From NCBI GenBank assembly GCA_009773205.1, contig WPAE01000006.1:62001-126000 (forward strand): 64,000 nt of DNA, read 5' to 3'. Shown here in pieces: positions 1 to 64,000 of this stretch. The notes under the pieces are model-generated. The model was not told where the DNA came from. It saw only the letters and a list, made by a program, of their open reading frames with translations, and ran no database searches. Position 1 is the first letter of the stretch. Every line of letters begins with the position of its first letter. The position numbers and the translations under genes were made by a program. Origin of the DNA: Ignavibacteria bacterium (GTDB lineage Bacteria; Bacteroidota; Ignavibacteria; Ignavibacteriales; Melioribacteraceae).

Positions 1-537
1 AAATCTCTTAAGAACAACAAAGTTAAAATTTCTCACTGTCCTTCTTCTAATCTGAAACTCGGCTCAGGTGTTGCAAACGTTCCGCGTTTTATAAAAGAAG
101 GAATCTCGGTTTCACTTGGCGCAGACGGTGCGCCTTGCAACAATAGCCTAAGCGCTTTTACAGAAATGAGGCACGCAGGGTTGATTCAAAAACCAATTTA
201 TGGTCCAACAGCGATGGATGCGCTTACAGTTTTTCGTCTTGCAACTATGGAAGGCGCAAAAGCTCTACATCTCGAAAAAGAAGTTGGAAGTATAGAAGTT
301 GGAAAGAAAGCAGATTTTGTTCTGTTAGATTTGGATAAAGCAGACCAGCCCATACAAATGAATGAACAAAGCATTTATTCCAGTATTGTTTACTCTGCCA
401 CTAAAGAAAATGTAAAAGCGGTATTTGTAGATGGAGAGTTGAAAGTAGAAAGCGGGAAATCGGTTATTTATGATGAACAAAAGCTGACAGCTAATGGTAA
501 AAATCAATTTGAAGAATTATTAAAGAGGGTTAATTGA
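1..537 (+). CDS. Amidohydrolase, C-terminal part (5'-deoxyadenosine/SAH deaminase-like)
   Basis: The reading frame is open from the left edge of the window, so only the last 178 residues are present. Visible residues 12-23 read HCPSSNLKLGSG, followed by LGADGAP at 39-45. These are the late metal-site His and Asp motifs of the MtaD/TrzN/DadD branch of the amidohydrolase superfamily, which hydrolyses amino or chloro groups from purine or triazine rings using a divalent metal. A typical C-terminal composite-domain segment, GSIEVGKKADFVLLDLD, follows. Wording around CNNSLSAFTEMR is closest to S-adenosylhomocysteine or 5'-deoxyadenosine deaminases, but the exact substrate cannot be decided without the N-terminal half. 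The stop overlaps the TTG start of rdgB by 4 nt, suggesting cotranscription and translational coupling. The pairing of two nucleotide-cleaning enzymes is suggestive only. Confidence 0.8.
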   Translation, partial: KSLKNNKVKISHCPSSNLKLGSGVANVPRFIKEGISVSLGADGAPCNNSLSAFTEMRHAGLIQKPIYGPTAMDALTVFRLATMEGAKALHLEKEVGSIEVGKKADFVLLDLDKADQPIQMNEQSIYSSIVYSATKENVKAVFVDGELKVESGKSVIYDEQKLTANGKNQFEELLKRVN

Positions 538-1124
538 AAATTATTTTTGCAACTCAGAACCAAGGAAAAGCAAAAGAAGTAAAAAATCTTTTCGAGAGGA
601 CCAAAATTAAAATTGTTTCACTTGCAGATTTAGGAAACGATATTGACATAGAAGAAACCGGAACAACTTTTTATGAGAATGCATTTATAAAAGCAAAAGC
701 TATTTATGATATTTATAAAACGCCGGTAATCTCAGATGATTCGGGGTTAGAAATTGAACAACTTGATGGCAGACCTGGAGTTTATAGTGCACGTTATGCC
801 GGAGAAAGTTGCAGCTTTGATGACAACAACAGAAAAGTAATTGCAGAATTGAAGGACTTCTCACATCCGCATAGAGCAAAGTTTATTTCTCAAGCTTTAT
901 ATTACGATGGGGGCGAAGCAATTGCTTTTGTTGGAGAATTACACGGCAGAATTATTGATAAACCAAGGGGCAGTTTTGGATTTGGGTACGATCCAATTTT
1001 CATACCCGATGGTTTTGCAAACACTTTAGCTGAATTAATGATAGAAGAAAAAAACACAATCAGCCATCGCGCAAAATCTTTTGAGCAGCTTCGGGCAAAG
1101 ATTTTAGCGAAAGCTCAGGTGTAG
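534..1124 (+). CDS. rdgB: XTP/dITP diphosphatase (RdgB/HAM1 family)
   Basis: Hydrolyses non-canonical purine triphosphates (dITP, XTP, ITP) to monophosphates plus pyrophosphate, keeping them out of DNA and RNA; cytosolic. At 196 aa it has the normal family length. N-terminal FATQNQGKAKEV (5-16) is the substrate-binding loop, SDDSGLE (67-73) carries the catalytic and metal acidic residues, GFGYDPIF (149-156) and SHR (177-179) are the base-recognition motifs; all are intact. The start is TTG at 534, overlapping the upstream amidohydrolase stop by 4 nt. No ATG lies near enough to keep the FATQN motif, so the TTG call is secure. It is probably the last gene of that transcript, because the next gene begins 66 nt later with its own GAGGA ribosome-binding site. 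Confidence 0.95.
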   Translation: MKIIFATQNQGKAKEVKNLFERTKIKIVSLADLGNDIDIEETGTTFYENAFIKAKAIYDIYKTPVISDDSGLEIEQLDGRPGVYSARYAGESCSFDDNNRKVIAELKDFSHPHRAKFISQALYYDGGEAIAFVGELHGRIIDKPRGSFGFGYDPIFIPDGFANTLAELMIEEKNTISHRAKSFEQLRAKILAKAQV

Positions 1125-1190
1125 CGAATAACAATGCAATACTAATAATACATCGAGAGAATTCTTTACTACATAGACGAGGAAAACTTA

Positions 1191-2387
1191 ATGGAACTTA
1201 TTCTACTTATCGGTTGGTTGATGATTATCAATGGCGCTTTAGGCGGGCAATATATTCTGAAATGGATGGGTAACCAACCTGAATTTGTTGGCAATCAACC
1301 TGTTGGTGTTTCTCCAGGAGTTATGACATGGTGGAGAGAACTTTCAAAACTTATTTGGGCTGTAATTGCTGTTATTATTGAAGTTATACGAGGGAAAGAA
1401 TTAAAATATTTGATGCCAGGTGCTGCCTCTATGATAACTATTATGATCTGTGCGTTCACAGGTGTTATCGAAAACATAGGATTTTTTTATCTCCCTAAAT
1501 ATTATTCGCCTCATCTCTATGCTCCTTATGTAAATGTTTATCTTGTAATGCTTCCATTTTTTGGTAAGATATTATTTAATGCTTCTATTAGAAAAGAACA
1601 TTGGATTGGTATCTCACTTGTTGTTATTGGGCTTGCTGTTCCACACATACCAAGAATTTTAGGGGATAGCATAAGTGCAAGCGAAACCTTGGATTTTACA
1701 GCAATAATTTGGGTAATTATTATTAACTGTTGTTTGTGCTCACAGCAAGTATTGAATAACAAAACAGTTCAACTTGCTGTAAAGGGAGTTGGTCCAAACG
1801 CACTTGTTATGTGGCGCGAAATCTGGAAAATGACTTTCATTTGGTCTGCGTTAATAATTTTTCCATTAATTGGCAGCATTATAGATATTAACTTTCCACA
1901 AAATGTTTCTGTAGAAAAATTTGAAAGAAGAGTTCTTTCATTTGTTAACGAGAGCGATAAAACATTTTTGCTTTCTTACTACGAAAAATCTGGCGATGAA
2001 TATGTAATAAACAAAAATGTGTCTTTGGAATCTGAAGAAAAAATTAAAACCATTATATCAGATGTTGGCTACAACCGCTTCTTTTCTTTGTTCGATGGCA
2101 GCATTATTCCAGAAAACTGGTGGCCTATTTTCTTTGTAGTACTTGCAGGTTTAACAGGCTACATTTATAGCTTTGGCTTCTTTAAACTCTCAAAATTTGC
2201 TGCACATTATTGGGTACCATACACTAATATTTGGCTGGCGGTACTTCCATTTGTAATGTTTCTGTTCGGTAAAGAAGTAACTACATTTCAAGTAATTGGT
2301 GCGGTGGTTACATCCATTGGATTGATAGTTGGAGTGTCTGACCATAAACATCACAAAGTTGAGGAGATAGAAAAAAAGAATAAATGA
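1191..2387 (+). CDS. DMT/EamA-like multi-spanning membrane transporter with internal duplication
   Basis: A 398-aa protein dominated by hydrophobic helices, with the two-fold repeat expected of the drug/metabolite transporter superfamily. Half one has WWREL near residue 47 and a late helix pair (SPHLYAPYVNVYLVMLP). Half two repeats these as MWREI near 208 and AAHYWVPYTNIWLAVLP near 338. The duplicated W-R-E motif inside a helix is distinctive and may line the transport path. Half two also contains about 80 mostly polar residues (about 233-312), rich in Lys, Glu and Ser, which would form a soluble domain between helices; classic EamA proteins (about 290-300 aa) lack this. Ribosome-binding site GAGGAAAAC precedes the ATG. 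Substrate unknown; no neighbouring gene identifies it. The EamA link rests on topology and the repeat, not on a search. Confidence 0.6.
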   Translation: MELILLIGWLMIINGALGGQYILKWMGNQPEFVGNQPVGVSPGVMTWWRELSKLIWAVIAVIIEVIRGKELKYLMPGAASMITIMICAFTGVIENIGFFYLPKYYSPHLYAPYVNVYLVMLPFFGKILFNASIRKEHWIGISLVVIGLAVPHIPRILGDSISASETLDFTAIIWVIIINCCLCSQQVLNNKTVQLAVKGVGPNALVMWREIWKMTFIWSALIIFPLIGSIIDINFPQNVSVEKFERRVLSFVNESDKTFLLSYYEKSGDEYVINKNVSLESEEKIKTIISDVGYNRFFSLFDGSIIPENWWPIFFVVLAGLTGYIYSFGFFKLSKFAAHYWVPYTNIWLAVLPFVMFLFGKEVTTFQVIGAVVTSIGLIVGVSDHKHHKVEEIEKKNK

Positions 2388-2400
2388 GCCTATTCTAAAA

Positions 2401-2413
2401 AGGCAGGCGGGTT
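2401..2413. repeat. Fragment related to dispersed GC-rich intergenic repeat
   Basis: A short GC-rich stretch between convergent genes contains GGCAGGCGGGTT, matching the end of the larger islands at 5485-5518 and, on the other strand, 51584-51625. It is short, so the relationship is tentative. Confidence 0.3.
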
Positions 2414-2477
2414 AGATTCGGCTCATAAATAATTGCGGCTGCAGGAAATTGTCTAATACACTTCCTAAAACGAAAAC

Positions 2478-2498
2478 GGTCGAGTCTACGACTCGACC
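2478..2498. terminator. Perfect 8-bp hairpin between convergent genes
   Basis: GGTCGAGT (2478-2485) and ACTCGACC (2491-2498) form a perfect stem with loop CTACG. It directly abuts the stop codon of the minus-strand ABC-F gene. Read on the minus strand it is followed by GTTTTCGTTTT, as in a Rho-independent terminator; on the plus strand a T5 tract follows at a distance of about 12 nt. It probably ends the minus transcript and may work in both directions. Confidence 0.6.
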
Positions 2499-4382
2499 CT
2501 ACGATGGAGTTTTTATCTTCTCCAATTCTTCCCACCGCTCGTAAAGAAATTTTACTTTCATCTTTGATTCTTCAAGCTGCTTGTTTAGCTCAACAGTTTT
2601 GTTTGCAAACTTGACATAAAAATCCGACGAAGAAAATATTGTTTCAATTCTTGCTACATCGGATTCAGCATTGAAAATATTCTCCTCCATCATTTCAAGT
2701 TCTTTATTCTCTTTCCAAGTGAGCTTTCTAACTTTTGGTTTTTCTTGCACTTCTTCTTTTATAATCTTTGGCAGTTCGGCTACTATCGCTGCTTGTCTTA
2801 GTTTTCTTTTCTGTACATAGTAATCATAGTCGCCTTCGCTATAAATAATTTGTCCATCGCCTTCGAGTGCTATTATACCATTGCATACCCGGTTTAAGAA
2901 ATATCTATCGTGGCTAACTACCACAACGCAGCCATCGAATGAGATTAACGCTTCTTCAAGAACGCGCAAAGTTGGCAAGTCCAAATCATTTGTAGGTTCA
3001 TCAAGAAGCAAAAAGTTACCGCCGTTTTTTAAGATGCGAGCAAGTGTAAGCCTGCTTTTTTCGCCGCCGGAAAGTCTGCCGACCAAAGTATTAATTCTAT
3101 CATCCGTAAAAAGGAAACGGCGCAGGTAAGTCCAAACGCTAATTTGCCGTCTGCCAAACTTTACATAATCGTTCCCTTCACCAATGGCTTTAATTACTGT
3201 GTCTTCATCGTTCAGCAAAAGCCTTGATTGATCAACATAGTTGAAATCGGTTTTTTCTCCATACTCAATTTGTCCGTAGGTAGGAGAGATTTCACCAAGA
3301 AGAATTTTAAGTAATGTAGTTTTCCCGGTTCCGTTTTTGCCAACTACTCCAATTCTTTTTTTGTATGGAAACGCATAATGGAATCCTGTAAAAAGTGTTT
3401 TGCCTCCAAGCTCAATGCCTACATTTTTTAATTCCAGAATCTTGTTGCCAAGTTTTTCCGGCTCTGGAATTATCATTTCAACATCAAGCTCAACTTCTTT
3501 TACTTGCTGAGCTTGAACTTCGTAAAAATTATCCAACCGGCTCTTTGCTTTTGTTCTTCTCGCGCGCGGACCTTTCAAAACCCACTCTAATTCCCTGCGC
3601 AAAAAATTATTCCTTTTCTTCTCTTCAATTTCTTTTACTGCATGCCGCTGAGATTTGTTAATCAAATAATCTGTGTAATTGCCTTGATGCGAGTAAAACG
3701 TTCCGTTAGAAAGCTCTACAATTCTGTTTGCAATTCTATCAAGAAAGTAGCGGTCGTGAGTAACAAAAATGCATGTGCCAGAGTATTCTGCAAGATAGTT
3801 CTCTATCCACTCAATAGAATTTGTATCGAGATGGTTTGTTGGCTCGTCGAGAATGAGCAAATCCGGATGTGAAATTAACGCGCGGCAGAGTGCAACTCTT
3901 CTTTTTTCTCCACCGGAAAGTGTTGCAACCATTCTTTCTTTTGGAGGCGCATTGAGCGATTTCATTAGCATCTCAATATTCTTCTCAAGATTCCAACCGT
4001 CTAAATCGTCAATTTGAATTTGCAGCTTTTCATGCTGCGGAGAATCAAACGGAGTGCTATTGTATTCTTCAATTAAGGAAATAACTTTTTCGGAACCGCT
4101 GAGAATGTTTGCATGAACATTTTTTGTTTCGTCAAGAGTAAATTCTTGAGATAGGAACCCGATAACAAGCTCGCGTCGTTTGGCAACTTCACCGGAATCG
4201 CAAGGCATTAAGCCGGAAATGATTTTTAGAAATGTAGATTTGCCGGCGCCGTTTCTTCCAACGAGTCCAATTCTATCTTGCTCGTGAATGCTTAGAGAAG
4301 CTTTGTCAAGAATAATTTGTTCGCCAAAGTGAACTGCAAGTTCTTTTGCAGTTAGAATAACCGGTGTAATAGAATATGCCAT
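2499..4382 (-). CDS. ABC-F family ATPase (Uup-like)
   Basis: A soluble tandem ATPase of 627 aa with no membrane segments, so a ribosome-associated ABC-F protein and not a transporter. The first domain has Walker A GRNGAGKS (42-49), signature LSGGE (155-159) and Walker B LLILDEPTNHLD (175-186). The linker holds the ABC-F P-site tRNA interaction region, with a KGPRARRTKAKSRLDNF segment near 270-286. The second domain has GKNGTGKT, LSGGEKSR and LLLDEPTNDLD. A charged coiled-coil tail from about 540 (KVRKLTWKENKELEMMEE) resembles the Uup C-terminal domain. The family resolves stalled or structured ribosomes or gives antibiotic protection; which role applies cannot be told. It starts immediately after the ubiE stop (0 nt), so the two form one minus-strand operon. 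Confidence 0.9.
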   Translation of the reverse strand: MAYSITPVILTAKELAVHFGEQIILDKASLSIHEQDRIGLVGRNGAGKSTFLKIISGLMPCDSGEVAKRRELVIGFLSQEFTLDETKNVHANILSGSEKVISLIEEYNSTPFDSPQHEKLQIQIDDLDGWNLEKNIEMLMKSLNAPPKERMVATLSGGEKRRVALCRALISHPDLLILDEPTNHLDTNSIEWIENYLAEYSGTCIFVTHDRYFLDRIANRIVELSNGTFYSHQGNYTDYLINKSQRHAVKEIEEKKRNNFLRRELEWVLKGPRARRTKAKSRLDNFYEVQAQQVKEVELDVEMIIPEPEKLGNKILELKNVGIELGGKTLFTGFHYAFPYKKRIGVVGKNGTGKTTLLKILLGEISPTYGQIEYGEKTDFNYVDQSRLLLNDEDTVIKAIGEGNDYVKFGRRQISVWTYLRRFLFTDDRINTLVGRLSGGEKSRLTLARILKNGGNFLLLDEPTNDLDLPTLRVLEEALISFDGCVVVVSHDRYFLNRVCNGIIALEGDGQIIYSEGDYDYYVQKRKLRQAAIVAELPKIIKEEVQEKPKVRKLTWKENKELEMMEENIFNAESDVARIETIFSSSDFYVKFANKTVELNKQLEESKMKVKFLYERWEELEKIKTPS

Positions 4383-5072
4383 TTATTTCTCTGCAATTAC
4401 AACTTGAACCAAACCGAAGGTAAGGGAATGCTTGTTTACCTTTGCAAATCCGCATTCGGTAAAAATTTTTACGATGTCAACTTTTTTATCGAACTCGCCG
4501 ACAGATTCTGGCAGATAAGTGTAAGCTTCTTGGTCTTTAGAAATTATTCTTCCGATTAGTGGAAGAATTTTATTGAAGTAAAACATGTAGAAATTTCTAA
4601 CAATCTTGTTTTCCGGTAAACGAAATTCTAGCACAGTAGCTTTCCCTTGATTTACAAGCACGCGATGAAACTCTGTGAAAGCAGACGGAATATCGTAAAA
4701 GTTTCTAACTCCAAAGGCTACAGTAATATTTGAGAATGAGTTGCTATGAAAAGGCAAATGTTCGGCAACAGTTTCAAGCATTTTTCCATTTATCCAATCA
4801 ACTTTTTTGCCGAAAAGTGAAAGCATCTTGAAAGATAAATCGCCGCCAAAGATTTTTTGCACACCGGAATTCTTTGCGGTGATTGCAAAATCTCCTGTGC
4901 CGCAAGCCAAATCCAGTAGAACAGAATCTTTATTCATTTTAGAAAGCTTAATTGCTTTCTTTCGCCAATAAAAATCTATTCCTGCGCTAAGAAAGTGGTT
5001 TAAAAAATCATATCTATGAGAGATTGAATCAAAAATTCTTCTTACTTGTATCTTTTTATTTGTGTCTTCCAT
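4383..5072 (-). CDS. ubiE: Demethylmenaquinone C-methyltransferase (MenG/UbiE)
   Basis: Adds the methyl group from S-adenosylmethionine to the quinone ring in the last step of menaquinone (or a late step of ubiquinone) synthesis. The 229-aa length is normal. N-terminal VRRIFDSISHRYDFLNHFLSAG is the UbiE family signature, LDLACGTGDFAI is the SAM-binding glycine-rich motif I, and VAFGVRNF is the second family signature. Given the likely lineage the substrate is probably demethylmenaquinone; no other quinone gene lies in the window. First gene of the minus-strand pair with the ABC-F ATPase. A 41-nt intergenic space separates it from the divergent cysteine-rich gene at 5114, so both promoters must fit there. 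Confidence 0.93.
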   Translation of the reverse strand: MEDTNKKIQVRRIFDSISHRYDFLNHFLSAGIDFYWRKKAIKLSKMNKDSVLLDLACGTGDFAITAKNSGVQKIFGGDLSFKMLSLFGKKVDWINGKMLETVAEHLPFHSNSFSNITVAFGVRNFYDIPSAFTEFHRVLVNQGKATVLEFRLPENKIVRNFYMFYFNKILPLIGRIISKDQEAYTYLPESVGEFDKKVDIVKIFTECGFAKVNKHSLTFGLVQVVIAEK

Positions 5073-5113
5073 TTATGCTAACTATTTTTTCTTAAAAGTA
5101 ATGGAGCAAAAAT

Positions 5114-5437
5114 ATGGATAAATATCTCAAGGCAATAAAACAAAATGTCTGCTCGATTTGTGTAGATTCCAGCGAGCGCGGAGTCTGCACTCTTACGAAT
5201 AAAGAAACATGCGCGGTAGAATTCTATTTGCCATCTGTCGTAGAAATTGTGCACAGTTTCTATTCGGAAGACTTTTCAGAATATCATAAAATTGTGAAAG
5301 AGAAAATTTGTGCGTACTGCAAAGCTGAAATTGATGGACACTGTTATCTTCATGAAGATGCTAACTGTTCTCTGGATAGATATTTCCCTGTAATCGTTGA
5401 GACGATTCAGAAAGTTGATCGGGGATTACTTAATTGA
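5114..5437 (+). CDS. Small protein with two tandem four-cysteine modules
   Basis: I do not recognise a characterised family. The 107-aa protein is an internal duplication. Module one has Cys13, Cys16, Cys25 and Cys33; module two has Cys66, Cys69, Cys77 and Cys85. The patterns are CxxC-x8-C-x7-C and CxxC-x7-C-x7-C. Each module is followed by the same hydrophobic helix pattern, YLPSVVEIV and YFPVIVETI, and the repeat offset is about 53 residues. Four regularly spaced cysteines per module would suit one zinc ion or one iron-sulfur cluster per module. There is no signal peptide or membrane segment, so it should be cytosolic. It is divergent from ubiE and stands alone as a plus-strand gene. The duplication and preserved cysteines argue that it is a real gene. 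Confidence 0.8.
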   Translation: MDKYLKAIKQNVCSICVDSSERGVCTLTNKETCAVEFYLPSVVEIVHSFYSEDFSEYHKIVKEKICAYCKAEIDGHCYLHEDANCSLDRYFPVIVETIQKVDRGLLN

Positions 5438-5484
5438 GTTTTGAATTAGCTTGCAAGTGAAAGGAAAAAACTGTAGGTGCAAGC

Positions 5485-5518
5485 TCTCGCCTTGACGAGC
5501 CGAAGGCAGGAAGCGGGT
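5485..5518. repeat. GC-rich dispersed intergenic repeat copy
   Basis: The 153-nt gap between convergent genes holds a GC-rich island beginning CTCGCCTTGACGAGCC and ending GGCAGGAAGCGGGTT. The same framework recurs at 13950-13981 and, inverted, at 51584-51625, always outside intact genes. Internal CTCG/CGAG complementarity allows a hairpin. Confidence 0.5.
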
Positions 5519-5590
5519 TAAGTCGCTGATTTCATAAGAGAAGAAAACGCAACATGAAGGTTGCGGCTGCCATAAATAAACTTTACAACC

Positions 5591-6367
5591 CTAAAAGTTT
5601 TGTTGGATTAGTTTTGTCAGTTCTACAAATTGCTCAATTGTTAATTCTTCAGCGCGTCTGGTCAAGTCAAAGGGGAAAGATGCTAAATCCAAATCGCCAA
5701 AGGCGTTGTTGCTAAGAGAATTTTTTAGAGTTTTTCTTCGATTGCCGAAAGCGGCTTTAACAACTTTCACAAAAAGCTTATCATCTACATCCGCTGGAGT
5801 TGATTTGCCAAACTTAAAAGAAACTATTGCTGAATCAACATTTGGTTTAGGATAAAAAACTGTTGGCGGAATTTTGAAACAAAACTCAGCATCAGCAAAG
5901 TAATTGGTCAGTACAGAAAGAATTCCATAATCTTTTGTTCTCGGCTTGCCGGTAATTCGTTTAGCCACTTCAAATTGAACCATAATCAATGCGTCGGAAA
6001 CAAATTGGCGTTCTTCAATTAGTTTAAAAATTATTGGTGAAGTTATGTTGTACGGAATGTTTCCAATTACCCGAAGCTTTTTCCCGTTAGCTAATTCACT
6101 TAAACTCATTTCTAAAAAATCTGCGTTGATAAACTCAACAGACGAAAAGTTTATCTTCAAATCATCAATAACTCGTTTGTCAATTTCGATGGCTTTATAA
6201 TTCTTAACAGCGCGAGAAAGCAGTGCAGTTAAAGCTCCTTGCCCCGGACCAATTTCTACTATGTTGTCATCTTCATTTGGAGAAAATTGGCTTACAATTT
6301 TCTGAATTGTGTTCTTATCAACCAAATAATTTTGCCCGAATCGTTTCAAGGGCTTCAGCTTTTCCAC
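5591..6367 (-). CDS. rsmA: 16S rRNA adenine dimethyltransferase (RsmA/KsgA)
   Basis: Dimethylates two adjacent adenines in the 3' hairpin loop of 16S rRNA during small-subunit assembly, using S-adenosylmethionine. Of normal length at 258 aa. FGQNYLVD (10-17) is the N-terminal RsmA signature, VEIGPGQGALT (about 38-48) the SAM site, and NIPYNITSPI (about 101-110) the catalytic N-I/L-P-Y motif. YPKPNVDSAIV and FGNRRKTL mark the C-terminal half. The start is GTG at 6367; it places the FGQNYLVD motif at the usual distance, and no in-frame ATG does. Transcribed alone on the minus strand, divergent from the glycosyltransferase at 6441. Confidence 0.95.
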   Translation of the reverse strand: MEKLKPLKRFGQNYLVDKNTIQKIVSQFSPNEDDNIVEIGPGQGALTALLSRAVKNYKAIEIDKRVIDDLKINFSSVEFINADFLEMSLSELANGKKLRVIGNIPYNITSPIIFKLIEERQFVSDALIMVQFEVAKRITGKPRTKDYGILSVLTNYFADAEFCFKIPPTVFYPKPNVDSAIVSFKFGKSTPADVDDKLFVKVVKAAFGNRRKTLKNSLSNNAFGDLDLASFPFDLTRRAEELTIEQFVELTKLIQQNF

Positions 6368-6440
6368 ATTTACCTATTATTTTCTTTAGCAATATAACTT
6401 TTACGGTCTTAAATTATCACCGTAATTTTTATGGTTAAAG

Positions 6441-7538
6441 ATGACTCTTTTTGAAATAATTTTCATAGCTGTACTTTCACTTTACTTCATTCATTTGGTT
6501 GTTTTCTCTATTGGCGCATCTAAGAAATATCCAAAAGTTAATGATGATGCATTGCCTTCGTCTACAGTAATTGTTGCGGCTCGTAACGAAGAAGATAAAA
6601 TTCTCGAATGCATTACTTCTCTTGATAAAATGGAATTTCCTGAAGGAAAGCTGGAAATAATTCTTGTTAACGATCACTCAACAGATAGAACGGGAGATAT
6701 AATTTCTGAGTTCATAAAAGATAAACCAAAGTTTAAGTTGCTTGTTCCGGAGAAGGCAATTGGCTCGCTCAAGGGAAAAACAAACGCACTGGCAAATGCA
6801 ATTAAATTTGCAGCAGGGGAAATTATTTTAACTACTGATGCAGATTGCAATGTAAATCCCCTTTGGGCAAAAACTATGGCTTCTTATTATCAAAAAGATG
6901 TTGCCTTTGTTGGCGGCTTTACAACTCAAGAAGATAAAACCTCTTTCGGGGGTATGCAGGCAATTGATTTTCTTTATTTGCTAACCATTGCCAGCGGCGC
7001 TTTGAATCTTGGTAAACCTCTTGCTGCAATTGGCAATAATATGTCTTACCGAAAAAGTGTTTATGATGAAATTGGCGGATATGAAAACATCCCTTTCTCA
7101 ATTACAGAAGATTTTCGTTTGCTTATGGCAATCTGGAATTTAAAAAAATATAAATGTATTTATCCAATAGATCAGAATTCTATGATTACTTCTAAAGCCT
7201 GTCCTGATTTCCCAACTTTGTTTTGGCAAAAAAAACGCTGGGCAGTTGGCGGTATGGAAAGTGATTTTATCAGTTACTTAATTATGGTTTGGGGATATAT
7301 TTCAAAAGCGGCAATTCTGTTAACACCATTGTTTTTTTCTCTCACGGCTTTATATTTGTGCATCTTCAAAATTGCTGTGGATTACTTTTTCGTTAAACCC
7401 GTTTTCAACCGATTACGAGTGAGAATGAAGTTTTCTCACTTCATAGCTTTTGAGATTTACTACACTCTTTATGTATTGATGCTTCCATTTATTGTTCTGC
7501 CTAGCAGAAAAGTAAAATGGAAAGGAAGAACATTTTGA
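6441..7538 (+). CDS. Membrane-anchored family 2 glycosyltransferase
   Basis: A processive-type GT2 enzyme of 365 aa. A hydrophobic N-terminal helix (about 4-24) anchors the protein. The GT-A domain follows: SSTVIVAARNEEDKI, then EIILVNDHSTDRTG, a TTDADC metal-binding DxD-like motif near residue 135, and an acceptor-side ED in SITEDFRLL. Q-x-x-R-W appears as WQKKRWAVGG, typical of GT2 proteins that extend or transfer sugars at the membrane. At least two hydrophobic segments follow (about 285-320 and 340-360). The sugar and acceptor are unknown. The next plus-strand gene starts 34 nt later, so it could be in a transcript with the envelope genes downstream. Confidence 0.85.
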   Translation: MTLFEIIFIAVLSLYFIHLVVFSIGASKKYPKVNDDALPSSTVIVAARNEEDKILECITSLDKMEFPEGKLEIILVNDHSTDRTGDIISEFIKDKPKFKLLVPEKAIGSLKGKTNALANAIKFAAGEIILTTDADCNVNPLWAKTMASYYQKDVAFVGGFTTQEDKTSFGGMQAIDFLYLLTIASGALNLGKPLAAIGNNMSYRKSVYDEIGGYENIPFSITEDFRLLMAIWNLKKYKCIYPIDQNSMITSKACPDFPTLFWQKKRWAVGGMESDFISYLIMVWGYISKAAILLTPLFFSLTALYLCIFKIAVDYFFVKPVFNRLRVRMKFSHFIAFEIYYTLYVLMLPFIVLPSRKVKWKGRTF

Positions 7539-7572
7539 AATTTATCCGGTATATAAATTTTGGAGGTCGTAG

Positions 7573-8391
7573 ATGAAAAAGACTTTATGCGTATTGATGC
7601 TGATGTCATCTCTACAATTTGCACAACAATTGGAGTTTTTCCCGAACGAATTAAATGTTAATCCTTTTGTCGCTAATGTAATAGAACCAAAACTTGGCTT
7701 TATGTTTAAAACAGAAGTAAACGAGCTGCGTTTGGATATTGGTAATACAGTGGATATTGCATTGCTAAGAACAACTTCTGGAGTTATTTCTATGGGAGCG
7801 GATCTGTTCACATGGACTTTACTACGCAAAGAAAATAATTTTCACTTTCCTGTTGATGCAGTTGATTATTTGTTTGGCTTGAATTTCGGTTTCAAAAAAT
7901 CTGTTCATGATTATGCTTTTGGTGCACGCTTGAGAATCAGTCATATAAGCGCTCACTTTGTTGATGGACATTACGACAAAGAAAAACTTTCTTGGAGGAA
8001 TACCCGCACGCCTCGAGTTTACTCGCGAGAGTTTATTGAGCTTATGCCTTTTTATCAGTACAAACACCTTAGAATGTATGCTGGGTTCACCTACTTGTTT
8101 AATGTAAATCCTAAAGTTGAACAGCGCGATCTTTACCAGCTTGGCTTCGATTATTTTAGAAAAGATTTTATTACTGATTATCTTTCTCCATTTATTGCTT
8201 ATGATGTAAAGATTTCCGGCTCTACAAAAAGTACTCCCAATCATTCTTTTAATGCAGGGATAAAATTTGGAAATCCTGAAGGCAAAGGAATTAGTTTGTA
8301 CTTTCATTACTACTCCGGCTGGAGCATACACGGACAGTATTTTGATTATAGAGAAAAATACTCTGGCATTGGCGTAAACCTGGATTTATAG
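7573..8391 (+). CDS. DUF1207-like predicted outer-membrane beta-barrel protein
   Basis: A 272-aa secreted protein. Residues 1-18 (MKKTLCVLMLMSSLQFAQ) form a signal peptide. The mature part alternates polar and hydrophobic residues as in beta strands and ends with an aromatic-rich strand and terminal Leu (YSGIGVNLDL), as outer-membrane barrels do. The succession of a GADLF segment, a GARLRISHISAHFVDGHY segment and an arginine-serine segment before FIELMPFYQY recalls DUF1207 proteins (glycine-rich strands, then an R-x-S-H-x-S pattern). This assignment is from memory of the family pattern. A strong GGAGGT ribosome-binding site lies upstream of the ATG. It ends 1 nt before the M50 protease gene and is probably cotranscribed with it. 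Confidence 0.55.
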   Translation: MKKTLCVLMLMSSLQFAQQLEFFPNELNVNPFVANVIEPKLGFMFKTEVNELRLDIGNTVDIALLRTTSGVISMGADLFTWTLLRKENNFHFPVDAVDYLFGLNFGFKKSVHDYAFGARLRISHISAHFVDGHYDKEKLSWRNTRTPRVYSREFIELMPFYQYKHLRMYAGFTYLFNVNPKVEQRDLYQLGFDYFRKDFITDYLSPFIAYDVKISGSTKSTPNHSFNAGIKFGNPEGKGISLYFHYYSGWSIHGQYFDYREKYSGIGVNLDL

Positions 8392-8392
8392 A

Positions 8393-9382
8393 ATGGAAGA
8401 AAAGTTTCAATCAAATCAGAAAAGAAGTTTTGCATTTAAGCTAAAGAATAGCCCGCTAATTAATCTTGCCCTTTTTCTTGTAACAATTGTAACAACAACA
8501 ATAGCCGGCGTTTATTGGAGCACAAATATTCAAGGACCAATCGAGTTTTCACAACTTTCGTATGGGCTTCCTTATGCGGCTTCTATATTGCTTATACTTG
8601 GAGTTCATGAGTTTGGACATTACTTTGCTGCTGTTCTTCACAAAGTAAAAGTAACACTGCCATACTTTATTCCATTTCCTCCTTTACAAATATTAAGTTT
8701 TGGAACAATGGGCGCTGTAATAAAAACTAAGACTATAATTCCAAACAACAAAGCAATGTTTGATATTGGCGCTTCTGGACCTATTGCAGGCTTCTTTGTT
8801 TGTCTTGCAATTTTGATTTACGGATTCACCAATCTTCCAACAGTTGATTATATATTAGCAATTCACCCGGATTATTTTTCTCCGGAGTATGGCAAGGGTG
8901 CAATCAATTTTGCTTTTGGCGATTCTCTTCTTTTTACAATGCTTAGGGAACTGCTTACTCAGCCCGGACAGTTTGTTCCTCCAATGTCGGAGATTTATCA
9001 CTATCCATATTTATGTGCAGGCTGGTTTGGTTTATTTGTAACATCAATGAACTTGATACCTGTTGGACAGTTAGATGGCGGGCACATTATTTATTCAATG
9101 TTTGGGGAAAAAAAGCATGAAGCAGTTGCAAGTGTTTCACTAATTGCATTAATCATTTTGGGCGTTTCCGAAATAATGGCGGCATTACTCGAAATTAATT
9201 TTTCTTTTGGCTGGAGCGGATGGCTTTTTTGGGCGTTGATTTTATATTTCATAATCAAGGTTAAGCATACACCGGTAACATATTTTGAACCACTTGGAAG
9301 GGGCAGGATGGCAATTGGTATTTTTACAATTATCATTTTTATACTTTCGTTTTCACCATCTCCATTTATTTTTTCATTCTAG
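8393..9382 (+). CDS. Site-2-protease family membrane zinc metalloprotease (M50)
   Basis: An intramembrane protease of 329 aa with several hydrophobic helices. HEFGH at 72-76 is the zinc-binding motif with catalytic Glu, and NLIPVGQLDGGH at 220-231 gives the third zinc ligand (Asp228). There is no PDZ domain, so it is not the standard RseP type; layout and the FIPFPP segment resemble the EGY1/S2P group of bacterial and chloroplast proteases. Such enzymes cut substrates within the membrane, often releasing regulators such as anti-sigma factors, but no sigma or anti-sigma gene is adjacent here, so the substrate is unknown. The start lies 1 nt after the upstream stop. Confidence 0.88.
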   Translation: MEEKFQSNQKRSFAFKLKNSPLINLALFLVTIVTTTIAGVYWSTNIQGPIEFSQLSYGLPYAASILLILGVHEFGHYFAAVLHKVKVTLPYFIPFPPLQILSFGTMGAVIKTKTIIPNNKAMFDIGASGPIAGFFVCLAILIYGFTNLPTVDYILAIHPDYFSPEYGKGAINFAFGDSLLFTMLRELLTQPGQFVPPMSEIYHYPYLCAGWFGLFVTSMNLIPVGQLDGGHIIYSMFGEKKHEAVASVSLIALIILGVSEIMAALLEINFSFGWSGWLFWALILYFIIKVKHTPVTYFEPLGRGRMAIGIFTIIIFILSFSPSPFIFSF

Positions 9383-9551
9383 AACAGAAATTTTGCCTTG
9401 CATTTCTAAGTAAACATACTTTAACTTTCGCATAACAAAAGGAAGAAGTATAGAGAATTTGCTACTGTAATAAATTTGAAAACTAAAAGGCAGTTTCTCT
9501 ATGATTATTTCTTTTTTATCCTCTAAAAAACAATTCTTGATTAAATCCGTT

Positions 9552-10364
9552 ATGAACAGAAAATTTGCATTGGCTTTGTTTGCTTTGCTCGCATTTGCTT
9601 TTTCAGCTTGCGAAGATTTGCCAGATTCTATAATTGACAACAAGTTTGCTGATTATAAAATTCTTAAGATAGAAACTCCTTCCAGCTTTGCTTATGCTAA
9701 CCCAGATTCTCTCTTTACAGCTTCTATTACAATCCAAAACACAAAAAGTGTTGAACGAGTTTTGCTTTCTGTGAAAGCTGTAGATGGAACTAGTTATGTT
9801 GCTAAACAGATTGTTATGATTAAAGGTACTACAACACAAAGTTCTACTATTTATTCAGCTAAAGTTCCAATGAGCAAAAAAAGTTCAAGTGGAAAATATT
9901 TAGTTGAGTTTTTTGTGAGCGATAACATTCGTGTTGTGCCGGATAATGTATCGAAGGTTGGTGAGCAAGTTTTAGTTTACAATAACAATCAAACAAATTA
10001 TGCACCGGTTATTTCTAATCTTGTTTTGGTTGATAATATAACCAGAGAAACACCTTTTACATTTACCATAAAAGTTGATGATCAAAACGGACTTGGAGAC
10101 ATAGAGCAAGTTACTTTTAAGCTTACTCGTCCGGATGGTACTTTGGTTATTCCAAATCCAAACACACCCAGTATAAATTATTTCTTGATGGTTGATAACG
10201 GAGATGCTGTTTTAGGCGATGCGAAGGCTGGTGATGGAATTTATTCCTTTAAAAATACTTTTGGTTCTACAGCTCAAACCGGAAGTTGGCAATTTGAGTT
10301 TCAAGCTAAAGACAAGAGTGGTGCTTTAAGCAATGTAATTAAGCAAACGCTTAGGGTGAACTGA
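9552..10364 (+). CDS. Lipoprotein with Ig-like beta-sandwich domains
   Basis: I place the start at ATG 9552, not at the in-frame ATG 9501, because the protein then begins MNRKFALALFALLAFAFSAC, a textbook lipoprotein signal with lipobox FSAC; this gives 270 aa. The mature region has two beta-rich halves. The second, starting near residue 150 (NYAPVISNLVLVDN), contains DDQNGLGDIEQVTFKL and AGDGIYSFKNTF, a pattern seen in secreted Ig-like modules of this lineage. No catalytic motif is visible. The stop overlaps the ATG of the propeller gene by 1 nt. Four genes (9552-13889) therefore form one tight operon of a lipoprotein, a propeller and two PorV-like proteins, which implies a shared surface role. 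Confidence 0.75.
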   Translation: MNRKFALALFALLAFAFSACEDLPDSIIDNKFADYKILKIETPSSFAYANPDSLFTASITIQNTKSVERVLLSVKAVDGTSYVAKQIVMIKGTTTQSSTIYSAKVPMSKKSSSGKYLVEFFVSDNIRVVPDNVSKVGEQVLVYNNNQTNYAPVISNLVLVDNITRETPFTFTIKVDDQNGLGDIEQVTFKLTRPDGTLVIPNPNTPSINYFLMVDNGDAVLGDAKAGDGIYSFKNTFGSTAQTGSWQFEFQAKDKSGALSNVIKQTLRVN

Positions 10365-11992
10365 TGGAAAATGTTAAAGAGAATCATAGCATGAGCAAGA
10401 TCAAGAAAGAAATTATTTTATTCATTTTAGTTTTTGCCGGGTTTGTTTCATACATAAATGCACAAGGTATTCCAACTGATTACGGTTCTGAAAGCAGATT
10501 GAAAAAGACAAGCGATGTTACACCGGCGAGCAACACAATTGATAGAATATTGATTCAAGGCAAGAATAGCATTTGGCTTGGAACTTCGCGCGGATTAAGC
10601 AGATCTACAGATAACGGCACTAACTGGAAAAATTATTATAAAACAAAAGATTTTGGTACAGATAGAATTTCTGCAGTTGCAGAAGGTTTAGGCGCTGTTT
10701 GGGCAGCAACTTGGCATTACGTTTCAGATGCAAGTGGCAATCCAGTGCCAAAAGGAACCGGACTCCGTTATTCAATTGATAATGGCGAAACATGGGTTAC
10801 TATTAAGCAGGCTGTTGATTCATCAGATGCAGTGAAAGTTACTTATGGCGTTAGTGAAATAAATGCGTTGCCAATAACCGCAACAGAGCAAAACTTTATC
10901 TATGATATAGCGTTTACTAAAAACGCGGTTTGGATTGTTTCTTTTTCCGGAGGCTTAAGAAAATCAACTGATATGGGAAAATCATGGCAGCGTGTTGTTC
11001 TTCCTCCCGATAATCTAAACTCAATTAAACCTTCAGAGAAGTTAGATTTTGATCTAGCTCCATCTTCAGGCAGATTGAATATGCGGGGGAATTTGAATCA
11101 TCGTGCATTTTCTATTGCTGCTGCGGGTGATGATACGCTTTACGTTGGAACTGCTAATGGAATTAATAAAACTATTGATGCTAATTCTCAATTTCCTAGC
11201 TGGGTAAAATTTAACCGTACAAATCAACAAAAATCAATCAGCGGAAATTTTGTTTTATCGCTAGATAGAAACGCTATTGACGGAACTATTTGGGCGGGAA
11301 CATGGAAAGCAGAAGGACAAACTGAATATTGGGCGGTAAGCTCGTCTGCTAACGGCGGCAAAACTTGGGAAACCTTTTTAACCAGTGAAAAAGTTCGTGA
11401 CTTTGCTTTTAGATATTACACAGATGGAAGCACCGACGTTTTTGCCGCAGCTGAAACCGGGCTTTACAGAAGTTCGAATAACGGAATGACTTGGATTGCC
11501 GCTCCAAAAATTGTTGATAGCGAATCTAAAGTTGAACTTCGCCCAACTTTGTTTCTGAGTGTAGAATGTAATGTTCTTAACTCAAACGCAACTGAAGTAT
11601 GGATTGGTACAAATGATGGATTAGCTAAAGCCATAGAATCTCCATCTGCGTCTTGGTTTGAAAAATGGAAAGTTTATTTTGCATCGAGCGGAACGATAAC
11701 TACGAATGAAAGTTTTGCATTTCCAAATCCTTATAATCCTAAATTGGATTTGCTTAGAATTAAATATAATCTGAGCAAAGCTTCATCAGTGAGTTTAAGA
11801 ATTTTCGATTTCGGAATGAATTTAGTTCGTACAGTTTTACAAAATGCTTCAAGAGGAAGCAATATAGAACAAATAGATTATTGGGATGGTAAAAATGATG
11901 AAGGCATAATAGTTCCCAATGGAGTTTATTTCTATAGGTTAGATATTGGGGACGGCACTCAGCTCTTTGGTAAAATTTTGGTTATGATGTGA
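10364..11992 (+). CDS. Secreted BNR-type beta-propeller with FlgD-like/T9SS-type C-terminal domain
   Basis: A 542-aa exported protein. A hydrophobic signal (about residues 18-34, ending YINAQG) follows a polar start; a second in-frame ATG at 10391 (MSKIKKE) could also be used. The body has Asp-box-like repeats (STDNGTNWKNY, KSTDMGKSWQRV, SANGGKTWETF, SSNNGMTWIAA) as in sialidase/sortilin propellers, alternating with IWLGTSRGL and VWIGTNDGLAK. The last about 85 residues (FAFPNPYNPKLD onward, then WDGKNDEGIIVPNGVYFYRL) are a FlgD-like Ig domain of the type used as a T9SS tail. No enzymatic residues were recognised, so a binding or structural surface role is likely. It overlaps the upstream stop by 1 nt. 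Confidence 0.8.
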   Translation: MENVKENHSMSKIKKEIILFILVFAGFVSYINAQGIPTDYGSESRLKKTSDVTPASNTIDRILIQGKNSIWLGTSRGLSRSTDNGTNWKNYYKTKDFGTDRISAVAEGLGAVWAATWHYVSDASGNPVPKGTGLRYSIDNGETWVTIKQAVDSSDAVKVTYGVSEINALPITATEQNFIYDIAFTKNAVWIVSFSGGLRKSTDMGKSWQRVVLPPDNLNSIKPSEKLDFDLAPSSGRLNMRGNLNHRAFSIAAAGDDTLYVGTANGINKTIDANSQFPSWVKFNRTNQQKSISGNFVLSLDRNAIDGTIWAGTWKAEGQTEYWAVSSSANGGKTWETFLTSEKVRDFAFRYYTDGSTDVFAAAETGLYRSSNNGMTWIAAPKIVDSESKVELRPTLFLSVECNVLNSNATEVWIGTNDGLAKAIESPSASWFEKWKVYFASSGTITTNESFAFPNPYNPKLDLLRIKYNLSKASSVSLRIFDFGMNLVRTVLQNASRGSNIEQIDYWDGKNDEGIIVPNGVYFYRLDIGDGTQLFGKILVMM

Positions 11993-12000
11993 GGCGCGCA

Positions 12001-12996
12001 ATGAAAAAATTATTCTTATTAGCAATTATATTTTCAATTTCGTTACAGGCGCAATCTCATTATTCTGAGATAAGCAGTATGCCCGGGGCATTCAGCCGCT
12101 TAGGTTTTGGTGCTCGTGGAATTGGGATGGGTAATGCGGTATCTTCAATTAAAGAGGGAAATATAGTTTCATATTACAATCCGGCTTTGGCAGCTTATCA
12201 AGAAGGGAATTCTTTTCAAACATCTTACACATTTCTTTCGTTAGATAGGCATCTCAATTTTTTGAACTTCACAAGAAAATTCGAATTTGGAAAAATAGAA
12301 ACGCCTGATGGAACTGTAAAACCAAGATCAATTGCTGGCGTAAGTGTTGGAATAATTAACGCCGGAGTTTCTAATATTGATGGGCGCGATGGACAAGGTA
12401 ACAAGACTGAAACTTTATCAACATCGGAAAATCAATTTTTTGTTGCAGTTGCAAATAAGTTTTCTGACAAACTTACAATTGGAATTGCTTTTAAGTTTTA
12501 CTACTATAAATTATATGAAGAAGTTACAAGCAATGCTTTTGGGATTGATATTGGAGCGCTTTATTCTATTAATGATGCTATGACTGTTTCACTTGCTGTT
12601 GCCGATCTCAATACAAAATACAAATGGGATACCGGCAAAATTTACGGTTCAAGCGGATTGGCAAGTGAAGATAAATTCCCACTGATGAAGAAAGTTGGAT
12701 TCTCTTACAAGTTTAATGAACCAAGAATTATTGCATCAATTGAATATGAAAGTAGTAATGCAAAGGCAGCATACTTGCGTGCAGGTGCCGAGTACAATCT
12801 GTTTCAAGATTTGTTTTTGCGTGCAGGTGTAGATAAAGTGAACATAAACAATTTTAATATTCCGGTGCGTCCTTCTTTCGGATTATCATATTTTTACGGA
12901 GCCGGTTCAATTAATTTTGGTTTCGATTACGCATTTGTAGTTGAACCTTATTCTGCCGGCGATCAACATGTAATAGGAATTAATGTGAACTTCTAA
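12001..12996 (+). CDS. PorV/PorQ family outer-membrane beta-barrel protein (copy 1)
   Basis: Start chosen at ATG 12001 (331 aa), which begins directly with the signal peptide MKKLFLLAIIFSISLQAQS; an upstream in-frame GTG at 11989 would add four residues. The mature N-terminus FSRLGFGARGIGMGNA and the SYYNPALAAYQEGN segment are the PorV/PorQ (UPF0164) signature, shared with FadL-like barrels. The rest is amphipathic strands ending in an outer-membrane C-terminal strand (VIGINVNF). In characterised T9SS organisms PorV carries cargo from the translocon to the attachment complex and PorQ acts in surface attachment; this copy may do either or be a relative. It directly follows a T9SS-like tailed protein and overlaps the second copy by 1 nt. 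Confidence 0.82.
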   Translation: MKKLFLLAIIFSISLQAQSHYSEISSMPGAFSRLGFGARGIGMGNAVSSIKEGNIVSYYNPALAAYQEGNSFQTSYTFLSLDRHLNFLNFTRKFEFGKIETPDGTVKPRSIAGVSVGIINAGVSNIDGRDGQGNKTETLSTSENQFFVAVANKFSDKLTIGIAFKFYYYKLYEEVTSNAFGIDIGALYSINDAMTVSLAVADLNTKYKWDTGKIYGSSGLASEDKFPLMKKVGFSYKFNEPRIIASIEYESSNAKAAYLRAGAEYNLFQDLFLRAGVDKVNINNFNIPVRPSFGLSYFYGAGSINFGFDYAFVVEPYSAGDQHVIGINVNF

Positions 12997-13889
12997 TGAA
13001 AAAAATATTTTTAATCATTTTATTTGTATCGTTTCAATCATTTGCACAAGCTGTAGGCGAGAGCGGCCTGGCATTTCTAAAACATGGCTTTGGCGCACGC
13101 AATATAGCAATGGGAGATTTTGCTGTTGCTTCAGCAAATGATTTAACCGCGTTGAATTACAACCCTGCGCTCCTTTCTAAAAATGAATTTGCACAAATTG
13201 GTTTTTCGCATAATTCGATATTTCAAGATCTTAGCTCCCAATTCTTTGGAGTTAGTCTCAAAGCTTTTGGGCTGCCTTTTGCAATCGGCGCAAATACAAC
13301 AAACATCAGTAACATAGAGATTAGAACTAAGCCGGGGGAAGCAGAAGGTACATTTAACGCACATTACTTTTTCGGAAGTCTTTCTACTGCATATCAAATT
13401 AATTCAGATATATCCGCCGGAGCTACAGTTAAATTATTGTACGAAAGTCTTTACAGCGATGAATCAACCGGACTTGCTTTCGATTTTGGCTTGAGCTACA
13501 AAGATATGATTGATGGATTAACACTCGGTGCTTCAATCAAAAACATAGGCAGTATGAACTCATTAAGAAATAAATCCACAGAACTCCCTAATGAATTAAA
13601 CGCAGGCGCTGCTTATGATATTTACTTGGGTAACATTAGGGTTACTGCTGCAGGAGGAGTTCGAGAATATCTAAAAGAAGAAAAAGCGCATGCTCATTTT
13701 GGCGGTGAATTTTCTTACAAAGAAAACTTCTTCGTTCGGTTTGGTTATTTAAGCGGTTACGAATCCAAAAATATTAGCACAGGCTTTGGAATTAACTGGA
13801 GCAGTTTGAATATTGATTACGCATACGTTCCCATAAAGTATGGCTTAGGAGATTCACATATTATTAGCTTGACATACTCATTCAAGTAA
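12996..13889 (+). CDS. PorV/PorQ family outer-membrane beta-barrel protein (copy 2)
   Basis: A 297-aa paralogue of the preceding gene, starting at the ATG that overlaps its stop codon by 1 nt. Signal peptide MKKIFLIILFVSFQSFAQ, then FLKHGFGARNIAMGDFAVA and TALNYNPALLSKNE, the family signature seen in copy 1. It is about 35 residues shorter, with differences mainly in the middle strands. Two different PorV-like proteins side by side could be one cargo shuttle and one anchor, or two specialised receptors; this is inference. Last gene of the operon; a dispersed repeat region follows. Confidence 0.82.
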   Translation: MKKIFLIILFVSFQSFAQAVGESGLAFLKHGFGARNIAMGDFAVASANDLTALNYNPALLSKNEFAQIGFSHNSIFQDLSSQFFGVSLKAFGLPFAIGANTTNISNIEIRTKPGEAEGTFNAHYFFGSLSTAYQINSDISAGATVKLLYESLYSDESTGLAFDFGLSYKDMIDGLTLGASIKNIGSMNSLRNKSTELPNELNAGAAYDIYLGNIRVTAAGGVREYLKEEKAHAHFGGEFSYKENFFVRFGYLSGYESKNISTGFGINWSSLNIDYAYVPIKYGLGDSHIISLTYSFK

Positions 13890-13898
13890 ATATCAGAG

Positions 13899-13997
13899 AC
13901 CTCTGAAAAATTTAGTTGCAATACGCTGTGTGTCAGACTGAGCTTGTCGCCCGCCTGATAAGCAGACGGCGAGGCAGGAAGTCTGGCTTTTTAGAGG
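13899..13997. repeat. Third, divergent member of MITE-like intergenic family
   Basis: Bounded by CCTCTGAAAAAT on the left and TTTTTAGAGG on the right, the same inverted termini as the elements at 16195 and 61722, and similar in length (about 99 bp). The core differs. It holds CAGACT and AGTCTG arms around a GC-rich island (13950-13981) that looks like a nested insertion. Confidence 0.45.
13950..13981. repeat. GC-rich dispersed intergenic repeat copy, nested
   Basis: CCCGCCTGATAAGC through GGCGAGGCAGGAAG matches the framework of the islands at 5485 and 51584. Removing it would join GAGCTTGTCG to AAGTCTGGC, closing a simple hairpin with GTCAGACT, which is why I read it as inserted. Confidence 0.45.
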
Positions 13998-14002
13998 ATT
14001 TC

Positions 14003-14052
14003 GTCATGGTTCGACAAACCCTGTCATGAGCTTGCCGAATGATCACCATGAC
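14003..14052. repeat. Palindromic intergenic repeat
   Basis: GTCATGGT (14003-14010) and ACCATGAC (14045-14052) are perfect inverted arms. Inside them TTCGACAA and TTGCCGAA are nearly complementary. From memory, similar extragenic palindromes are scattered through Bacteroidota/Chlorobi genomes. It might also act as a terminator for the PorV operon, but has no U-tract. Confidence 0.5.
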
Positions 14053-14088
14053 TCTGTAATGCTTCACAAATTTCTACAATAGAGCGCG

Positions 14089-15048
14089 ATGGAAATAATT
14101 AAATATTCGGAAGAGTGGAAAGAGAATTGGGATGAGTTTGTTCTCGCTTCAAATAATGGCACAATGTTTCATCTTCAAAAATTTTTCGATTATCACACTC
14201 CAGGAAAGTTCAAGTTTGATCATCTCATTTTTTTAGAGAAAGGAAAAATTGCGGCGTTACTTCCAGGTGCAATAAGAAAAGGTGCGTTTGAATCTCCAAT
14301 TGGCGCAAGTTACGGCTCTATTGTAACCAAAGATGTAAAATTTGCTGATGCAATGGAAATCGTTTCAACACTTAAAAATTACTGTAAGCAAATTGGATTG
14401 AAGGAAATTCTTCTCACTGCAGCGCCAATGGTTTACGAAAGACATCAAAACCAGAATCTCGATTTTGCAATGCTATGGCAAGGGTTTCGTTATTCGCTGC
14501 ATTATATATCCAGCGCCATTAAGCTTAATCCATACACAGACATTCTCGAAAGATTTGCTCCTACTACACGCCGAAATGTTCGTAAATCAATTAAAGATTT
14601 CAAGTTGCGCGTTGAAATGAATGACAGATACGATGAGTTTTATCCAATACTTTTAGAAAACAAAGCGCGCCACAATGTTAAACCAACTCATTCTTATGAA
14701 GACTTGCTAAAACTAAAGCAGCTTCTGCCGGATAATCTAAAACTTTTTATGGTTTATCTTGAGAACAAACCAATTGGCGGTTCGTTAATGTTTATAGCAA
14801 ACAAAACTGTAGCAGTATGTTTTTACAATATGCTTTATTATGAGTATGAACAATACAAACCAATTCAGCGTGTGATGTACGAAGTAGTAAAACATTACAC
14901 TGAAGCCGGTTTTGAGTACGTAGATATTGGCGTTTCTCAAGATACTAAAGCGGCAAATCCAATGACACCAAGTATGAGCTTGATTGACTTCAAAGAAAAG
15001 TTTGATGCCAAGACAATAATGCGCAACACGCTTCATATTAATTTGTAA
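14089..15048 (+). CDS. FemAB-like GNAT-fold acyltransferase
   Basis: A cytosolic 319-aa protein of the FemAB/peptidoglycan-type N-acyltransferase group. The family places two GNAT domains in tandem; here the second is clear: FAPTTRRNVRKSIKDF near 160 followed by a long region containing NKPIGGSLMFIANKTVAVCFYN and YVDIGVSQDTKAANP. FemAB relatives transfer amino acids from aminoacyl-tRNA to peptidoglycan precursors, or acyl groups to polysaccharides in exopolysaccharide gene clusters. With a family 4 glycosyltransferase 4 nt downstream, a cell-surface glycan modification role is more likely than a peptidoglycan bridge, but this is inference from context. Confidence 0.7.
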   Translation: MEIIKYSEEWKENWDEFVLASNNGTMFHLQKFFDYHTPGKFKFDHLIFLEKGKIAALLPGAIRKGAFESPIGASYGSIVTKDVKFADAMEIVSTLKNYCKQIGLKEILLTAAPMVYERHQNQNLDFAMLWQGFRYSLHYISSAIKLNPYTDILERFAPTTRRNVRKSIKDFKLRVEMNDRYDEFYPILLENKARHNVKPTHSYEDLLKLKQLLPDNLKLFMVYLENKPIGGSLMFIANKTVAVCFYNMLYYEYEQYKPIQRVMYEVVKHYTEAGFEYVDIGVSQDTKAANPMTPSMSLIDFKEKFDAKTIMRNTLHINL

Positions 15049-15052
15049 TTGC

Positions 15053-16180
15053 ATGGCTTCAAGAAAAAAAATCTGTTTAGTTTTTCTCGGCAATCCTTTT
15101 TTAGATTCCCGCATTACCAACCTTAGCAATTCACTTCACCAAGATGGCTATTCTGTTTCTGTAATCGGCTTCGATTGGTTTTCTCTAAAAGAAAATTTTA
15201 TAGAAAAAGACTTCAAGGTGTTCCGCATTTTCAAACCAAAGCTTAGCTTGTTGTTTTATCTTCAGTACAATTTCATTTTGCTGAAAGAATTAATTAAAAC
15301 TGATGCGCGAATTTATTTTGCCGAAGACTTTTACACACTTCCGCTTGTAACTTTCTTTGCAAAACTTAAATCTGCTAAAGTCTTTTATAACAGCCGCGAG
15401 ATTTACGCATACATTGGCGGATTGCACAGCAAGCCATATTTACAAAAGCTAATCACTGAAATCGAAAGATTCTTCATCAAAAAAGTTGATTTGGTAATGA
15501 CAACCGGAGAGTTGGATTCAGAATTTCTGGAAAAGTTTTATTCGCTTCAAAAGACTTCGGTAATTAGAAATATTCCACTTTATCAAAAACCGACCGAAAA
15601 ATTTGAGTTTAGAAAGAAGTATAATATTGCAGATGATAAATTGATCTTACTGTATCAAGGAATAATTATTCCCGGAAGAGGTATTGAAAAAATTATACGA
15701 GCTCTGTCGCAGATTCCGAATGTAGTTTTTGTTTTACTTGGAAATGGAGAGCAAAAAGAAAATTATTTCAAGCTCGCACAGGAAATAAAAGTTGAAGACA
15801 GAGTTGTTTTTGCAGGTGCGTTCAATCAAAAAGAACTAATCAATTATACATCTGCAGCAGATGTTGGGCTTTCTTTGATTGAGAACATTAGCATCAGTTA
15901 TTATCACGCTCTTCCAAATAAACTTTTTGAGTACATAATGGCAGAGCTTCCGGTAATTTCCAGCAATCTTCCGCAAATGAAAAGAATTGTTGAAACATAC
16001 AAAGTTGGCGAAGTGATTAATCCCGAAAGCAGGCAAGAGTTAATTGATGTTGTAAATAAATGGACAGCTAACAGAGAATTATTGACTGAATATAAAAAGA
16101 ACTGTCAGCACGCATCTCGAGAATTGAATTGGCAAAAGGAATACGAGCGATTTAGGAAAGATTTACTTTCTCATATCTAA
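15053..16180 (+). CDS. Family 4 glycosyltransferase
   Basis: A 375-aa GT-B fold enzyme. The N-terminal acceptor domain begins KKICLVFLGNPFLDSRITNLSNSL. The C-terminal domain contains LLYQGIIIPGRGIEKIIRAL and VFVLLGNGEQKENY, then the donor-site motif as HALPNKLFEYIMAELPVISS, the E-x7-E-like region of GT4. It is probably cytosolic or membrane-peripheral. The sugar is unknown. The N-terminal sequence does not read like BshA, so I do not link it to the bshC gene in this window. It forms a two-gene unit with the FemAB-like acyltransferase and is followed by a MITE-like repeat and the SRP RNA. Confidence 0.82.
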   Translation: MASRKKICLVFLGNPFLDSRITNLSNSLHQDGYSVSVIGFDWFSLKENFIEKDFKVFRIFKPKLSLLFYLQYNFILLKELIKTDARIYFAEDFYTLPLVTFFAKLKSAKVFYNSREIYAYIGGLHSKPYLQKLITEIERFFIKKVDLVMTTGELDSEFLEKFYSLQKTSVIRNIPLYQKPTEKFEFRKKYNIADDKLILLYQGIIIPGRGIEKIIRALSQIPNVVFVLLGNGEQKENYFKLAQEIKVEDRVVFAGAFNQKELINYTSAADVGLSLIENISISYYHALPNKLFEYIMAELPVISSNLPQMKRIVETYKVGEVINPESRQELIDVVNKWTANRELLTEYKKNCQHASRELNWQKEYERFRKDLLSHI

Positions 16181-16194
16181 ATTCTTAGCATAAT

Positions 16195-16290
16195 GGCATC
16201 TCTAAAAATATCAATATTCTTTGCGGGCTTTGCTTTTTCTTTGCAAACTCCGCGTTAAAATTTTTGAAATACTAATTTTTAGAGGTGTCC
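16195..16290. repeat. MITE-like intergenic element, copy 1
   Basis: A 96-bp unit with imperfect terminal inverted repeats, GGCATCTCTAAAAAT on the left and the complement of GGACACCTCTAAAAATT on the right. Its reverse complement aligns along nearly its whole length with 61722-61816; shared blocks include CAAAGAAAAAG, AAAGCC, GCAAAG and ATTGATATTTTTAGAG. No coding potential. It ends about 35 nt before the SRP RNA. Confidence 0.7.
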
Positions 16291-16324
16291 ATAAGAAATT
16301 TTTCCTATATTTCGCCCCAATTTT

Positions 16325-16420
16325 TGCCAGGCTCTAATCGGCAAGTTAATACCCAACCCCGCTAGGTCCGGAAGGAAGCAACGGTCAGTATCTAACTTGG
16401 GTGATTGGTAGTCTGGCATT
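16325..16420 (+). ncRNA. ffs: Signal recognition particle RNA (4.5S, small bacterial type)
   Basis: The conserved SRP apical region AGGTCCGGAAGGAAGCA is present at 16364-16380, with the Ffh-binding asymmetric and symmetric loops on either side. Flanking strands pair over the length: TGCCAG near 16325 with CTGGCA near 16413-16418, and AAGTTA near 16343 with TAACTT near 16393. Length is about 96 nt, so the small SRP RNA without an Alu domain. A T-run directly after CTGGCA would terminate transcription. It binds Ffh and targets nascent membrane and secreted proteins to the translocon. It is convergent with uvrC. Confidence 0.93.
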
Positions 16421-16432
16421 TTTGTTATTCGC

Positions 16433-18250
16433 TTATACATCATAAAAGTCGAAAATCAACTTCGCTTTTGCTTTACCAACAATTTTTAGTAATTCTTCTT
16501 CCGATGCCTTTTTTACAGCTTCTAAACTTCCAAGCCCTGTTAAAAGTTTTTGAGCAACTTTTTCGCCAATTCCTTTTATCTCAGTTAGTTCTGTTAAAAA
16601 AGTACGTTTGCTTCTTCGCTCTCGGTGAAAAGTAATTGCAAAGCGGTGTGCTTCATCGCGGATATGCTGAAGAAGTTTTAAGCTGCTAGATGTTTTGGGA
16701 ATTGACTGTGCTTCAGAATTACCCGGAATGAAAATTTCTTCTAAGCGTTTTGCTAATCCAATTATTTCGTAGTTTTTAATTTTTAGTTCATCCAAAATTT
16801 CTACTGCGCTGCTAAGCTGCCCTTTCCCCCCATCAACCATAATTAAATCTGGGAAGCGTAGTTTATCTTCAACAACGCGGCTGTAACGCCGGCGAATAAT
16901 TTCACGCATGCTTGCAAAATCATCCGGACCTTCTACTGTTTTAATAATAAATTTTCGGTACAGACTTTTTTTAGGTTTTCCATCTTCAAATACAACCATA
17001 CTTGCAACAGCATCGCTTCCTTGAATGTTACTGTTATCGAAGCATTCTATTAATCTCGGAAGTTTTTTCAAACGCAAATCTCTTTGCAGAGCGGAAAGCA
17101 CATAAGGAATGTTTCCTTCTTTTTTCATCTTCTGAAGCTGTATCTCTTTTAATGCGAGAATAGCATTTTGCTTACACATTACTAACAAAGATTTCGCTTC
17201 GCTTTGTCTTTGCGGAATAGTAAAACTAGTTTTTCTAACAGCTCTGCTGTTTAACCATTCCAATAGCGCGTCCGAATCTTCTGGTTCAAACTCAATTATA
17301 ATTTCTTTAGGCACTTCCACAAATTCATCGTAGTAAAATTTTAAGACTGCAGAATATATGTTTGCCGCACTTTCGTTTACTTCGGCAGATAATGTTAATT
17401 GTCTTTTGCCAACAAGTTTACCAGACCGAATGTTCAAGATTGTTGCAGAAACATCTTTACCTTCAAAAGCAGCGCTTATAATGTCTCTGTCTTCCATATC
17501 AGCCGAAACAACTCGCTGCTTCGATGTATAAACTTGAAGCTGTTCTAATCTATCTCGCAGTTCGGCGGCTTTTTCAAATTCTAATCTGCTCGAGGCTTCG
17601 AGCATCAGTTTTTTTAACTCATCAAGCAATTCATCGCCTTTGCCTCTAAATACTTTCACTGCTTGATTTACCATAGAATTATATCTTTCTGCATTAACAA
17701 GCCCTTCGCAGGGACCTTCACATTTTTTAATGTGATAATCCAAACAGATTTTAATCTTTTTCTTTTCAATTGCATCTTGAGTAATATCGAATTTGCAGCT
17801 GCGGATTCTGAAAATTTTGGTTATCAGTCTTAACGATGAGCGCATATTTTTAACATCTGTGTAAGGACCAAAATAGCGCGAGCCATCTTTAATTATATTT
17901 CTTGTAGGAAATATTTGCGGAAAGAGTTCATTGGTTACTCGTATATACGGAAATGATTTATCATCTTTTAATAAAACATTGTAGCGCGGTTTTAATTCTT
18001 TTATAAGATTGTTTTCTAAAACTAAAGCTTCTATTTCCGAATTAGTTACAATTATCTGCAAGTCTTCAATCTTAGATACTAAAATTTCTGTCTTTGGAGT
18101 ATCAATACATTTATGAAAATATGAACGAACTCTGTTCTTTAGATTTTTTGCCTTGCCGATATAAATTACTTTCCCTTTCTCGTTTAAGAATTGATAAATA
18201 CCCGGCAGAGACGGAAGATTTTCTAATTTATCATTTAGCAGTTCGTTCAT
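16433..18250 (-). CDS. uvrC: Excinuclease ABC subunit C
   Basis: The dual-incision nuclease of nucleotide excision repair: it is recruited by UvrB bound to damaged DNA and cuts on both sides. At 605 aa it has the normal full length. The N-terminal GIY-YIG nuclease is seen as LPGIYQFLNEKGKVIYIGKAKNL (about 15-37), a Cys cluster CLDYHIKKCEGPCEG (four cysteines) follows, then the UVR motif SRLEFEKAAELRDRLEQL (about 213-230) that binds UvrB, the RNase H-like second nuclease (IECFDNSNIQGSDAVASMVVF, MVDGGKGQLSSA), and C-terminal helix-hairpin-helix motifs (EIKGIGEKVAQKLL). Minus-strand; its end lies 13 nt from the SRP RNA terminator. Confidence 0.96.
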   Translation of the reverse strand: MNELLNDKLENLPSLPGIYQFLNEKGKVIYIGKAKNLKNRVRSYFHKCIDTPKTEILVSKIEDLQIIVTNSEIEALVLENNLIKELKPRYNVLLKDDKSFPYIRVTNELFPQIFPTRNIIKDGSRYFGPYTDVKNMRSSLRLITKIFRIRSCKFDITQDAIEKKKIKICLDYHIKKCEGPCEGLVNAERYNSMVNQAVKVFRGKGDELLDELKKLMLEASSRLEFEKAAELRDRLEQLQVYTSKQRVVSADMEDRDIISAAFEGKDVSATILNIRSGKLVGKRQLTLSAEVNESAANIYSAVLKFYYDEFVEVPKEIIIEFEPEDSDALLEWLNSRAVRKTSFTIPQRQSEAKSLLVMCKQNAILALKEIQLQKMKKEGNIPYVLSALQRDLRLKKLPRLIECFDNSNIQGSDAVASMVVFEDGKPKKSLYRKFIIKTVEGPDDFASMREIIRRRYSRVVEDKLRFPDLIMVDGGKGQLSSAVEILDELKIKNYEIIGLAKRLEEIFIPGNSEAQSIPKTSSSLKLLQHIRDEAHRFAITFHRERRSKRTFLTELTEIKGIGEKVAQKLLTGLGSLEAVKKASEEELLKIVGKAKAKLIFDFYDV

Positions 18251-18289
18251 ACTATGGAATTTTGTTGAGGAAAAAATAACAACAGATTA

Positions 18290-18320
18290 GTAAAATAAAA
18301 AAGCCGGAAGTAACTCCGGC
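18290..18320 (-). terminator. Rho-independent terminator after glgC
   Basis: GCCGGA (18303-18308) and TCCGGC (18315-18320) form a 6-bp stem. Read on the minus strand it is followed by a U-rich run (complement of the A-tract at 18291-18302). It lies 18 nt downstream of the glgC stop, separating glgC from uvrC. Confidence 0.75.
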
Positions 18321-18338
18321 GTTAAATTGCTGCGGCAG

Positions 18339-19574
18339 TTAAAATTTGTAATCTTTTGGAATGATTACAATACCAGTTTCAGAAACTGTAAAACGTTTCT
18401 TATCGGTTTCAATGTCAAAACCAATTTCCATTCCTTCCGGCACAGAAACATTTTTATCAATAATCGAACGCCTAATTCTTGCGTGTCTATTTATTTTACA
18501 ATTATCAAAAATTATCGAGTCTGTTATGTAAGAGTAACTGTTTATACGCACATTAAACCCAACAATAGAGCGTTCAACTAAACCACCGGAAACTATAGTT
18601 CCATCAGATATTAAAGAGTTGAACGCGCGCCCAACTCTTTCACCCTCGTGCGAAATTGTTTTTGCCGGAGGGAACTGCAATTGACGTGTTCTTAGCGGCC
18701 AATCAAAATCGTATAAATTAAAATGAGGATTAACGTTAATTAAATCCATACTTGCAGCATAATAGCTGTCAATTGTTCCAACATCAACCCAGTAAGGCTG
18801 TGCTTTTTTATTCTCATCTATAAAGCGGTAAGATTGAACGTGGTAATTATTCTTGATCATATAAGGTATTACATCTTTACCAAAATCATGGTTTGGAATT
18901 TTTTCCTTGTCCATTTTGTGAAGTACTTCTTTAAGCGCATTAACGTTAAAAACATAAATGCCCATATTTACAAATGATAAAGCCTGTTTGCCGGGAATAG
19001 ATGGCGGGTTCTTCGGCTTTTCGATGAATGATTTTACTTTGTAATCGTTATCAATCTCAATCACGCCAAATCTATCAGCTATAGATTTAGGTACTTCCAT
19101 ACTTGCAATAGAAAGCGCAGCATTTTTTTCGTGGTGATATTGAATCATTTTCAAGTAATCCATCTTGTAAATGTGATCTCCGGAAAGCAGCAGCAACTGT
19201 TCATAATTTTCATCTTCAATCAAATTTAGGTTCTGATGAACGGCATTTGCAGTTCCTAAATACCAGTTGTTGCTGGTTTTAAGCTGCGGTGGAATTGAGT
19301 AAATAAATTCTCCCAAATCTGGATTGAAGATATTCCATGCTTCGTAGAGGTGGCGGCTTAATGAATCCGATTTGTACTGAGTTATTACAAAAATTTTACG
19401 AAGACCGGAATTCAAGCAATTAGAAAGTGTGAAATCAATAATTCTGTACTTACCGCCGAATGGTACAGAAGGTTTAGTTCTTTCTTTTGTTAATGGAAAA
19501 AGACGTTCGCCCTGCCCGCCGGCTAAAATCATAGTAAGAGTTTTGCGTAAAGTGGTTGATCCTGTGTAAGCCAT
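18339..19574 (-). CDS. glgC: Glucose-1-phosphate adenylyltransferase
   Basis: Makes ADP-glucose from glucose-1-phosphate and ATP, the committed step of bacterial glycogen synthesis. At 411 aa it has the normal length. The N-terminal nucleotidyltransferase signature reads LAGGQGERLFPLTKERTKPSVPFGG (first 20 residues from position 17), with KYRIIDFTLSNCLNSG after it. LSGDHIYKMDY holds the metal and sugar-phosphate site, and WVDVGTIDSYYAASMDL the sugar-binding segment. A C-terminal left-handed beta-helix follows (DGTIVSGGLVERSIVGFNVR). No glycogen synthase or branching enzyme lies nearby. The gene stands alone on the minus strand with its own terminator. Confidence 0.95.
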   Translation of the reverse strand: MAYTGSTTLRKTLTMILAGGQGERLFPLTKERTKPSVPFGGKYRIIDFTLSNCLNSGLRKIFVITQYKSDSLSRHLYEAWNIFNPDLGEFIYSIPPQLKTSNNWYLGTANAVHQNLNLIEDENYEQLLLLSGDHIYKMDYLKMIQYHHEKNAALSIASMEVPKSIADRFGVIEIDNDYKVKSFIEKPKNPPSIPGKQALSFVNMGIYVFNVNALKEVLHKMDKEKIPNHDFGKDVIPYMIKNNYHVQSYRFIDENKKAQPYWVDVGTIDSYYAASMDLINVNPHFNLYDFDWPLRTRQLQFPPAKTISHEGERVGRAFNSLISDGTIVSGGLVERSIVGFNVRINSYSYITDSIIFDNCKINRHARIRRSIIDKNVSVPEGMEIGFDIETDKKRFTVSETGIVIIPKDYKF

Positions 19575-19679
19575 ATTTATCTCGATGGAGTGTTACTTAA
19601 AATATATTTAATTAGCAATTGATTGGCAAACTATGAAATTGTTAACTTTGAATTGAGGTCATACATAAATTCAATATTA

Positions 19680-21386
19680 ATGAAGCAAAAAAACGTTATT
19701 TATCTTTTTTTATCATTCTTAATCTGCACTCTTATAGTTGGCAGTTATTCAATTTATTATATTATTCAGAATAGCTTCGCGCTAGGATTAAGCAATGCCT
19801 ATTCCGCTGGACTTGCGCTTAAAGAATTTAACGCTGAAAAACTTGCCAAGTATAACCCAAGCACACAGCGAGCTTTAGATGTTATTCATTACTTGTTAAA
19901 GATTGATCTTGATACTCAAAAGAAAAAAATAAGCGGCGATGTTACTATTACCATGAATATTAATGATCCTAACGCAAAGTTAATTCCCATTAACTTCTAT
20001 GATAATATGGTGGTAAAGTCTGTTCAGATAAACGGAGTAGAAGCAAGATTTAGCCGCGAGACAAAAATTCTTTCCATTCAAAAAAACTCTATTGAACAGG
20101 ATTCGGTAAAGGTTAGAATTATTTACAGCGGCACTCCAAAAAGTTTAGGGTTTGGCTCTTTCAATTTTGAAACACATCAAAACCATCCATTTGTATATAC
20201 ACTCAACGAACCTGTTTTTGCATCTACTTGGTTCCCTTGCGTTGATTTACCTGATGACAAGGCTCAAGCAGATATTTACATAACAAACGATTCTTGCTGT
20301 GTTTCTATTTCAAATGGTAGATTAATCAGTATAAAAGATGTAGGCATCAAAAAAACTTATCATTGGAAAACTATTTACCCAATCTCCACTTATTTGATTG
20401 CAATATACTCGGGCAAGTATAAATCGTTTTCGCAGAAATATGTTTCTGTAACTAAAGACACACTTAATCTTACTTACTACGCTTTTGAAAGCAACCTTGA
20501 AAATGCAAGAAAAGATTTCTCTGATCATCCAGAGTACTTTAAAGTCTTTGAAGAAATATTTGGTGAATATCCTTTCGTTAAGGAAAAATATAGCGTAGCT
20601 GAATTTCTTTGGCAGTATGGTGCTATGGAACACCAAACTATTACTGGTATTGGTTCTAACTTTGTTGGAGGAAATAAATTCTTTACAGACGTTTTAGTAC
20701 ACGAACTTGCTCATCACTGGTGGGGAAATGCTGTTGGGCCAAAAACATGGAAAGACATTTGGCTTAACGAAGGGTTTGCAACATATTCTGAAGCGCTTTA
20801 TTGGGAAGTAATTGCCGGACACAAAGCATTACAAACAACAATCAATGCAAAGTTTGGAACTTTTAACGATGGTAAGCTATATGATCCAGGCGATGCCTTG
20901 TTTGGAACTCTTATTTACAACAAAGGCGCTTGGGTTTTGCACATGCTTCGTAAAGAAATTGGCGACGAAAAATTTTTCTTGGCTCTAAAAGAATATTTGA
21001 AGCTGTACAAATACTCAAATGCTTCTACAAATGATTTCAAAAAAGTTTGCGAGAAAGTTAGTGGAATTAAACTCAATCAGTTTTTTAATCAGTGGGTTTA
21101 TAACGGAGAAGGAATAATTGAACTCGCTTACGATTGGAGCTTTGAGGAAGCCAATTCAGAATTTTCTTTTGTCTTGAACACAGAACAGTTACAAAATGGC
21201 TACGATATTTATAAATTTCCAGTCGAAGTAAAAATTATTTATGATGAAAACGAAAGCGAAACAAAAATTTTGCGTATAGAAAACAGGCGGCAAAGATTTA
21301 ATTTTATACTTAAGAAGAAACCAAAAAATGTTTTGTTTGATCCAGATAAGTGGCTTTTGGCTACTTTCGAATCGAGGAACGATTAA
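19680..21386 (+). CDS. M1 family metallopeptidase, membrane-anchored
   Basis: A gluzincin aminopeptidase-like protein. I start it at ATG 19680 (568 aa), which places a hydrophobic anchor or uncleaved signal at residues 5-30; an in-frame TTG at 19623 would add 19 polar residues. HELAH at 341-345 with Glu364 in NEGFATY forms the zinc site. The exopeptidase motif that normally reads G-A-M-E-N is GAMEH here (314-318): the catalytic-site Glu is kept but Asn is His. The N-terminal beta-sandwich (LDVIHYLLKIDLD) is typical of M1. Without an ERAP-like C-terminal helical domain it is a short M1 protein. Probably periplasmic. It is divergent from glgC and begins a three-gene run with lpxH-like and PBP1A genes. 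Confidence 0.88.
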   Translation: MKQKNVIYLFLSFLICTLIVGSYSIYYIIQNSFALGLSNAYSAGLALKEFNAEKLAKYNPSTQRALDVIHYLLKIDLDTQKKKISGDVTITMNINDPNAKLIPINFYDNMVVKSVQINGVEARFSRETKILSIQKNSIEQDSVKVRIIYSGTPKSLGFGSFNFETHQNHPFVYTLNEPVFASTWFPCVDLPDDKAQADIYITNDSCCVSISNGRLISIKDVGIKKTYHWKTIYPISTYLIAIYSGKYKSFSQKYVSVTKDTLNLTYYAFESNLENARKDFSDHPEYFKVFEEIFGEYPFVKEKYSVAEFLWQYGAMEHQTITGIGSNFVGGNKFFTDVLVHELAHHWWGNAVGPKTWKDIWLNEGFATYSEALYWEVIAGHKALQTTINAKFGTFNDGKLYDPGDALFGTLIYNKGAWVLHMLRKEIGDEKFFLALKEYLKLYKYSNASTNDFKKVCEKVSGIKLNQFFNQWVYNGEGIIELAYDWSFEEANSEFSFVLNTEQLQNGYDIYKFPVEVKIIYDENESETKILRIENRRQRFNFILKKKPKNVLFDPDKWLLATFESRND

Positions 21387-21389
21387 GAT

Positions 21390-22106
21390 TTGAAAACCTA
21401 TTTCTTTATATCGGACGTTCATTTAGGACTGCAAAGCGAGCAGTTAGAAAAAGCTAAAGAAAAAAAGTTTGTTGAATTTCTAAAATATGCTAAGTCAAAC
21501 GCCGATGAATTGTTTATTGTTGGTGATTTATTTGATTACTGGTTTGAATACAAACGCGTAATGCAAAAAGGATTTATTCGTACACTCGGAGCTTTGGCTT
21601 CGCTTAGAGATTCCGGCAAAGAAATCCACTACATAATTGGCAACCACGATTTTCTACATAAAGATTTCTTTACTAAAGAAATTGGTGCTAAAGTTTATGA
21701 AGAAGAATTAAGCATAGAACTAAACGGTAAAAAGTTTTTTATTGCTCACGGCGATGGCTTGATGGTTGGAGATAACGGTTACAAAATGCTGAAGAAAGTT
21801 CTTCGCAATAAATTTATACAAAGAGTTTATTCTCTAATTCATCCAGATTTGGGAATAAAGATAGCCAGCCGTACAAGCAAAGCGAGCAGAGATTATACAT
21901 CAACAAAAGATTACGGCAAGTTTAGCGGCTTACTTGAGACCGCAAAGCAACTTATTGACAAAGAATATGATTACATAATTTTCGGGCATTCACACGAAAG
22001 AATAATTGAAACAATTGATAACGGGACCTATGTTAATCTAGGCGCTTGGCTGCAAAAACCATGCTACGGAAAATTTACAAACAATTTTGAGATTATAGAC
22101 TGGTAA
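21390..22106 (+). CDS. LpxH-like calcineurin phosphoesterase (UDP-2,3-diacylglucosamine diphosphatase)
   Basis: A 238-aa metallophosphoesterase with all dinuclear metal motifs: SDVHLG (8-13), GDLFDYWFE (about 45-53), GNHDF (about 84-88), AHGDGL (about 118-123) and FGHSHE (about 193-198). The DYWFE wording and size fit LpxH, which splits UDP-2,3-diacylglucosamine into lipid X and UMP in lipid A synthesis at the inner membrane. Close LpxG/LpxH-like relatives with other substrates exist, so I leave the symbol empty. The start is TTG at 21390, preceded by GAGGAACG; the gap to the upstream M1 stop is 3 nt and to the PBP1A ATG 4 nt, indicating one operon. Confidence 0.85.
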   Translation: MKTYFFISDVHLGLQSEQLEKAKEKKFVEFLKYAKSNADELFIVGDLFDYWFEYKRVMQKGFIRTLGALASLRDSGKEIHYIIGNHDFLHKDFFTKEIGAKVYEEELSIELNGKKFFIAHGDGLMVGDNGYKMLKKVLRNKFIQRVYSLIHPDLGIKIASRTSKASRDYTSTKDYGKFSGLLETAKQLIDKEYDYIIFGHSHERIIETIDNGTYVNLGAWLQKPCYGKFTNNFEIIDW

Positions 22107-22110
22107 TAAA

Positions 22111-24417
22111 ATGGAAATTAAGAGACCTAATCAGCTTCTAAAAAATGTGAAGAAACCTAAAAAGAAAAACTTACGATATATAATTCTTAGTACTGGATTA
22201 TTATTTCTAACTGCATCAATTCTCTTTTTCTTGTATGTATTTGAAGGATTAGTTTCGCTCGAAGAACTTGAAAACCCGAAGGCGCAATTAGCGAGCAATG
22301 TTTATAGTATAGATGGCGAATTGATTGATCAGTTTTATAACGAGAACCGTGTTGAAGTAAGCATAGACAGCATTCCGCCTCTTGTAATTAACGCACTTAT
22401 TGCTACAGAAGACAAAAAATTCTACGATCATTGGGGCGTTGATTTGCAAAGATTTATCAAAGCTATGGTTAAGAATGTTGTTTTGTTTAGAAGAGAGGGC
22501 GCAAGTACAATTACAATGCAGCTTGCAAAAAACCTTTACGGATTTAAAGTTAAGAATGAAAACAGAGTTGGAACGGTAATAAGAAAAATTAGAGAGTGGA
22601 TAACAGCCGTTCAGATTGAAAAAACTTATACTAAGCGCGAAATTTTAGAAATGTACTTTAATATTTCATATTTCGGGAGAAGTGCTTACGGAATTTCTAT
22701 GGCGTCTAAAATCTATTTTGATAAAGATGTTAAAGACCTGTCAGTTCAAGATGCAGGAATTCTAGTATCACTTCTCAAATCACCTGGCGGATATGACCCG
22801 TTTAAAAAGTACGATAACGCTTTTAGAAGAAGAAATCTTGTAATGCAAAACATGGTTGATGAAGGATTCTTATCAGAAGAATCTTATGAAAAATTGAAAC
22901 TCGAAAAAATTAAAGTGTCGTATAAAAAAGTTCATGAAAAAATTTATGGCTCGTTAGCTCCCCACTTTGTTGAATATATTCGTCAGCAGTTAGAAAGGCT
23001 TTCCGATAAATATGGCTTCGATATTTATGAAGGAGGCTTGAGAATTTACACCACGTTAGACAGCAGAATGCAAAAAATTGCAAACAGAGCGGCACAACTG
23101 CATCTTGATAGATACCAAAAACAATTTGACGCCAGCTGGAATTGGAATAGATATAATGCTATTCTCAAAGAAGTTTTAGACCGTGCTATTAAAAATAGAC
23201 CGGAGTACAAATCTGCTAACACTCCAGAGGAAAGAAGAACTTTCTATAACAAAATTATTAAAGACCAAAATTTTGTTGATTCTGTAAAGAATGAAGAAAA
23301 GAAAATTGAAGTAGGTTTTGTAGCATTAGATACAAAGACTGGGGAAATCCGAGCAATGGTAGGCGGGCGCGATCCAAAATTTAAATATGGATTGAACCAC
23401 ACTACACAAATTAGGAGACAGCCTGGTTCCGCTTTTAAACCGTTTGTTTATACAGTTGCTATAGATCGCGGATTATATCCAGCTTATCCAATAGAAAACA
23501 AACCTTTTTCTTTTAACGATGGTTCTGCAAAACTTTGGAGCCCGGCAAATTTTGATCATACTACTGGTGGGTTCACTACTCTGCGTTCGGCATTAGCGCA
23601 GTCTTACAATCTTGTAGCTGCAAGATTAGTAATTGAAAATGATTACGTTCCACTTCCAGAACTTGGAAGGTTTGCTGCTTTAATGGGAATCAAAACGAAG
23701 TTAAACTTAACACCAGCAATTTCCTTAGGTACCTCTGTTGTTACTCCATTAGAGCTTGTTAGCGGTTTTGCTACTTTAGGCAACAAAGGGGTTTATAATG
23801 AACCAATCTCGATCTTAAGGATTGAAGATAAAGATGGTGTTGTAATTGCAAATTTTAATAGCGAGGCAAGAGAAGCAATATCTGAAGAAACTGCTTACAT
23901 TGTAACAGATATGATGACTACAGTAATGCAATCCGGAACAGGCGCTTCCGCTCGCTCTGTATATAATTTCCAAAGACCAGCAGCGGGCAAAACTGGAACT
24001 AACACAGATTATGCAGATGCATGGTTTGTTGGGTTTACGCCGCAAATAACAGCAGGGGTTTGGGTTGGGTTTGATGATCAAAGGATTACATTTACCGGAA
24101 GTTATGGACAAGGTTCTGCCGCCGCATTACCTATCTGGGCAATTTTTATGCACGATGTTTATGCGCAGATAAATATTCCGTTTGAAGATTTTCAAGTTCC
24201 TGCAAATGGAAATGTAATTCAAGCAATTTTCTGCAAAGAATCAATTTATGAGACCGGAAGACCTCGACTCGTTTCACCTGCATGTAGATCTGGGTCTGTT
24301 ACAGATATTATTAATGTAAAAGATTTGCCGCCGGTTTATGATCCGGATGATATATTTGAACCAAGATTTAATTCTTTTCCGTACAATGATACAATCGGTT
24401 CGAAAATTAGAAATTAA
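22111..24417 (+). CDS. Class A penicillin-binding protein (PBP1A family)
   Basis: A bifunctional peptidoglycan synthase of 768 aa: glycosyltransferase polymerising lipid II and transpeptidase cross-linking stems in the periplasm. One membrane anchor lies at about 22-44 after a Lys-rich cytosolic tail. The GT51 domain shows ATEDKKFYDHWGVD (catalytic Glu100) and GASTITMQLAKNLY (130-143). The transpeptidase has nucleophile Ser440 in GSAFKPF, SYN at 498-500 and KTGT at 627-630, all intact. The length is normal. Last gene of the M1-LpxH-like-PBP operon; the tRNA-Leu gene follows 64 nt downstream. Confidence 0.95.
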   Translation: MEIKRPNQLLKNVKKPKKKNLRYIILSTGLLFLTASILFFLYVFEGLVSLEELENPKAQLASNVYSIDGELIDQFYNENRVEVSIDSIPPLVINALIATEDKKFYDHWGVDLQRFIKAMVKNVVLFRREGASTITMQLAKNLYGFKVKNENRVGTVIRKIREWITAVQIEKTYTKREILEMYFNISYFGRSAYGISMASKIYFDKDVKDLSVQDAGILVSLLKSPGGYDPFKKYDNAFRRRNLVMQNMVDEGFLSEESYEKLKLEKIKVSYKKVHEKIYGSLAPHFVEYIRQQLERLSDKYGFDIYEGGLRIYTTLDSRMQKIANRAAQLHLDRYQKQFDASWNWNRYNAILKEVLDRAIKNRPEYKSANTPEERRTFYNKIIKDQNFVDSVKNEEKKIEVGFVALDTKTGEIRAMVGGRDPKFKYGLNHTTQIRRQPGSAFKPFVYTVAIDRGLYPAYPIENKPFSFNDGSAKLWSPANFDHTTGGFTTLRSALAQSYNLVAARLVIENDYVPLPELGRFAALMGIKTKLNLTPAISLGTSVVTPLELVSGFATLGNKGVYNEPISILRIEDKDGVVIANFNSEAREAISEETAYIVTDMMTTVMQSGTGASARSVYNFQRPAAGKTGTNTDYADAWFVGFTPQITAGVWVGFDDQRITFTGSYGQGSAAALPIWAIFMHDVYAQINIPFEDFQVPANGNVIQAIFCKESIYETGRPRLVSPACRSGSVTDIINVKDLPPVYDPDDIFEPRFNSFPYNDTIGSKIRN

Positions 24418-24481
24418 AGAGGATGATTTTTGTAAAACCAAAACCTCTTCTGTAAGTTTGAAATGAAATTTTGTTTTGACT

Positions 24482-24565
24482 GCCCGGATGGCGGAAATGG
24501 TAGACGCGTTAGTTTCAGGAGCTAATTGGCGAAAGTCAGTGCAGGTTCGAGTCCTGTTCCGGGCA
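24482..24565 (+). tRNA. tRNA-Leu (anticodon CAG)
   Basis: Acceptor arms GCCCGGA (24482-24488) and TCCGGGC (24558-24564) pair perfectly, with discriminator A. The D-arm region GGCGGAAATGGTAGACGC is typical of bacterial tRNA-Leu. The anticodon arm TTAGT-TT-CAG-GA-GCTAA gives anticodon CAG. A long variable arm (TGGCGAAAGTCAG) makes it class II. The T-arm is CAGG-TTCGAGT-CCTG. The 3' CCA is not encoded. Confidence 0.97.
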
Positions 24566-24617
24566 CAATTTTTTACAAACAACTAACCGGCAGCCTGCCC
24601 AAATTTCAAATAATTAA

Positions 24618-26060
24618 ATGAAAAAATTTCTTCTCATATTATTTTTTTTAAATATTTCTAAAACAATTATTGCTCAAACTAATTGGTTGATTTTTAAAGC
24701 TGCTCCAATTCCCTCTAATTCTTTAGAGAATCATTTTCCATTTAAAATACAAAAAGGCAACAAAGAAAATATATCTATTAACGATACACAGATATATAGC
24801 TTTTTGAAGGAAGAATATTTAAGGAAAGTTAATACAATTCCAGAAAATTTTATTGTATGCATGCTTCAAGATAAAAAAGGAAGTATTTGGTTTGGCACTT
24901 TCGGCGGCGGCTTAGCAAAGTTTGATGGTATAAAATGGAAAGTTTTCAACACATTCAATTCTTTGCTGCCCAGCGATGTTGTTTATTCTCTTGCTGTTGA
25001 TAATAATAATAATATTTGGATTGGTACAGTTGACGGCTTAGCAAAATTTGATGGTATAAACTGGGAAGTGTTCAACGAAACTAATTCTAAGATTCCTTCC
25101 AATATGATTTACTCTTTAGCAATTGATAAACAAGATAACAAGTGGATAGGGACAACAAAAGGATTGGCGCGGCTGTCGCGAACAAACTGGAAAATTTTTG
25201 ACAAGCGTAATTCTAAAATCCCACACAATCACGTTACATCTCTTGCCGTAGATAATGAAAATAGGTTGTGGGCAGGAACATTTGGTGGTTTAGCAAAATT
25301 TGATGGTGTAAGCTGGAGCTTATTTAAAGAAAGCAATTCACCATTACCATATAACGATATTTATTCACTTTCTGTTGATAAAGCAAATAAAATTTATATT
25401 GGAACTTGGGGAGGCGGGTTTGCAACACTGCATAAAAGCAAATGGAAAATTTTTAGAAAGAGTAATTCTAAACTTCCGGATAATTTTGTGTCTTCTATTA
25501 TTATAGACGACAGAAAAAGAGTGTTTGTGGGTACGCTTAGCGGCATGGCAAAAGTAAACGGTTCTAAATGGAGTATATTCAAAAATTCAAATTCTCCGTT
25601 GCCAAGCAACTTTATCTATTCTTTATTGAAGGATAATTTTGGCAATACTTGGGTGGGTACTGAAAATGGATTGGCTGTTTATAATGATTCTGGGTTTAGA
25701 TTTGAAATAAAAAAATTTGAAACTGTAAAAGAAGAATTGTCAAAAGTAGCTCATCATCAGCAAATATTAATTGGTTACACTAAACCTAGCAATAACAATA
25801 CAATCGAAAATATTTTCTATAACAGAAAAGGAAACAAAATATTTGCGACATTCACAATTCAAAAAAGAGAGTACTTTTCTGTTGTACTTGAAAATCCTTT
25901 AACCAATGAATCAGTCGCAATAAAAAATGAAATTCTTGAAATTGGGAAACATCTATTAGAATTTAGTTTAGAAAATGCTGAAGAAAACTTCTATCTGCTC
26001 AGAATTACTATTGGAGATTATATTTGTATTAAAAAAATTCACTTTGTTGATTTCGACTGA
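24618..26060 (+). CDS. Secreted seven-unit 'two-component regulator propeller' protein
   Basis: A 480-aa exported protein with signal peptide MKKFLLILFFLNISKTIIAQ. From about residue 80 to 360 it has seven consecutive units of about 42-43 residues, each reading roughly D-x-x-x-N-x-W-I-G-T-x-x-G-L-A-K-F-D-G-x-x-W, ending N-S-x-x-P. This is the Reg_prop beta-propeller seen in the sensor part of hybrid two-component proteins, but no kinase or membrane anchor follows. The last about 100 residues are beta-rich and end YLLRITIGDYICIKKIHFVD, resembling a degenerate T9SS-type tail. The regular unit length suggests a closed seven-blade propeller. Role unknown; probably a surface or periplasmic binding protein. 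Confidence 0.8.
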   Translation: MKKFLLILFFLNISKTIIAQTNWLIFKAAPIPSNSLENHFPFKIQKGNKENISINDTQIYSFLKEEYLRKVNTIPENFIVCMLQDKKGSIWFGTFGGGLAKFDGIKWKVFNTFNSLLPSDVVYSLAVDNNNNIWIGTVDGLAKFDGINWEVFNETNSKIPSNMIYSLAIDKQDNKWIGTTKGLARLSRTNWKIFDKRNSKIPHNHVTSLAVDNENRLWAGTFGGLAKFDGVSWSLFKESNSPLPYNDIYSLSVDKANKIYIGTWGGGFATLHKSKWKIFRKSNSKLPDNFVSSIIIDDRKRVFVGTLSGMAKVNGSKWSIFKNSNSPLPSNFIYSLLKDNFGNTWVGTENGLAVYNDSGFRFEIKKFETVKEELSKVAHHQQILIGYTKPSNNNTIENIFYNRKGNKIFATFTIQKREYFSVVLENPLTNESVAIKNEILEIGKHLLEFSLENAEENFYLLRITIGDYICIKKIHFVDFD

Positions 26061-26083
26061 TAAACAAACTAACATTCTTTAAC

Positions 26084-26116
26084 AGAAGTTCTATTCTGAT
26101 GTTGAGAATAACTTCT
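26084..26116 (+). terminator. Bulged hairpin downstream of propeller gene
   Basis: AGAAGT-TC-TATTCT pairs with AGAATA-ACTTCT (12 bp with a two-base bulge, 7-nt loop), starting 24 nt after the stop codon. No U-tract follows, so terminator function is only a guess. Confidence 0.35.
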
Positions 26117-26229
26117 AACAACAAAAGAAATCCTTTAGCAACAAAGAGGTTGAAAAAAAACAATTTTTCCCCGATAATAGACTTGCGGTTAAAAATAACT
26201 TTGTAATAAAGTTAATAAAGGAGACTGCT

Positions 26230-26436
26230 ATGGATATTCAAACGACTAACGATAATCTACCCAAACTTAAAATTCCGAGTTTATTCGATTCTCCTAAGAA
26301 TCCGAAACTAACGCCAAACCCGTTAGGCTTCACAACCGAGTCTTCAATGGAAGAAACTGCAAAAGTAACTCCGCAGAAAAAGGACTCGGATAAAAAGCAA
26401 AAGAATTATCGCACATCGGAAAATTGGTACGGATGA
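26230..26436 (+). CDS. Small orphan protein, 68 aa
   Basis: I do not recognise it. The reading frame has a good ribosome-binding site (AAAGGAGAC, 8 nt before ATG) and its own 169-nt leader region, which supports translation. The protein is polar and rich in Pro, Lys, Ser and Thr, with a repeated PKL/PKN flavour (LPKLKIPSLF, SPKNPKLTPNP) and a Lys-rich stretch before the aromatic end TSENWYG. No cysteine, signal peptide or membrane segment; it is probably disordered. The next gene, hpnC, begins 66 nt later, so it may share that transcript, but nothing ties it to squalene synthesis. Confidence 0.6.
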   Translation: MDIQTTNDNLPKLKIPSLFDSPKNPKLTPNPLGFTTESSMEETAKVTPQKKDSDKKQKNYRTSENWYG

Positions 26437-26502
26437 GTTCACTAAAGCATTTTCTCTCAATAAATTGTTAACTTAATGCAGTTCAATAACATTTATTAGA
26501 AG

Positions 26503-27351
26503 ATGCTTACAGAATCTTATAAAAACGCAGAGGGCTTTGCAAAATCACACTACGAAAATTTTCCGGTCATATCATTAACCCTTCCTAAAGAAGCAAGGAA
26601 ACATATTGCTGTAATTTATCAGTTTGCGCGCCAAGCAGATGATATAACCGATGAAGGAGAAGTAAATTCTGAATCGAGGACCGAGAGTTTAGAATTATAT
26701 GAAAGCCAATTGGCAGATTGTTCATCGGGAAAATTTGCAAATGATTTCTGGGCTGCTCTTTACAATACTATAAATGATTGCAAACTCAATAAGCAATACT
26801 TATACGATTTGCTCAGCGCATTCAAGCAAGATATTCATACTAAAAGATATTCCCATTACGAAAACTTGTTGGATTACTGCCGCCGCTCTGCAAACCCAGT
26901 TGGAAGACTTGTTTTAGAAGTATGCGGCGTAAGAAATGAAGAAGCTTTCTTGTATTCCGATTCTATTTGTACAGCTTTGCAGCTAACAAATTTCTATCAA
27001 GATGTTTCGGTTGATATTCAAAAGGGAAGGATATACATACCACAAATAGAAATGACAAAATTTGGAGTTGAAGAAAAAATATTTGAAGAAAAACAAATTA
27101 ATGCTAACTTTAAATCATTGTTGAAATACCAGATTGATCGAACAAGATTACTTTTTGTTGAAGGAAGAAAACTGCTGCCATTATTACCAAAACCGCTTCT
27201 TGTTCAAATTAAAATGACTATTCTTGGCGGCGAAAAAATATTAGATAAGATTGTAGAATTGGATTATAACGTTTTAGCACAAAGACCTAAGTTAAACAAG
27301 TTTGATTACATAAGAATATTTACGAAAGGTTTATTAACAGATGCAAAATGA
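26503..27351 (+). CDS. hpnC: Squalene/phytoene synthase family protein HpnC (hydroxysqualene synthase)
   Basis: In the HpnCDE route this enzyme converts presqualene diphosphate to hydroxysqualene. At 282 aa it has the normal length. NFPVISLTLPKEAR (19-32) is the HpnC N-terminal signature, and the two aspartate-rich Mg-diphosphate motifs are intact: DDITD at 46-50 and QDVSVD (Asp167, Asp171). HpnC versus HpnD is decided by the NFPV start and by gene order. It overlaps hpnD by 11 nt. Soluble or membrane-peripheral. Genes for hopanoid cyclisation are absent from the window. Confidence 0.88.
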   Translation: MLTESYKNAEGFAKSHYENFPVISLTLPKEARKHIAVIYQFARQADDITDEGEVNSESRTESLELYESQLADCSSGKFANDFWAALYNTINDCKLNKQYLYDLLSAFKQDIHTKRYSHYENLLDYCRRSANPVGRLVLEVCGVRNEEAFLYSDSICTALQLTNFYQDVSVDIQKGRIYIPQIEMTKFGVEEKIFEEKQINANFKSLLKYQIDRTRLLFVEGRKLLPLLPKPLLVQIKMTILGGEKILDKIVELDYNVLAQRPKLNKFDYIRIFTKGLLTDAK

Positions 27352-28189
27352 ATCGAAAATAATTGCTAAAGAAAGTAAAAGTAGTTTTTACTATGCCTTT
27401 ACTTTGCTTGAAAAACCAAAACGTGAAGCAATGAACACAGTTTATGCTTTCTGCCGCAAGACTGATGACATTGTAGATTTGGGAAATGAACCTGATGAGA
27501 TTAAACACGAACAATTACATAAATGGAGAATAGAACTTGAGAAAGCTTTAAGAAGCGGCAATTCAGAAATTCAACTTCTTAACAGACTTGTTACATACAT
27601 AAAGCAATTCAACATTCCCCTCGATCCATTTTTTGAGTTGATTGCGGGCGTAGAAATGGATTTACAAAGAAAGCGGTTCCCAACTTTTAATGACCTTTCT
27701 CACTATTGCTATCTAGTAGCTTCCACAGTTGGTTTAATGTGCATAGAAATTTTTGGCTACAAGCACAGTTCCGCTAAAGATTATGCTGTTAATCTTGGCT
27801 TGGCTTTGCAGCTTACAAATATTTTGCGCGATGTTGGCAAAGACTACGAGAATGGAAGAATTTATTTACCGCAAGAAGATATGATAGCTTTTAACTATTC
27901 TGAAGCAGAGCTTAAGAACAAGGTTTACAACGAACATTTTGTAAACTTGATGAGCTATCAAGCAAAACGCGCAAAGCTATATTTCAAAAATGCAAACAAC
28001 TCGCTCAATTATGAAGACAAACATTCTATGTTTGCTGCAAGAGCAATGCAGCATATTTACTTCAGATTGCTTAAACGATTAGAAGCTGAAAAGTATAATG
28101 TATTTAACAAGAAGATAAAAGTTGGTAGGTTTGAAAAAGTGGCAATCTCACTTGGCGTTTGGGCTAAATATCGTTTAGTTTACGGATGA
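27341..28189 (+). CDS. hpnD: Presqualene diphosphate synthase HpnD
   Basis: Joins two farnesyl diphosphates head-to-head into presqualene diphosphate, the first step of the HpnCDE squalene route. A paralogue of the preceding gene at the same 282 aa. The two aspartate motifs are DDIVD (42-46) and RDVGKD (Asp164, Asp168). SSFYYAFTLLEKPKREA and YAFCRKTDDIVD are the usual phytoene/squalene synthase blocks. Start ATG lies inside the end of hpnC (11-nt overlap), and the stop overlaps the hpnE ATG as ATGA, so the three are translationally coupled. Confidence 0.9.
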   Translation: MQNESKIIAKESKSSFYYAFTLLEKPKREAMNTVYAFCRKTDDIVDLGNEPDEIKHEQLHKWRIELEKALRSGNSEIQLLNRLVTYIKQFNIPLDPFFELIAGVEMDLQRKRFPTFNDLSHYCYLVASTVGLMCIEIFGYKHSSAKDYAVNLGLALQLTNILRDVGKDYENGRIYLPQEDMIAFNYSEAELKNKVYNEHFVNLMSYQAKRAKLYFKNANNSLNYEDKHSMFAARAMQHIYFRLLKRLEAEKYNVFNKKIKVGRFEKVAISLGVWAKYRLVYG

Positions 28190-29505
28190 AACATGTAATT
28201 GTTATTGGCGGGGGATTAGCCGGCTTATCTACTGCAGTTTACATTTCTGAGAAGGGAATTAAAGTAACTCTACTAGAGGCATCGCCAAAACTTGGCGGAA
28301 GAGCTTATTCTATCTCTAACCAAAATCAAAATGATGTTTACGATAATGGGCAGCATTTAATGATGGGCTGCTATAACGAAACGCTCTCTTTTCTAAAAAA
28401 AATCGGTTCACACGAACTAGTTGAAATTCAAAAAAATATGGAAGTTACATTTGTTGAAGAAGGAGGAATAGTAAATAAATTATCTGCGCCGGGAATTTTT
28501 TATCCATTTAACTTACTGACAGCAGTTCTAAAGTATAAAGCACTTTCGCTAAGAAATAGATTTAGAGTAATTAATTTTATTATGGATCTAAGCTGTTGTG
28601 CCGATGAAGATCTAAAAGATTTATCAGTAATTGAATGGCTATTGCAGAAAAATCAAAATGATGAAACGCTTAAAAAATTTTGGGAGATTTTGATTGTTGG
28701 AACTATGAACACTACACCTGAAAAAGCTTCTGCCCAAATTTTTGATGAGGTGCTGCGCGAAGTTTTTCTTGGCGGAAACAGAGCTAGTAAAATTGTAATT
28801 CCTAAAGTTGGACTTAGCGAACTATTTTCGATTCCGGCTGACAAATTCTTAAAATCGCTGAAATGCGAAGCATTAACTTCAGAAAAAGTAGAAAAGGTTT
28901 TGCTTGATAATAACATTATTAACAAGATTAAAACAAATAAACATGAATACGAAAAATTTGATGCAGTAGTTTTTGCAATTCCTCCACATTCTTTCGATAA
29001 AATATTATTTTTAGATTCAAGAGGGCATGCTGCAACTCACAGATTTCAACTTGCCTTTAACGAATTCAAATATTCCTCAATTCTTAATATCCATCTCTGG
29101 CTTAAAGAAAATCCTTTCAAAGAAAAGTTTTACGGATTTATTGAATCAGAAATTCACTGGCTTTTTAATCATGGTAAACATATCAGCTTAACTGTTAGCT
29201 CTGCAGATTCACTATGCAAAATTGAAAATGAGAAGATAGTTGAGGATTTTTATTCGGAGTTAAAAATTTATTTTCCTATTTTCAAAAAGGAATTAGTAAC
29301 TGAATGGAAAGTAATTAAAGAAAAACGTGCAACGTTTATTCCTGATTGTGCATCAAACGAGTTGCGGAAAAGCATTGCTTCACCATTTCCTAATATGTTT
29401 TTTGCTGGAGATTGGACAGATACAGAACTTCCGGCAACAATTGAAGGAGCCGTATTAAGCGGAAAACTCGCGGCTCAAAAATCGTGTTCTTTTCTAAATT
29501 ATTAA
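28186..29505 (+). CDS. hpnE: Hydroxysqualene dehydroxylase HpnE
   Basis: An FAD-dependent amine-oxidase-fold protein (439 aa) that reduces hydroxysqualene to squalene. The N-terminal dinucleotide motif reads VIGGGLAGLSTAVYISEKG, followed by LLEASPKLGGRAYS, the second FAD-binding segment. The C-terminal FAD motif is FFAGDWTDTELPATIEGAVLSG. Annotation tools often call such proteins phytoene desaturase-like; position behind hpnC-hpnD makes HpnE the better call. It overlaps hpnD by 4 nt. Squalene made here could feed hopanoids, sterols or carotenoid-like C30 products made elsewhere in the genome. Confidence 0.88.
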   Translation: MKHVIVIGGGLAGLSTAVYISEKGIKVTLLEASPKLGGRAYSISNQNQNDVYDNGQHLMMGCYNETLSFLKKIGSHELVEIQKNMEVTFVEEGGIVNKLSAPGIFYPFNLLTAVLKYKALSLRNRFRVINFIMDLSCCADEDLKDLSVIEWLLQKNQNDETLKKFWEILIVGTMNTTPEKASAQIFDEVLREVFLGGNRASKIVIPKVGLSELFSIPADKFLKSLKCEALTSEKVEKVLLDNNIINKIKTNKHEYEKFDAVVFAIPPHSFDKILFLDSRGHAATHRFQLAFNEFKYSSILNIHLWLKENPFKEKFYGFIESEIHWLFNHGKHISLTVSSADSLCKIENEKIVEDFYSELKIYFPIFKKELVTEWKVIKEKRATFIPDCASNELRKSIASPFPNMFFAGDWTDTELPATIEGAVLSGKLAAQKSCSFLNY

Positions 29506-29571
29506 CCCTTATTTAGAAGTTCCGATTTAGCAAGTAATTCACTGATTGAATAAATGTCTCGGAGGAAACAA

Positions 29572-30879
29572 ATGTCCTTGCTAAAACAAAAACTACAAGA
29601 AAAAATTCTTGTTGAGCGTCCCCGTACCGAAAAGTTAAACAAAGAGTATGGAAACGTTAAAGTTGATGAAGTTACAATTGGGCAAATTATTGGCGGAATG
29701 CGCGATATAAAAAGCCTTGTTACAGATGTATCTTATCTTGATCCTCACGAAGGTATAAGATTTAGAGGACTTACAATTCCCGAAGTGCTGGAGAAACTTC
29801 CTAAATATCCGGGTGCAGAAATGCCTGCCGTAGAAGCTTTCTTCTATTTCTTGCTAACTGGCGATTTGCCAACTGAAGCAGAAATTGAAGATGTACACGC
29901 CGAGTTCGATAAAAGAAAAACTGTTCCGGATTATGTTTTTAGAATAATCCGCGCAATGCCAATAGATTCTCACCCGATGACAATGTTTGCAACCGGCATA
30001 ATGTCTATGCAGAAAGAATCGGTGTTCGCAAAAAAATATCATGAGAATTTGAAGAAGGGCGATTATTGGGATGCTTATTACGAAGATGCAATGAATCTTC
30101 TCGCAAAGCTACCGGAAATTGCTGCTTTCATTTATCGCCTGAAATATAAAAACGGCGAAATTATTCCCTCTGACCCAACATTAGATTTTGGCGGCAACTT
30201 TGCTCAAATGATGGGAATTGCAAAACCTTACGATGATATTGCACGTTTATATTTTCTGCTTCACAGCGATCATGAAAGCGGAAACGTAAGTGCACATACC
30301 GGGCACTTAGTGGCAAGTGCGCTTTCTGATATGTATTACGCAATAAGCGCAATGTTAAACGGTCTTGCCGGACCTTTGCATGGTTTAGCAAATGAAGAAG
30401 TATTACGCTGGCTCCATAGCGTTTATGAAGGTATGGGCGGCAAAGTTCCAACTGAAGAAGAAATGAAAAAATTTGTTTACGATACTTTGGACAGCGGAAA
30501 AGTTATACCTGGATTTGGACACGCAGTTCTTCGCAAGACGGATCCGCGCTACACAGCACAACGCGAGTTTTGCTTAAAGCATTTACCAGAAGATCCGTTG
30601 TTCAAATATGTTGATCTACTATACAAAGTTGTTCCGAATATTTTACTTGAAAAAGGAAAAGCAAAAAACCCGTGGCCAAATGTTGATGCTCAATCGGGTG
30701 TTATTCAATGGTACTACGGAATAAAAGAGTATGAGTTTTATACAGTGCTGTTTGGAATTGGACGCGCACTTGGCGTAACATCAAATATCATTTGGGCAAG
30801 AGCGCTCGGCTATCCGCTAGAAAGACCAAAATCTCTTACAACAAAAATGTTAGAAGATGCAGCATTAGGTAGTATATAA
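29572..30879 (+). CDS. gltA: Citrate synthase, eukaryotic (mitochondrial)-like type
   Basis: Condenses oxaloacetate and acetyl-CoA to citrate at the entry of the TCA cycle. Start set at ATG 29572 (435 aa), which has GGAGG six bases before it; an in-frame ATG at 29554 would put that ribosome-binding site inside the gene. Motifs include GMRDIKSLVTDVSYLDPHEG, PLHGLANEEVLRWL (catalytic His region) and IPGFGHAVLRKTDPRYTAQR (second catalytic His and substrate arginine). The wording is closer to mitochondrial and delta-proteobacterial citrate synthase than to E. coli GltA, and the short N-terminus lacks the hexameric-type NADH site. A strong terminator follows. The symbol gltA is used functionally. 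Confidence 0.9.
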   Translation: MSLLKQKLQEKILVERPRTEKLNKEYGNVKVDEVTIGQIIGGMRDIKSLVTDVSYLDPHEGIRFRGLTIPEVLEKLPKYPGAEMPAVEAFFYFLLTGDLPTEAEIEDVHAEFDKRKTVPDYVFRIIRAMPIDSHPMTMFATGIMSMQKESVFAKKYHENLKKGDYWDAYYEDAMNLLAKLPEIAAFIYRLKYKNGEIIPSDPTLDFGGNFAQMMGIAKPYDDIARLYFLLHSDHESGNVSAHTGHLVASALSDMYYAISAMLNGLAGPLHGLANEEVLRWLHSVYEGMGGKVPTEEEMKKFVYDTLDSGKVIPGFGHAVLRKTDPRYTAQREFCLKHLPEDPLFKYVDLLYKVVPNILLEKGKAKNPWPNVDAQSGVIQWYYGIKEYEFYTVLFGIGRALGVTSNIIWARALGYPLERPKSLTTKMLEDAALGSI

Positions 30880-30921
30880 TTGTAGAGACTTGCCGCGGCA
30901 AGTATTTACGAAACAGTTTTT

Positions 30922-30948
30922 AACCCTCTCGAACAAGAGGGTTTTTTT
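30922..30948 (+). terminator. Rho-independent terminator after citrate synthase
   Basis: CCCTCT (30924-30929) pairs with AGAGGG (30936-30941), extended by AA/TT pairs, followed by a T-run. It lies 45 nt after the stop codon. The remaining gap up to 31051 shows nothing else. Confidence 0.88.
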
Positions 30949-31051
30949 ATTCACGGATACCCTATGAAGAAAAATTGAAAGAATGTTGCACACCAAAATT
31001 GCGCAATGGTTAGATAGTAAATAAATTAGTCTTCCATTACTGGAGATTTTT

Positions 31052-31273
31052 TTGGTATTAGACCTTATTGTAACAAAAACAGATGACGGCTACACAACAA
31101 ATGTTCCTTCAATTAACGGATGTGAATCTTGGGCGCATGAGGAAGAAGAAGCAATTTCTAAAACTGTTGAGCTTGTTAAGTATTATTTGCAAAGACCAAA
31201 TTTAAAAATTAAGATTGATTTGGCAAGAAAGGAATCACCCGATATTATATACAAACTAATTTTTGATAAGTGA
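31052..31273 (+). CDS. HicB-like small protein (orphan antitoxin-type fold)
   Basis: A 73-aa protein beginning at TTG 31052 with TGGAG six bases upstream. The sequence DDGYTTNVPSINGCESWAHEEEEAISKTVEL follows the HicB/UPF0150 pattern of G-Y-x-x-x-V-P-x-x-x-G-C-x-S-x-(G)-x-x-x-E-E-A. No hicA toxin (a small double-stranded RNA-binding-domain protein) lies on either side, and there is no DNA-binding tail, so it is either an orphan or a HicB-fold protein with another job. The stop overlaps the trmH start by 1 nt, which ties its expression to an RNA methyltransferase. The family call is from motif pattern only. Confidence 0.6.
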   Translation: MVLDLIVTKTDDGYTTNVPSINGCESWAHEEEEAISKTVELVKYYLQRPNLKIKIDLARKESPDIIYKLIFDK

Positions 31274-31863
31274 TGAGAAAATTTAAGACTGAAAGAAGAT
31301 TACAGCGGCTTACTGAAGCGGCAGAATCGCGCCAAGCCACACTAAGATTAATATTAGAAAATATTCACGATCCTCATAATGTAAGCGCTATTTACCGCAC
31401 TTGTGATGCTACTGGTGTGCAGAATGTTGGGCTCGTTTACACAAACGAAGAATTTCCAAAGATTAGCAGAGTTACTTCTTCTTCGGCAAATAAATGGATT
31501 GACACACAGCGGTATAAATCCGTAGAAGAATGCTGCGATGAATTACATAAGCAAGGTTTTAAAGTTTATGCTAGTACGCTTGAGGATAATGCAGTTGATT
31601 TTTACCAGCTCGATTTAACAGAACCGGTTGCTCTTGTTGTTGGCAACGAGCACAGAGGAATTTCTGATGAACTGAAAAATCTTGCCGACAAAACTTTTTT
31701 TATTCCTATGAGAGGAATGGTGCAAAGCCTTAATGTTTCAGTTGCTTCAGCAGTAATTTTGTATGAAGCGCAAAGGCAAAGGAGTTTGAAGGGAATGTAC
31801 TCGCTTCCTTCTTTACCTCAAAAGGAATTGGATAATTTAATAGATAAATGGTGCGATAAATGA
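31273..31863 (+). CDS. trmH: TrmH-family (SpoU) tRNA 2'-O-methyltransferase
   Basis: A 196-aa SPOUT methyltransferase, starting at ATG 31273 (a GTG one codon upstream is less likely). Motif 1 is LRLILENIHDPHNVSAIYRTCDATG with the catalytic Arg, motif 2 ALVVGNEHRGIS, motif 3 IPMRGMVQSLNVSVASAVILYE, which builds the trefoil knot for SAM. The IPMRGMVQSLNVSVA wording and short C-terminal helix fit TrmH, which methylates G18 in the tRNA D-loop; related 23S rRNA enzymes are usually longer. It overlaps aroA by 4 nt (ATGA). Confidence 0.85.
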   Translation: MRKFKTERRLQRLTEAAESRQATLRLILENIHDPHNVSAIYRTCDATGVQNVGLVYTNEEFPKISRVTSSSANKWIDTQRYKSVEECCDELHKQGFKVYASTLEDNAVDFYQLDLTEPVALVVGNEHRGISDELKNLADKTFFIPMRGMVQSLNVSVASAVILYEAQRQRSLKGMYSLPSLPQKELDNLIDKWCDK

Positions 31864-33152
31864 TTCAGAAATTTGAAAAGATAAATAGCTTAAAAGGGGA
31901 ATTGTATCTCGCGGGTGATAAATCAATTTCGCACCGCGCAGTAATGTTTGCTTCTATGGCGGAAGGAAAATCTATAATCCGCAACTGCTCAGAATCCGAA
32001 GATGTAATATCAACAATGAACTGCTTTGCTAAATTGGGCTGCAAGTATAAGAGAGATGGAAATACAATCGAAGTTATAGGTAAAGGTATTGGCAAATTAA
32101 CACCGCCGCAAACACAACTTGATGCCGGAAACTCCGGTACTACAACAAGATTAATAAGCGGAATTTTAGCAGCTCAGAATTTTGAATCGGAAATTATTGG
32201 CGATGCGTCTTTATCTAAACGACCGATGAAAAGAATTGTTGAACCGCTAAAACTTATGGGCGCTAATTTAGAGGCAAACAAATATGGAACACTGCCGCTA
32301 AAAATTTTCCCTTCAAAAGATATTCAAAGTATAAGCTACACTTTTCAAGTTGCAAGTGCACAAGTAAAAAGCGCAATGATACTTTTGGCAATTCATTTAG
32401 ATGAGGTTTCTGAGTTTATCGAAACAGTCCCTACTAGAAACCACACTGAATTAATGCTTGGCTTGAAGAGAGAAAAAGCAAACAGCGGAACGAAAATATT
32501 TGCATCGAAGAAGAATTATCCAAAACCATTTGATATTACTGTTCCTGCAGACATTTCCAGCGCAGCTTTTTTTATTGTTGCAGCGCTGCTTTCTTACGAT
32601 TCTGAAATTATACTGAGTAATGTTTCTCTCAATCCAACGAGAACAGGATTAATTTCTGTTCTTAAAGAAATGGGCGGACAAATTGAAATATTAAACCGCC
32701 GAGATGAAGCCGGAGAGGAAGCAGGTGATATTAGAATAGTTTCGAGCCAACTAAAGAATGTTAGTATTCCAAAGGAAATTATTCCAAATGTCATAGATGA
32801 AATTCCAATTCTTTCTGCTGCGGGCTTATTTGCCGAAGGAAATTTTAGAATTGAAAACGCTAAAGAGCTGCGAGTTAAAGAATCGGATAGAATTAAATCT
32901 CTATGCGAAAACTACAAGAAAGTTGGCGTAAATGTAATTGAGTTAGAAGATGGTTTTGAACTCAGAGGAACTCCATCAAACATTCAAGCTGTGTTTGAAA
33001 GCTATGACGACCATAGAATAGCTATGACATTTGGAGTTCTCTCATCCTTGCTTGATAGCGGCGGTTATGTTTCCGGTTTTGAATGTGTTGGAATTTCAAA
33101 TCCCAAATTTTATGAACAACTTACAACTCTTGTTTACAACTCCAAGATTTGA
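31860..33152 (+). CDS. aroA: 3-phosphoshikimate 1-carboxyvinyltransferase (EPSP synthase)
   Basis: Transfers enolpyruvyl from PEP to shikimate-3-phosphate, step six of the shikimate pathway. At 430 aa it has the usual length. The N-terminal LAGDKSISHRAVMFASMAEG holds the shikimate-phosphate-binding Lys and Ser; LDAGNSGTTTRLISGILA is the PEP loop; SKRPMKRIVEPL and KESDRIKSL are the other conserved blocks; DDHRIAM closes the active site. The loop Gly-Asn-Ser-Gly-Thr-Thr-Thr-Arg is standard. Start overlaps trmH by 4 nt. Its 3' end overlaps the convergent bshC by 19 nt. The other aromatic genes here (aroF, tyrA) are 22 kb away. Confidence 0.95.
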   Translation: MIQKFEKINSLKGELYLAGDKSISHRAVMFASMAEGKSIIRNCSESEDVISTMNCFAKLGCKYKRDGNTIEVIGKGIGKLTPPQTQLDAGNSGTTTRLISGILAAQNFESEIIGDASLSKRPMKRIVEPLKLMGANLEANKYGTLPLKIFPSKDIQSISYTFQVASAQVKSAMILLAIHLDEVSEFIETVPTRNHTELMLGLKREKANSGTKIFASKKNYPKPFDITVPADISSAAFFIVAALLSYDSEIILSNVSLNPTRTGLISVLKEMGGQIEILNRRDEAGEEAGDIRIVSSQLKNVSIPKEIIPNVIDEIPILSAAGLFAEGNFRIENAKELRVKESDRIKSLCENYKKVGVNVIELEDGFELRGTPSNIQAVFESYDDHRIAMTFGVLSSLLDSGGYVSGFECVGISNPKFYEQLTTLVYNSKI

Positions 33153-34762
33153 TGTTCAAATTTGTCTATCTCAAGTTCGTTGATAAGCCATTTTATAAAA
33201 TCAATTCCATACTTGTTCACAAAGTAAATGAAATTTATTTCTCTTTCTTGCAGATTGCCGTTTGGGAAGAGAATGTTTCTAACTTTTGTTAGTTGGCGTA
33301 TTGAAGTATCATACTTTCTTTTTTCGGCTTCGGTTGCTTTAGTTTTGAGATAATCAAGCGCCTGTTCAATTCTCTGTTTAGACTTCTCTGATAAATCGCC
33401 AAGTGTTTTATCTATAGAAGTAAGAGTTTCCGAAATCTCGGTGAACATATTTGCGATATCTTTACTCGATTTTGCAAAAATAACTTCCAAGTTTATATCT
33501 GAAGAATCTTTAATAATCTTTTTAATCAATTCATCTTCATCACAAAAAATATCTGTGAAGCTAAAAGAGTGCTTATTTAAAACTTGATTAACACCTTGTT
33601 CAACTATTGTTGCACTTGCTCTTGGATAAATGAAAGGCTCTTCGATATCATAAATTTCGTATAGTGGATTTACCTGAGCGAAGTAGCTTATCTCGCCTGG
33701 TCCGCCAATATAAAATCCGGTTGAAAATAAATAATCCTGGCAAATTGGACGAAGCAGAACATTAGGGCTGAATTTTTCTGGTGTAAATTCTATATGATTA
33801 AGAATATCGTCAAAAGAGAATTTTTTTCTTTTCCCTTTTAAACGCAGCTCACCAGAATCTGTAGGCTCAATCAATAAGCGCTCATTTTCTTCTAAATAAA
33901 ACAAGTTAATTGGTTTTACTTTTACCTGAGCATGATATACTTCTTCAAGTTCTGCGCTTCTTTCTACAAGAACAAGTGATTGATCAGAATATTCTGCTAT
34001 GGCTTTCTTAAAAACAGGTATTAACAACCTCTTTGCCTTACTATCGAGCGGATTAAATATTACCAATCCGTACTCATCGAAGAAATTAATCATCAATTCG
34101 CGGAACGATTCTAAAAATGTTTTGTCTGTCTGATAAAAGGATTTAAGTAAATCAATCAAAGAAGCTTTGAACTCTGTTTCGCGTAGTGAACTGGAAATCT
34201 TGTTGAAAACGGCATTTAGATTGTCGTTAAACTTTAATTCTCCTATAGAACCGCGATTGTTTTCTTCCTCTAATCCATCTTCATACTTAATATTAAGCAA
34301 AGAGTTTTCATTGCTTAGCATAGAAAAATTGCGTACTTCGTCAAAATCGTGATCGTCACCTTCTAACCAAAAAACTGGAACGAAATTGAAATCAGAATAC
34401 TGCTCACTTAGTGTTTGGCAAAGTTTAATTGCAGTAATAGTTTTATAGAAAGTGTAAAGCGGTCCGCCAAAAAGCCCAAGCTGTTGGCCCGTAATTACAG
34501 CAATAGTTTTAGGAGAAGATAAAATCTCGATATTATGCTTAGTAAGATTGGAAATTTTGTGATTATGATATTGAGTTTGAATAATTTCGGAAAGTAGCGC
34601 TCGATGCGGTTTCTCAACGCCTGCAAGTTTTCGAAAATGATTCAGATACTGATCTGAAGCTCTGAAATTTTTGCCGTAAAATCTGGCTACGTTGTTAAAT
34701 TCTTCGATATAATCCAGAAACAAATTCTGGTGCGCAGGGATACTTGAAAAATTTATATACAT
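33134..34762 (-). CDS. bshC: Bacillithiol biosynthesis cysteine-adding enzyme BshC
   Basis: Adds cysteine to glucosaminyl-malate in the last step of bacillithiol synthesis, the low-molecular-weight thiol of Firmicutes and many Bacteroidota relatives. Start chosen at 34762 (542 aa), where GGGAGA precedes MYINFSSIPAHQN; a more distal in-frame ATG at 34783 lacks a site. Family blocks: VITGQQLGLFGGPLYTFYKTITAI, VPVFWLEGDDHDFDEV and CQDYLFSTGFYIGGPGEISYF. bshA and bshB are not in the window. Convergent with aroA (19-nt overlap) and divergent from the ROK gene. Confidence 0.93.
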   Translation of the reverse strand: MYINFSSIPAHQNLFLDYIEEFNNVARFYGKNFRASDQYLNHFRKLAGVEKPHRALLSEIIQTQYHNHKISNLTKHNIEILSSPKTIAVITGQQLGLFGGPLYTFYKTITAIKLCQTLSEQYSDFNFVPVFWLEGDDHDFDEVRNFSMLSNENSLLNIKYEDGLEEENNRGSIGELKFNDNLNAVFNKISSSLRETEFKASLIDLLKSFYQTDKTFLESFRELMINFFDEYGLVIFNPLDSKAKRLLIPVFKKAIAEYSDQSLVLVERSAELEEVYHAQVKVKPINLFYLEENERLLIEPTDSGELRLKGKRKKFSFDDILNHIEFTPEKFSPNVLLRPICQDYLFSTGFYIGGPGEISYFAQVNPLYEIYDIEEPFIYPRASATIVEQGVNQVLNKHSFSFTDIFCDEDELIKKIIKDSSDINLEVIFAKSSKDIANMFTEISETLTSIDKTLGDLSEKSKQRIEQALDYLKTKATEAEKRKYDTSIRQLTKVRNILFPNGNLQEREINFIYFVNKYGIDFIKWLINELEIDKFEHQILEL

Positions 34763-34895
34763 TAACTCTCCCGCATAATTCAAAAAACTATTATTTTATG
34801 TGAGTGGAAATCTCAATTCGTTTATCATTTTGCAAAAGAAATTTAGTAAAAAATAAATAACTATTCTTGAAGTATAGTATAATCATGGAGACAAA

Positions 34896-35867
34896 ATGGA
34901 AGCTGCTTACATAATTAGTGTAGATTTAGGTGGAACAAAAATTCTTTCTGCTCTTCTTAATGATCAAAATGAAATTGTCTCTAAGTTAAAAATTGCTACA
35001 GAAATTGAAAAAGGCGGCAATGAAATTGTACGTGCTGTTGCAGAATCTGTTAAACAAATTCTTACAGAAAACAACCTTGCCGAAAGCAATATTAAAGCTG
35101 TTTGTATGGGCGTTCCCGGAACGGTTAATCCTTTCACTGGTATTATAGCAGTTGCGCCAAATCTGGGCTTAGTAGAATTCAACATTAAAGAGGCTTTAGC
35201 AAGTCATATATCAATTCCTGTTCTGATTGAAAACGATGTAAACCTTGCCGGGCTTGGCATTAAGAAATATGAATTGAAGGATGAAGTAAAAAACATGATT
35301 GTAGTTTTTGTAGGAACTGGAATTGGCGGCGCATTATTCTTCGATGGAAAAATTTACCGTGGCTCTTCATTCTATGCCGGAGAAATTGGGCATATGCTTG
35401 TAGATTCTAAAGGAGCTTTTTCAATTTCGCCGCTCCACTCTACATTTGAATTAACTGCGAGCCGTACAGCAATAGTTCGAGAAATTAAAAAGAATATTAT
35501 AAAAGGAAAGAATAGTGTACTCAGAGATTATTCAAAATCTAAAAAGCCGATAAAAAGCAAAGTACTTTTGGACGCGCTTAAAAAAGAGGATCCGGTTGTA
35601 ATAAAGCAGCTATCAAAAGCAGGTAGAACAATTGGTACAGTTTTAGGAAGCATAACTACTTTACTCAACATAGATACAATTATTTTAGGCGGCGGTGTAA
35701 TTGAAGCTATGCACGAGTTTATGGTTCCGATTATAACGGAAACATTTAATCATTCTGTTTTAGAAGCCCCAGGTAAATGCGTTAAAATTTTTGAAACAAA
35801 GCTTGGCGATGATGCCGCTTTATACGGCGGCATTGCATTAGCTGAAGAGTTTTTGGGAACTAAATAG
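34896..35867 (+). CDS. ROK family protein (glucokinase-like), without the usual zinc motif
   Basis: A cytosolic 323-aa ASKHA-fold protein. Phosphate-1 motif DLGGTKI (10-16), VCMGVPGTVNPFTG for the second strand, IENDVNLAGLG (catalytic Asp in END), and GTGIGGALFFDGKIYRGSSFYAGEIGHM, the ROK signature with the catalytic-site His. After that His most ROK kinases have CxCGxxGCxE zinc ligands; here the sequence runs LVDSKGAFSISPLHSTFE with no cysteine, so the zinc site is missing while the Glu is kept. It may still be a sugar kinase (the catalytic Asp is present) with altered structure. There is no N-terminal HTH, so it is not a repressor. The last 8 nt overlap the convergent ABC-F gene. Confidence 0.82.
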   Translation: MEAAYIISVDLGGTKILSALLNDQNEIVSKLKIATEIEKGGNEIVRAVAESVKQILTENNLAESNIKAVCMGVPGTVNPFTGIIAVAPNLGLVEFNIKEALASHISIPVLIENDVNLAGLGIKKYELKDEVKNMIVVFVGTGIGGALFFDGKIYRGSSFYAGEIGHMLVDSKGAFSISPLHSTFELTASRTAIVREIKKNIIKGKNSVLRDYSKSKKPIKSKVLLDALKKEDPVVIKQLSKAGRTIGTVLGSITTLLNIDTIILGGGVIEAMHEFMVPIITETFNHSVLEAPGKCVKIFETKLGDDAALYGGIALAEEFLGTK

Positions 35868-37809
35868 TTTCAAATTCTTTTTCTATTTCTTCTAATTTAT
35901 CACTTAACTCAGTCCATAGGCTATATGATTTATCTAACTGAGTTTTTGTTTGCTCGTATTCAAAATTCTTTTCTTTTGCAAGATGTGGATTGCTGAAAAT
36001 ATTCGAATCAGAAAGTTCGTTTTCTAACCTTAACTTTTGTTCTTCTAAAATAGCTGCTTCCTTTTCACACTTTTCTAATTTAGCTCGAACTTCTTTTGTA
36101 GCAGCAAATTTTTTCTGACGCAATTCAGCTTCTATTCTTTTTAGGTCTTTACGTGTTGTTTTTTCGTTAGACATAGTTTCACTTGGCTCTGCTTTTTGCT
36201 CAAGTAATTCTTGCCGTTTCATTATGTAATAATCAATTGTGTCTGGATAGACTTTAACAAAACAATCACGAATTTCTACTACTTTGTTTACTATCGGCCG
36301 AAGAAAATCTATATCGTGAGAAACGATTATTAAAGTTCCGCTAAAGTTAATAAGTGCTTCTTGCAAAATTGTTTTGGAAGAAAAATCTAGATGGTTTGTC
36401 GGCTCATCAAGAAGAATTACATTGGCTTTAGTAAGAAGAAGTCTTGATAAAGCTACACGGCTTCTTTCTCCGCCTGAAAGAACTTTAATTTTTTTGAAAA
36501 CATCATCACCAGAAAAAAGAAAAGAACCAAGAATTGAGCGTATTTGTCCGGCAGATAGTTCACTATTTACTTCTTCGAGCGCATCTATTAAATCAAATTC
36601 CGGTTCTATTGAATCGGCTACTTCTTGTTCGTAGTAAGAAAGCAAAGTGTTGTGCCCAAGTACAACAGAGCCTGTAGTTGGTATTAATTTTGAAGCTATA
36701 ATTTTTGCTAAGGTTGTTTTGCCGGCACCGTTTGGACCAACTATTGCAATTTTATCTTCACGCTCAATTTGTAGATTTACATTCTTAAGAACATCTAAAG
36801 AACCATATGAATGGTTAACATCGAAAATTTCTACCGGGATTATTCCGCTTTTAGGCGGCTCTGGGAATCGTATCTCAATCTTTTTTTCATCGGCTGCAAT
36901 ATCAATCGTTTCAATTTTTTCAAGTTGCTTTATACGGCTTTGGACCTGCTTTGCTTTAGTAGCTTTGTATCTAAACCGCTCAACAAATTTTTCAATTTCC
37001 TTCTTACGCTTTTCTACACTTTTCTGAATAGAGGTTAGTTGTTTTTCTCGTTCTTCTTTATAAACTAAATATTGACTGTAGTTGCCGGAATAAAAATTTA
37101 CCTGCTTGTCAAAAATTTCTATTGTTCTGTTTGTTACGCTGTTAATAAAATATCTATCGTGCGAAATTATGAGAAGCGCTGCGTTTGATAACTGAAGAAA
37201 ATTTATAAGCCAGCCAAGTGTATCAATATCAAGATGATTTGTAGGCTCGTCCATTAAGAGTAAATCGTTTTGAGAGAGAAGAATCTTTGCCATCTGGATT
37301 CTCATTTGCCAGCCGCCGGAAAACTCTTCTGTTCTTCTAAAAAAATCTTTCTCCTTAAAACCTAATCCCATCAAAATTTTTTCTATTCTAGAATCAGCGG
37401 AGTAAAAATCAATCTGCTCTTTTCTTTGTTGAATTTCCCCTAATTCCTCTAAAACTTCGGTACGGTCTTCTTCAGAAATATTTGGATCGTTAAGATTTTC
37501 AAAAACAAGTTTTTCTCTTTCATCGAGCGAATTGATATCTGGCATGGAAGATTTTACTTCGTTGAAAAGGGATTGCCCTCGGAAAGCAATAATATCTTGA
37601 GGCAGATAGCCAATCTTAATTCCTTTTTGTTTTTTAATATTTCCTGTTTCGGGCTGCTCAGTTCCATAAAGTAGTTTCAAAAATGTTGTTTTGCCGGTTC
37701 CGTTTGAACCGACAAGTGCAATTTTATCGTGCCTGGAAATTCTGAGGTTTACACCATCAAATAAATTTTCTCCGGTAAACTGAATTGAGAGGTCAGAAAT
37801 ATCAATCAT
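35860..37809 (-). CDS. ABC-F family ATPase (YdiF/EttA-like)
   Basis: The second ABC-F protein of the window, 649 aa, with no membrane segments. Domain one: GSNGTGKTT (34-42), FSGGWQMRIQMA signature and LLLMDEPTNHLDIDT. Linker with FVERFRYKATKAKQVQSRIKQLEK, the tRNA-facing arm. Domain two: GPNGAGKTT, LSGGERSRVALSRLL and ILLDEPTNHLD. A charged coiled-coil end (about 555-649). The FSGGW variant and RYKATKAKQVQSR arm set it apart from the Uup-like copy at 2499 and recall the YdiF/ABCF3 group. It lies 6 nt behind the propeller gene on the same strand, probably in one transcript. Confidence 0.9.
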   Translation of the reverse strand: MIDISDLSIQFTGENLFDGVNLRISRHDKIALVGSNGTGKTTFLKLLYGTEQPETGNIKKQKGIKIGYLPQDIIAFRGQSLFNEVKSSMPDINSLDEREKLVFENLNDPNISEEDRTEVLEELGEIQQRKEQIDFYSADSRIEKILMGLGFKEKDFFRRTEEFSGGWQMRIQMAKILLSQNDLLLMDEPTNHLDIDTLGWLINFLQLSNAALLIISHDRYFINSVTNRTIEIFDKQVNFYSGNYSQYLVYKEEREKQLTSIQKSVEKRKKEIEKFVERFRYKATKAKQVQSRIKQLEKIETIDIAADEKKIEIRFPEPPKSGIIPVEIFDVNHSYGSLDVLKNVNLQIEREDKIAIVGPNGAGKTTLAKIIASKLIPTTGSVVLGHNTLLSYYEQEVADSIEPEFDLIDALEEVNSELSAGQIRSILGSFLFSGDDVFKKIKVLSGGERSRVALSRLLLTKANVILLDEPTNHLDFSSKTILQEALINFSGTLIIVSHDIDFLRPIVNKVVEIRDCFVKVYPDTIDYYIMKRQELLEQKAEPSETMSNEKTTRKDLKRIEAELRQKKFAATKEVRAKLEKCEKEAAILEEQKLRLENELSDSNIFSNPHLAKEKNFEYEQTKTQLDKSYSLWTELSDKLEEIEKEFETI

Positions 37810-37815
37810 GAAAAA

Positions 37816-40032
37816 TTATTTCCGTATTACAGCAACTTTAGCTGTTTTTATGTTGTTGCCTTCATCATCATAAGCAACAATAAAATAAATACCGCTTGCA
37901 ACAAGATTGCCCCTCGAATCCTTTCCATCCCAAAAAGCTATTTTGCCGCCTGGAGTATCATAATCTGCAATTAGATCGCCTGTAATGCTCAACACTTTTA
38001 TGCTGCTTCCTTTTATCAATCCATCAATTGTAATGTTGTTACTTTTCCCAATTACAAATGGGTTCGGGTAAATGAATAAATCATCGAAGTTTTCTCTTGG
38101 TTCTACGAAAGAAGTGGAAAGTTCTGCTAAACCAAAATTTGTTCCGATGAAAACTTTTCCGCTTTTAGGATCTATGGCTAAACTGACAACGTTATTGTCT
38201 GGGAGAGGACTGTTTTCCGCAGTGAAGTTTTGAATTAATTGATAGCCGTCTGAAGAAAGAACAAATAAACCTTTATTTGTTCCAATCCATTTTTGATCAA
38301 TAGGATCAACAGCAATACAGTTTACGGAAAGATTTCTAACTGCCAAGCCTACTAATTTTGTTAAAGTAGTTTTTGGTCTTGCCGGATCGCTAATCATATT
38401 AACGCCGATATCCATTCCTATCCAAAGCTGTCCGCGTCTATCCACAGCAAGACTCGAAATCAAATCGCTCGAAAGTCCATCTGATTTTGATAAATAACCT
38501 TGCGTATCATCCAAAGTATTTTCAAAAGTGCCTTTATCGTTGAAGTAATAAAGCCCGCGGTTACCTTGAATAGGGAAAAACCATTTTGAACCATATTCAT
38601 CAATTACCATTTTATCTAAAAAATCACTTGTAGATATTATTGGATTTGTAAAAGAATAGTGATACCATTTTTTATCTTTTGTAAACAAACTAATTGGCTT
38701 CCCTGCATTCGATAATGGATTAATCATCCATACATTACCTTTAGAATCTGTTTTAATATCCGAAATCACTAAAAACTTATCGTTTGCCGGTATTCCTACC
38801 ATACCCGAGTTAGTTGTGTTGTAAGTTTCAAATTTACCATTCTTATAAAAAACGGCACCTTGTCCCCAAGTACCAAGATAAATAGTAGAATCGCTGCCAG
38901 CAGTTAAATTATATATAGCGTTTGAAACTAACTGAGGATAACTCTTCATATCATAAGTTTTCCATCTTGTCCCATCAAATTCAAAAAAACCTTTACCTGT
39001 TACATCTTTTCCTGTTGCTACCCAAACTGAACCACTTTTTGAAACAGACAAATTCAAAAAAGAATTACTAGCCGGCGAACTTGGTAAGATTATTCTTGTT
39101 CTGTTGTTCTTTAATTCCAACAAACCATTTGCTGTGGCAATATAAACTCCAGAGGCGTTTATATTCAGCGATTGAAATTTGGTTGAAGCATTTTCATATA
39201 GAGTAACATCCTGAAGATTTACTAATTGGTATAAAGCATTTTCTCCAAGCATATAGAGGGAGTTATTATAAACAACTAGATCAATAACCTTTTTATCCTT
39301 AAGTAAAAAGTGACTCCAATTATTATTCTGAAATCTGTACAAACCGTTTGAAGTAGCTGCAATAATTTCTGAGTTGAATTGAACAATTTTGTAAGGCACA
39401 ACAGTAGTGCTTCCACTTTTCAGCGTGAAACTATCCCAAGACTCTGGCGCCGCAAGGTTTTGTGCATTGCTTTTTTGGACTGCAATTCCGGACTGAGTAC
39501 ATGCAAAGAACACTTTACTTTTGAAAACGCTTAACACTTTAGTTTCGGAAGGAAAAGAACCTAATTTTAAGTAGCTATCAAGCAAAGCAAGCTTCTGTGC
39601 GCTCACTACAGTAATTCCAAGATCTGAGGAGATTATTACAGAGTCACCTTTAATGAAAATATTATTAATACTTTTTTGTGTTCTATTTGTGCTGTAGATG
39701 TCTAAAATTTTATCAATAGAATTTGTTTTTGGGTTAAGTGAATTAATATGCCCTTCACCGGTGCCAAACCATAATTTGTTGTTAGCGTCTAAACCAATTG
39801 CGGTTAGGTTTTGACTGCTTAGCCCATCTGCTTTTGTGTAAACTGTGTAGGATGTATCGCTAACTCCCGTTTTGAAAGCTCCGCCAGAAGTTGCAGCCCA
39901 AATTTCATTCCCAATTAGAACGGATCCCTTTACACTTTTCATATCAGCATAAATTTTCCAATTCCCAAAATTTTGCGCGGACATGCACGTTGAGAAGACA
40001 ATAAGAATTATGAGAATTCTTGATACTTTCAT
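37816..40032 (-). CDS. Large secreted propeller protein with FlgD-like C-terminal domain
   Basis: A 738-aa exported protein with signal peptide MKVSRILIILIVFSTCMSAQ. Most of it consists of Reg_prop-type propeller blades: AIGLDANNKLWFGTGEGHINSL, SVSKSGSVWVATGKD, SLAVDRRGQLWIGMDIGVN, IAVDPIDQKWIGTNKGLFVLSS, LAIDPKSGKVFIGTNFGLAEL. There are about 14 candidate blades, enough for two propellers. The C-terminal about 85 residues (FIYPNPFVIGKSNN then FWDGKDSRGNLVASGIYFIVAY) form the FlgD-like/T9SS-type tail. It resembles the periplasmic half of hybrid two-component sensors, but no kinase is attached or adjacent. Upstream lies a 112-nt gap to the PHP gene. Confidence 0.82.
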   Translation of the reverse strand: MKVSRILIILIVFSTCMSAQNFGNWKIYADMKSVKGSVLIGNEIWAATSGGAFKTGVSDTSYTVYTKADGLSSQNLTAIGLDANNKLWFGTGEGHINSLNPKTNSIDKILDIYSTNRTQKSINNIFIKGDSVIISSDLGITVVSAQKLALLDSYLKLGSFPSETKVLSVFKSKVFFACTQSGIAVQKSNAQNLAAPESWDSFTLKSGSTTVVPYKIVQFNSEIIAATSNGLYRFQNNNWSHFLLKDKKVIDLVVYNNSLYMLGENALYQLVNLQDVTLYENASTKFQSLNINASGVYIATANGLLELKNNRTRIILPSSPASNSFLNLSVSKSGSVWVATGKDVTGKGFFEFDGTRWKTYDMKSYPQLVSNAIYNLTAGSDSTIYLGTWGQGAVFYKNGKFETYNTTNSGMVGIPANDKFLVISDIKTDSKGNVWMINPLSNAGKPISLFTKDKKWYHYSFTNPIISTSDFLDKMVIDEYGSKWFFPIQGNRGLYYFNDKGTFENTLDDTQGYLSKSDGLSSDLISSLAVDRRGQLWIGMDIGVNMISDPARPKTTLTKLVGLAVRNLSVNCIAVDPIDQKWIGTNKGLFVLSSDGYQLIQNFTAENSPLPDNNVVSLAIDPKSGKVFIGTNFGLAELSTSFVEPRENFDDLFIYPNPFVIGKSNNITIDGLIKGSSIKVLSITGDLIADYDTPGGKIAFWDGKDSRGNLVASGIYFIVAYDDEGNNIKTAKVAVIRK

Positions 40033-40144
40033 TTAATCCTCGTTTTATGATTACAGATGGTAGAAAAATTAATAATCAAATTTACCTAATAATGGTAGAA
40101 CAAAAAGTAGAAAAATTCATAGGCGATATGTTGTGTAGAAAGGT

Positions 40145-40975
40145 TTATGCATTATTCTTTTGCAGCATTTTTCTCATTGCATCTAATTGATTGCCCGAAA
40201 TATAATATTTACCAAGGTTTTCGTTATCCATTTTTTTGCCTCCATGAAAATCAGAACCGCCGGATTCTAAAAGACAGTATTGGTTTACTATTCCACGGTA
40301 AAACTGAATCTGGTTTTCGTTGTGGCACGGATGAATAGTTTCGATACCGTCTACGCCGGTTTTTATTAAACTCATCAACAAATTTTCTTTCATAAAACCG
40401 GGATGAGCAATAAACGATAATCCGCCGGCATCGTTTATCAGTTTTAAGGCGCTTTGAGGAGAAACATGAATTTTCCTTTCAAAAGCAGGCCCATAATCAC
40501 CAATATATTTTTCAAAAGCTTCTTGATAATTCTTTACTATTCCAAGATCTGCCATAGCGTATGCAATGTGTGGTCTTCCTACAGCAGAGTTTTTAGCATG
40601 ATCCAGAACGTCATCAAAAGTAATTTTAAGCCCGAGGTTTTGAAGTTTCTTTACAATTCTCTTAGCGCGGTGAATTCTTTCATCCCGAAAAAATTGTAAA
40701 TACTTTTGAAGTTCATCATTATCTAAATCAATAAAGTATGCAAGCAAATGAATTTCTTTATCATCTAGATCAGTGCTAATTTCAACACCGGTTATTAGTT
40801 CAATGCCTAAATCAAGGGCACATTCTGTAGCTTCTTTTATCGCATAGACCGAATCGTGATCGGTTATGCTTAGTGTATTTATTTCATTTTTATAAGCTAA
40901 CTGAACTAACTCACAAGGAGTTAAAGCGCCATCGGAGTATAAGGTGTGTGTATGTAGATCAATTTTTGTATACAT
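40145..40975 (-). CDS. PHP-domain phosphoesterase (RNase AM/TrpH-like)
   Basis: A 276-aa trinuclear metal hydrolase. The four PHP motifs are present: DLHTHTLYSDG (6-16), ITDHDSV (37-43), GVEIS (about 64-68), FIAHPGF and GSDFHG. An inserted helical segment with GRPHIAYAMADLG and YIGDYGPAFE is specific for the YciV/TrpH (RNase AM) group, which trims RNA 5' ends or hydrolyses 3',5'-nucleoside bisphosphates. It starts 2 nt after the stop of the Crp-family regulator, so the two are cotranscribed. Confidence 0.87.
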   Translation of the reverse strand: MYTKIDLHTHTLYSDGALTPCELVQLAYKNEINTLSITDHDSVYAIKEATECALDLGIELITGVEISTDLDDKEIHLLAYFIDLDNDELQKYLQFFRDERIHRAKRIVKKLQNLGLKITFDDVLDHAKNSAVGRPHIAYAMADLGIVKNYQEAFEKYIGDYGPAFERKIHVSPQSALKLINDAGGLSFIAHPGFMKENLLMSLIKTGVDGIETIHPCHNENQIQFYRGIVNQYCLLESGGSDFHGGKKMDNENLGKYYISGNQLDAMRKMLQKNNA

Positions 40976-40977
40976 GT

Positions 40978-41658
40978 TTAGAAGAACATTTCCTTAAACT
41001 TTTCGTAATCAAGTATTCTAAGTTTACTTCCTTCCATTTCCACAAGACCTTTTTTTGCAAAAGAATGTAATGTTCTAGAAATGGTTTCTCTTGAAGTGCC
41101 CGCCATATTAGCCAAATCTTGCTGCAGAGGCAGTTTGTCTATTTCTACTTTGCCATGTTTTATTTTTCCAACATCATCAGCTAATTGTAAAATAACAGTA
41201 GCTACTTTGCCTTCAGCATCTTTAAGAGAAAGCGCTTTAATTTTCATATCGGCGTTTCTTAATCTTCTTGTAAGTTCTTGAAGAAGTGCAATAGAAACTT
41301 CAGGATGTTCATACAGCAGAGTTAAAAAGTCATTTCTTTGAATAATAAACAATTCGCTCTTCTCTATTGTTGTTACAGTAGCAGAACGGGTTAGTCCATC
41401 AAGAATTGCCATTTCTCCAAAGAAATCACTTTCTCCCAATATTGTTAAGATAACCTCTTTTCCATCGTTGCTGGTTCTGCTAACTTTTACTTTCCCGCTA
41501 ACAATTACAAAAAGAGCAGTACCTGCTTCTTCTTCCAGTAAAATAACTTCATTCTTTGTGTAAGTTTTTCTCGAGCCAATTCTTTCTATTTTTTCTATAG
41601 AATCCTTATCAAGTTCAGAAAAAATTGGAACATAATTAAGAAATTCTGAATCTGCCAT
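40978..41658 (-). CDS. Crp/Fnr family transcriptional regulator
   Basis: A 226-aa regulator, started at ATG 41658 with GAGGA upstream (a TTG one codon earlier is less likely). The N-terminal cyclic-nucleotide-binding beta-roll contains GESDFFGEMAILDGLTRSATV, close to the CRP phosphate-binding cassette. The C-terminal winged helix reads LPLQQDLANMAGTSRETISRTLHSFAKKGLVEM. It has no cysteine at all, so it is not an FNR-type iron-sulfur oxygen sensor. It is divergent from gap across 184 nt and upstream of the PHP gene in the same transcript. It could regulate the gap-pgk promoter it faces, but that is untested inference. Confidence 0.9.
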   Translation of the reverse strand: MADSEFLNYVPIFSELDKDSIEKIERIGSRKTYTKNEVILLEEEAGTALFVIVSGKVKVSRTSNDGKEVILTILGESDFFGEMAILDGLTRSATVTTIEKSELFIIQRNDFLTLLYEHPEVSIALLQELTRRLRNADMKIKALSLKDAEGKVATVILQLADDVGKIKHGKVEIDKLPLQQDLANMAGTSRETISRTLHSFAKKGLVEMEGSKLRILDYEKFKEMFF

Positions 41659-41726
41659 CAAAGTCCTCTTGTTTATTAAAAAATTTACTTTGTTTCTAAA
41701 TGAAAGATAATTTTTTCAATATTAAG

Positions 41727-41737
41727 GAACAATGTTC
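41727..41737. promoter_or_regulatory. Possible operator: inverted repeat GAACA-A-TGTTC
   Basis: An 11-bp inverted repeat with a one-base centre lies in the shared upstream region of the Crp-family gene and gap. It does not match the E. coli CRP or FNR half sites. Its position between divergent genes is the only support. Confidence 0.25.
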
Positions 41738-41842
41738 ATTTTGAGAATTAGGTGCTACACTTTTAGTGCATTGAAACTTCCGACGTGATTATCTATATTT
41801 GCTGGCGTGAGATATAACCACATGTAATAGGAGATAAGACTA

Positions 41843-42864
<1,022 letters not shown>

Positions 42865-42890
42865 CAAGCAATTAATATTTTTTGCTACTG

Positions 42891-42917
42891 CGTCCGCCAA
42901 CTGGCGGACGTCTTTTT
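42891..42917 (+). terminator. Rho-independent terminator/attenuator between gap and pgk
   Basis: CGTCCGCC (42891-42898) and GGCGGACG (42903-42910) form a perfect 8-bp GC-rich stem with loop AACT, followed by TCTTTTT. It lies in the 78-nt gap between gap and pgk. Some transcripts probably stop here, so pgk may have lower or separate expression. Confidence 0.85.
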
Positions 42918-42942
42918 ATAACGAAGAATTTCTGGAGGAAAC

Positions 42943-44142
42943 ATGAAAAAGCTAAGCATTGATAAAGTTGAGTTAAAAGGTAAAAGAGTATTAGTTCGTG
43001 TAGATTTTAACGTCCCATTAGATGAAAACTTACAAATTACCGATGATATTAGAATTACATCTGCGCTTCCAACCGTAAAGAAAATTATAGTTGAAGGAGG
43101 TAAATGTATTTTGATGAGCCACCTTGGAAGGCCTAAAGGCGGACCAAATCCAAAATATAGTCTTAAGCCGGTTGCAGTTCGTTTAGGCGAATTACTAGAA
43201 ACAGAAGTAAAATTTGCGCCCGATTGCATTGGCGCACAAGTTAAAATGATTGTTGATTCTATGAAGGAAGGGGAAGTTCTTCTTCTCGAAAATTTACGCT
43301 TCCATACTGAAGAAGAAAAGAACATTCCAGAGTTTGCACAACAATTAGCAGAACTTGGCGATGTTTACATCAACGATGCATTTGGATCTGCGCACCGTGC
43401 GCATGCTTCTACTGAAGGTGTTACAAAGTTTATCAAAGTTTGCGCTTCCGGTTATTTGATGCAAAAAGAATTAGACTACTTAGGCAGCGCTGTTGCAAAT
43501 CCGGTTCGTCCTTTCACTGCAATTTTAGGCGGTTCAAAAATTTCTGGCAAAATTGATGTTATAGAAAATTTACTTCCAAAAGTAGATTATTTATTAATTG
43601 GCGGAGGAATGGCTTATACTTTCTATAAAGCTATGGGTTATGAAATAGGGAACTCATTACTCGAAGCCGAAAAGGTTGAGCTTGCAAAAGAAATGTTGGA
43701 GAAATTCAAAACTTCTAAGGCAAAAGTTCTCCTGCCAAAAGACAATGTAGTTACATCTGAGTTCAAGAATGAATCTATGGCAAATGTTGTTGATTCAAAC
43801 ATGATTCCATCTGATAAAATGGGCTTAGATATTGGTCCAAATACAGTTGAAGAATTCTCAAAAATTATTTCTGAGAGCAAAACTATTGTTTGGAACGGAC
43901 CAATGGGTGTTTTCGAGTTTGATAACTTTGCAGCAGGAACAAACGCTGTTGCTCAGGCTTTAGCAGATGCTACTGAAAAAGGCGCTGTTACAATTATAGG
44001 CGGCGGAGATTCTGCAGCAGCCATAAGCAAAGCTGGTTTAGATGATAAAGTTTCTCACGTATCAACTGGCGGCGGCGCTTCTTTAGAGTTCTTGGAAGGG
44101 AAAGTCCTTCCAGGCGTTGCTGCTTTGAACGATGCGAACTGA
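42943..44142 (+). CDS. pgk: Phosphoglycerate kinase
   Basis: Transfers phosphate between 1,3-bisphosphoglycerate and ADP in glycolysis or gluconeogenesis. At 399 aa it has the typical bacterial length. [20 protein letters not shown] (22-41) is the N-terminal substrate site, [14 protein letters not shown] the arginine/histidine patch, GSAHRAHAS and [18 protein letters not shown] the hinge and nucleotide domain, and [15 protein letters not shown]-like text near the C-terminus ([14 protein letters not shown]) the nucleotide loop. GGAGG lies directly upstream of the ATG. It follows gap as expected, but across a terminator-like hairpin. Confidence 0.96.
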
Positions 44143-44178
44143 GTTGTTGTTTAGTAGATCAAGGTCATGACCAAGTGT

Positions 44179-44214
44179 AAGATCAAGAAAAATCTTAATC
44201 TTACTCTTGATCTT
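44179..44214. terminator. 10-bp inverted repeat downstream of pgk
   Basis: AAGATCAAGA (44179-44188) and TCTTGATCTT (44205-44214) are perfectly complementary with a 16-nt loop. The following plus-strand sequence is pyrimidine-rich (TTGTTCTTACTCTTTTTTTC), so termination after pgk is plausible. The whole 122-nt gap is low-complexity and built from repeats of CTTGATCTT/CTTGTTCTT. Confidence 0.5.
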
Positions 44215-44264
44215 GTTCTTACTCTTTTTTTCTTGCTCTTGTTCTTAAAATAAAAGGAAATATT

Positions 44265-45176
44265 ATGGGTTTAGATTCACGTGATTATTACCGTCCATCC
44301 GGCGGCTTTTCTTTTTTCCCGCCAATGATAAAAAATCTGTTGATCATCAACATCGCTGTTTTCTTTATCCAAAAAATATTTGCGAGCATTGCTTTCGATG
44401 GTGTTCGCGGCGATCTAATTCTTAATCATTATTTTGCTCTAAACCCTTTGGTTGGGATTGATTCTAATTTTCAACTCTGGCAGTTTTTTACTTATCAATT
44501 TATGCATGGCGATTTTATGCATATCTTCTTCAACATGCTTATGCTTTGGATGTTTGGAATGGAAATAGAAAACCTAATGGGCTCAAAAAAATTTTTAGTT
44601 TTCTATCTAATTAGCGGATTAGGTGCCGGGATATTGCAATTGATTGGGACACCTCTTCTTTCCGATAGTTTTGGATATACCATTGGTGCAAGCGGCGCTG
44701 TTTATGGTGTAATGATTGCTTTCGCTATGTTTTTCCCTGATAGATACATTATGTTCTATTTCTTGATTCCTGTTAAAGCCAAATACCTTATTGCTTTCTT
44801 CATTGTACTTGAATTTATTTCGGTAAGTGAAGTTTCTTTTGTAGCTCACTTGGCACATATTGGAGGCGCACTTACAGGTTTTATTTTCTTACTAATAGAT
44901 CGCAAAAATCAATTTAACTTAGATCGGTTGTTTAACAATTTTAAAAGACAAAACAGTTTTAGAAATAATCCATTTAAAACTGGATACAAGAAAAGACCGG
45001 TGAGCAGTTCTGATGTTGAAGAAGCTCAGTACTATGATATAAATGAAAAACCTAAGGAAGAAGAAGCTACTCAAGAAGTAATTGATAAAATCTTAGATAA
45101 AATTTCTAAAAGCGGATACCAAGGATTAAGCGATCGTGAAAAACGGATTTTATTTGAAGCAAGTAAAAAGAAATAA
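44265..45176 (+). CDS. Rhomboid family intramembrane serine protease
   Basis: A polytopic 303-aa protein. Six hydrophobic segments cover residues 22-210. FMHGDFMHIFFNMLMLWMFG is the L1/TM2 signature, GASGAVYG holds the nucleophile Ser143, and HLAHIGG the partner His198, so the Ser-His dyad is intact. A cytosolic tail of about 90 charged residues (from 210) ends GYQGLSDREKRILFEASKKK, a short motif common in Bacteroidota rhomboid tails. Substrate unknown. The end overlaps the next gene by 41 nt in a different frame, which implies coupled translation. Confidence 0.92.
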   Translation: MGLDSRDYYRPSGGFSFFPPMIKNLLIINIAVFFIQKIFASIAFDGVRGDLILNHYFALNPLVGIDSNFQLWQFFTYQFMHGDFMHIFFNMLMLWMFGMEIENLMGSKKFLVFYLISGLGAGILQLIGTPLLSDSFGYTIGASGAVYGVMIAFAMFFPDRYIMFYFLIPVKAKYLIAFFIVLEFISVSEVSFVAHLAHIGGALTGFIFLLIDRKNQFNLDRLFNNFKRQNSFRNNPFKTGYKKRPVSSSDVEEAQYYDINEKPKEEEATQEVIDKILDKISKSGYQGLSDREKRILFEASKKK

Positions 45177-45477
45177 TCTTTTACTTCTTTTGGTAATTAC
45201 ATTTTTTGTTTTCCTTTCTTGCCAAAAGAGTGAAATGGATGAGGACATACTTGTAAGAATTTATGTAGAAAACCTTATTATCGAGGAAACACATCGGAGC
45301 AATCTAGAAATTCTTAAACAGGAAAAACTAAATCTGTTCAAAAGATTTAACTCTACTAAAGAAAAATTTGAAACTGAACTAACTAAAATTGGTCTCGATA
45401 AATACAAGTGGGAAAGTTTTTTTAATAAATCTAGAGAACTATTGGAAGATTTAAGAAAAAGCGGGGCAGTTAACTAA
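45136..45477 (+). CDS. Small lipoprotein, about 110 aa
   Basis: Begins inside the end of the rhomboid gene at GTG 45136, or at TTG 45154. A hydrophobic stretch NLLLLLVITFFVFLSC gives a lipobox with Cys29. The mature part is about 85 residues, mostly charged helix (EDILVRIYVENLIIEETHRSN, then FKRFNSTKEKFETELTKIG and WESFFNKSRELLEDLRKS). The shape recalls the DUF4296 group of short Bacteroidota lipoproteins, but this is a weak recollection. It would be anchored in a periplasm-facing membrane. Its 3' end overlaps convergent recQ by 8 nt. Confidence 0.7.
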   Translation: MKNGFYLKQVKRNNLLLLLVITFFVFLSCQKSEMDEDILVRIYVENLIIEETHRSNLEILKQEKLNLFKRFNSTKEKFETELTKIGLDKYKWESFFNKSRELLEDLRKSGAVN

Positions 45478-48049
45478 AGTTATATTTTGCTAAAACTAAC
45501 CTAATTTTCGAATAGCTGATTTTACTGCCTAGCGCATTTTTTAGCTCTTTGATTTCTGTTATCCCTTCTTTTATTTTCTGGTTTATCAAATGTAAATCAT
45601 CTTTGTTAATTAAACTGTTTATATCAAAGTTGGGAAGCAGGCTAATTAATCCTTCAAGTTGAATTGCTAATAGCGATTCCGAAGTCTTTGATAACTCGGC
45701 AATTTCTTCAAGCGAGTATTTCTTTTCAACTAATTCTAAAATTAATTTAGATTTACGCGGCAAATTATTTCTAACATACTCCACTTTGTTGCCGCAAATC
45801 TTAATCTCTTCTTTTACTGCATTTAATATATCTTCGCCAATCTTGTTATACATACGTTGGTTAAAGCCAGCTATACTTAACAAGGCAGAATGACTTTGCG
45901 GCTTAACCTTTGAAATTGTTCGTAAGATTTCATCGCTGCAAATAAGATGAGGCTGCTGCGCAAATTTATCCGATGCTTCTTTTCTAACTTGCCTCAATTT
46001 ATTGAACATCTTTAATTCATATTCATAATCAACAAGAGCTTCTTTAGCTTCTGTTAACTTATCATCGGCAAATAAATCAATGCCAAATTCAGATAATTTA
46101 ATTGTATCGTTACTAAATAGAATTTTTTTTGAAATTACCAGCTGCTGAATTGCATCTTCTATATCTTCTTTTCCGAAGTGTACACAAGTACCGAAAGAAC
46201 TGAATTTCTTCAAATTGCCAAGTGTGCTGCTTCCGTGTAGAATTTGTAAAATTGTTTTTATTCTAAGAGGATGCTTAACCTCGTGTAAAGTTTGTAAAAT
46301 AATTTCGTCTAAATATTCTATAGTAGAGTTCTGTTTATCTTTGTTGCAGTTATCACACTTGCCACATTCATAACCTTCTGTACTCTGCCCAAAATAATTC
46401 AACATATAACTCATTCTGCACTGCTCAGAAGAAACATACTCAACCATCATTTTAAGCTTATTCTGAAGGTTCTTTTTGATTTTACTAGTTTCGAGTAAAT
46501 TTAATTTTAGAACTTTAGAGTGAACTCGAGGCTGCGCAAGAACGAAACTTGGGTTCTTCTGCGGTTTTTGGTGCTCAATAATTCCGCCGCGTGCAAGTTC
46601 AGATAAATCATTTATTATTTCTTCTTCATCAGTTTCTAACAGCTCAGCAGTAGTTTTAATATCTATTCTGCAGAATTCAGAAAATATTTTGCTGCCAAAC
46701 CTCTTGGCTAGTATAACTACCAAATCTTTATGTTTAGCATCAGCAAAATTTAGAATGAAGGAGCGTAATTGATCCGGCTTTAAAGGAAAGCGAACCGAAT
46801 GATGAGTTAGTAAATCAGATTTAAGTTGTAGGTAACCGGATTCATTTAATACTTTGGCAGCAGATTGAACGATTCCGCTTGTAAGTTTTTTTAGCTCAAG
46901 AAGGTTTTGCAATCCTGTATCAAAGGCAATAGGAACAGTGTTTACCATACCAAGCGCAACTTTACCATAATCGCATATACAATTGTATAGTAATTCAATT
47001 TGCTCTCTTGTTGGTGAAGAACTGTTAATGAAAAAGTCTTGTATTTGTTTGTCCCGCTCTTCATAAAGCAGAAAAATTTTTGATGGTTTAGAATCTCTTC
47101 CTGCTCTGCCAATTTCTTGGTAATAATTTTCGATAGAGCCGGGCATATTGTAATGAACAACAAGACGAATATCGTTCTTATCAATTCCCATTCCGAAAGC
47201 ATTTGTAGCACAAATTACCTTTACTCTTCCCGTCATAAAATCATCTTGTATTATTCTTTTCATCTCGGAAGGCAAGCCGGCATGATAAAAAACTGTGTTA
47301 ATCATTTCTTTACGGAGATATTCTGTAAGTTCTTCTGCTCCGTTTCTAGTTGCAGTGTAAATTATTGCAGGAAGTTTATTGTTTCTGAGTATTTCGACAG
47401 CTTTCCCTTTTTTTTGTGTAGTTGTAACTACATTTAGGCTTAAGTTATCTCTTTCGAACCCGCGTACAAAAACTTTTGGATTTGTCAGAGAAAGCTGTTT
47501 CAGAATATCTAAGCGAACTTCTTCTGTAGCAGTTGCAGTAAATGCAGAAACTTTTTGCACTTTGGCAATCTCTATAAACTCATGAATTTTTCTGTAGCTT
47601 GGACGAAAATTATGTCCCCATTCGCTTATGCAATGAGCTTCATCTATAAAAACATATTCTGGTGAAAGATGTTTAATTTTTTCTACAAAAGCGCTGTTAG
47701 CAAGCTTTTCTGGTGATACATAAAGTATTTTAGTTTTTCCAGATGCAACTTCTTGCAAAACTTTTTCGCCTGCCCGAAAGTCTTGTGAGCTGTTTATAAA
47801 CGATGCAATAATTTCGTTCTTGTTTAATGAATCTACCTGGTCTTTCATCAATGCTATCAAAGGCGAAATAACTATTGCAAAAGATGTAGAAAGCAGTGCT
47901 GGAATTTGATAACATAAGGATTTTCCTGCTCCGGTTGGCAGAACAGCTAATACACAATTGCCGGAAATTATCGCGTTGATTATTTCTTCCTGCCCGGTGC
48001 GGAATTGTTCGTAGCCAAAGTATTTCCTTAATACATCAATCGGTTTCAT
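45470..48049 (-). CDS. recQ: ATP-dependent DNA helicase RecQ, long form
   Basis: A 3'-5' DNA helicase of 859 aa, longer than E. coli RecQ (about 610). Motifs in order: Walker A GAGKS (40-44), DEAH (136-139), ATATEEVRLDIL, GRAGRDSKPS (motif VI), then the zinc-binding site (SEQCRMSYMLNYF with CGKCDNC) and RQC winged helix. An HRDC domain follows from about 685 (FNKLRQVRKEASDKFAQQPHLICSD). The extra C-terminal part (about 765-859; KYSLEEIAELSKTSESLLAIQLEGL) looks like a helix-turn-helix HTH_40 module found on RecQ of this lineage. Role: recombination and stalled-fork repair. Confidence 0.94.
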   Translation of the reverse strand: MKPIDVLRKYFGYEQFRTGQEEIINAIISGNCVLAVLPTGAGKSLCYQIPALLSTSFAIVISPLIALMKDQVDSLNKNEIIASFINSSQDFRAGEKVLQEVASGKTKILYVSPEKLANSAFVEKIKHLSPEYVFIDEAHCISEWGHNFRPSYRKIHEFIEIAKVQKVSAFTATATEEVRLDILKQLSLTNPKVFVRGFERDNLSLNVVTTTQKKGKAVEILRNNKLPAIIYTATRNGAEELTEYLRKEMINTVFYHAGLPSEMKRIIQDDFMTGRVKVICATNAFGMGIDKNDIRLVVHYNMPGSIENYYQEIGRAGRDSKPSKIFLLYEERDKQIQDFFINSSSPTREQIELLYNCICDYGKVALGMVNTVPIAFDTGLQNLLELKKLTSGIVQSAAKVLNESGYLQLKSDLLTHHSVRFPLKPDQLRSFILNFADAKHKDLVVILAKRFGSKIFSEFCRIDIKTTAELLETDEEEIINDLSELARGGIIEHQKPQKNPSFVLAQPRVHSKVLKLNLLETSKIKKNLQNKLKMMVEYVSSEQCRMSYMLNYFGQSTEGYECGKCDNCNKDKQNSTIEYLDEIILQTLHEVKHPLRIKTILQILHGSSTLGNLKKFSSFGTCVHFGKEDIEDAIQQLVISKKILFSNDTIKLSEFGIDLFADDKLTEAKEALVDYEYELKMFNKLRQVRKEASDKFAQQPHLICSDEILRTISKVKPQSHSALLSIAGFNQRMYNKIGEDILNAVKEEIKICGNKVEYVRNNLPRKSKLILELVEKKYSLEEIAELSKTSESLLAIQLEGLISLLPNFDINSLINKDDLHLINQKIKEGITEIKELKNALGSKISYSKIRLVLAKYNFS

Positions 48050-48505
48050 TTTTTTCTGCTTTTCCGTGCACGTTTTTCAATAATTTTTATAAGCTAAAAT
48101 AAAGATAGAAAAGAAAATATGCTGATAGTTGGGTTAAAGATTTCTATCACATTACTTAACTATGTTTCAGAAATTTCATTCAAATTTCTAATTCTTTTTG
48201 CTTCCATAATGATTTTACTTGTGCTTACCGTTGTGTTAAGATTATTCTGGCGCATATTGTATCGCACGTAAGTTGTTAAATACAAGAATAATACCGCATG
48301 CTCCTTGCTTGTCCCGTGTACTTTACAAAACCTTTTAAGGAGGTTAGCATTTGACCTTTTACGTTTGCCATTCCCATTTTATCTAAAATACTTTCATTTT
48401 CCAGAAAAAATGTTTGGCTTATCTTCGGTTATAAAGCATTTTAAGCATATTTTAGTGGTATAATTTTTGAGCACGAAACAGATTAATTTATTAAAAGAGA
48501 ATTTT
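48050..48505. other. 456-nt intergenic region between recQ and the acyl-CoA dehydrogenase gene
   Basis: The longest stretch without a confident gene. It holds one possible 50-codon membrane peptide (48119-48271), and an AAGGAGG-containing stretch at about 48340-48347 whose TTG start would give only about ten codons. Two divergent promoters must lie here. I see no recognisable RNA or riboswitch. Confidence 0.5.
48119..48271 (+). CDS. Possible small membrane peptide, 50 aa
   Basis: ATG to TAA encodes a peptide that is hydrophobic for most of its length, with a core of FKFLILFASIMILLVLTVVL (19-38) and a positively charged end LFWRILYRT. That would be one transmembrane helix with a cytosolic positive tail. 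The ribosome-binding site is weak (AAAGATAGAAAAG). AT-rich DNA easily yields such frames, so this is speculative. Confidence 0.3.
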   Translation: MLIVGLKISITLLNYVSEISFKFLILFASIMILLVLTVVLRLFWRILYRT

Positions 48506-49441
48506 ATGGCGGATGGAAAACTAAAATTAGAGGACTTACTAGGCGAAGTTCAACGAACAGAGGAAAAAGAACGAATTGATTTCGTTGCTATAATTGGTGG
48601 CGGAATTATGGGACAAGGAATAGCACAAACAATTTCTGGGGCCGGAATTGATGTTCTTATAGTAGAAAAAGACGAAGAACAAGTTGAAAAATCCAAAGAT
48701 AATTTGAAAGCTACAATGGAAAGAGAAATTACACGCTGGGCTATGACTCAAAGCGAAATGAAATCTATTCTTAGTAGAATCAAATGGACAGTAGACAAAA
48801 TGGAAGTCCCAGATTGCGACTTAGTTATTGAGGCTGTTGATGAGGATTACGAGCTTAAAATGAAAATTTTTAAGGAGTTAGACTCTATAGCCAAACCAGG
48901 GACCATATTTATTTCTAATACTTCTACGCTAAGTTTAACTAAAATAGCCGAAGTTACAAATCGCAAAGACAAAATTATTGGTATGCACTTTTTGAACCCG
49001 GTTCCTAAAGTACCACTCGTTGAGTTGATCCGCGCTATGGATACTTCTAACAAAACTGTAGAAATAATTAAAAAATTTGCTTCAAAAATTGGTAAGACAG
49101 CAGTTGAAGTCTATGAATATCCCGGTTTTGTTACAACCCGTGCAATCGTTCCTCTATTAAACGAAGCAATGTTTATTTTGTTAGAAGACGTGGCAACAGC
49201 TAAAGATATTGATACCGCTATGCGTTTAGGTTACAACTTTAATATGGGCCCACTCGAAATGGCAGATACAATGGGACTTGATGAAGTCTTAGCATGGATG
49301 GAAACTTTATGGACTACACTGGGCGAGCCAAGATACCGTCCTTGCCCAATTCTTAGAAAATTAGTTCGCGAACGCAAACTTGGTAAGAAAACAGGCGAAG
49401 GATTCTTTAAATATGATTCTGATGGTAGAATAATTTCTTAA
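48506..49441 (+). CDS. 3-hydroxyacyl-CoA dehydrogenase family protein (3-hydroxybutyryl-CoA dehydrogenase-like)
   Basis: An NAD-dependent oxidoreductase of 311 aa started at ATG 48506 (AAAAGAGA upstream); an in-frame TTG at 48467 would extend it by 13 residues. A lead peptide of about 25 residues precedes the dinucleotide motif IGGGIMGQGIAQTISGAG. Then DLVIEAVDEDYELK, FISNTSTLSLTKIAE and GMHFLNPVPKVPLVELI with the catalytic His, and the C-terminal dimer domain GPLEMADTMGLDEVL with RKLGKKTGEGFFKYD. Single-domain length fits the fermentative 3-hydroxybutyryl-CoA type and not the fused beta-oxidation enzyme. It is 12 nt upstream of ackA, so the pair joins acyl-CoA turnover to acetate formation. 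Confidence 0.87.
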   Translation: MADGKLKLEDLLGEVQRTEEKERIDFVAIIGGGIMGQGIAQTISGAGIDVLIVEKDEEQVEKSKDNLKATMEREITRWAMTQSEMKSILSRIKWTVDKMEVPDCDLVIEAVDEDYELKMKIFKELDSIAKPGTIFISNTSTLSLTKIAEVTNRKDKIIGMHFLNPVPKVPLVELIRAMDTSNKTVEIIKKFASKIGKTAVEVYEYPGFVTTRAIVPLLNEAMFILLEDVATAKDIDTAMRLGYNFNMGPLEMADTMGLDEVLAWMETLWTTLGEPRYRPCPILRKLVRERKLGKKTGEGFFKYDSDGRIIS

Positions 49442-49453
49442 AAAGAGGATAGA

Positions 49454-50671
49454 ATGAAAGTTTTAGTGCTTAATTGTGGAAGCTCATCAATAAAATATCA
49501 ATTTATGGATACGACTCTATATGTTCCCTTAGCAAAAGGTATGGTAGAGCGAATTGGAATGTCTAGCGCAGTTTTAACGCATCAGCCGCATGATAGAGAA
49601 AAAATTAGAATTGTTGGGGAGATTTTAGACCATACAATCGCAATCGAGTATGTTATTGCGGTTTTGCTTTCTCCTAACCACGGAGTTATTAAGGATAAAA
49701 AAGAGATTGATGCAGTTGGGCACCGTGTAGTTCATGGCGGCGAAACTTTTAGTGGCTCAGTTTTAATTACAGAAGAAGTTATGAAAGCGCTCAAAGATAA
49801 CATTGAATTAGCTCCGCTTCACAATCCGCCAAACATAAAAGGCATTCAAGCAACAAAAGAACATCTGCCTTCAACTCCGCAAGTTGGAGTTTTTGACACT
49901 TCTTTCCACGTAAAGATGCCTCCTAAAGCATACTTATATGGAATTCCTTACGAACTATACAAGAAGTATAAAATACGCCGTTACGGATTTCACGGAACTT
50001 CTCATAGATATGTTTCTCAAAGAGCTGCCTCTTTATTGGGGCAACCTTTTGAGGAACTTAAAATTATTACTGCACATCTCGGTAACGGGTGCTCTATGGC
50101 TGCAATTGATAAAGGACACTCTGTTGATACAACTATGGGCTTTACTCCGCTTGAAGGCTTGCTAATGGGAACAAGAAGTGGCGATATGGACCCATCTGTA
50201 ATTTTATACATTATGGCTAAAGAGGGTCTATCGCTTTCCGAAGCAAATACTTTACTTAACAAACATAGCGGTCTTATAGGCATAAGCGGCGAAAGCAGCG
50301 ATATGCGGGAGATTGAAGATGCTGTTGCAGAAGGGAACAAAAAAGCAAAAATGGCTTTTGATGTTTTTACTTATAAAATCAAAAAATATGTTGGCGCTTA
50401 TGCTGCTGCCATGGGCGGTGCTGATGCTCTTGTTTTTACTGGCGGAATTGGAGAAAACTCGGATTTGGTTAGAAGAGATGTTTGTTCTGAAATGGAATAC
50501 ATGGGAATTGACTTTGATGACGATGCAAATAAAAACGTGAAAGGTGAGTGTATTATTTCTAAACCGAACTCTAAAGTTAAAGTTCTAAGAATTCCTACCA
50601 ATGAAGAGTTGGTTATTGCTCTTGATACTGAAAAAATTGTGAACGAACAGATGAAGCAGATCGGTAGCTAA
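49454..50671 (+). CDS. ackA: Acetate kinase
   Basis: Interconverts acetyl phosphate plus ADP and acetate plus ATP. At 405 aa it has the normal length. VLNCGSSSIKYQF (4-16) is family signature 1, GHRVVHGGETF the substrate site, RRYGFHGTSHRYVS signature 2, AHLGNGCSMAAIDKG the catalytic/nucleotide region, and FTGGIGENSDLVR the adenosine site. No phosphate acetyltransferase gene lies nearby. It follows the hydroxyacyl-CoA dehydrogenase by 12 nt with AGAGGA as ribosome-binding site and ends at a strong terminator. Confidence 0.96.
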   Translation: MKVLVLNCGSSSIKYQFMDTTLYVPLAKGMVERIGMSSAVLTHQPHDREKIRIVGEILDHTIAIEYVIAVLLSPNHGVIKDKKEIDAVGHRVVHGGETFSGSVLITEEVMKALKDNIELAPLHNPPNIKGIQATKEHLPSTPQVGVFDTSFHVKMPPKAYLYGIPYELYKKYKIRRYGFHGTSHRYVSQRAASLLGQPFEELKIITAHLGNGCSMAAIDKGHSVDTTMGFTPLEGLLMGTRSGDMDPSVILYIMAKEGLSLSEANTLLNKHSGLIGISGESSDMREIEDAVAEGNKKAKMAFDVFTYKIKKYVGAYAAAMGGADALVFTGGIGENSDLVRRDVCSEMEYMGIDFDDDANKNVKGECIISKPNSKVKVLRIPTNEELVIALDTEKIVNEQMKQIGS

Positions 50672-50691
50672 TAGTTTTCTGATTTTAGTTT

Positions 50692-50723
50692 AAATGCCGG
50701 AGTTGATCCGGCATTTGTTTTTT
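50692..50723 (+). terminator. Rho-independent terminator after ackA
   Basis: AAATGCCGGA (50692-50701) and TCCGGCATTT (50707-50716) form a perfect 10-bp stem with loop GTTGA, followed by GTTTTTT. It sits 20 nt after the ackA stop. Confidence 0.92.
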
Positions 50724-50775
50724 AAAGTAGCTTTACTCAAAACTCAGTAAATTCATTCTAAAAAAAAGGTGATTT

Positions 50776-51567
50776 ATGAATCTTCATTTGAAAGATAAAA
50801 CCGTATTGGTTTTAGCATCAAGTGCCGGAATTGGTAAAGCTGCTGCTGAATTATTTATTATAGAAGGCAGCCGCGTAGCTATCTCTTCAAGCAACAAAGA
50901 GAATTTGATTAAAGCTGTAAATGAAATCAAATCTCAATATGGCATTGAACCGCTATGGGAACAATGTGATATTAATAATCCGAATGAAATTGAAGGCTTA
51001 GTTAAACATGTTAATAATAATTTTGGCGCAATAGATATTCTTGTGAATAATTGCGGCGGACCAGCCACCGGCTTTTTTGATGACTTAAATGACGAAAAAT
51101 GGGAACTTGCATTTGAACATGTATTAATGAGCGCTGTTCGTTTTACAAGATTAGTTTTACCAGATATGAAAGAGAAAAACTGGGGTAGAATTATTAACAT
51201 TACCTCGCTTTCTGTAAAACAGCCTGTTGATAATTTAATACTTTCTAATTCTTTGAGAAGCAGTGTAACAGCTTTTGCTAAAACACTAAGCGCTCAAGTT
51301 GGTAAACATAATATTACTGTTAATAATGTTGCGCCAGGATATACTTTGACTGGGCGGCTTTATGAACTTGCTGTAGTAAAAGCAAAACTAAAAGGTATAT
51401 CGCACGAAGAAGTATTGGCATCTATGGCAGCAGAAGTTCCGTTGAAGCGACTTGCCCGTCCAGATGAAATTGCTTCTATGATTGTTTTCTTAGCTTCCGA
51501 ACAAGCCGGTTACATTACCGGGCAAACAATTGTTGTTGATGGCGGCGTGATAAAAGCAACGTATTAA
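50776..51567 (+). CDS. Atypical SDR-family protein (3-oxoacyl-ACP-reductase-like)
   Basis: A Rossmann-fold protein of 263 aa. The nucleotide motif reads LASSAGIGKAAAELF where classical SDRs have T-G-x-x-x-G-I-G. NNCGGPATGFFDD replaces the NNAG motif. At the catalytic site ITSLSVKQPVDNLILSNSLRSS follows: the Ser is there, but the Y-x-x-x-K pair is missing (LSNSLR in its place). The C-terminus GYITGQTIVVDGG is normal. This matches a known subgroup of SDR-like proteins that lack the perfect tetrad, as I recall it. It may have a different mechanism or no oxidoreductase activity. The gene stands alone, with an AGGTG ribosome-binding site. Confidence 0.8.
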   Translation: MNLHLKDKTVLVLASSAGIGKAAAELFIIEGSRVAISSSNKENLIKAVNEIKSQYGIEPLWEQCDINNPNEIEGLVKHVNNNFGAIDILVNNCGGPATGFFDDLNDEKWELAFEHVLMSAVRFTRLVLPDMKEKNWGRIINITSLSVKQPVDNLILSNSLRSSVTAFAKTLSAQVGKHNITVNNVAPGYTLTGRLYELAVVKAKLKGISHEEVLASMAAEVPLKRLARPDEIASMIVFLASEQAGYITGQTIVVDGGVIKATY

Positions 51568-51584
51568 TTGAGAATTGGGAATTG
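51564..51584. repeat. AT-rich flank repeat, left side of the four-helix-bundle locus
   Basis: TTAATTGAGAATTGGGAATTG overlaps the SDR stop and is the approximate inverted counterpart of CAATTCTAAATTCTCC at 52272-52287 on the far side of the locus. GGAATGGAGAATTG (51647-51660) repeats the motif after the GC-rich island. Confidence 0.4.
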
Positions 51585-51650
51585 ACCCGCTTTCTGCCTC
51601 GTCTTGCGTCTTCGGCAAGGCGGGCGACTCGCGTCCAGCGAGGCGAGGAA
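51584..51650. repeat. GC-rich dispersed intergenic repeat copy (inverted)
   Basis: The reverse complement reads CCCGCCTTGCCG through GGCAGAAAGCGGGTC, matching the framework at 5485-5518 and 13950-13981. A further GCGAGGCGAGG extends it. GC-content is far above the neighbouring AT-rich sequence, and it interrupts the AT-rich flank repeat, as if inserted. Confidence 0.5.
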
Positions 51651-51665
51651 TGGAGAATTGCAAAA

Positions 51666-52255
51666 ATGAAAGTATTTGAGAAGAATGCTGATTATGGTAA
51701 TCCGATTTTAGAAAAGAGTTTTAGATTTAGTGTAAGAATTGTAAAATTCTATCTACTTAGAATCAAAAATGAGTATCATTTAAAAGATATATTAAACCCA
51801 AAAAATTCATTAGAAATGAATTTTTTGCCGAAGGCCGATAGTAAGATGTTGTTTCATAACGTCTTACTATCGGGGTTAACCCCGACAAGCATGTAAGATT
51901 TTAGTAAGTGTTGAAAATTGAGAATTTCGACATAAGCTATTTACTCTAAATGACTTAATGCTTGTCGGCCCAAAGGGCAAATTTTCCTAACGGAAAATTT
52001 GGGTTAAAACAACTGGTAAGATGTGGAACTTCGATTGGCGCTAATGTAACTGAATCGCAAGAGGCTTCTTCAAAAAAAGATTTTATAAATAAACTTAGCA
52101 TTGCGTTAAAAGAAGCTCGCGAATGCGAATATTGGTTGAAATTATTGAAGGAGACAGAAGTTGTAAACGAAAAAGAGTTTTTAAGCCTGATAAACGATTG
52201 TGATGAATTAATACGTTTATTAATTGTTATAATCAAACGATGCAAACAAATTTAA
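51666..52255 (+). pseudogene. Four-helix-bundle protein gene split by a palindrome-rich insertion
   Basis: The N-terminal part (51666-51785, 40 codons) reads ILEKSFRFSVRIVKFY; the C-terminal part (52004-52255) reads KQLVRCGTSIGANVTESQ, then KKDFINKLSIALKEARE and KEFLSLINDCDELIRLL. Together these are the TIGR02436/S23 four-helix-bundle family, whose members also sit in 23S rRNA intervening sequences. The two parts lie in different frames, separated by about 224 bp of hairpin-forming DNA. TTAAAA stands at both junctions (51780-51785 and 52004-52009) and is codon-aligned as Leu-Lys in each part, so removal of one copy plus the insert rebuilds a 121-aa protein of normal length. As it stands the gene is disrupted. 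The C-terminal part could only be translated from a weak alternative start. Confidence 0.8.
51786..52009. mobile_element. Palindrome-packed insertion (about 224 bp) with flanking TTAAAA
   Basis: Hairpins visible: AAAAAATTCAT/ATGAATTTTTT (51800-51826), CCGATAGTAAGA/TCTTACTATCGG (51835-51873), the 16-bp palindrome TCGGGGTTAACCCCGA (51870-51885), CCGACAAGCAT/ATGCTTGTCGG (51882-51892 and 51958-51968), and AAATTTTCC/GGAAAATTT (51979-52000). Near the ends TTAAACCCAAA (51792-51802) mirrors TTTGGGTTAAAA (51998-52009). No transposase is encoded, so it would be non-autonomous. Exact ends are uncertain: it could start at 51786 or 51792. Confidence 0.6.
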
Positions 52256-52288
52256 TACTCAATTTAATACTCAATTCTAAATTCTCCA
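52251..52288. repeat. Tandem 12-mer and AT-rich flank repeat, right side of the four-helix-bundle locus
   Basis: TTTAATACTCAA is repeated twice head to tail (52251-52262, 52263-52274), followed by TTCTAAATTCTCC, the inverted counterpart of GAGAATT motifs at 51570 and 51653. The next gene starts at 52301. Confidence 0.55.
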
Positions 52289-52300
52289 TTATCAATTGCC

Positions 52301-53860
52301 ATGAAGCATGAAATTGAAATAGTAATTCCGCCAGACAGATTAAATGATGCTGAATTTCTTAGAGCTCTGTCGTCGCAAATACTAAGAGTAAACATTTCAG
52401 AAATATCTGCTGTTCGGCAAATTAGGCGTTCACTTGATGCGCGCAGCAAAATCCCCGTTTATAGAATTAAAACATTAGTTTATATAAATGAGCAGCCACA
52501 AGAAATCAGAAAACAAATTGAGTACAAATCTGTTGAATCAAAAAGAGAAGTAATTATTGTTGGAATGGGTCCAGCCGGAATGTTTGCGGCGTTAAGGTTA
52601 ATTGAACTTGGAATCAAACCAATTCTTGTGGAAAGAGGAAAAGATGTTCAAACTCGGCGTAAAGATTTGAAAGCTATACAACAAGGTGGTTATGTAAATC
52701 CAGATTCAAATTATTGCTTTGGCGAAGGCGGCGCCGGAACATACAGCGATGGAAAACTTTATACGCGTTCTACTAAACGTGGTGATGTTGGAAGAATTCT
52801 AAACATACTTGTTCAGCATGGCGCACATGAAGAAATTCTTATTGACGCTCATCCGCATATTGGTTCGAACAAACTCCCTATTGTGGTTCAAACAATTAGA
52901 GAAATAATTTTGAATTGCGGCGGAGAAATTCATTTTGATTCTCGTGTAACGGATTTTATACAAACCGGAAATAAAATTACTGGCGTTGTAATCAACAACG
53001 AAAAAGAACTATTAGGAGAATCTGTTATTCTTGCAACTGGACATTCTGCAAGAGATATTTATTACTTACTCGATAAACATAAAATCAAACTTGAAGCTAA
53101 ACCATTTGCAATTGGCGTTCGGATTGAACATCCGCAGACATTAATAGATGAAATTCAATATCATTCTAAAGTAAGAAATCCATATCTGCCTGCTTCGAGT
53201 TATAGTTTAACTTGCCAGGTTGATAACCGCGGCGTTTATTCTTTTTGCATGTGTCCTGGAGGAATTATTATTCCAGCATCAACCGATAAGGATGAATTGG
53301 TTCTGAATGGAATGAGTGTATCGCGGAGAGATTCGTCATTTGCTAACTCCGGTTTTGTTGTTTCTGTAAACGAAAATGATTGGAAAGAATATTCTTCTTT
53401 TGGAGTTTTTGCTGGATTGGAATTTCAGAAAAAAATTGAAAAAATTGCTTTTGAAGCGGGTGGAAAAACACAACGCGCGCCTGCCCAAAGAATTACAGAT
53501 TTTGTAAAAGAAAAAATTTCTTCCTCGTTACCTCAAACGTCTTATATTCCTGGAATTGTTTCATCGCCATTGCATGAGCTTTTACCAAAACAAATTACTA
53601 ATGGATTAAAGCAAAGCCTTTTTCTCTTTGATAAAAAAATGAAAGGTTATCTTACAGAAGAGGCACAAATTCTTGCGGCTGAAACAAGAACCAGCTCGCC
53701 AATAAAAATACCACGCGATAGTGAAACATTAATGCATACTGAAGTTGAAGGATTATTCCCCTGCGGAGAAGGCGCTGGCTATGCAGGTGGAATTGTATCT
53801 GCTGCGATTGATGGAGAGAGAAGCGCAGATGCAGTATGTAAATTTTTAAACTTTAGTTGA
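52301..53860 (+). CDS. FAD-dependent dehydrogenase (COG2509-type)
   Basis: A 519-aa cytosolic flavoprotein. An N-terminal domain of about 80 residues (MKHEIEIVIPPDRLNDAEF, QIRRSLDARSKIPVYRI) precedes the dinucleotide motif IVGMGPAGMFAALRLIELG (86-104) and VERGKDVQTRRKDL. NYCFGEGGAGTYSDGKLYTR is the family's distinctive glycine-rich block, and VILATGHSARDIYYLL closes the FAD domain. The C-terminus is TEVEGLFPCGEGAGYAGGIVSAAIDG. Substrate unknown; conserved in many bacteria as an uncharacterised FAD-dependent dehydrogenase. No convincing ribosome-binding site, because the start follows a repeat region. The end overlaps convergent tyrA by 15 nt. Confidence 0.85.
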   Translation: MKHEIEIVIPPDRLNDAEFLRALSSQILRVNISEISAVRQIRRSLDARSKIPVYRIKTLVYINEQPQEIRKQIEYKSVESKREVIIVGMGPAGMFAALRLIELGIKPILVERGKDVQTRRKDLKAIQQGGYVNPDSNYCFGEGGAGTYSDGKLYTRSTKRGDVGRILNILVQHGAHEEILIDAHPHIGSNKLPIVVQTIREIILNCGGEIHFDSRVTDFIQTGNKITGVVINNEKELLGESVILATGHSARDIYYLLDKHKIKLEAKPFAIGVRIEHPQTLIDEIQYHSKVRNPYLPASSYSLTCQVDNRGVYSFCMCPGGIIIPASTDKDELVLNGMSVSRRDSSFANSGFVVSVNENDWKEYSSFGVFAGLEFQKKIEKIAFEAGGKTQRAPAQRITDFVKEKISSSLPQTSYIPGIVSSPLHELLPKQITNGLKQSLFLFDKKMKGYLTEEAQILAAETRTSSPIKIPRDSETLMHTEVEGLFPCGEGAGYAGGIVSAAIDGERSADAVCKFLNFS

Positions 53861-54928
53861 AAACCCAATTGCTTCAACAACTTGTTTAGCCTTCTTAGCA
53901 TCTTCTTTAGTGCTGAATGCCAAACGGAAAGTTCCACCCATTCCTTCGCGTATTTTCAGTAGCTCCATGTCTTTGATGTTGATATCATTTTCAAACAGTG
54001 CAGTAGAAATTTTAGATATTTCTCCAGGCTGATCTTTAACATAAACAAACAAATCGTAAAGCTGAGATAACATTCCTTTTGTGTTTTTAGGAATTTCATC
54101 CCGTTTAATTCTAGCGGATTCAAACCGTTCTTCAAGCTGATTTAGTTTACCTTCGCTAATAAGTCTTTTCATTTGGTTTAATTCTTCATGAAACGAATCT
54201 AAAGCGGAAAGAATTTTATCTTTATTTTGTTTAACAACCGGTTCCCAAATATCAAATGCGCTTGAAGCAATACGTGTCATATCCCGGAAACCGCCGGCAG
54301 CATAATCATAAAAGTTAATATCGCTGTCTTTAAGATTAGCAGAATTGATAAGCGAAACAGCAACAAGCTGCGGAAGATGACTAACAGAAGCAACAACCAT
54401 ATCGTGTACTTTTGGGTTTAACAGTGCTACTCTTGCGCCAATTGAATGAAGCATTTCAATAAAATCATTCCAACCAAAAAAATCTTTTGCTTCGTTTGTA
54501 AGTATGTAAATCGAGTTTTCAAAAAGAAGAGAATCGGAGTTTTCAAAACCTCCTTTCTCTTTTCCGGTCATCGGATGCCCGCCGCAGTAAAAACCTTTCG
54601 ATTGGCAGCTCATCCATTCATTATGAAAAATACTTTTTACGCCGCAGACATCCGTAAACAGATTTCTTTCACTTAGCTTTGGTACAATTGATTTAAATAC
54701 TTCTATAGAAGCATCAAGCGGAAGGCAGAGAAAAATTAATTCTGATTCGAGCGCTTCTTCAACCGAGTTTAACTTCCGGTCAATAGCGTTTTCAGAAAAA
54801 GCTAAATCAAGAACATTAGGAAGATCGAAAGCAGAAATATTTAAAGGCAGATTACTAACCTTCAAAGCTTTTGCTATTGAGCCGCCTATTAATCCGAGAC
54901 CAATTATTGAAACGCTTTTAATTTCCAA
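53846..54928 (-). CDS. tyrA: Prephenate dehydrogenase with C-terminal ACT domain
   Basis: Oxidatively decarboxylates prephenate (or arogenate) towards tyrosine with NAD(P). The 360-aa protein has dinucleotide motif IIGLGLIGGSIAKAL (9-23), LPLDASIEVFKSIVP, DVCGVKSIF, the catalytic GGHPMTGKEKGGFENSD, and the helical dimerisation domain with ASVSHLPQLVAVSL. A C-terminal ACT domain (about 290-360; LYDLFVYVKDQPGEISKIST, GMGGTFRLAF) suggests feedback by tyrosine. There is no chorismate mutase domain. It follows aroF with 0 nt between them, so the DAHP synthase and tyrosine branch share a transcript. Confidence 0.93.
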   Translation of the reverse strand: MEIKSVSIIGLGLIGGSIAKALKVSNLPLNISAFDLPNVLDLAFSENAIDRKLNSVEEALESELIFLCLPLDASIEVFKSIVPKLSERNLFTDVCGVKSIFHNEWMSCQSKGFYCGGHPMTGKEKGGFENSDSLLFENSIYILTNEAKDFFGWNDFIEMLHSIGARVALLNPKVHDMVVASVSHLPQLVAVSLINSANLKDSDINFYDYAAGGFRDMTRIASSAFDIWEPVVKQNKDKILSALDSFHEELNQMKRLISEGKLNQLEERFESARIKRDEIPKNTKGMLSQLYDLFVYVKDQPGEISKISTALFENDINIKDMELLKIREGMGGTFRLAFSTKEDAKKAKQVVEAIGFSTKV

Positions 54929-55942
54929 TTATAAAGTCCTGCCAATTGCTTTAGCTATCAATCTCAATTCATCCATAAGTTTTAAGTAAGTAGATGGAAG
55001 CAACGCCTGCGGTCCATCACTTAAAGCCGATTCTGGATCGTGATGAATTTCGATCATCAAACCATCTGCGCCAGCTGCAACCGCCGCGCGTGCCATTGGC
55101 GGAACTTGGTCTCGTATCCCTGTTGCATGAGATGGGTCGGCAATTATTGGTAAATGGCTTTTCTTATGCACTACAGGAATTGCAGATAAGTCGAACGTAT
55201 TGCGCGTGTAATTTTCGAATGTTCTAATGCCGCGTTCGCAGAGTATAACATCTTTGTTACCACCAGCTAAAATGTATTCAGCAGACATCAGCCATTCTTC
55301 TATTGTTGCAGCAATACCTCTTTTAATCAAGATTGGTTTGCTAATCTTTCCAAGCTCTTTGAGAAGTGAAAAGTTTTGCATATTGCGTGCGCCGACTTGA
55401 AATATGTCCGTATATCTGGAAATCAAATCTATCTGCTCATTTTGCATAACTTCCGTTATAACAAGAAGATTATATTGATCTGCTGCTGCCCGCAGTAATT
55501 TTAATCCTTCTTCTCCCAATCCTTGAAACGAATAAGGAGAAGTCCTTGGCTTAAATGCACCGGCTCTCAATATTTTTGCGCCAGATTCTGCAACTATTTT
55601 AGCAAGGTGGAAAATCTGGTCTTCACTTTCTACAGAACATGGACCGGACATCATAACCACGTGATTGCCGCCAATCTCTACATCTTTTATCTTAACAACA
55701 GTATTAGTCTCTTGAAAATTTCTTCCAGCAAGCTTGAAAGGAGTTGTAACGCGATAGACTTCATCTACGCCGTCAAGTATGCTGATGTTTCTCGTATCGA
55801 AATTTGGCTTAACACCAATTGCGCCAATAATTATTCTTTCAACGCCTATTGATTTATGTGTCTGAAAACCATAACCCTCCAAATGTTTAATTACATTTTC
55901 AATCTGGGCTTCGGTTGCGTTTCTATGTAAAATTACTACCAA
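54929..55942 (-). CDS. aroF: 3-deoxy-7-phosphoheptulonate synthase (DAHP synthase, AroA-beta type)
   Basis: Condenses PEP and erythrose-4-phosphate, the entry step of aromatic synthesis. The 337-aa protein has an N-terminal ferredoxin-like domain (about 1-70; MVVILHRNATEAQIENVIKHL) as in Thermotoga-type enzymes, where it gives feedback inhibition. The barrel carries VVMMSGPCSVESEDQ, AGAFKPRTSPYSFQGLG, EVMQNEQIDLI, QVGARNMQNF, ILIKRG, ILCERGIRTFENYTRNT, DPSHATG and MIEIHHDPESALSDGPQ, so metal- and PEP-binding residues are intact. First gene of the aroF-tyrA pair. Upstream is the DUF1684 gene, 14 nt away, so mutS, DUF1684, aroF and tyrA could all be in one minus-strand run. Confidence 0.94.
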   Translation of the reverse strand: MVVILHRNATEAQIENVIKHLEGYGFQTHKSIGVERIIIGAIGVKPNFDTRNISILDGVDEVYRVTTPFKLAGRNFQETNTVVKIKDVEIGGNHVVMMSGPCSVESEDQIFHLAKIVAESGAKILRAGAFKPRTSPYSFQGLGEEGLKLLRAAADQYNLLVITEVMQNEQIDLISRYTDIFQVGARNMQNFSLLKELGKISKPILIKRGIAATIEEWLMSAEYILAGGNKDVILCERGIRTFENYTRNTFDLSAIPVVHKKSHLPIIADPSHATGIRDQVPPMARAAVAAGADGLMIEIHHDPESALSDGPQALLPSTYLKLMDELRLIAKAIGRTL

Positions 55943-55956
55943 TTTATACTCCGTAA

Positions 55957-56637
55957 TTAATCATGAAATTTTTTCTCGCCTGCTCTTATTTCAACCGGAA
56001 TGAAATCTTCTTTGGTTGGAATAGCGCAAGAAAAATTAGGACTGTATGCACAATAAGGATTATATGCTAAATTGAAATCAACTTCATAAATATAGTTTGG
56101 ATCGTTATCTAATTCAAAATTTATGTAACGCCCAACGCCGTAAGATTCTTTGTTTGTAGTTAGATCTGTAAACCAAATTGAATGATATGCCATACCGGTT
56201 TTAGAAGAGCCTTCATAAACATTAATCTTTAGTTCTTTGCCTTTATGGTTAATTGTTAAATATCCATAGCGAACAGTTTTACGTGCCTCGCCTTTAGTGC
56301 CGTAAACAATTACAGTATCTTTCTCATCAAAGACTGTAAGTTTACTGTTAAATACAAAATCCGGGTCGGGATCAAAGTAGTTAAGATTATGAAATTCAAC
56401 TTTTCCTTTTAAGTTGAAAGGTGAAGATGGATCATTTTTCATTTCAACATTTTTTTGGGCGCGAAAGTCTTCAATCTTTTTGATGTAAGATTCTTGTTCC
56501 GGTGTATAGATTTTACCACAACTATTTAGAATGAATAGAACGCAGATTACACTGATGACGCGGATTAGCACGGATAAATCAGCGTAAACATGCATGCTCT
56601 TTGTCATCCGTCTTATATTAAGATTCTTTGTTTTCAT
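55957..56637 (-). CDS. DUF1684 lipoprotein
   Basis: A 226-aa protein ending in the DUF1684 signature: FNLAYNPYCAYSPNFSCAIPTKEDFIPVEIRAGEKKF. Upstream blocks DFRAQKNVEMKNDPSSPF and FFDPDP-like text (NYFDPDPDFVFNSKL) also match this family. Function unknown. The N-terminus contains a hydrophobic stretch with lipobox FILNSC, so it should be lipid-anchored. Starts possible at 56637, 56607 or 56595; I list the first, which overlaps mutS by 20 nt. Notably the signal-peptide codons (56538-56589) read like a dispersed intergenic repeat, see the findings. Confidence 0.82.
   Translation of the reverse strand: MKTKNLNIRRMTKSMHVYADLSVLIRVISVICVLFILNSCGKIYTPEQESYIKKIEDFRAQKNVEMKNDPSSPFNLKGKVEFHNLNYFDPDPDFVFNSKLTVFDEKDTVIVYGTKGEARKTVRYGYLTINHKGKELKINVYEGSSKTGMAYHSIWFTDLTTNKESYGVGRYINFELDNDPNYIYEVDFNLAYNPYCAYSPNFSCAIPTKEDFIPVEIRAGEKKFHD
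56538..56589. repeat. Probable dispersed repeat inside the DUF1684 signal-peptide region
   Basis: The plus strand reads GAACGCAGATTACACTGATG then ACGCGGATTAGCACGGATAAATCAGCGTAAAC. From memory this wording (CGCAGATTACACGGATGACGCGGATT) is a common extragenic repeat in Bacteroidota and Chlorobi genomes. No second copy lies in this window, so the claim rests on recollection. Confidence 0.4.
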
Positions 56638-59233
56638 CTATATGCTTCTTTAGTTTACTAAGTTTATTTAGTGCTTCAAGTGGTGTTAAGCTGTCTATTG
56701 CAATATCGGAAATTTCTTTTCTAAGCAATTCATCTTTCATTTCAAATAAATTTATCTGCATATCGTCTTGTTTAAATTTTTTCATTTTGGCTTTTTTTAC
56801 TTCGTAAGGAGTAAGTTCTTTTCCTTCAAGATTAACAAGAATTTCCTTTGCGCGGTTCGTTACAAATTGAGGAAGTCCTGCCATTTGTGCTACGTGAATA
56901 CCATAACTGTGGTCTGCGCCGCCTGGTGTAACTTTATGAAGGAAAATAACTTTATCACCATATTCTCGTACATCAACTTTGTAATTTCTTATTCGTGGAA
57001 AAATATCTGCCATTTCATTTAGTTCGTGATAGTGAGTTGCGAACAATGTTTTTGCACTAAGGTTAGGATTTTCGTGCAGATACTCGGTTATAGCCCAAGC
57101 GATAGAAATTCCATCAAACGTACTTGTGCCGCGACCGATTTCGTCCAGAAGTATCAAACTTTTGTTTGTAGCGTTGTTAAGAATATTAGCAGCTTCCTGC
57201 ATCTCAACTAAGAAAGTTGATTCGCCGGCTGAAATATTATCGCTTGCGCCAACGCGTGTGTAAATTCTATCAACTAAACCTATTGCTGCCTGCTTAGCGG
57301 GAATGTAAGAACCTATCTGTGCCATAAGAACAAGCAAACCAATTTGACGAAGATAAACCGATTTGCCCGCCATATTTGGTCCGGTTAGAATAATTATTTG
57401 CTCTTCAGATGAAGAAAGTTTGCAGTTGTTTGAAGTGAATTTTTCTCCAGGCGGAAGAATTCTTTCTACAACAGGATGCCGTCCTTCTATAATTTCAAGG
57501 TTGTCTGAGTTATTTAATACCGGCTTGCTGTAATTGTATTCTACAGCGCATTCAGCTAATGATTGATAACAATCCAGCATCGAGATCAACTGTGCAGTTT
57601 CTTGAATTGCTTCTGTTTCTAATGAAACATAAGTTCTAATTTCGTCAAACAATTTGTACTCAAGGTTTTGAATATTCTCCTGAGCATTCAAAATTTTGTC
57701 TTCGTACTCTTTTAATTCTGGAGTAATAAAGCGTTCGCCGTTTACAAGTGTTTGTTTGCGAATGTAGTTATCCGGCGCTTTCTCTTTGTTGGCGTTGCTA
57801 ATTTCGATGTAGTAGCCGAAAACTTTATTGTAGCTTACTTTAAGAGAAGAAATCTTTGTCCGCTCACGTTCTGTCTTCTGTAGGTTAGCAATCCAATTCT
57901 TTGCGTTTGTAGAAAGCGAGCGAAGTTCATCAAGCTCTGCATTAAAACCTTTACGAATTATTCCACCATCTGAAATTGATATTGGCGCGTCATCGGCAAT
58001 TGCACTCTCAATTTTTTCAACTATGCTTTCAAGCGGATTAAGCTTGTTGTTTATTGCAGTAATCGTTTCAACAGTAGATTGATCTAACAATTGTTTAATA
58101 AGAGGAATTTTTTTTAGCGAAAGTTTAAGACTTACAATTTCTCTCGGATTTGCTCTTCCAGTGCAAACTTTAGAAATCAATCTCTCTAGATCGGCAATCT
58201 CACGTAATTCATTCTGAATGTTCTTGCGCAGCGTTTTTTTATTAACAAATTCTTCTACACATTCTTGCCGTTTTAAAATCTGTTCAAGTTTTCTTAGCGG
58301 TGATGTAATCCACTTCTTAAGCATTCTTCCGCCCATAGAAGTTTCTGTCTTATCAAGTATCGAAATAAGAGAACCTTCCCGGTCGCCATCTTGCATCGTA
58401 AAAGTAATTTCGAGATTGCGCTTTGTAGAGTAATCAAGCAGCATATACTCTGAAGGATTGAAACGAATAATCTTATTTATATGTGTTAGATTGACTTTCT
58501 GTGTTTCGCGAAGATAATTTAATGCAGCGCCGGCAGCACAAATTCCGTTGTAAAGATTTTCTATGCCAAATCCTTTTAGATTTTTGGTCTTTAAATGATT
58601 CGTCATGAGTTCTGAGCCGTAGCTGAAATCGAAAATCCAATCATCAATTTTTGTTATTCTCGCATTTGGAACAGCTTTGTTTATTATCGGCTCAAGAGTT
58701 TGTTTCAGCTTTTTGGGAATCAAAATCTCAGCTGGATTTATCGCGCCAAACTGCTGAGCTAACTCACTTTGTTTTACTTCGTACGTCTGAAATTCGCCGG
58801 TAGAAATATCCGCAAAAGCTAAACCGGCAATTTCATTTTCAGTATAGATTGAGAGAATGTAATTATTCTTTTTATGTTCTAACAGTTTATCGGAAATTGC
58901 AACTCCGGGAGTTACAACTTCTACAACTTCGCGCTTAACAATTCCTTTTGCAAACTTTGGGTTTTCCATCTGTTCGCAAACTGCAACACGGTAACCGGCG
59001 CGCACTAACTTTGGTAAATAATTATCAATTGCATGATGAGGAAAACCGGCAAGCGGTACTTCTCCAGCAGCGCCGTTAGCTCGTTTGGTCAAAGTTATAC
59101 CTAACACTTTGGAAGCAGTCTTAGCGTCTTCTTCAAAAGTTTCAAAGAAATCTCCAACACGGAACAGCAAAACTGTATCCGGGTAGCTTTCTTTTACTTT
59201 TGCATATTGCGCCATCAATGGTGTAACGCTCAT
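56618..59233 (-). CDS. mutS: DNA mismatch repair protein MutS
   Basis: Recognises mismatches and small loops and starts repair with MutL. Full length at 871 aa. The mismatch-reading Phe-x-Glu is at Phe29-Glu31 in LFRVGDFFETFEEDA. Connector and lever domains follow, a clamp region (FGYYIEISNANKEKAPDNYIRKQTL), Walker A GPNMAGKSVYLRQIG, the ordered loop ISAGESTFLVEMQEAANIL, Walker B DEIGRGTSTFDGISIAWA and the helix-turn-helix end LPQFVTNRAKEILVNLE. All point to MutS1. It is first of the minus-strand run with DUF1684 and possibly aroF-tyrA; upstream lies a 203-nt region shared with the divergent VOC gene. Confidence 0.96.
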   Translation of the reverse strand: MSVTPLMAQYAKVKESYPDTVLLFRVGDFFETFEEDAKTASKVLGITLTKRANGAAGEVPLAGFPHHAIDNYLPKLVRAGYRVAVCEQMENPKFAKGIVKREVVEVVTPGVAISDKLLEHKKNNYILSIYTENEIAGLAFADISTGEFQTYEVKQSELAQQFGAINPAEILIPKKLKQTLEPIINKAVPNARITKIDDWIFDFSYGSELMTNHLKTKNLKGFGIENLYNGICAAGAALNYLRETQKVNLTHINKIIRFNPSEYMLLDYSTKRNLEITFTMQDGDREGSLISILDKTETSMGGRMLKKWITSPLRKLEQILKRQECVEEFVNKKTLRKNIQNELREIADLERLISKVCTGRANPREIVSLKLSLKKIPLIKQLLDQSTVETITAINNKLNPLESIVEKIESAIADDAPISISDGGIIRKGFNAELDELRSLSTNAKNWIANLQKTERERTKISSLKVSYNKVFGYYIEISNANKEKAPDNYIRKQTLVNGERFITPELKEYEDKILNAQENIQNLEYKLFDEIRTYVSLETEAIQETAQLISMLDCYQSLAECAVEYNYSKPVLNNSDNLEIIEGRHPVVERILPPGEKFTSNNCKLSSSEEQIIILTGPNMAGKSVYLRQIGLLVLMAQIGSYIPAKQAAIGLVDRIYTRVGASDNISAGESTFLVEMQEAANILNNATNKSLILLDEIGRGTSTFDGISIAWAITEYLHENPNLSAKTLFATHYHELNEMADIFPRIRNYKVDVREYGDKVIFLHKVTPGGADHSYGIHVAQMAGLPQFVTNRAKEILVNLEGKELTPYEVKKAKMKKFKQDDMQINLFEMKDELLRKEISDIAIDSLTPLEALNKLSKLKKHIDENKES

Positions 59234-59436
59234 CGTCTTTCTCTTAATTGCGGCGTAAAAATAGGCTAATGAGATTTTAGAATCAAAGAACCAAAAATTT
59301 GCATCAAATTATATTTGTTAACTGAGAGAAAAATCTTGCATAAAGTCTCTGTTCAAAGATTTTATAATGATTTTGGAATCACGCTAAGAATAATTATTAT
59401 TTGCTAAACAAAAACCACATCAAGAAAGGAAATTTT

Positions 59437-59916
59437 ATGCAAGGCATTACAAACTGTCTTTGGTTCGATTTTCAAGCAGAAGAAGCAGCGCTTTTCTACA
59501 CTTCCATTTTCAATAATTCTAAGATTGGAAAAATTGCCCGCTACACAAATGAAGGTTTCGAGTTTCATCAGAAGCCGGATGGAAGTGTTATGACAATTGA
59601 ATTTGAACTAAACGGACAAAACTTTCTCGGCTTAAATGGCGGACCCGTTTTTAAATTCACAGAAGCAATTTCTTTTGTTATTTATTGCCAAACACAAGAA
59701 GAAATTAATCATTATTGGGATAAACTTTCTGAAGGCGGCGATCCTAATGCGCAGCAGTGCGGCTGGCTTAAAGATAAATTCGGCGTTTCTTGGCAGATTG
59801 TACCAACTCAGCTACCGAATTTAATGGCGGGCAAAAATGGAGAAAAAGTTACTCGAGTTCTTTTCCAAATGAAAAAACTTGAGATTGCTAAGTTAATAGA
59901 AGCTTCTGATGATTAA
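59437..59916 (+). CDS. VOC-family protein (PhnB/3-demethylubiquinone methyltransferase-like fold)
   Basis: A 159-aa glyoxalase-fold protein started at ATG 59437 (AAGGAAA upstream; the in-frame TTG at 59401 is less likely). NCLWFDFQAEEAALFYTSIFNNSKIG is the PhnB-type opening, GSVMTIEFELNGQNFLGLNGGP the middle strand, and ISFVIYCQTQEEINHYWDKLSEGG with QCGWLKDKFGVSWQIVP the characteristic second half. Pfam calls these 3-dmu-9_3-mt, but most are not methyltransferases and the true function is unknown. Single gene, divergent from mutS. Confidence 0.87.
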   Translation: MQGITNCLWFDFQAEEAALFYTSIFNNSKIGKIARYTNEGFEFHQKPDGSVMTIEFELNGQNFLGLNGGPVFKFTEAISFVIYCQTQEEINHYWDKLSEGGDPNAQQCGWLKDKFGVSWQIVPTQLPNLMAGKNGEKVTRVLFQMKKLEIAKLIEASDD

Positions 59917-59990
59917 CGAATTTTATTTTAGGAAAGGCTGCAAAATAGCCTCAAGGGAGAATGTTCAAGATGTAAGCTAAAGAGACGCCG

Positions 59991-60015
59991 CTTCGTTAAA
60001 CGGATTGGGGTTTTT
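59991..60015. repeat. Repeat TTCGTT-AACGGATTGGGGTTTTT, left of T9SS cargo gene
   Basis: CTTCGTTAAACGGATTGGGG (59991-60010), followed by a T-run, is repeated with one extra base at 61841-61867. The two copies flank the gene at 60112-61707 in the same orientation. The copy here may serve as the terminator of the VOC gene. Confidence 0.5.
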
Positions 60016-60111
60016 AGGTTATAAACAAAACTTAATTAATGAATTAACTAATTTACTACTGACATTTCCAAAGAGTTATTACAATTACATTATTCTTAAA
60101 ATAGGATAGTT

Positions 60112-61707
60112 ATGAAAACGAAATTTTTATTTACCTTATTGTTTATAGCTTCTATTTCACTTCCACAAAGCAAAATAAATTACAAATTGCTTGATGCAAA
60201 TAATATTACACTTGGGTTACAAAATATTGGTAATCTTTATAATAAATTTGGCATCGGAGGTGGATATTGGAAAATGCTTATCAAAGATTCTGTAATTGTT
60301 TACGATCAAGGTCCATGGGTAATTGGAAAAATTGATAACAAAGTTCACCTCGCAATATCTCAATGGGGAACAAACTACTCGCCGGGTCCAATTATTAATA
60401 ACCAAGCAGCAATGCAGTATAAACCAGAAGATTCACTTAAGTATAGAATTTATAAAATTTCTAAAGGCGACAACCAAACAAACAAAGATTATGCTGAATG
60501 GCCTGCTCAGTACGGCGCACCAATTACAGAAGATGGAAAACCTAAGATATATCAAGACCAAACTCTTTGGTGTGTTTATAATGCAATGTTTCCAGCTGTT
60601 AAAAAACAAATCACCACTTTCCTAGATTCTTTACCAACAATGCCGATAGAAATTCATCAGTTGGCTTATGCAAAAAGGGGAAGTAGTAAAGATGAAGTAG
60701 ATTTATTTTCTAATACAGTATTCTTTGAATGGACAATTATTAATAAGGGAAATGCGCCAATTGATTCAGCATATTTTTCATTTTGGACAGACATTGATTT
60801 TTGTCTTGGTTCACCAGGTAATGCATATAACATACCACAAATGGATTCACTGACTGGACTGGGCTATTTGTGGTCAAATACAACAGTTCCCGAACCCGCA
60901 GTTGGATATGTACTGTTGTATGGACCTTCAGTACCAACTTTTGGAAGTAAATCTATAATAAAAGGAAAAGTAAAAAACGGCTATAAAAATCTTGGAGTAT
61001 CTTCTAATGATGCTTTTTTTGGTGGAGCAGCCGGAGATAAACGTTTTGCTCTTTCTAAAAATAGAAAGGAGGCGTGGAATATAGCCCGAGGTTTATTCAC
61101 AACAGGAGAGACTAAAATAAATCCTACAAACGGCGGTTCTACAAAGTTTACATTCAGCGGAGACCCGGTAACCAATACAGGCTGGTTATGGAATGTTAAA
61201 GGAACTGGCGGCGGAGCTGGGTTTAATCTTTTTTCTGGGCCTTTTAATATGGCACCAAATGATACACAATGGGTAATGATGGCTCTTGTTCCGGCACTTG
61301 GGAAAGATTATAAAGAAAGCATTACAATAATGCGTAACAAGGTACAATTGTTAAAATCCATGCCTTATGATAGCCTTGCCTTTGGAAGAAAGTCAGTAAT
61401 GGTTGCGGTTGAAAATGAAAATGATATTCCAACGGAATTCAAGTTAGAACAGAACTATCCGAATCCGTTTAACCCAAGTACAGTTATAAGCTACAAGTTG
61501 CAAGCTGCAAGCCGCATAACTCTTAAAGTTTACGATGTTTTAGGAAGAGAAGTTGCAACCTTAGTTGATGAACACAAACAGCCCGGCAGTTATAAAATTG
61601 TTTTTAATCCAGCATCAAGTATCAAGAATCCAGCATCTGGAATTTATTTCTACCGTTTAACAACGCCAACGACAACGATTACAAGGAAGATGGCTCTAAC
61701 AAAGTAG
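60112..61707 (+). CDS. Secreted protein with type IX secretion (T9SS type A) sorting domain
   Basis: A 531-aa exported protein with signal peptide MKTKFLFTLLFIASISLPQS. The middle region is beta-rich with no recognised enzyme motif; it holds repeated Trp/Tyr/Gly-rich segments (WKMLIKDSVIVYDQGPWVIG, GAAGDKRFALSKNRKEAW). The tail from about residue 443 is a canonical T9SS sorting domain: FKLEQNYPNPFNPSTVISY, then TLKVYDVLGREVATLVDE, then SGIYFYRL and a terminal KMALTK. Just before SGIYFYRL there is a 7-residue duplication (NPASSIK-NPAS) encoded by a 21-nt direct repeat. The strong tail implies export to the outer surface by T9SS. Flanked by similar repeats on both sides. Confidence 0.85.
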   Translation: MKTKFLFTLLFIASISLPQSKINYKLLDANNITLGLQNIGNLYNKFGIGGGYWKMLIKDSVIVYDQGPWVIGKIDNKVHLAISQWGTNYSPGPIINNQAAMQYKPEDSLKYRIYKISKGDNQTNKDYAEWPAQYGAPITEDGKPKIYQDQTLWCVYNAMFPAVKKQITTFLDSLPTMPIEIHQLAYAKRGSSKDEVDLFSNTVFFEWTIINKGNAPIDSAYFSFWTDIDFCLGSPGNAYNIPQMDSLTGLGYLWSNTTVPEPAVGYVLLYGPSVPTFGSKSIIKGKVKNGYKNLGVSSNDAFFGGAAGDKRFALSKNRKEAWNIARGLFTTGETKINPTNGGSTKFTFSGDPVTNTGWLWNVKGTGGGAGFNLFSGPFNMAPNDTQWVMMALVPALGKDYKESITIMRNKVQLLKSMPYDSLAFGRKSVMVAVENENDIPTEFKLEQNYPNPFNPSTVISYKLQAASRITLKVYDVLGREVATLVDEHKQPGSYKIVFNPASSIKNPASGIYFYRLTTPTTTITRKMALTK

Positions 61708-61721
61708 CTTTCAACTTTTAG

Positions 61722-61816
61722 GGCACCTCTAAAAACTTTTGTTTTAAAATATTTCACGCTAAGAACACAAAGAAAAAGGAAAGCCTGCAAAGGAAATTGA
61801 TATTTTTAGAGGCGCC
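61722..61816. repeat. MITE-like intergenic element, copy 2
   Basis: A 95-bp unit between GGCACCTCTAAAAAC and TTTTTAGAGGCGCC, which are near-perfect inverted termini. It matches the reverse complement of 16195-16290. The inner part contains CAAAGAAAAAGGAAAGCC. It begins 14 nt after the T9SS gene stop. Confidence 0.7.
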
Positions 61817-61833
61817 TTTAGGTAAATTAAAGA

Positions 61834-61867
61834 AACCCAGGTTCGTTCAAACGGATTGGGGTTTTTT
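61834..61867 (+). terminator. Terminator-like repeat, right of T9SS cargo gene
   Basis: AACCCA (61834-61839) can pair with TGGGGTT (61857-61863), followed by TTTTT. Bases 61841-61867 repeat the sequence at 59991-60015. It probably stops transcription before the lytic transglycosylase gene. Confidence 0.5.
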
Positions 61868-61909
61868 ATTGCTCGATCTTTATCTTTGCATAATTCTTAG
61901 GAGACTACT

Positions 61910-62866
61910 TTGTTAGAAAGAAAAACGAATTTTATTCTCATCGCGATTATCGTTGTTTTATTTGGCGCAATAGGATTCACATATTTTTACTTAAGCGCAA
62001 AGATAAAAGCTGCTATTCATCATCAGCCTGTTATTATTACAGAAAATGAAAGAAGGATTTACACTCCGCCAGTTCCAAATGAGCTTGATTTTTGCGGCGA
62101 GAAAGTTCCAATGGAAGATTTTGATGTTCGCGAAAGAATTGAAAGAGAATTTCTTGTTAACACATATTGGCATTCGGCAACGCTTCTTTATATAAAAAGA
62201 GCTAATAGATGGTTCCCGGTTATCGAGCCTATTTTGAAAGCGAATGGAATCCCCGATGATTTTAAGTATATGGCTGTTGCAGAAAGCGGATTAATTAATG
62301 TAGTTTCGCCGGATGGCGCAACCGGTTTCTGGCAGTTTATGGAAAACGCTGCAAAGCAATATGGACTTGAAGTTTCCAAAGAAGTTGATGAACGATACAA
62401 TGTAGAAAAATCTACACAAGCAGCGTGTGATTATCTGAAAGTAGCAAAAGCAAAACTTGGTAATTGGACTTTAGCCGGCGCTTCTTATAATTACGGAGTT
62501 GCCGGTATTTCTAAGCAGATGCAGCGGCAAAACAGCAAAAATTATTACAATCTCTTTCTTAATGATGAAACCTACCGTTTTGTTGCAAGAATTATTGCCA
62601 TTAAAGAAATCTTCAAAGACCCAAAGAGATATGGTTTTTATTTTGTTGAGGAAGAATTATATCCGAGAATTGAAACTACAGATTTGAAAGTAAATTACCC
62701 GATTAAGGACTTGGCAAAATTTGCCAAGGGAAATGGGATCAACTACAAATTGCTTAAGATTTTTAATCCTTGGCTGCGGGATAATTTTCTACCAAACCGT
62801 GATAGAAAAACTTATAATATTAAAATTTCTAAGCCGGGCGTAGTAAAAATTGCAGAAGAAGAGTAA
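61910..62866 (+). CDS. Membrane-anchored lytic transglycosylase (SLT domain)
   Basis: Cleaves peptidoglycan glycan strands with 1,6-anhydro ends in the periplasm. The 318-aa protein starts at TTG 61910 with AGGAGA upstream. A hydrophobic anchor spans residues 8-28. The SLT/goose-lysozyme-like domain has FKYMAVAESGLIN with catalytic Glu125, then SPDGATGFWQFMENAAKQYG and LAGASYNYGVAGISKQM, the three standard motifs. The end has GNGINYKLLKIFNPWLRDNFLP and TYNIKISKP, a LysM-like or MltD-type tail only partly present. It fits with PBP1A as cell-wall remodelling. Confidence 0.9.
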   Translation: MLERKTNFILIAIIVVLFGAIGFTYFYLSAKIKAAIHHQPVIITENERRIYTPPVPNELDFCGEKVPMEDFDVRERIEREFLVNTYWHSATLLYIKRANRWFPVIEPILKANGIPDDFKYMAVAESGLINVVSPDGATGFWQFMENAAKQYGLEVSKEVDERYNVEKSTQAACDYLKVAKAKLGNWTLAGASYNYGVAGISKQMQRQNSKNYYNLFLNDETYRFVARIIAIKEIFKDPKRYGFYFVEEELYPRIETTDLKVNYPIKDLAKFAKGNGINYKLLKIFNPWLRDNFLPNRDRKTYNIKISKPGVVKIAEEE

Positions 62867-62895
62867 AATCCTTCCAAACTATTGATACGAAATAG

Positions 62896-64000
<1,105 letters not shown>

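Follow-up and report, generated by a model that had tools for sequence, protein, structure and literature searches.

A miniature inverted-repeat element with a conserved multi-hairpin fold and a probable IS1380-family partner interrupts a four-helix-bundle gene in an Ignavibacteria bacterium

Families of miniature inverted-repeat transposable elements (MITEs) are usually defined by their ends, and the insertion sequences (ISs) of the IS1380 family are characterized by CC-type ends, duplications of 4–5 bp and a transposase of about 440 aa. For two members of this family, ISEcp1 and IS1247, a duplication of 5 bp is described in the consulted portions of PMC2887853 and PMC3281130, respectively. 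The IS1380 transposases have been described as prokaryotic and distantly related to piggyBac, for which CCC/GGG are the usual first three bases (passages of PMC10140906). Bacterial MITEs, such as TIMEs and the Correia elements, are short, non-coding and multicopy, with IS-like terminal repeats, according to the sections of PMC4133298 at hand. Then, could a MITE be the partner of an IS1380-family transposase? The portions consulted of PMC4133298, PMC3281130 and PMC9208149 describe no IS1380-derived MITE, and our search for literature on miniature inverted-repeat elements in Ignavibacteria found none.

Here, we describe an element that represents a new MITE family, which is a known kind of element, with a probable IS1380 partnership. 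It resembles the IS1380 ISs in its CC-starting terminal repeats and in the 5-bp duplication described for ISEcp1 and IS1247, but with a length of about 210 bp it carries no transposase. It shares with other bacterial MITEs all the features listed above, whereas TIMEs are tied to Tn3 and this element probably to IS1380. It begins like piggyBac, which in contrast duplicates the 4-bp TTAA and resides in eukaryotic hosts, while the target here is a 5-bp NTNAN. What sets it apart from MITE families known by their ends is a covarying multi-helix fold kept across genera.

The window, that is, the whole stretch of 64,000 nucleotides analyzed, contains a four-helix-bundle gene (PF05635/TIGR02436, 23S rRNA IVP-like) at 51666–52255 on the forward strand, which is broken by a hairpin-rich non-coding stretch. 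The insert is 207 bp long, occupies 51797–52003 (forward strand) and reads CCCAAA...TTTGGG; its boundaries follow from 75 paired copies and a natural empty site, which are described below. It is bracketed by a 5-bp target duplication, TTAAA, with one copy at 51792–51796 and the other at 52004–52008, as the flanks of the paired copies and the empty site indicate. The 3′ part of the gene (52009–52255, forward strand) matches PF05635 with E 1.3e-22 and TIGR02436 with E 9.3e-26 (query 52004–52252), while the 5′ part (51666–51796, forward strand, including the first TTAAA copy), a half of only 42 aa, has no Pfam or NCBIfam match of its own at E up to 1. The region contains no PF13701-type open reading frame of about 440 aa, for which 207 bp would be too short. 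The insert is a non-coding DNA element, present in many copies, that landed in a four-helix-bundle gene at TTAAA. Removal of 212 bp, namely the element and one TTAAA copy, leaves an open frame of 125 aa. As it stands, the gene is most likely inactivated, because its frame is broken and the remaining open frames enter or begin within the element.

The empty site was sought in six genomes of the same genus, five of which, the window's own genome included, have the neighboring dehydrogenase gene. One sibling genome (G001) shows the order short-chain dehydrogenase, four-helix-bundle gene and FAD protein. The four-helix-bundle gene of this sibling is syntenic and uninterrupted, and across the 3′ part it is 75% identical. 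Consequently, the two halves in the window are parts of one gene. The window sequence without the 212 bp aligns with this orthologue ungapped over the junction. The first-pass annotation, which was made from the letters of this region, had proposed that a palindrome-packed insert without coding sequence splits the gene, and this holds; its statement that both halves match one family stands by synteny for the gene as a whole, but not by any family match of the 5′ half. Its boundaries have to be redrawn. It had placed a 224-bp insert at 51786–52009, with TTAAAA at the junctions and a rejoined protein of 121 aa. The TTAAAA at 51780 falls 12 bp short of the element, and the join there is ruled out by the empty site, since it would drop four residues that read KDIL in the window and KDLL in the sibling. 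The comparison with a paralogue in the window's own genome (L050) gives global scores of 326 for the duplication-based join and 321 for the TTAAAA join, both gapped.

The four-helix-bundle gene is absent from the corresponding place in three other genomes (G003, G004 and G005), and it seems to be gained and lost. Such genes are flanked by short degenerate repeats that face each other in inverted orientation (51568–51660 and 52256–52300 in the window; also loci L050, L051 and L053). Their motif varies from gene to gene, being of the GAGAATTG type in the window and of the GTAGAGTGTAGA type in L050. In G003, repeats of the GAATTGAGAATTG type persist at the corresponding place in the absence of the gene, and in G004 and G005 neither such repeats nor the gene were seen there.

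The window's own genome (G000) is a draft of 4.14 Mb in 476 contigs. It yields at least 60 BLAST pieces of the element, some of which are palindrome self-matches (best 40 of 111 candidates scored). Both ends of the element fit CCCARAWWWTYCRTTRGRAAW with up to two mismatches, that is, they are terminal inverted repeats, and at this tolerance the genome contains 143 terminus matches against one for the control. Another copy-rich genome (G028) yields at least 84 pieces, 40 of them main matches and the rest palindrome self-matches (best 40 of 193 candidates scored). Across the order, the element occurs in at least 16 of 164 genomes, G000 included, and at least 11 of 68 genera at E 1e-5, which are lower bounds as the best four candidates were scored per genome. 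Outside the window, the copies open with CCCAAA or a sequence close to it, and close with TTTGGG or TCTGGG. No useful match was obtained in plasmids or phages, nor in IMG/VR with one exact left-end pattern as the query. The named genomes with the left end are labelled Ignavibacteriales, Melioribacteraceae, Melioribacter roseus, Bacteroidetes and, once, Candidatus Cloacimonadota. The last of these is a MAG (L169) whose sample series (Tobar) is shared with a Melioribacteraceae MAG matching G028, and the left end there may reflect transfer or misbinning.

From 215 loci, 75 paired copies were drawn. They range from 94 to 306 bp, and numerous internal deletions retain both ends. Identical 5-bp flanks are found in 57 of the 74 copies with at least 12 bp of flank on each side, against a mean of 12.1 and a maximum of 20 when the right flanks are shuffled (1000 trials); for the other flank lengths from 2 to 10 bp, the observed count never rises above the highest shuffle. 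Among the 17 copies without an identical 5-mer, 12 are off by one base. The target is N-T-N-A-N, and the 57 duplications are led by TTTAA (16), TTAAA (15) and TTTAT (10). A long open frame is interrupted by three copies, that of the window included, out of the 59 (among the 75) that have 600 bp or more on each side. These copies elsewhere, together with the terminal inverted repeats, the duplication and the empty site, bear out the suggestion of a small mobile element; a lack of homologous copies elsewhere would have spoken against it, and many exist.

The interrupted gene belongs to the S23/IVP protein family known from 23S rRNA intervening sequences, and a link of the insert to that family finds no support: two copies were noticed in such genes, outside any systematic search, namely that of the window and one in G000 (L019/L052). 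The idea that this family tolerates a structured RNA is likewise not supported, given these two cases and the rarity of broken frames. The second gene (L052, contig C398 of G000) carries the MITE near its 3′ end, and also a different palindrome-rich insert ahead of its GTSIG motif.

Which enzyme could move the element? A search with PF13701 at E 0.001 hit 14 of 58 genomes, nine of them above the cut-off; there was nothing at this threshold in G000 or in G028. One match (G031) sits behind the end TTTAT-CCCAAAAAATTCATTAGG, and a wider search with the transposase of this genome gave matches in 28 of 164 genomes. G159 has an intact transposase frame of 441 aa (PF13701, E 6e-47), IS ends that share 15 and 17 of 21 bases with the left end of the MITE, and ATAAT directly repeated at both sides. 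Most IS ends compared in the order read CCCARA...TCATTAG. The left terminal inverted repeat (51797–51817, forward strand, 21 bp compared) is identical at 13–20 of 21 positions to 12 IS1380 ends, which were hand-chosen from the same order, the ends in G068 and G099 being more divergent; the 20 are reached by the end in G123 (L228). The right repeat (51983–52003, reverse strand, 21 bp compared) matches the same ends less well, at 11–17 of 21 with the better of two right-end variants. Many other transposase loci examined in the order show no clear end, and no identical 5-bp flanks were found at the IS loci of G031 (C127), G068 and G099.

In the window's own genome, the last 22–23 residues of the transposase are found at five contig ends with E 0.1–0.5. 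Such weak matches count only because the DNA ends beside them are identical: the IS right end CCCAGAATTGTCATTAGAGAAAA has five exact copies in G000, each less than 100 bp from a contig end and next to the C-terminal codons, and a search with up to three mismatches returns the same five only. They face TTTAA, TTAAA, TTAAA, ATTAC and ATTAA. This is most simply read as a multicopy IS with an unassembled body. In the copy-rich G028, the only trace is one degraded N-terminal transposase fragment (E 8.1e-14, two stops).

The dispersed copies, the 5-bp duplication, the empty site, the match of the left end and the IS ends in the same genome together argue that the element is a MITE, probably mobilized by an IS1380-family transposase. 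An origin of the MITE from a different class of transposase that uses AT-rich targets of 5 bp, for example Tn3, is improbable. Tn3 ends begin with GGGG, as against CCCAAA here, and each of the 12 chosen IS1380 ends agrees with the left end in at least 13 of the 21 positions, one of them in 20. What such an origin does account for is the duplication, since Tn3 elements make 5-bp AT-rich duplications, and TIMEs, as the sections of PMC4133298 at hand report, carry imperfect ends some 38 bp long and duplicate 5 or 6 bp. The element has features of a MITE and ends like those of IS1380-family ISs of the same order, and the new class that the first-pass annotation had considered finds no support.

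The window copy folds far better than its shuffles, the z score being −10.5 for DNA, −9.35 for RNA (0 of 200 shuffles each) and −9.06 for the reverse strand as RNA, in line with the hairpins noticed at first; the RNA fold had been proposed as a check. For an alignment, 18 full-length copies were chosen from nine genomes, seven genera and two families, although two of these (G080a and PFVA) are apparently the same genome, because L265 equals L165. RNAalifold gives 55 pairs, counted as nine helices, two being parts of one long hairpin. Paired cells amount to 95.5% against 89.1 in shuffled alignments, 19 of the 55 pairs have changes on both sides against 9.2, and the covariation score is 0.190 against 0.078; not one of these values is attained in 500 shuffles, and slid structures have at most seven pairs changed on both sides. 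It should be noted that these values come from a structure derived from the sequences tested, and that related rows inflate the counts.

On the forward strand of the window, the structure includes a left-end hairpin at 51800–51826 (12-bp stem; helix 2, with 11 pairs counted and three changed on both sides), followed by a GCC-GAA-GGC mini-hairpin at 51827–51835 (helix 3), a long hairpin with a 17-bp stem at 51836–51872 (helices 4 and 5, with both sides changed in eight of 14 pairs) and a GGG-TTAA-CCC hairpin at 51873–51882 (helix 6). A long-range helix (helix 7, five of eight counted pairs changed on both sides) joins its 5′ arm at 51883–51892, CGACAAGCAT, to its 3′ arm at 51958–51967, ATGCTTGTCG, the arms being 65 bases apart in this copy. 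A GCCC-NNN-GGGC mini-hairpin at 51968–51978 (helix 8) and a right-end hairpin with a 9-bp stem at 51979–52000 (helix 9) come next. A multi-helix fold with strong covariation, kept across seven genera, is an unusual trait of the element. A transposase should need only the ends, yet a non-coding MITE keeps its multi-hairpin fold with compensating changes.

Such a fold might suggest that the insert is transcribed, folded and removed from the mRNA by self-splicing or another RNA-level excision, which would allow the protein to be produced all the same. The predicted RNA fold is indeed strong, the covariation extends over 55 pairs, and taking out 212 bp leaves an open frame. However, the 5-bp duplication is a mark of DNA insertion, 56 of 59 copies leave long open frames unbroken, and Rfam, with E values up to 1 admitted, returns three eukaryotic RNAs (E 0.2–0.76), all below the gathering scores. 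In addition, the stems contain 16 G-U and 16 A-C cells, and because the two are equal they give no hint that selection acts on a single RNA strand, which is weak evidence as the decay of dead copies would yield the same. The self-excising or spliced element raised at first hence finds no support in these data, which show an insertion into DNA, and we regard this explanation as very unlikely. Least likely of all is a REP/REPIN or IS200/IS605-related palindromic repeat moved single-stranded by a tyrosine (Y1) transposase, which would also be short, palindrome-rich, multicopy and mostly harmless to long open frames, but 57 of 74 copies have a 5-bp target duplication, Y1 elements are not known to make one, and the inverted ends match those of a DDE transposon.

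We are therefore left, with high confidence, with a 207-bp non-autonomous MITE that has imperfect terminal inverted repeats, would be moved in trans by an IS1380-family DDE transposase, has likely killed the gene and maintains its fold. From the matching ends and the matching target sites we infer that this transposase may bind the element ends in trans and excise or copy the element, which would then be joined at an AT-rich NTNAN site with 5 bp duplicated, here TTAAA in the four-helix-bundle gene. Precise excision is reported for piggyBac, a distant relative, in the consulted part of PMC7351741, and was not seen for this element. Either selection or copying that acts on single-stranded DNA would maintain the fold. 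The puzzling split gene thus becomes an ordinary event with precise edges, a natural empty site and a likely partner enzyme.

A more tentative proposal, which we think somewhat doubtful, is that the multi-helix fold itself is needed, as single-stranded DNA or cruciform, for the movement or persistence of the element. The mini-hairpins with GAA-type triloops and the equal numbers of G-T and A-C departures would fit such a DNA form. If this were true, what is maintained would be the structure of the DNA, built from modular hairpins that can be exchanged, and the IS1380 transposase would carry it from genus to genus.

Several related repeats were also noticed. GC-rich mini-palindromes of five kinds are present at MITE hairpin positions in 23 of 35 paired copies of G000 (for example, L008, L014 and L122) and in 0 of 40 other copies, and the GCCTGCCYGYNGCAGGCRGGC pattern has 24 matches in G000 against 0 for the control. 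A candidate longer element at C361:33285–34314 proved to be two separate MITEs in the same orientation. Several contigs of G000 end within MITE or IS copies, and repeats of this type therefore limit the assembly. Finally, palindromes of about 28 bp, like CCCAAATTTTCCTAAYGGAAAATTTGGG, lie beside TTAA-like or other AT-rich sequence at four loci (L059, L077, L118 and L119), and look like elements reduced to one self-folded end.
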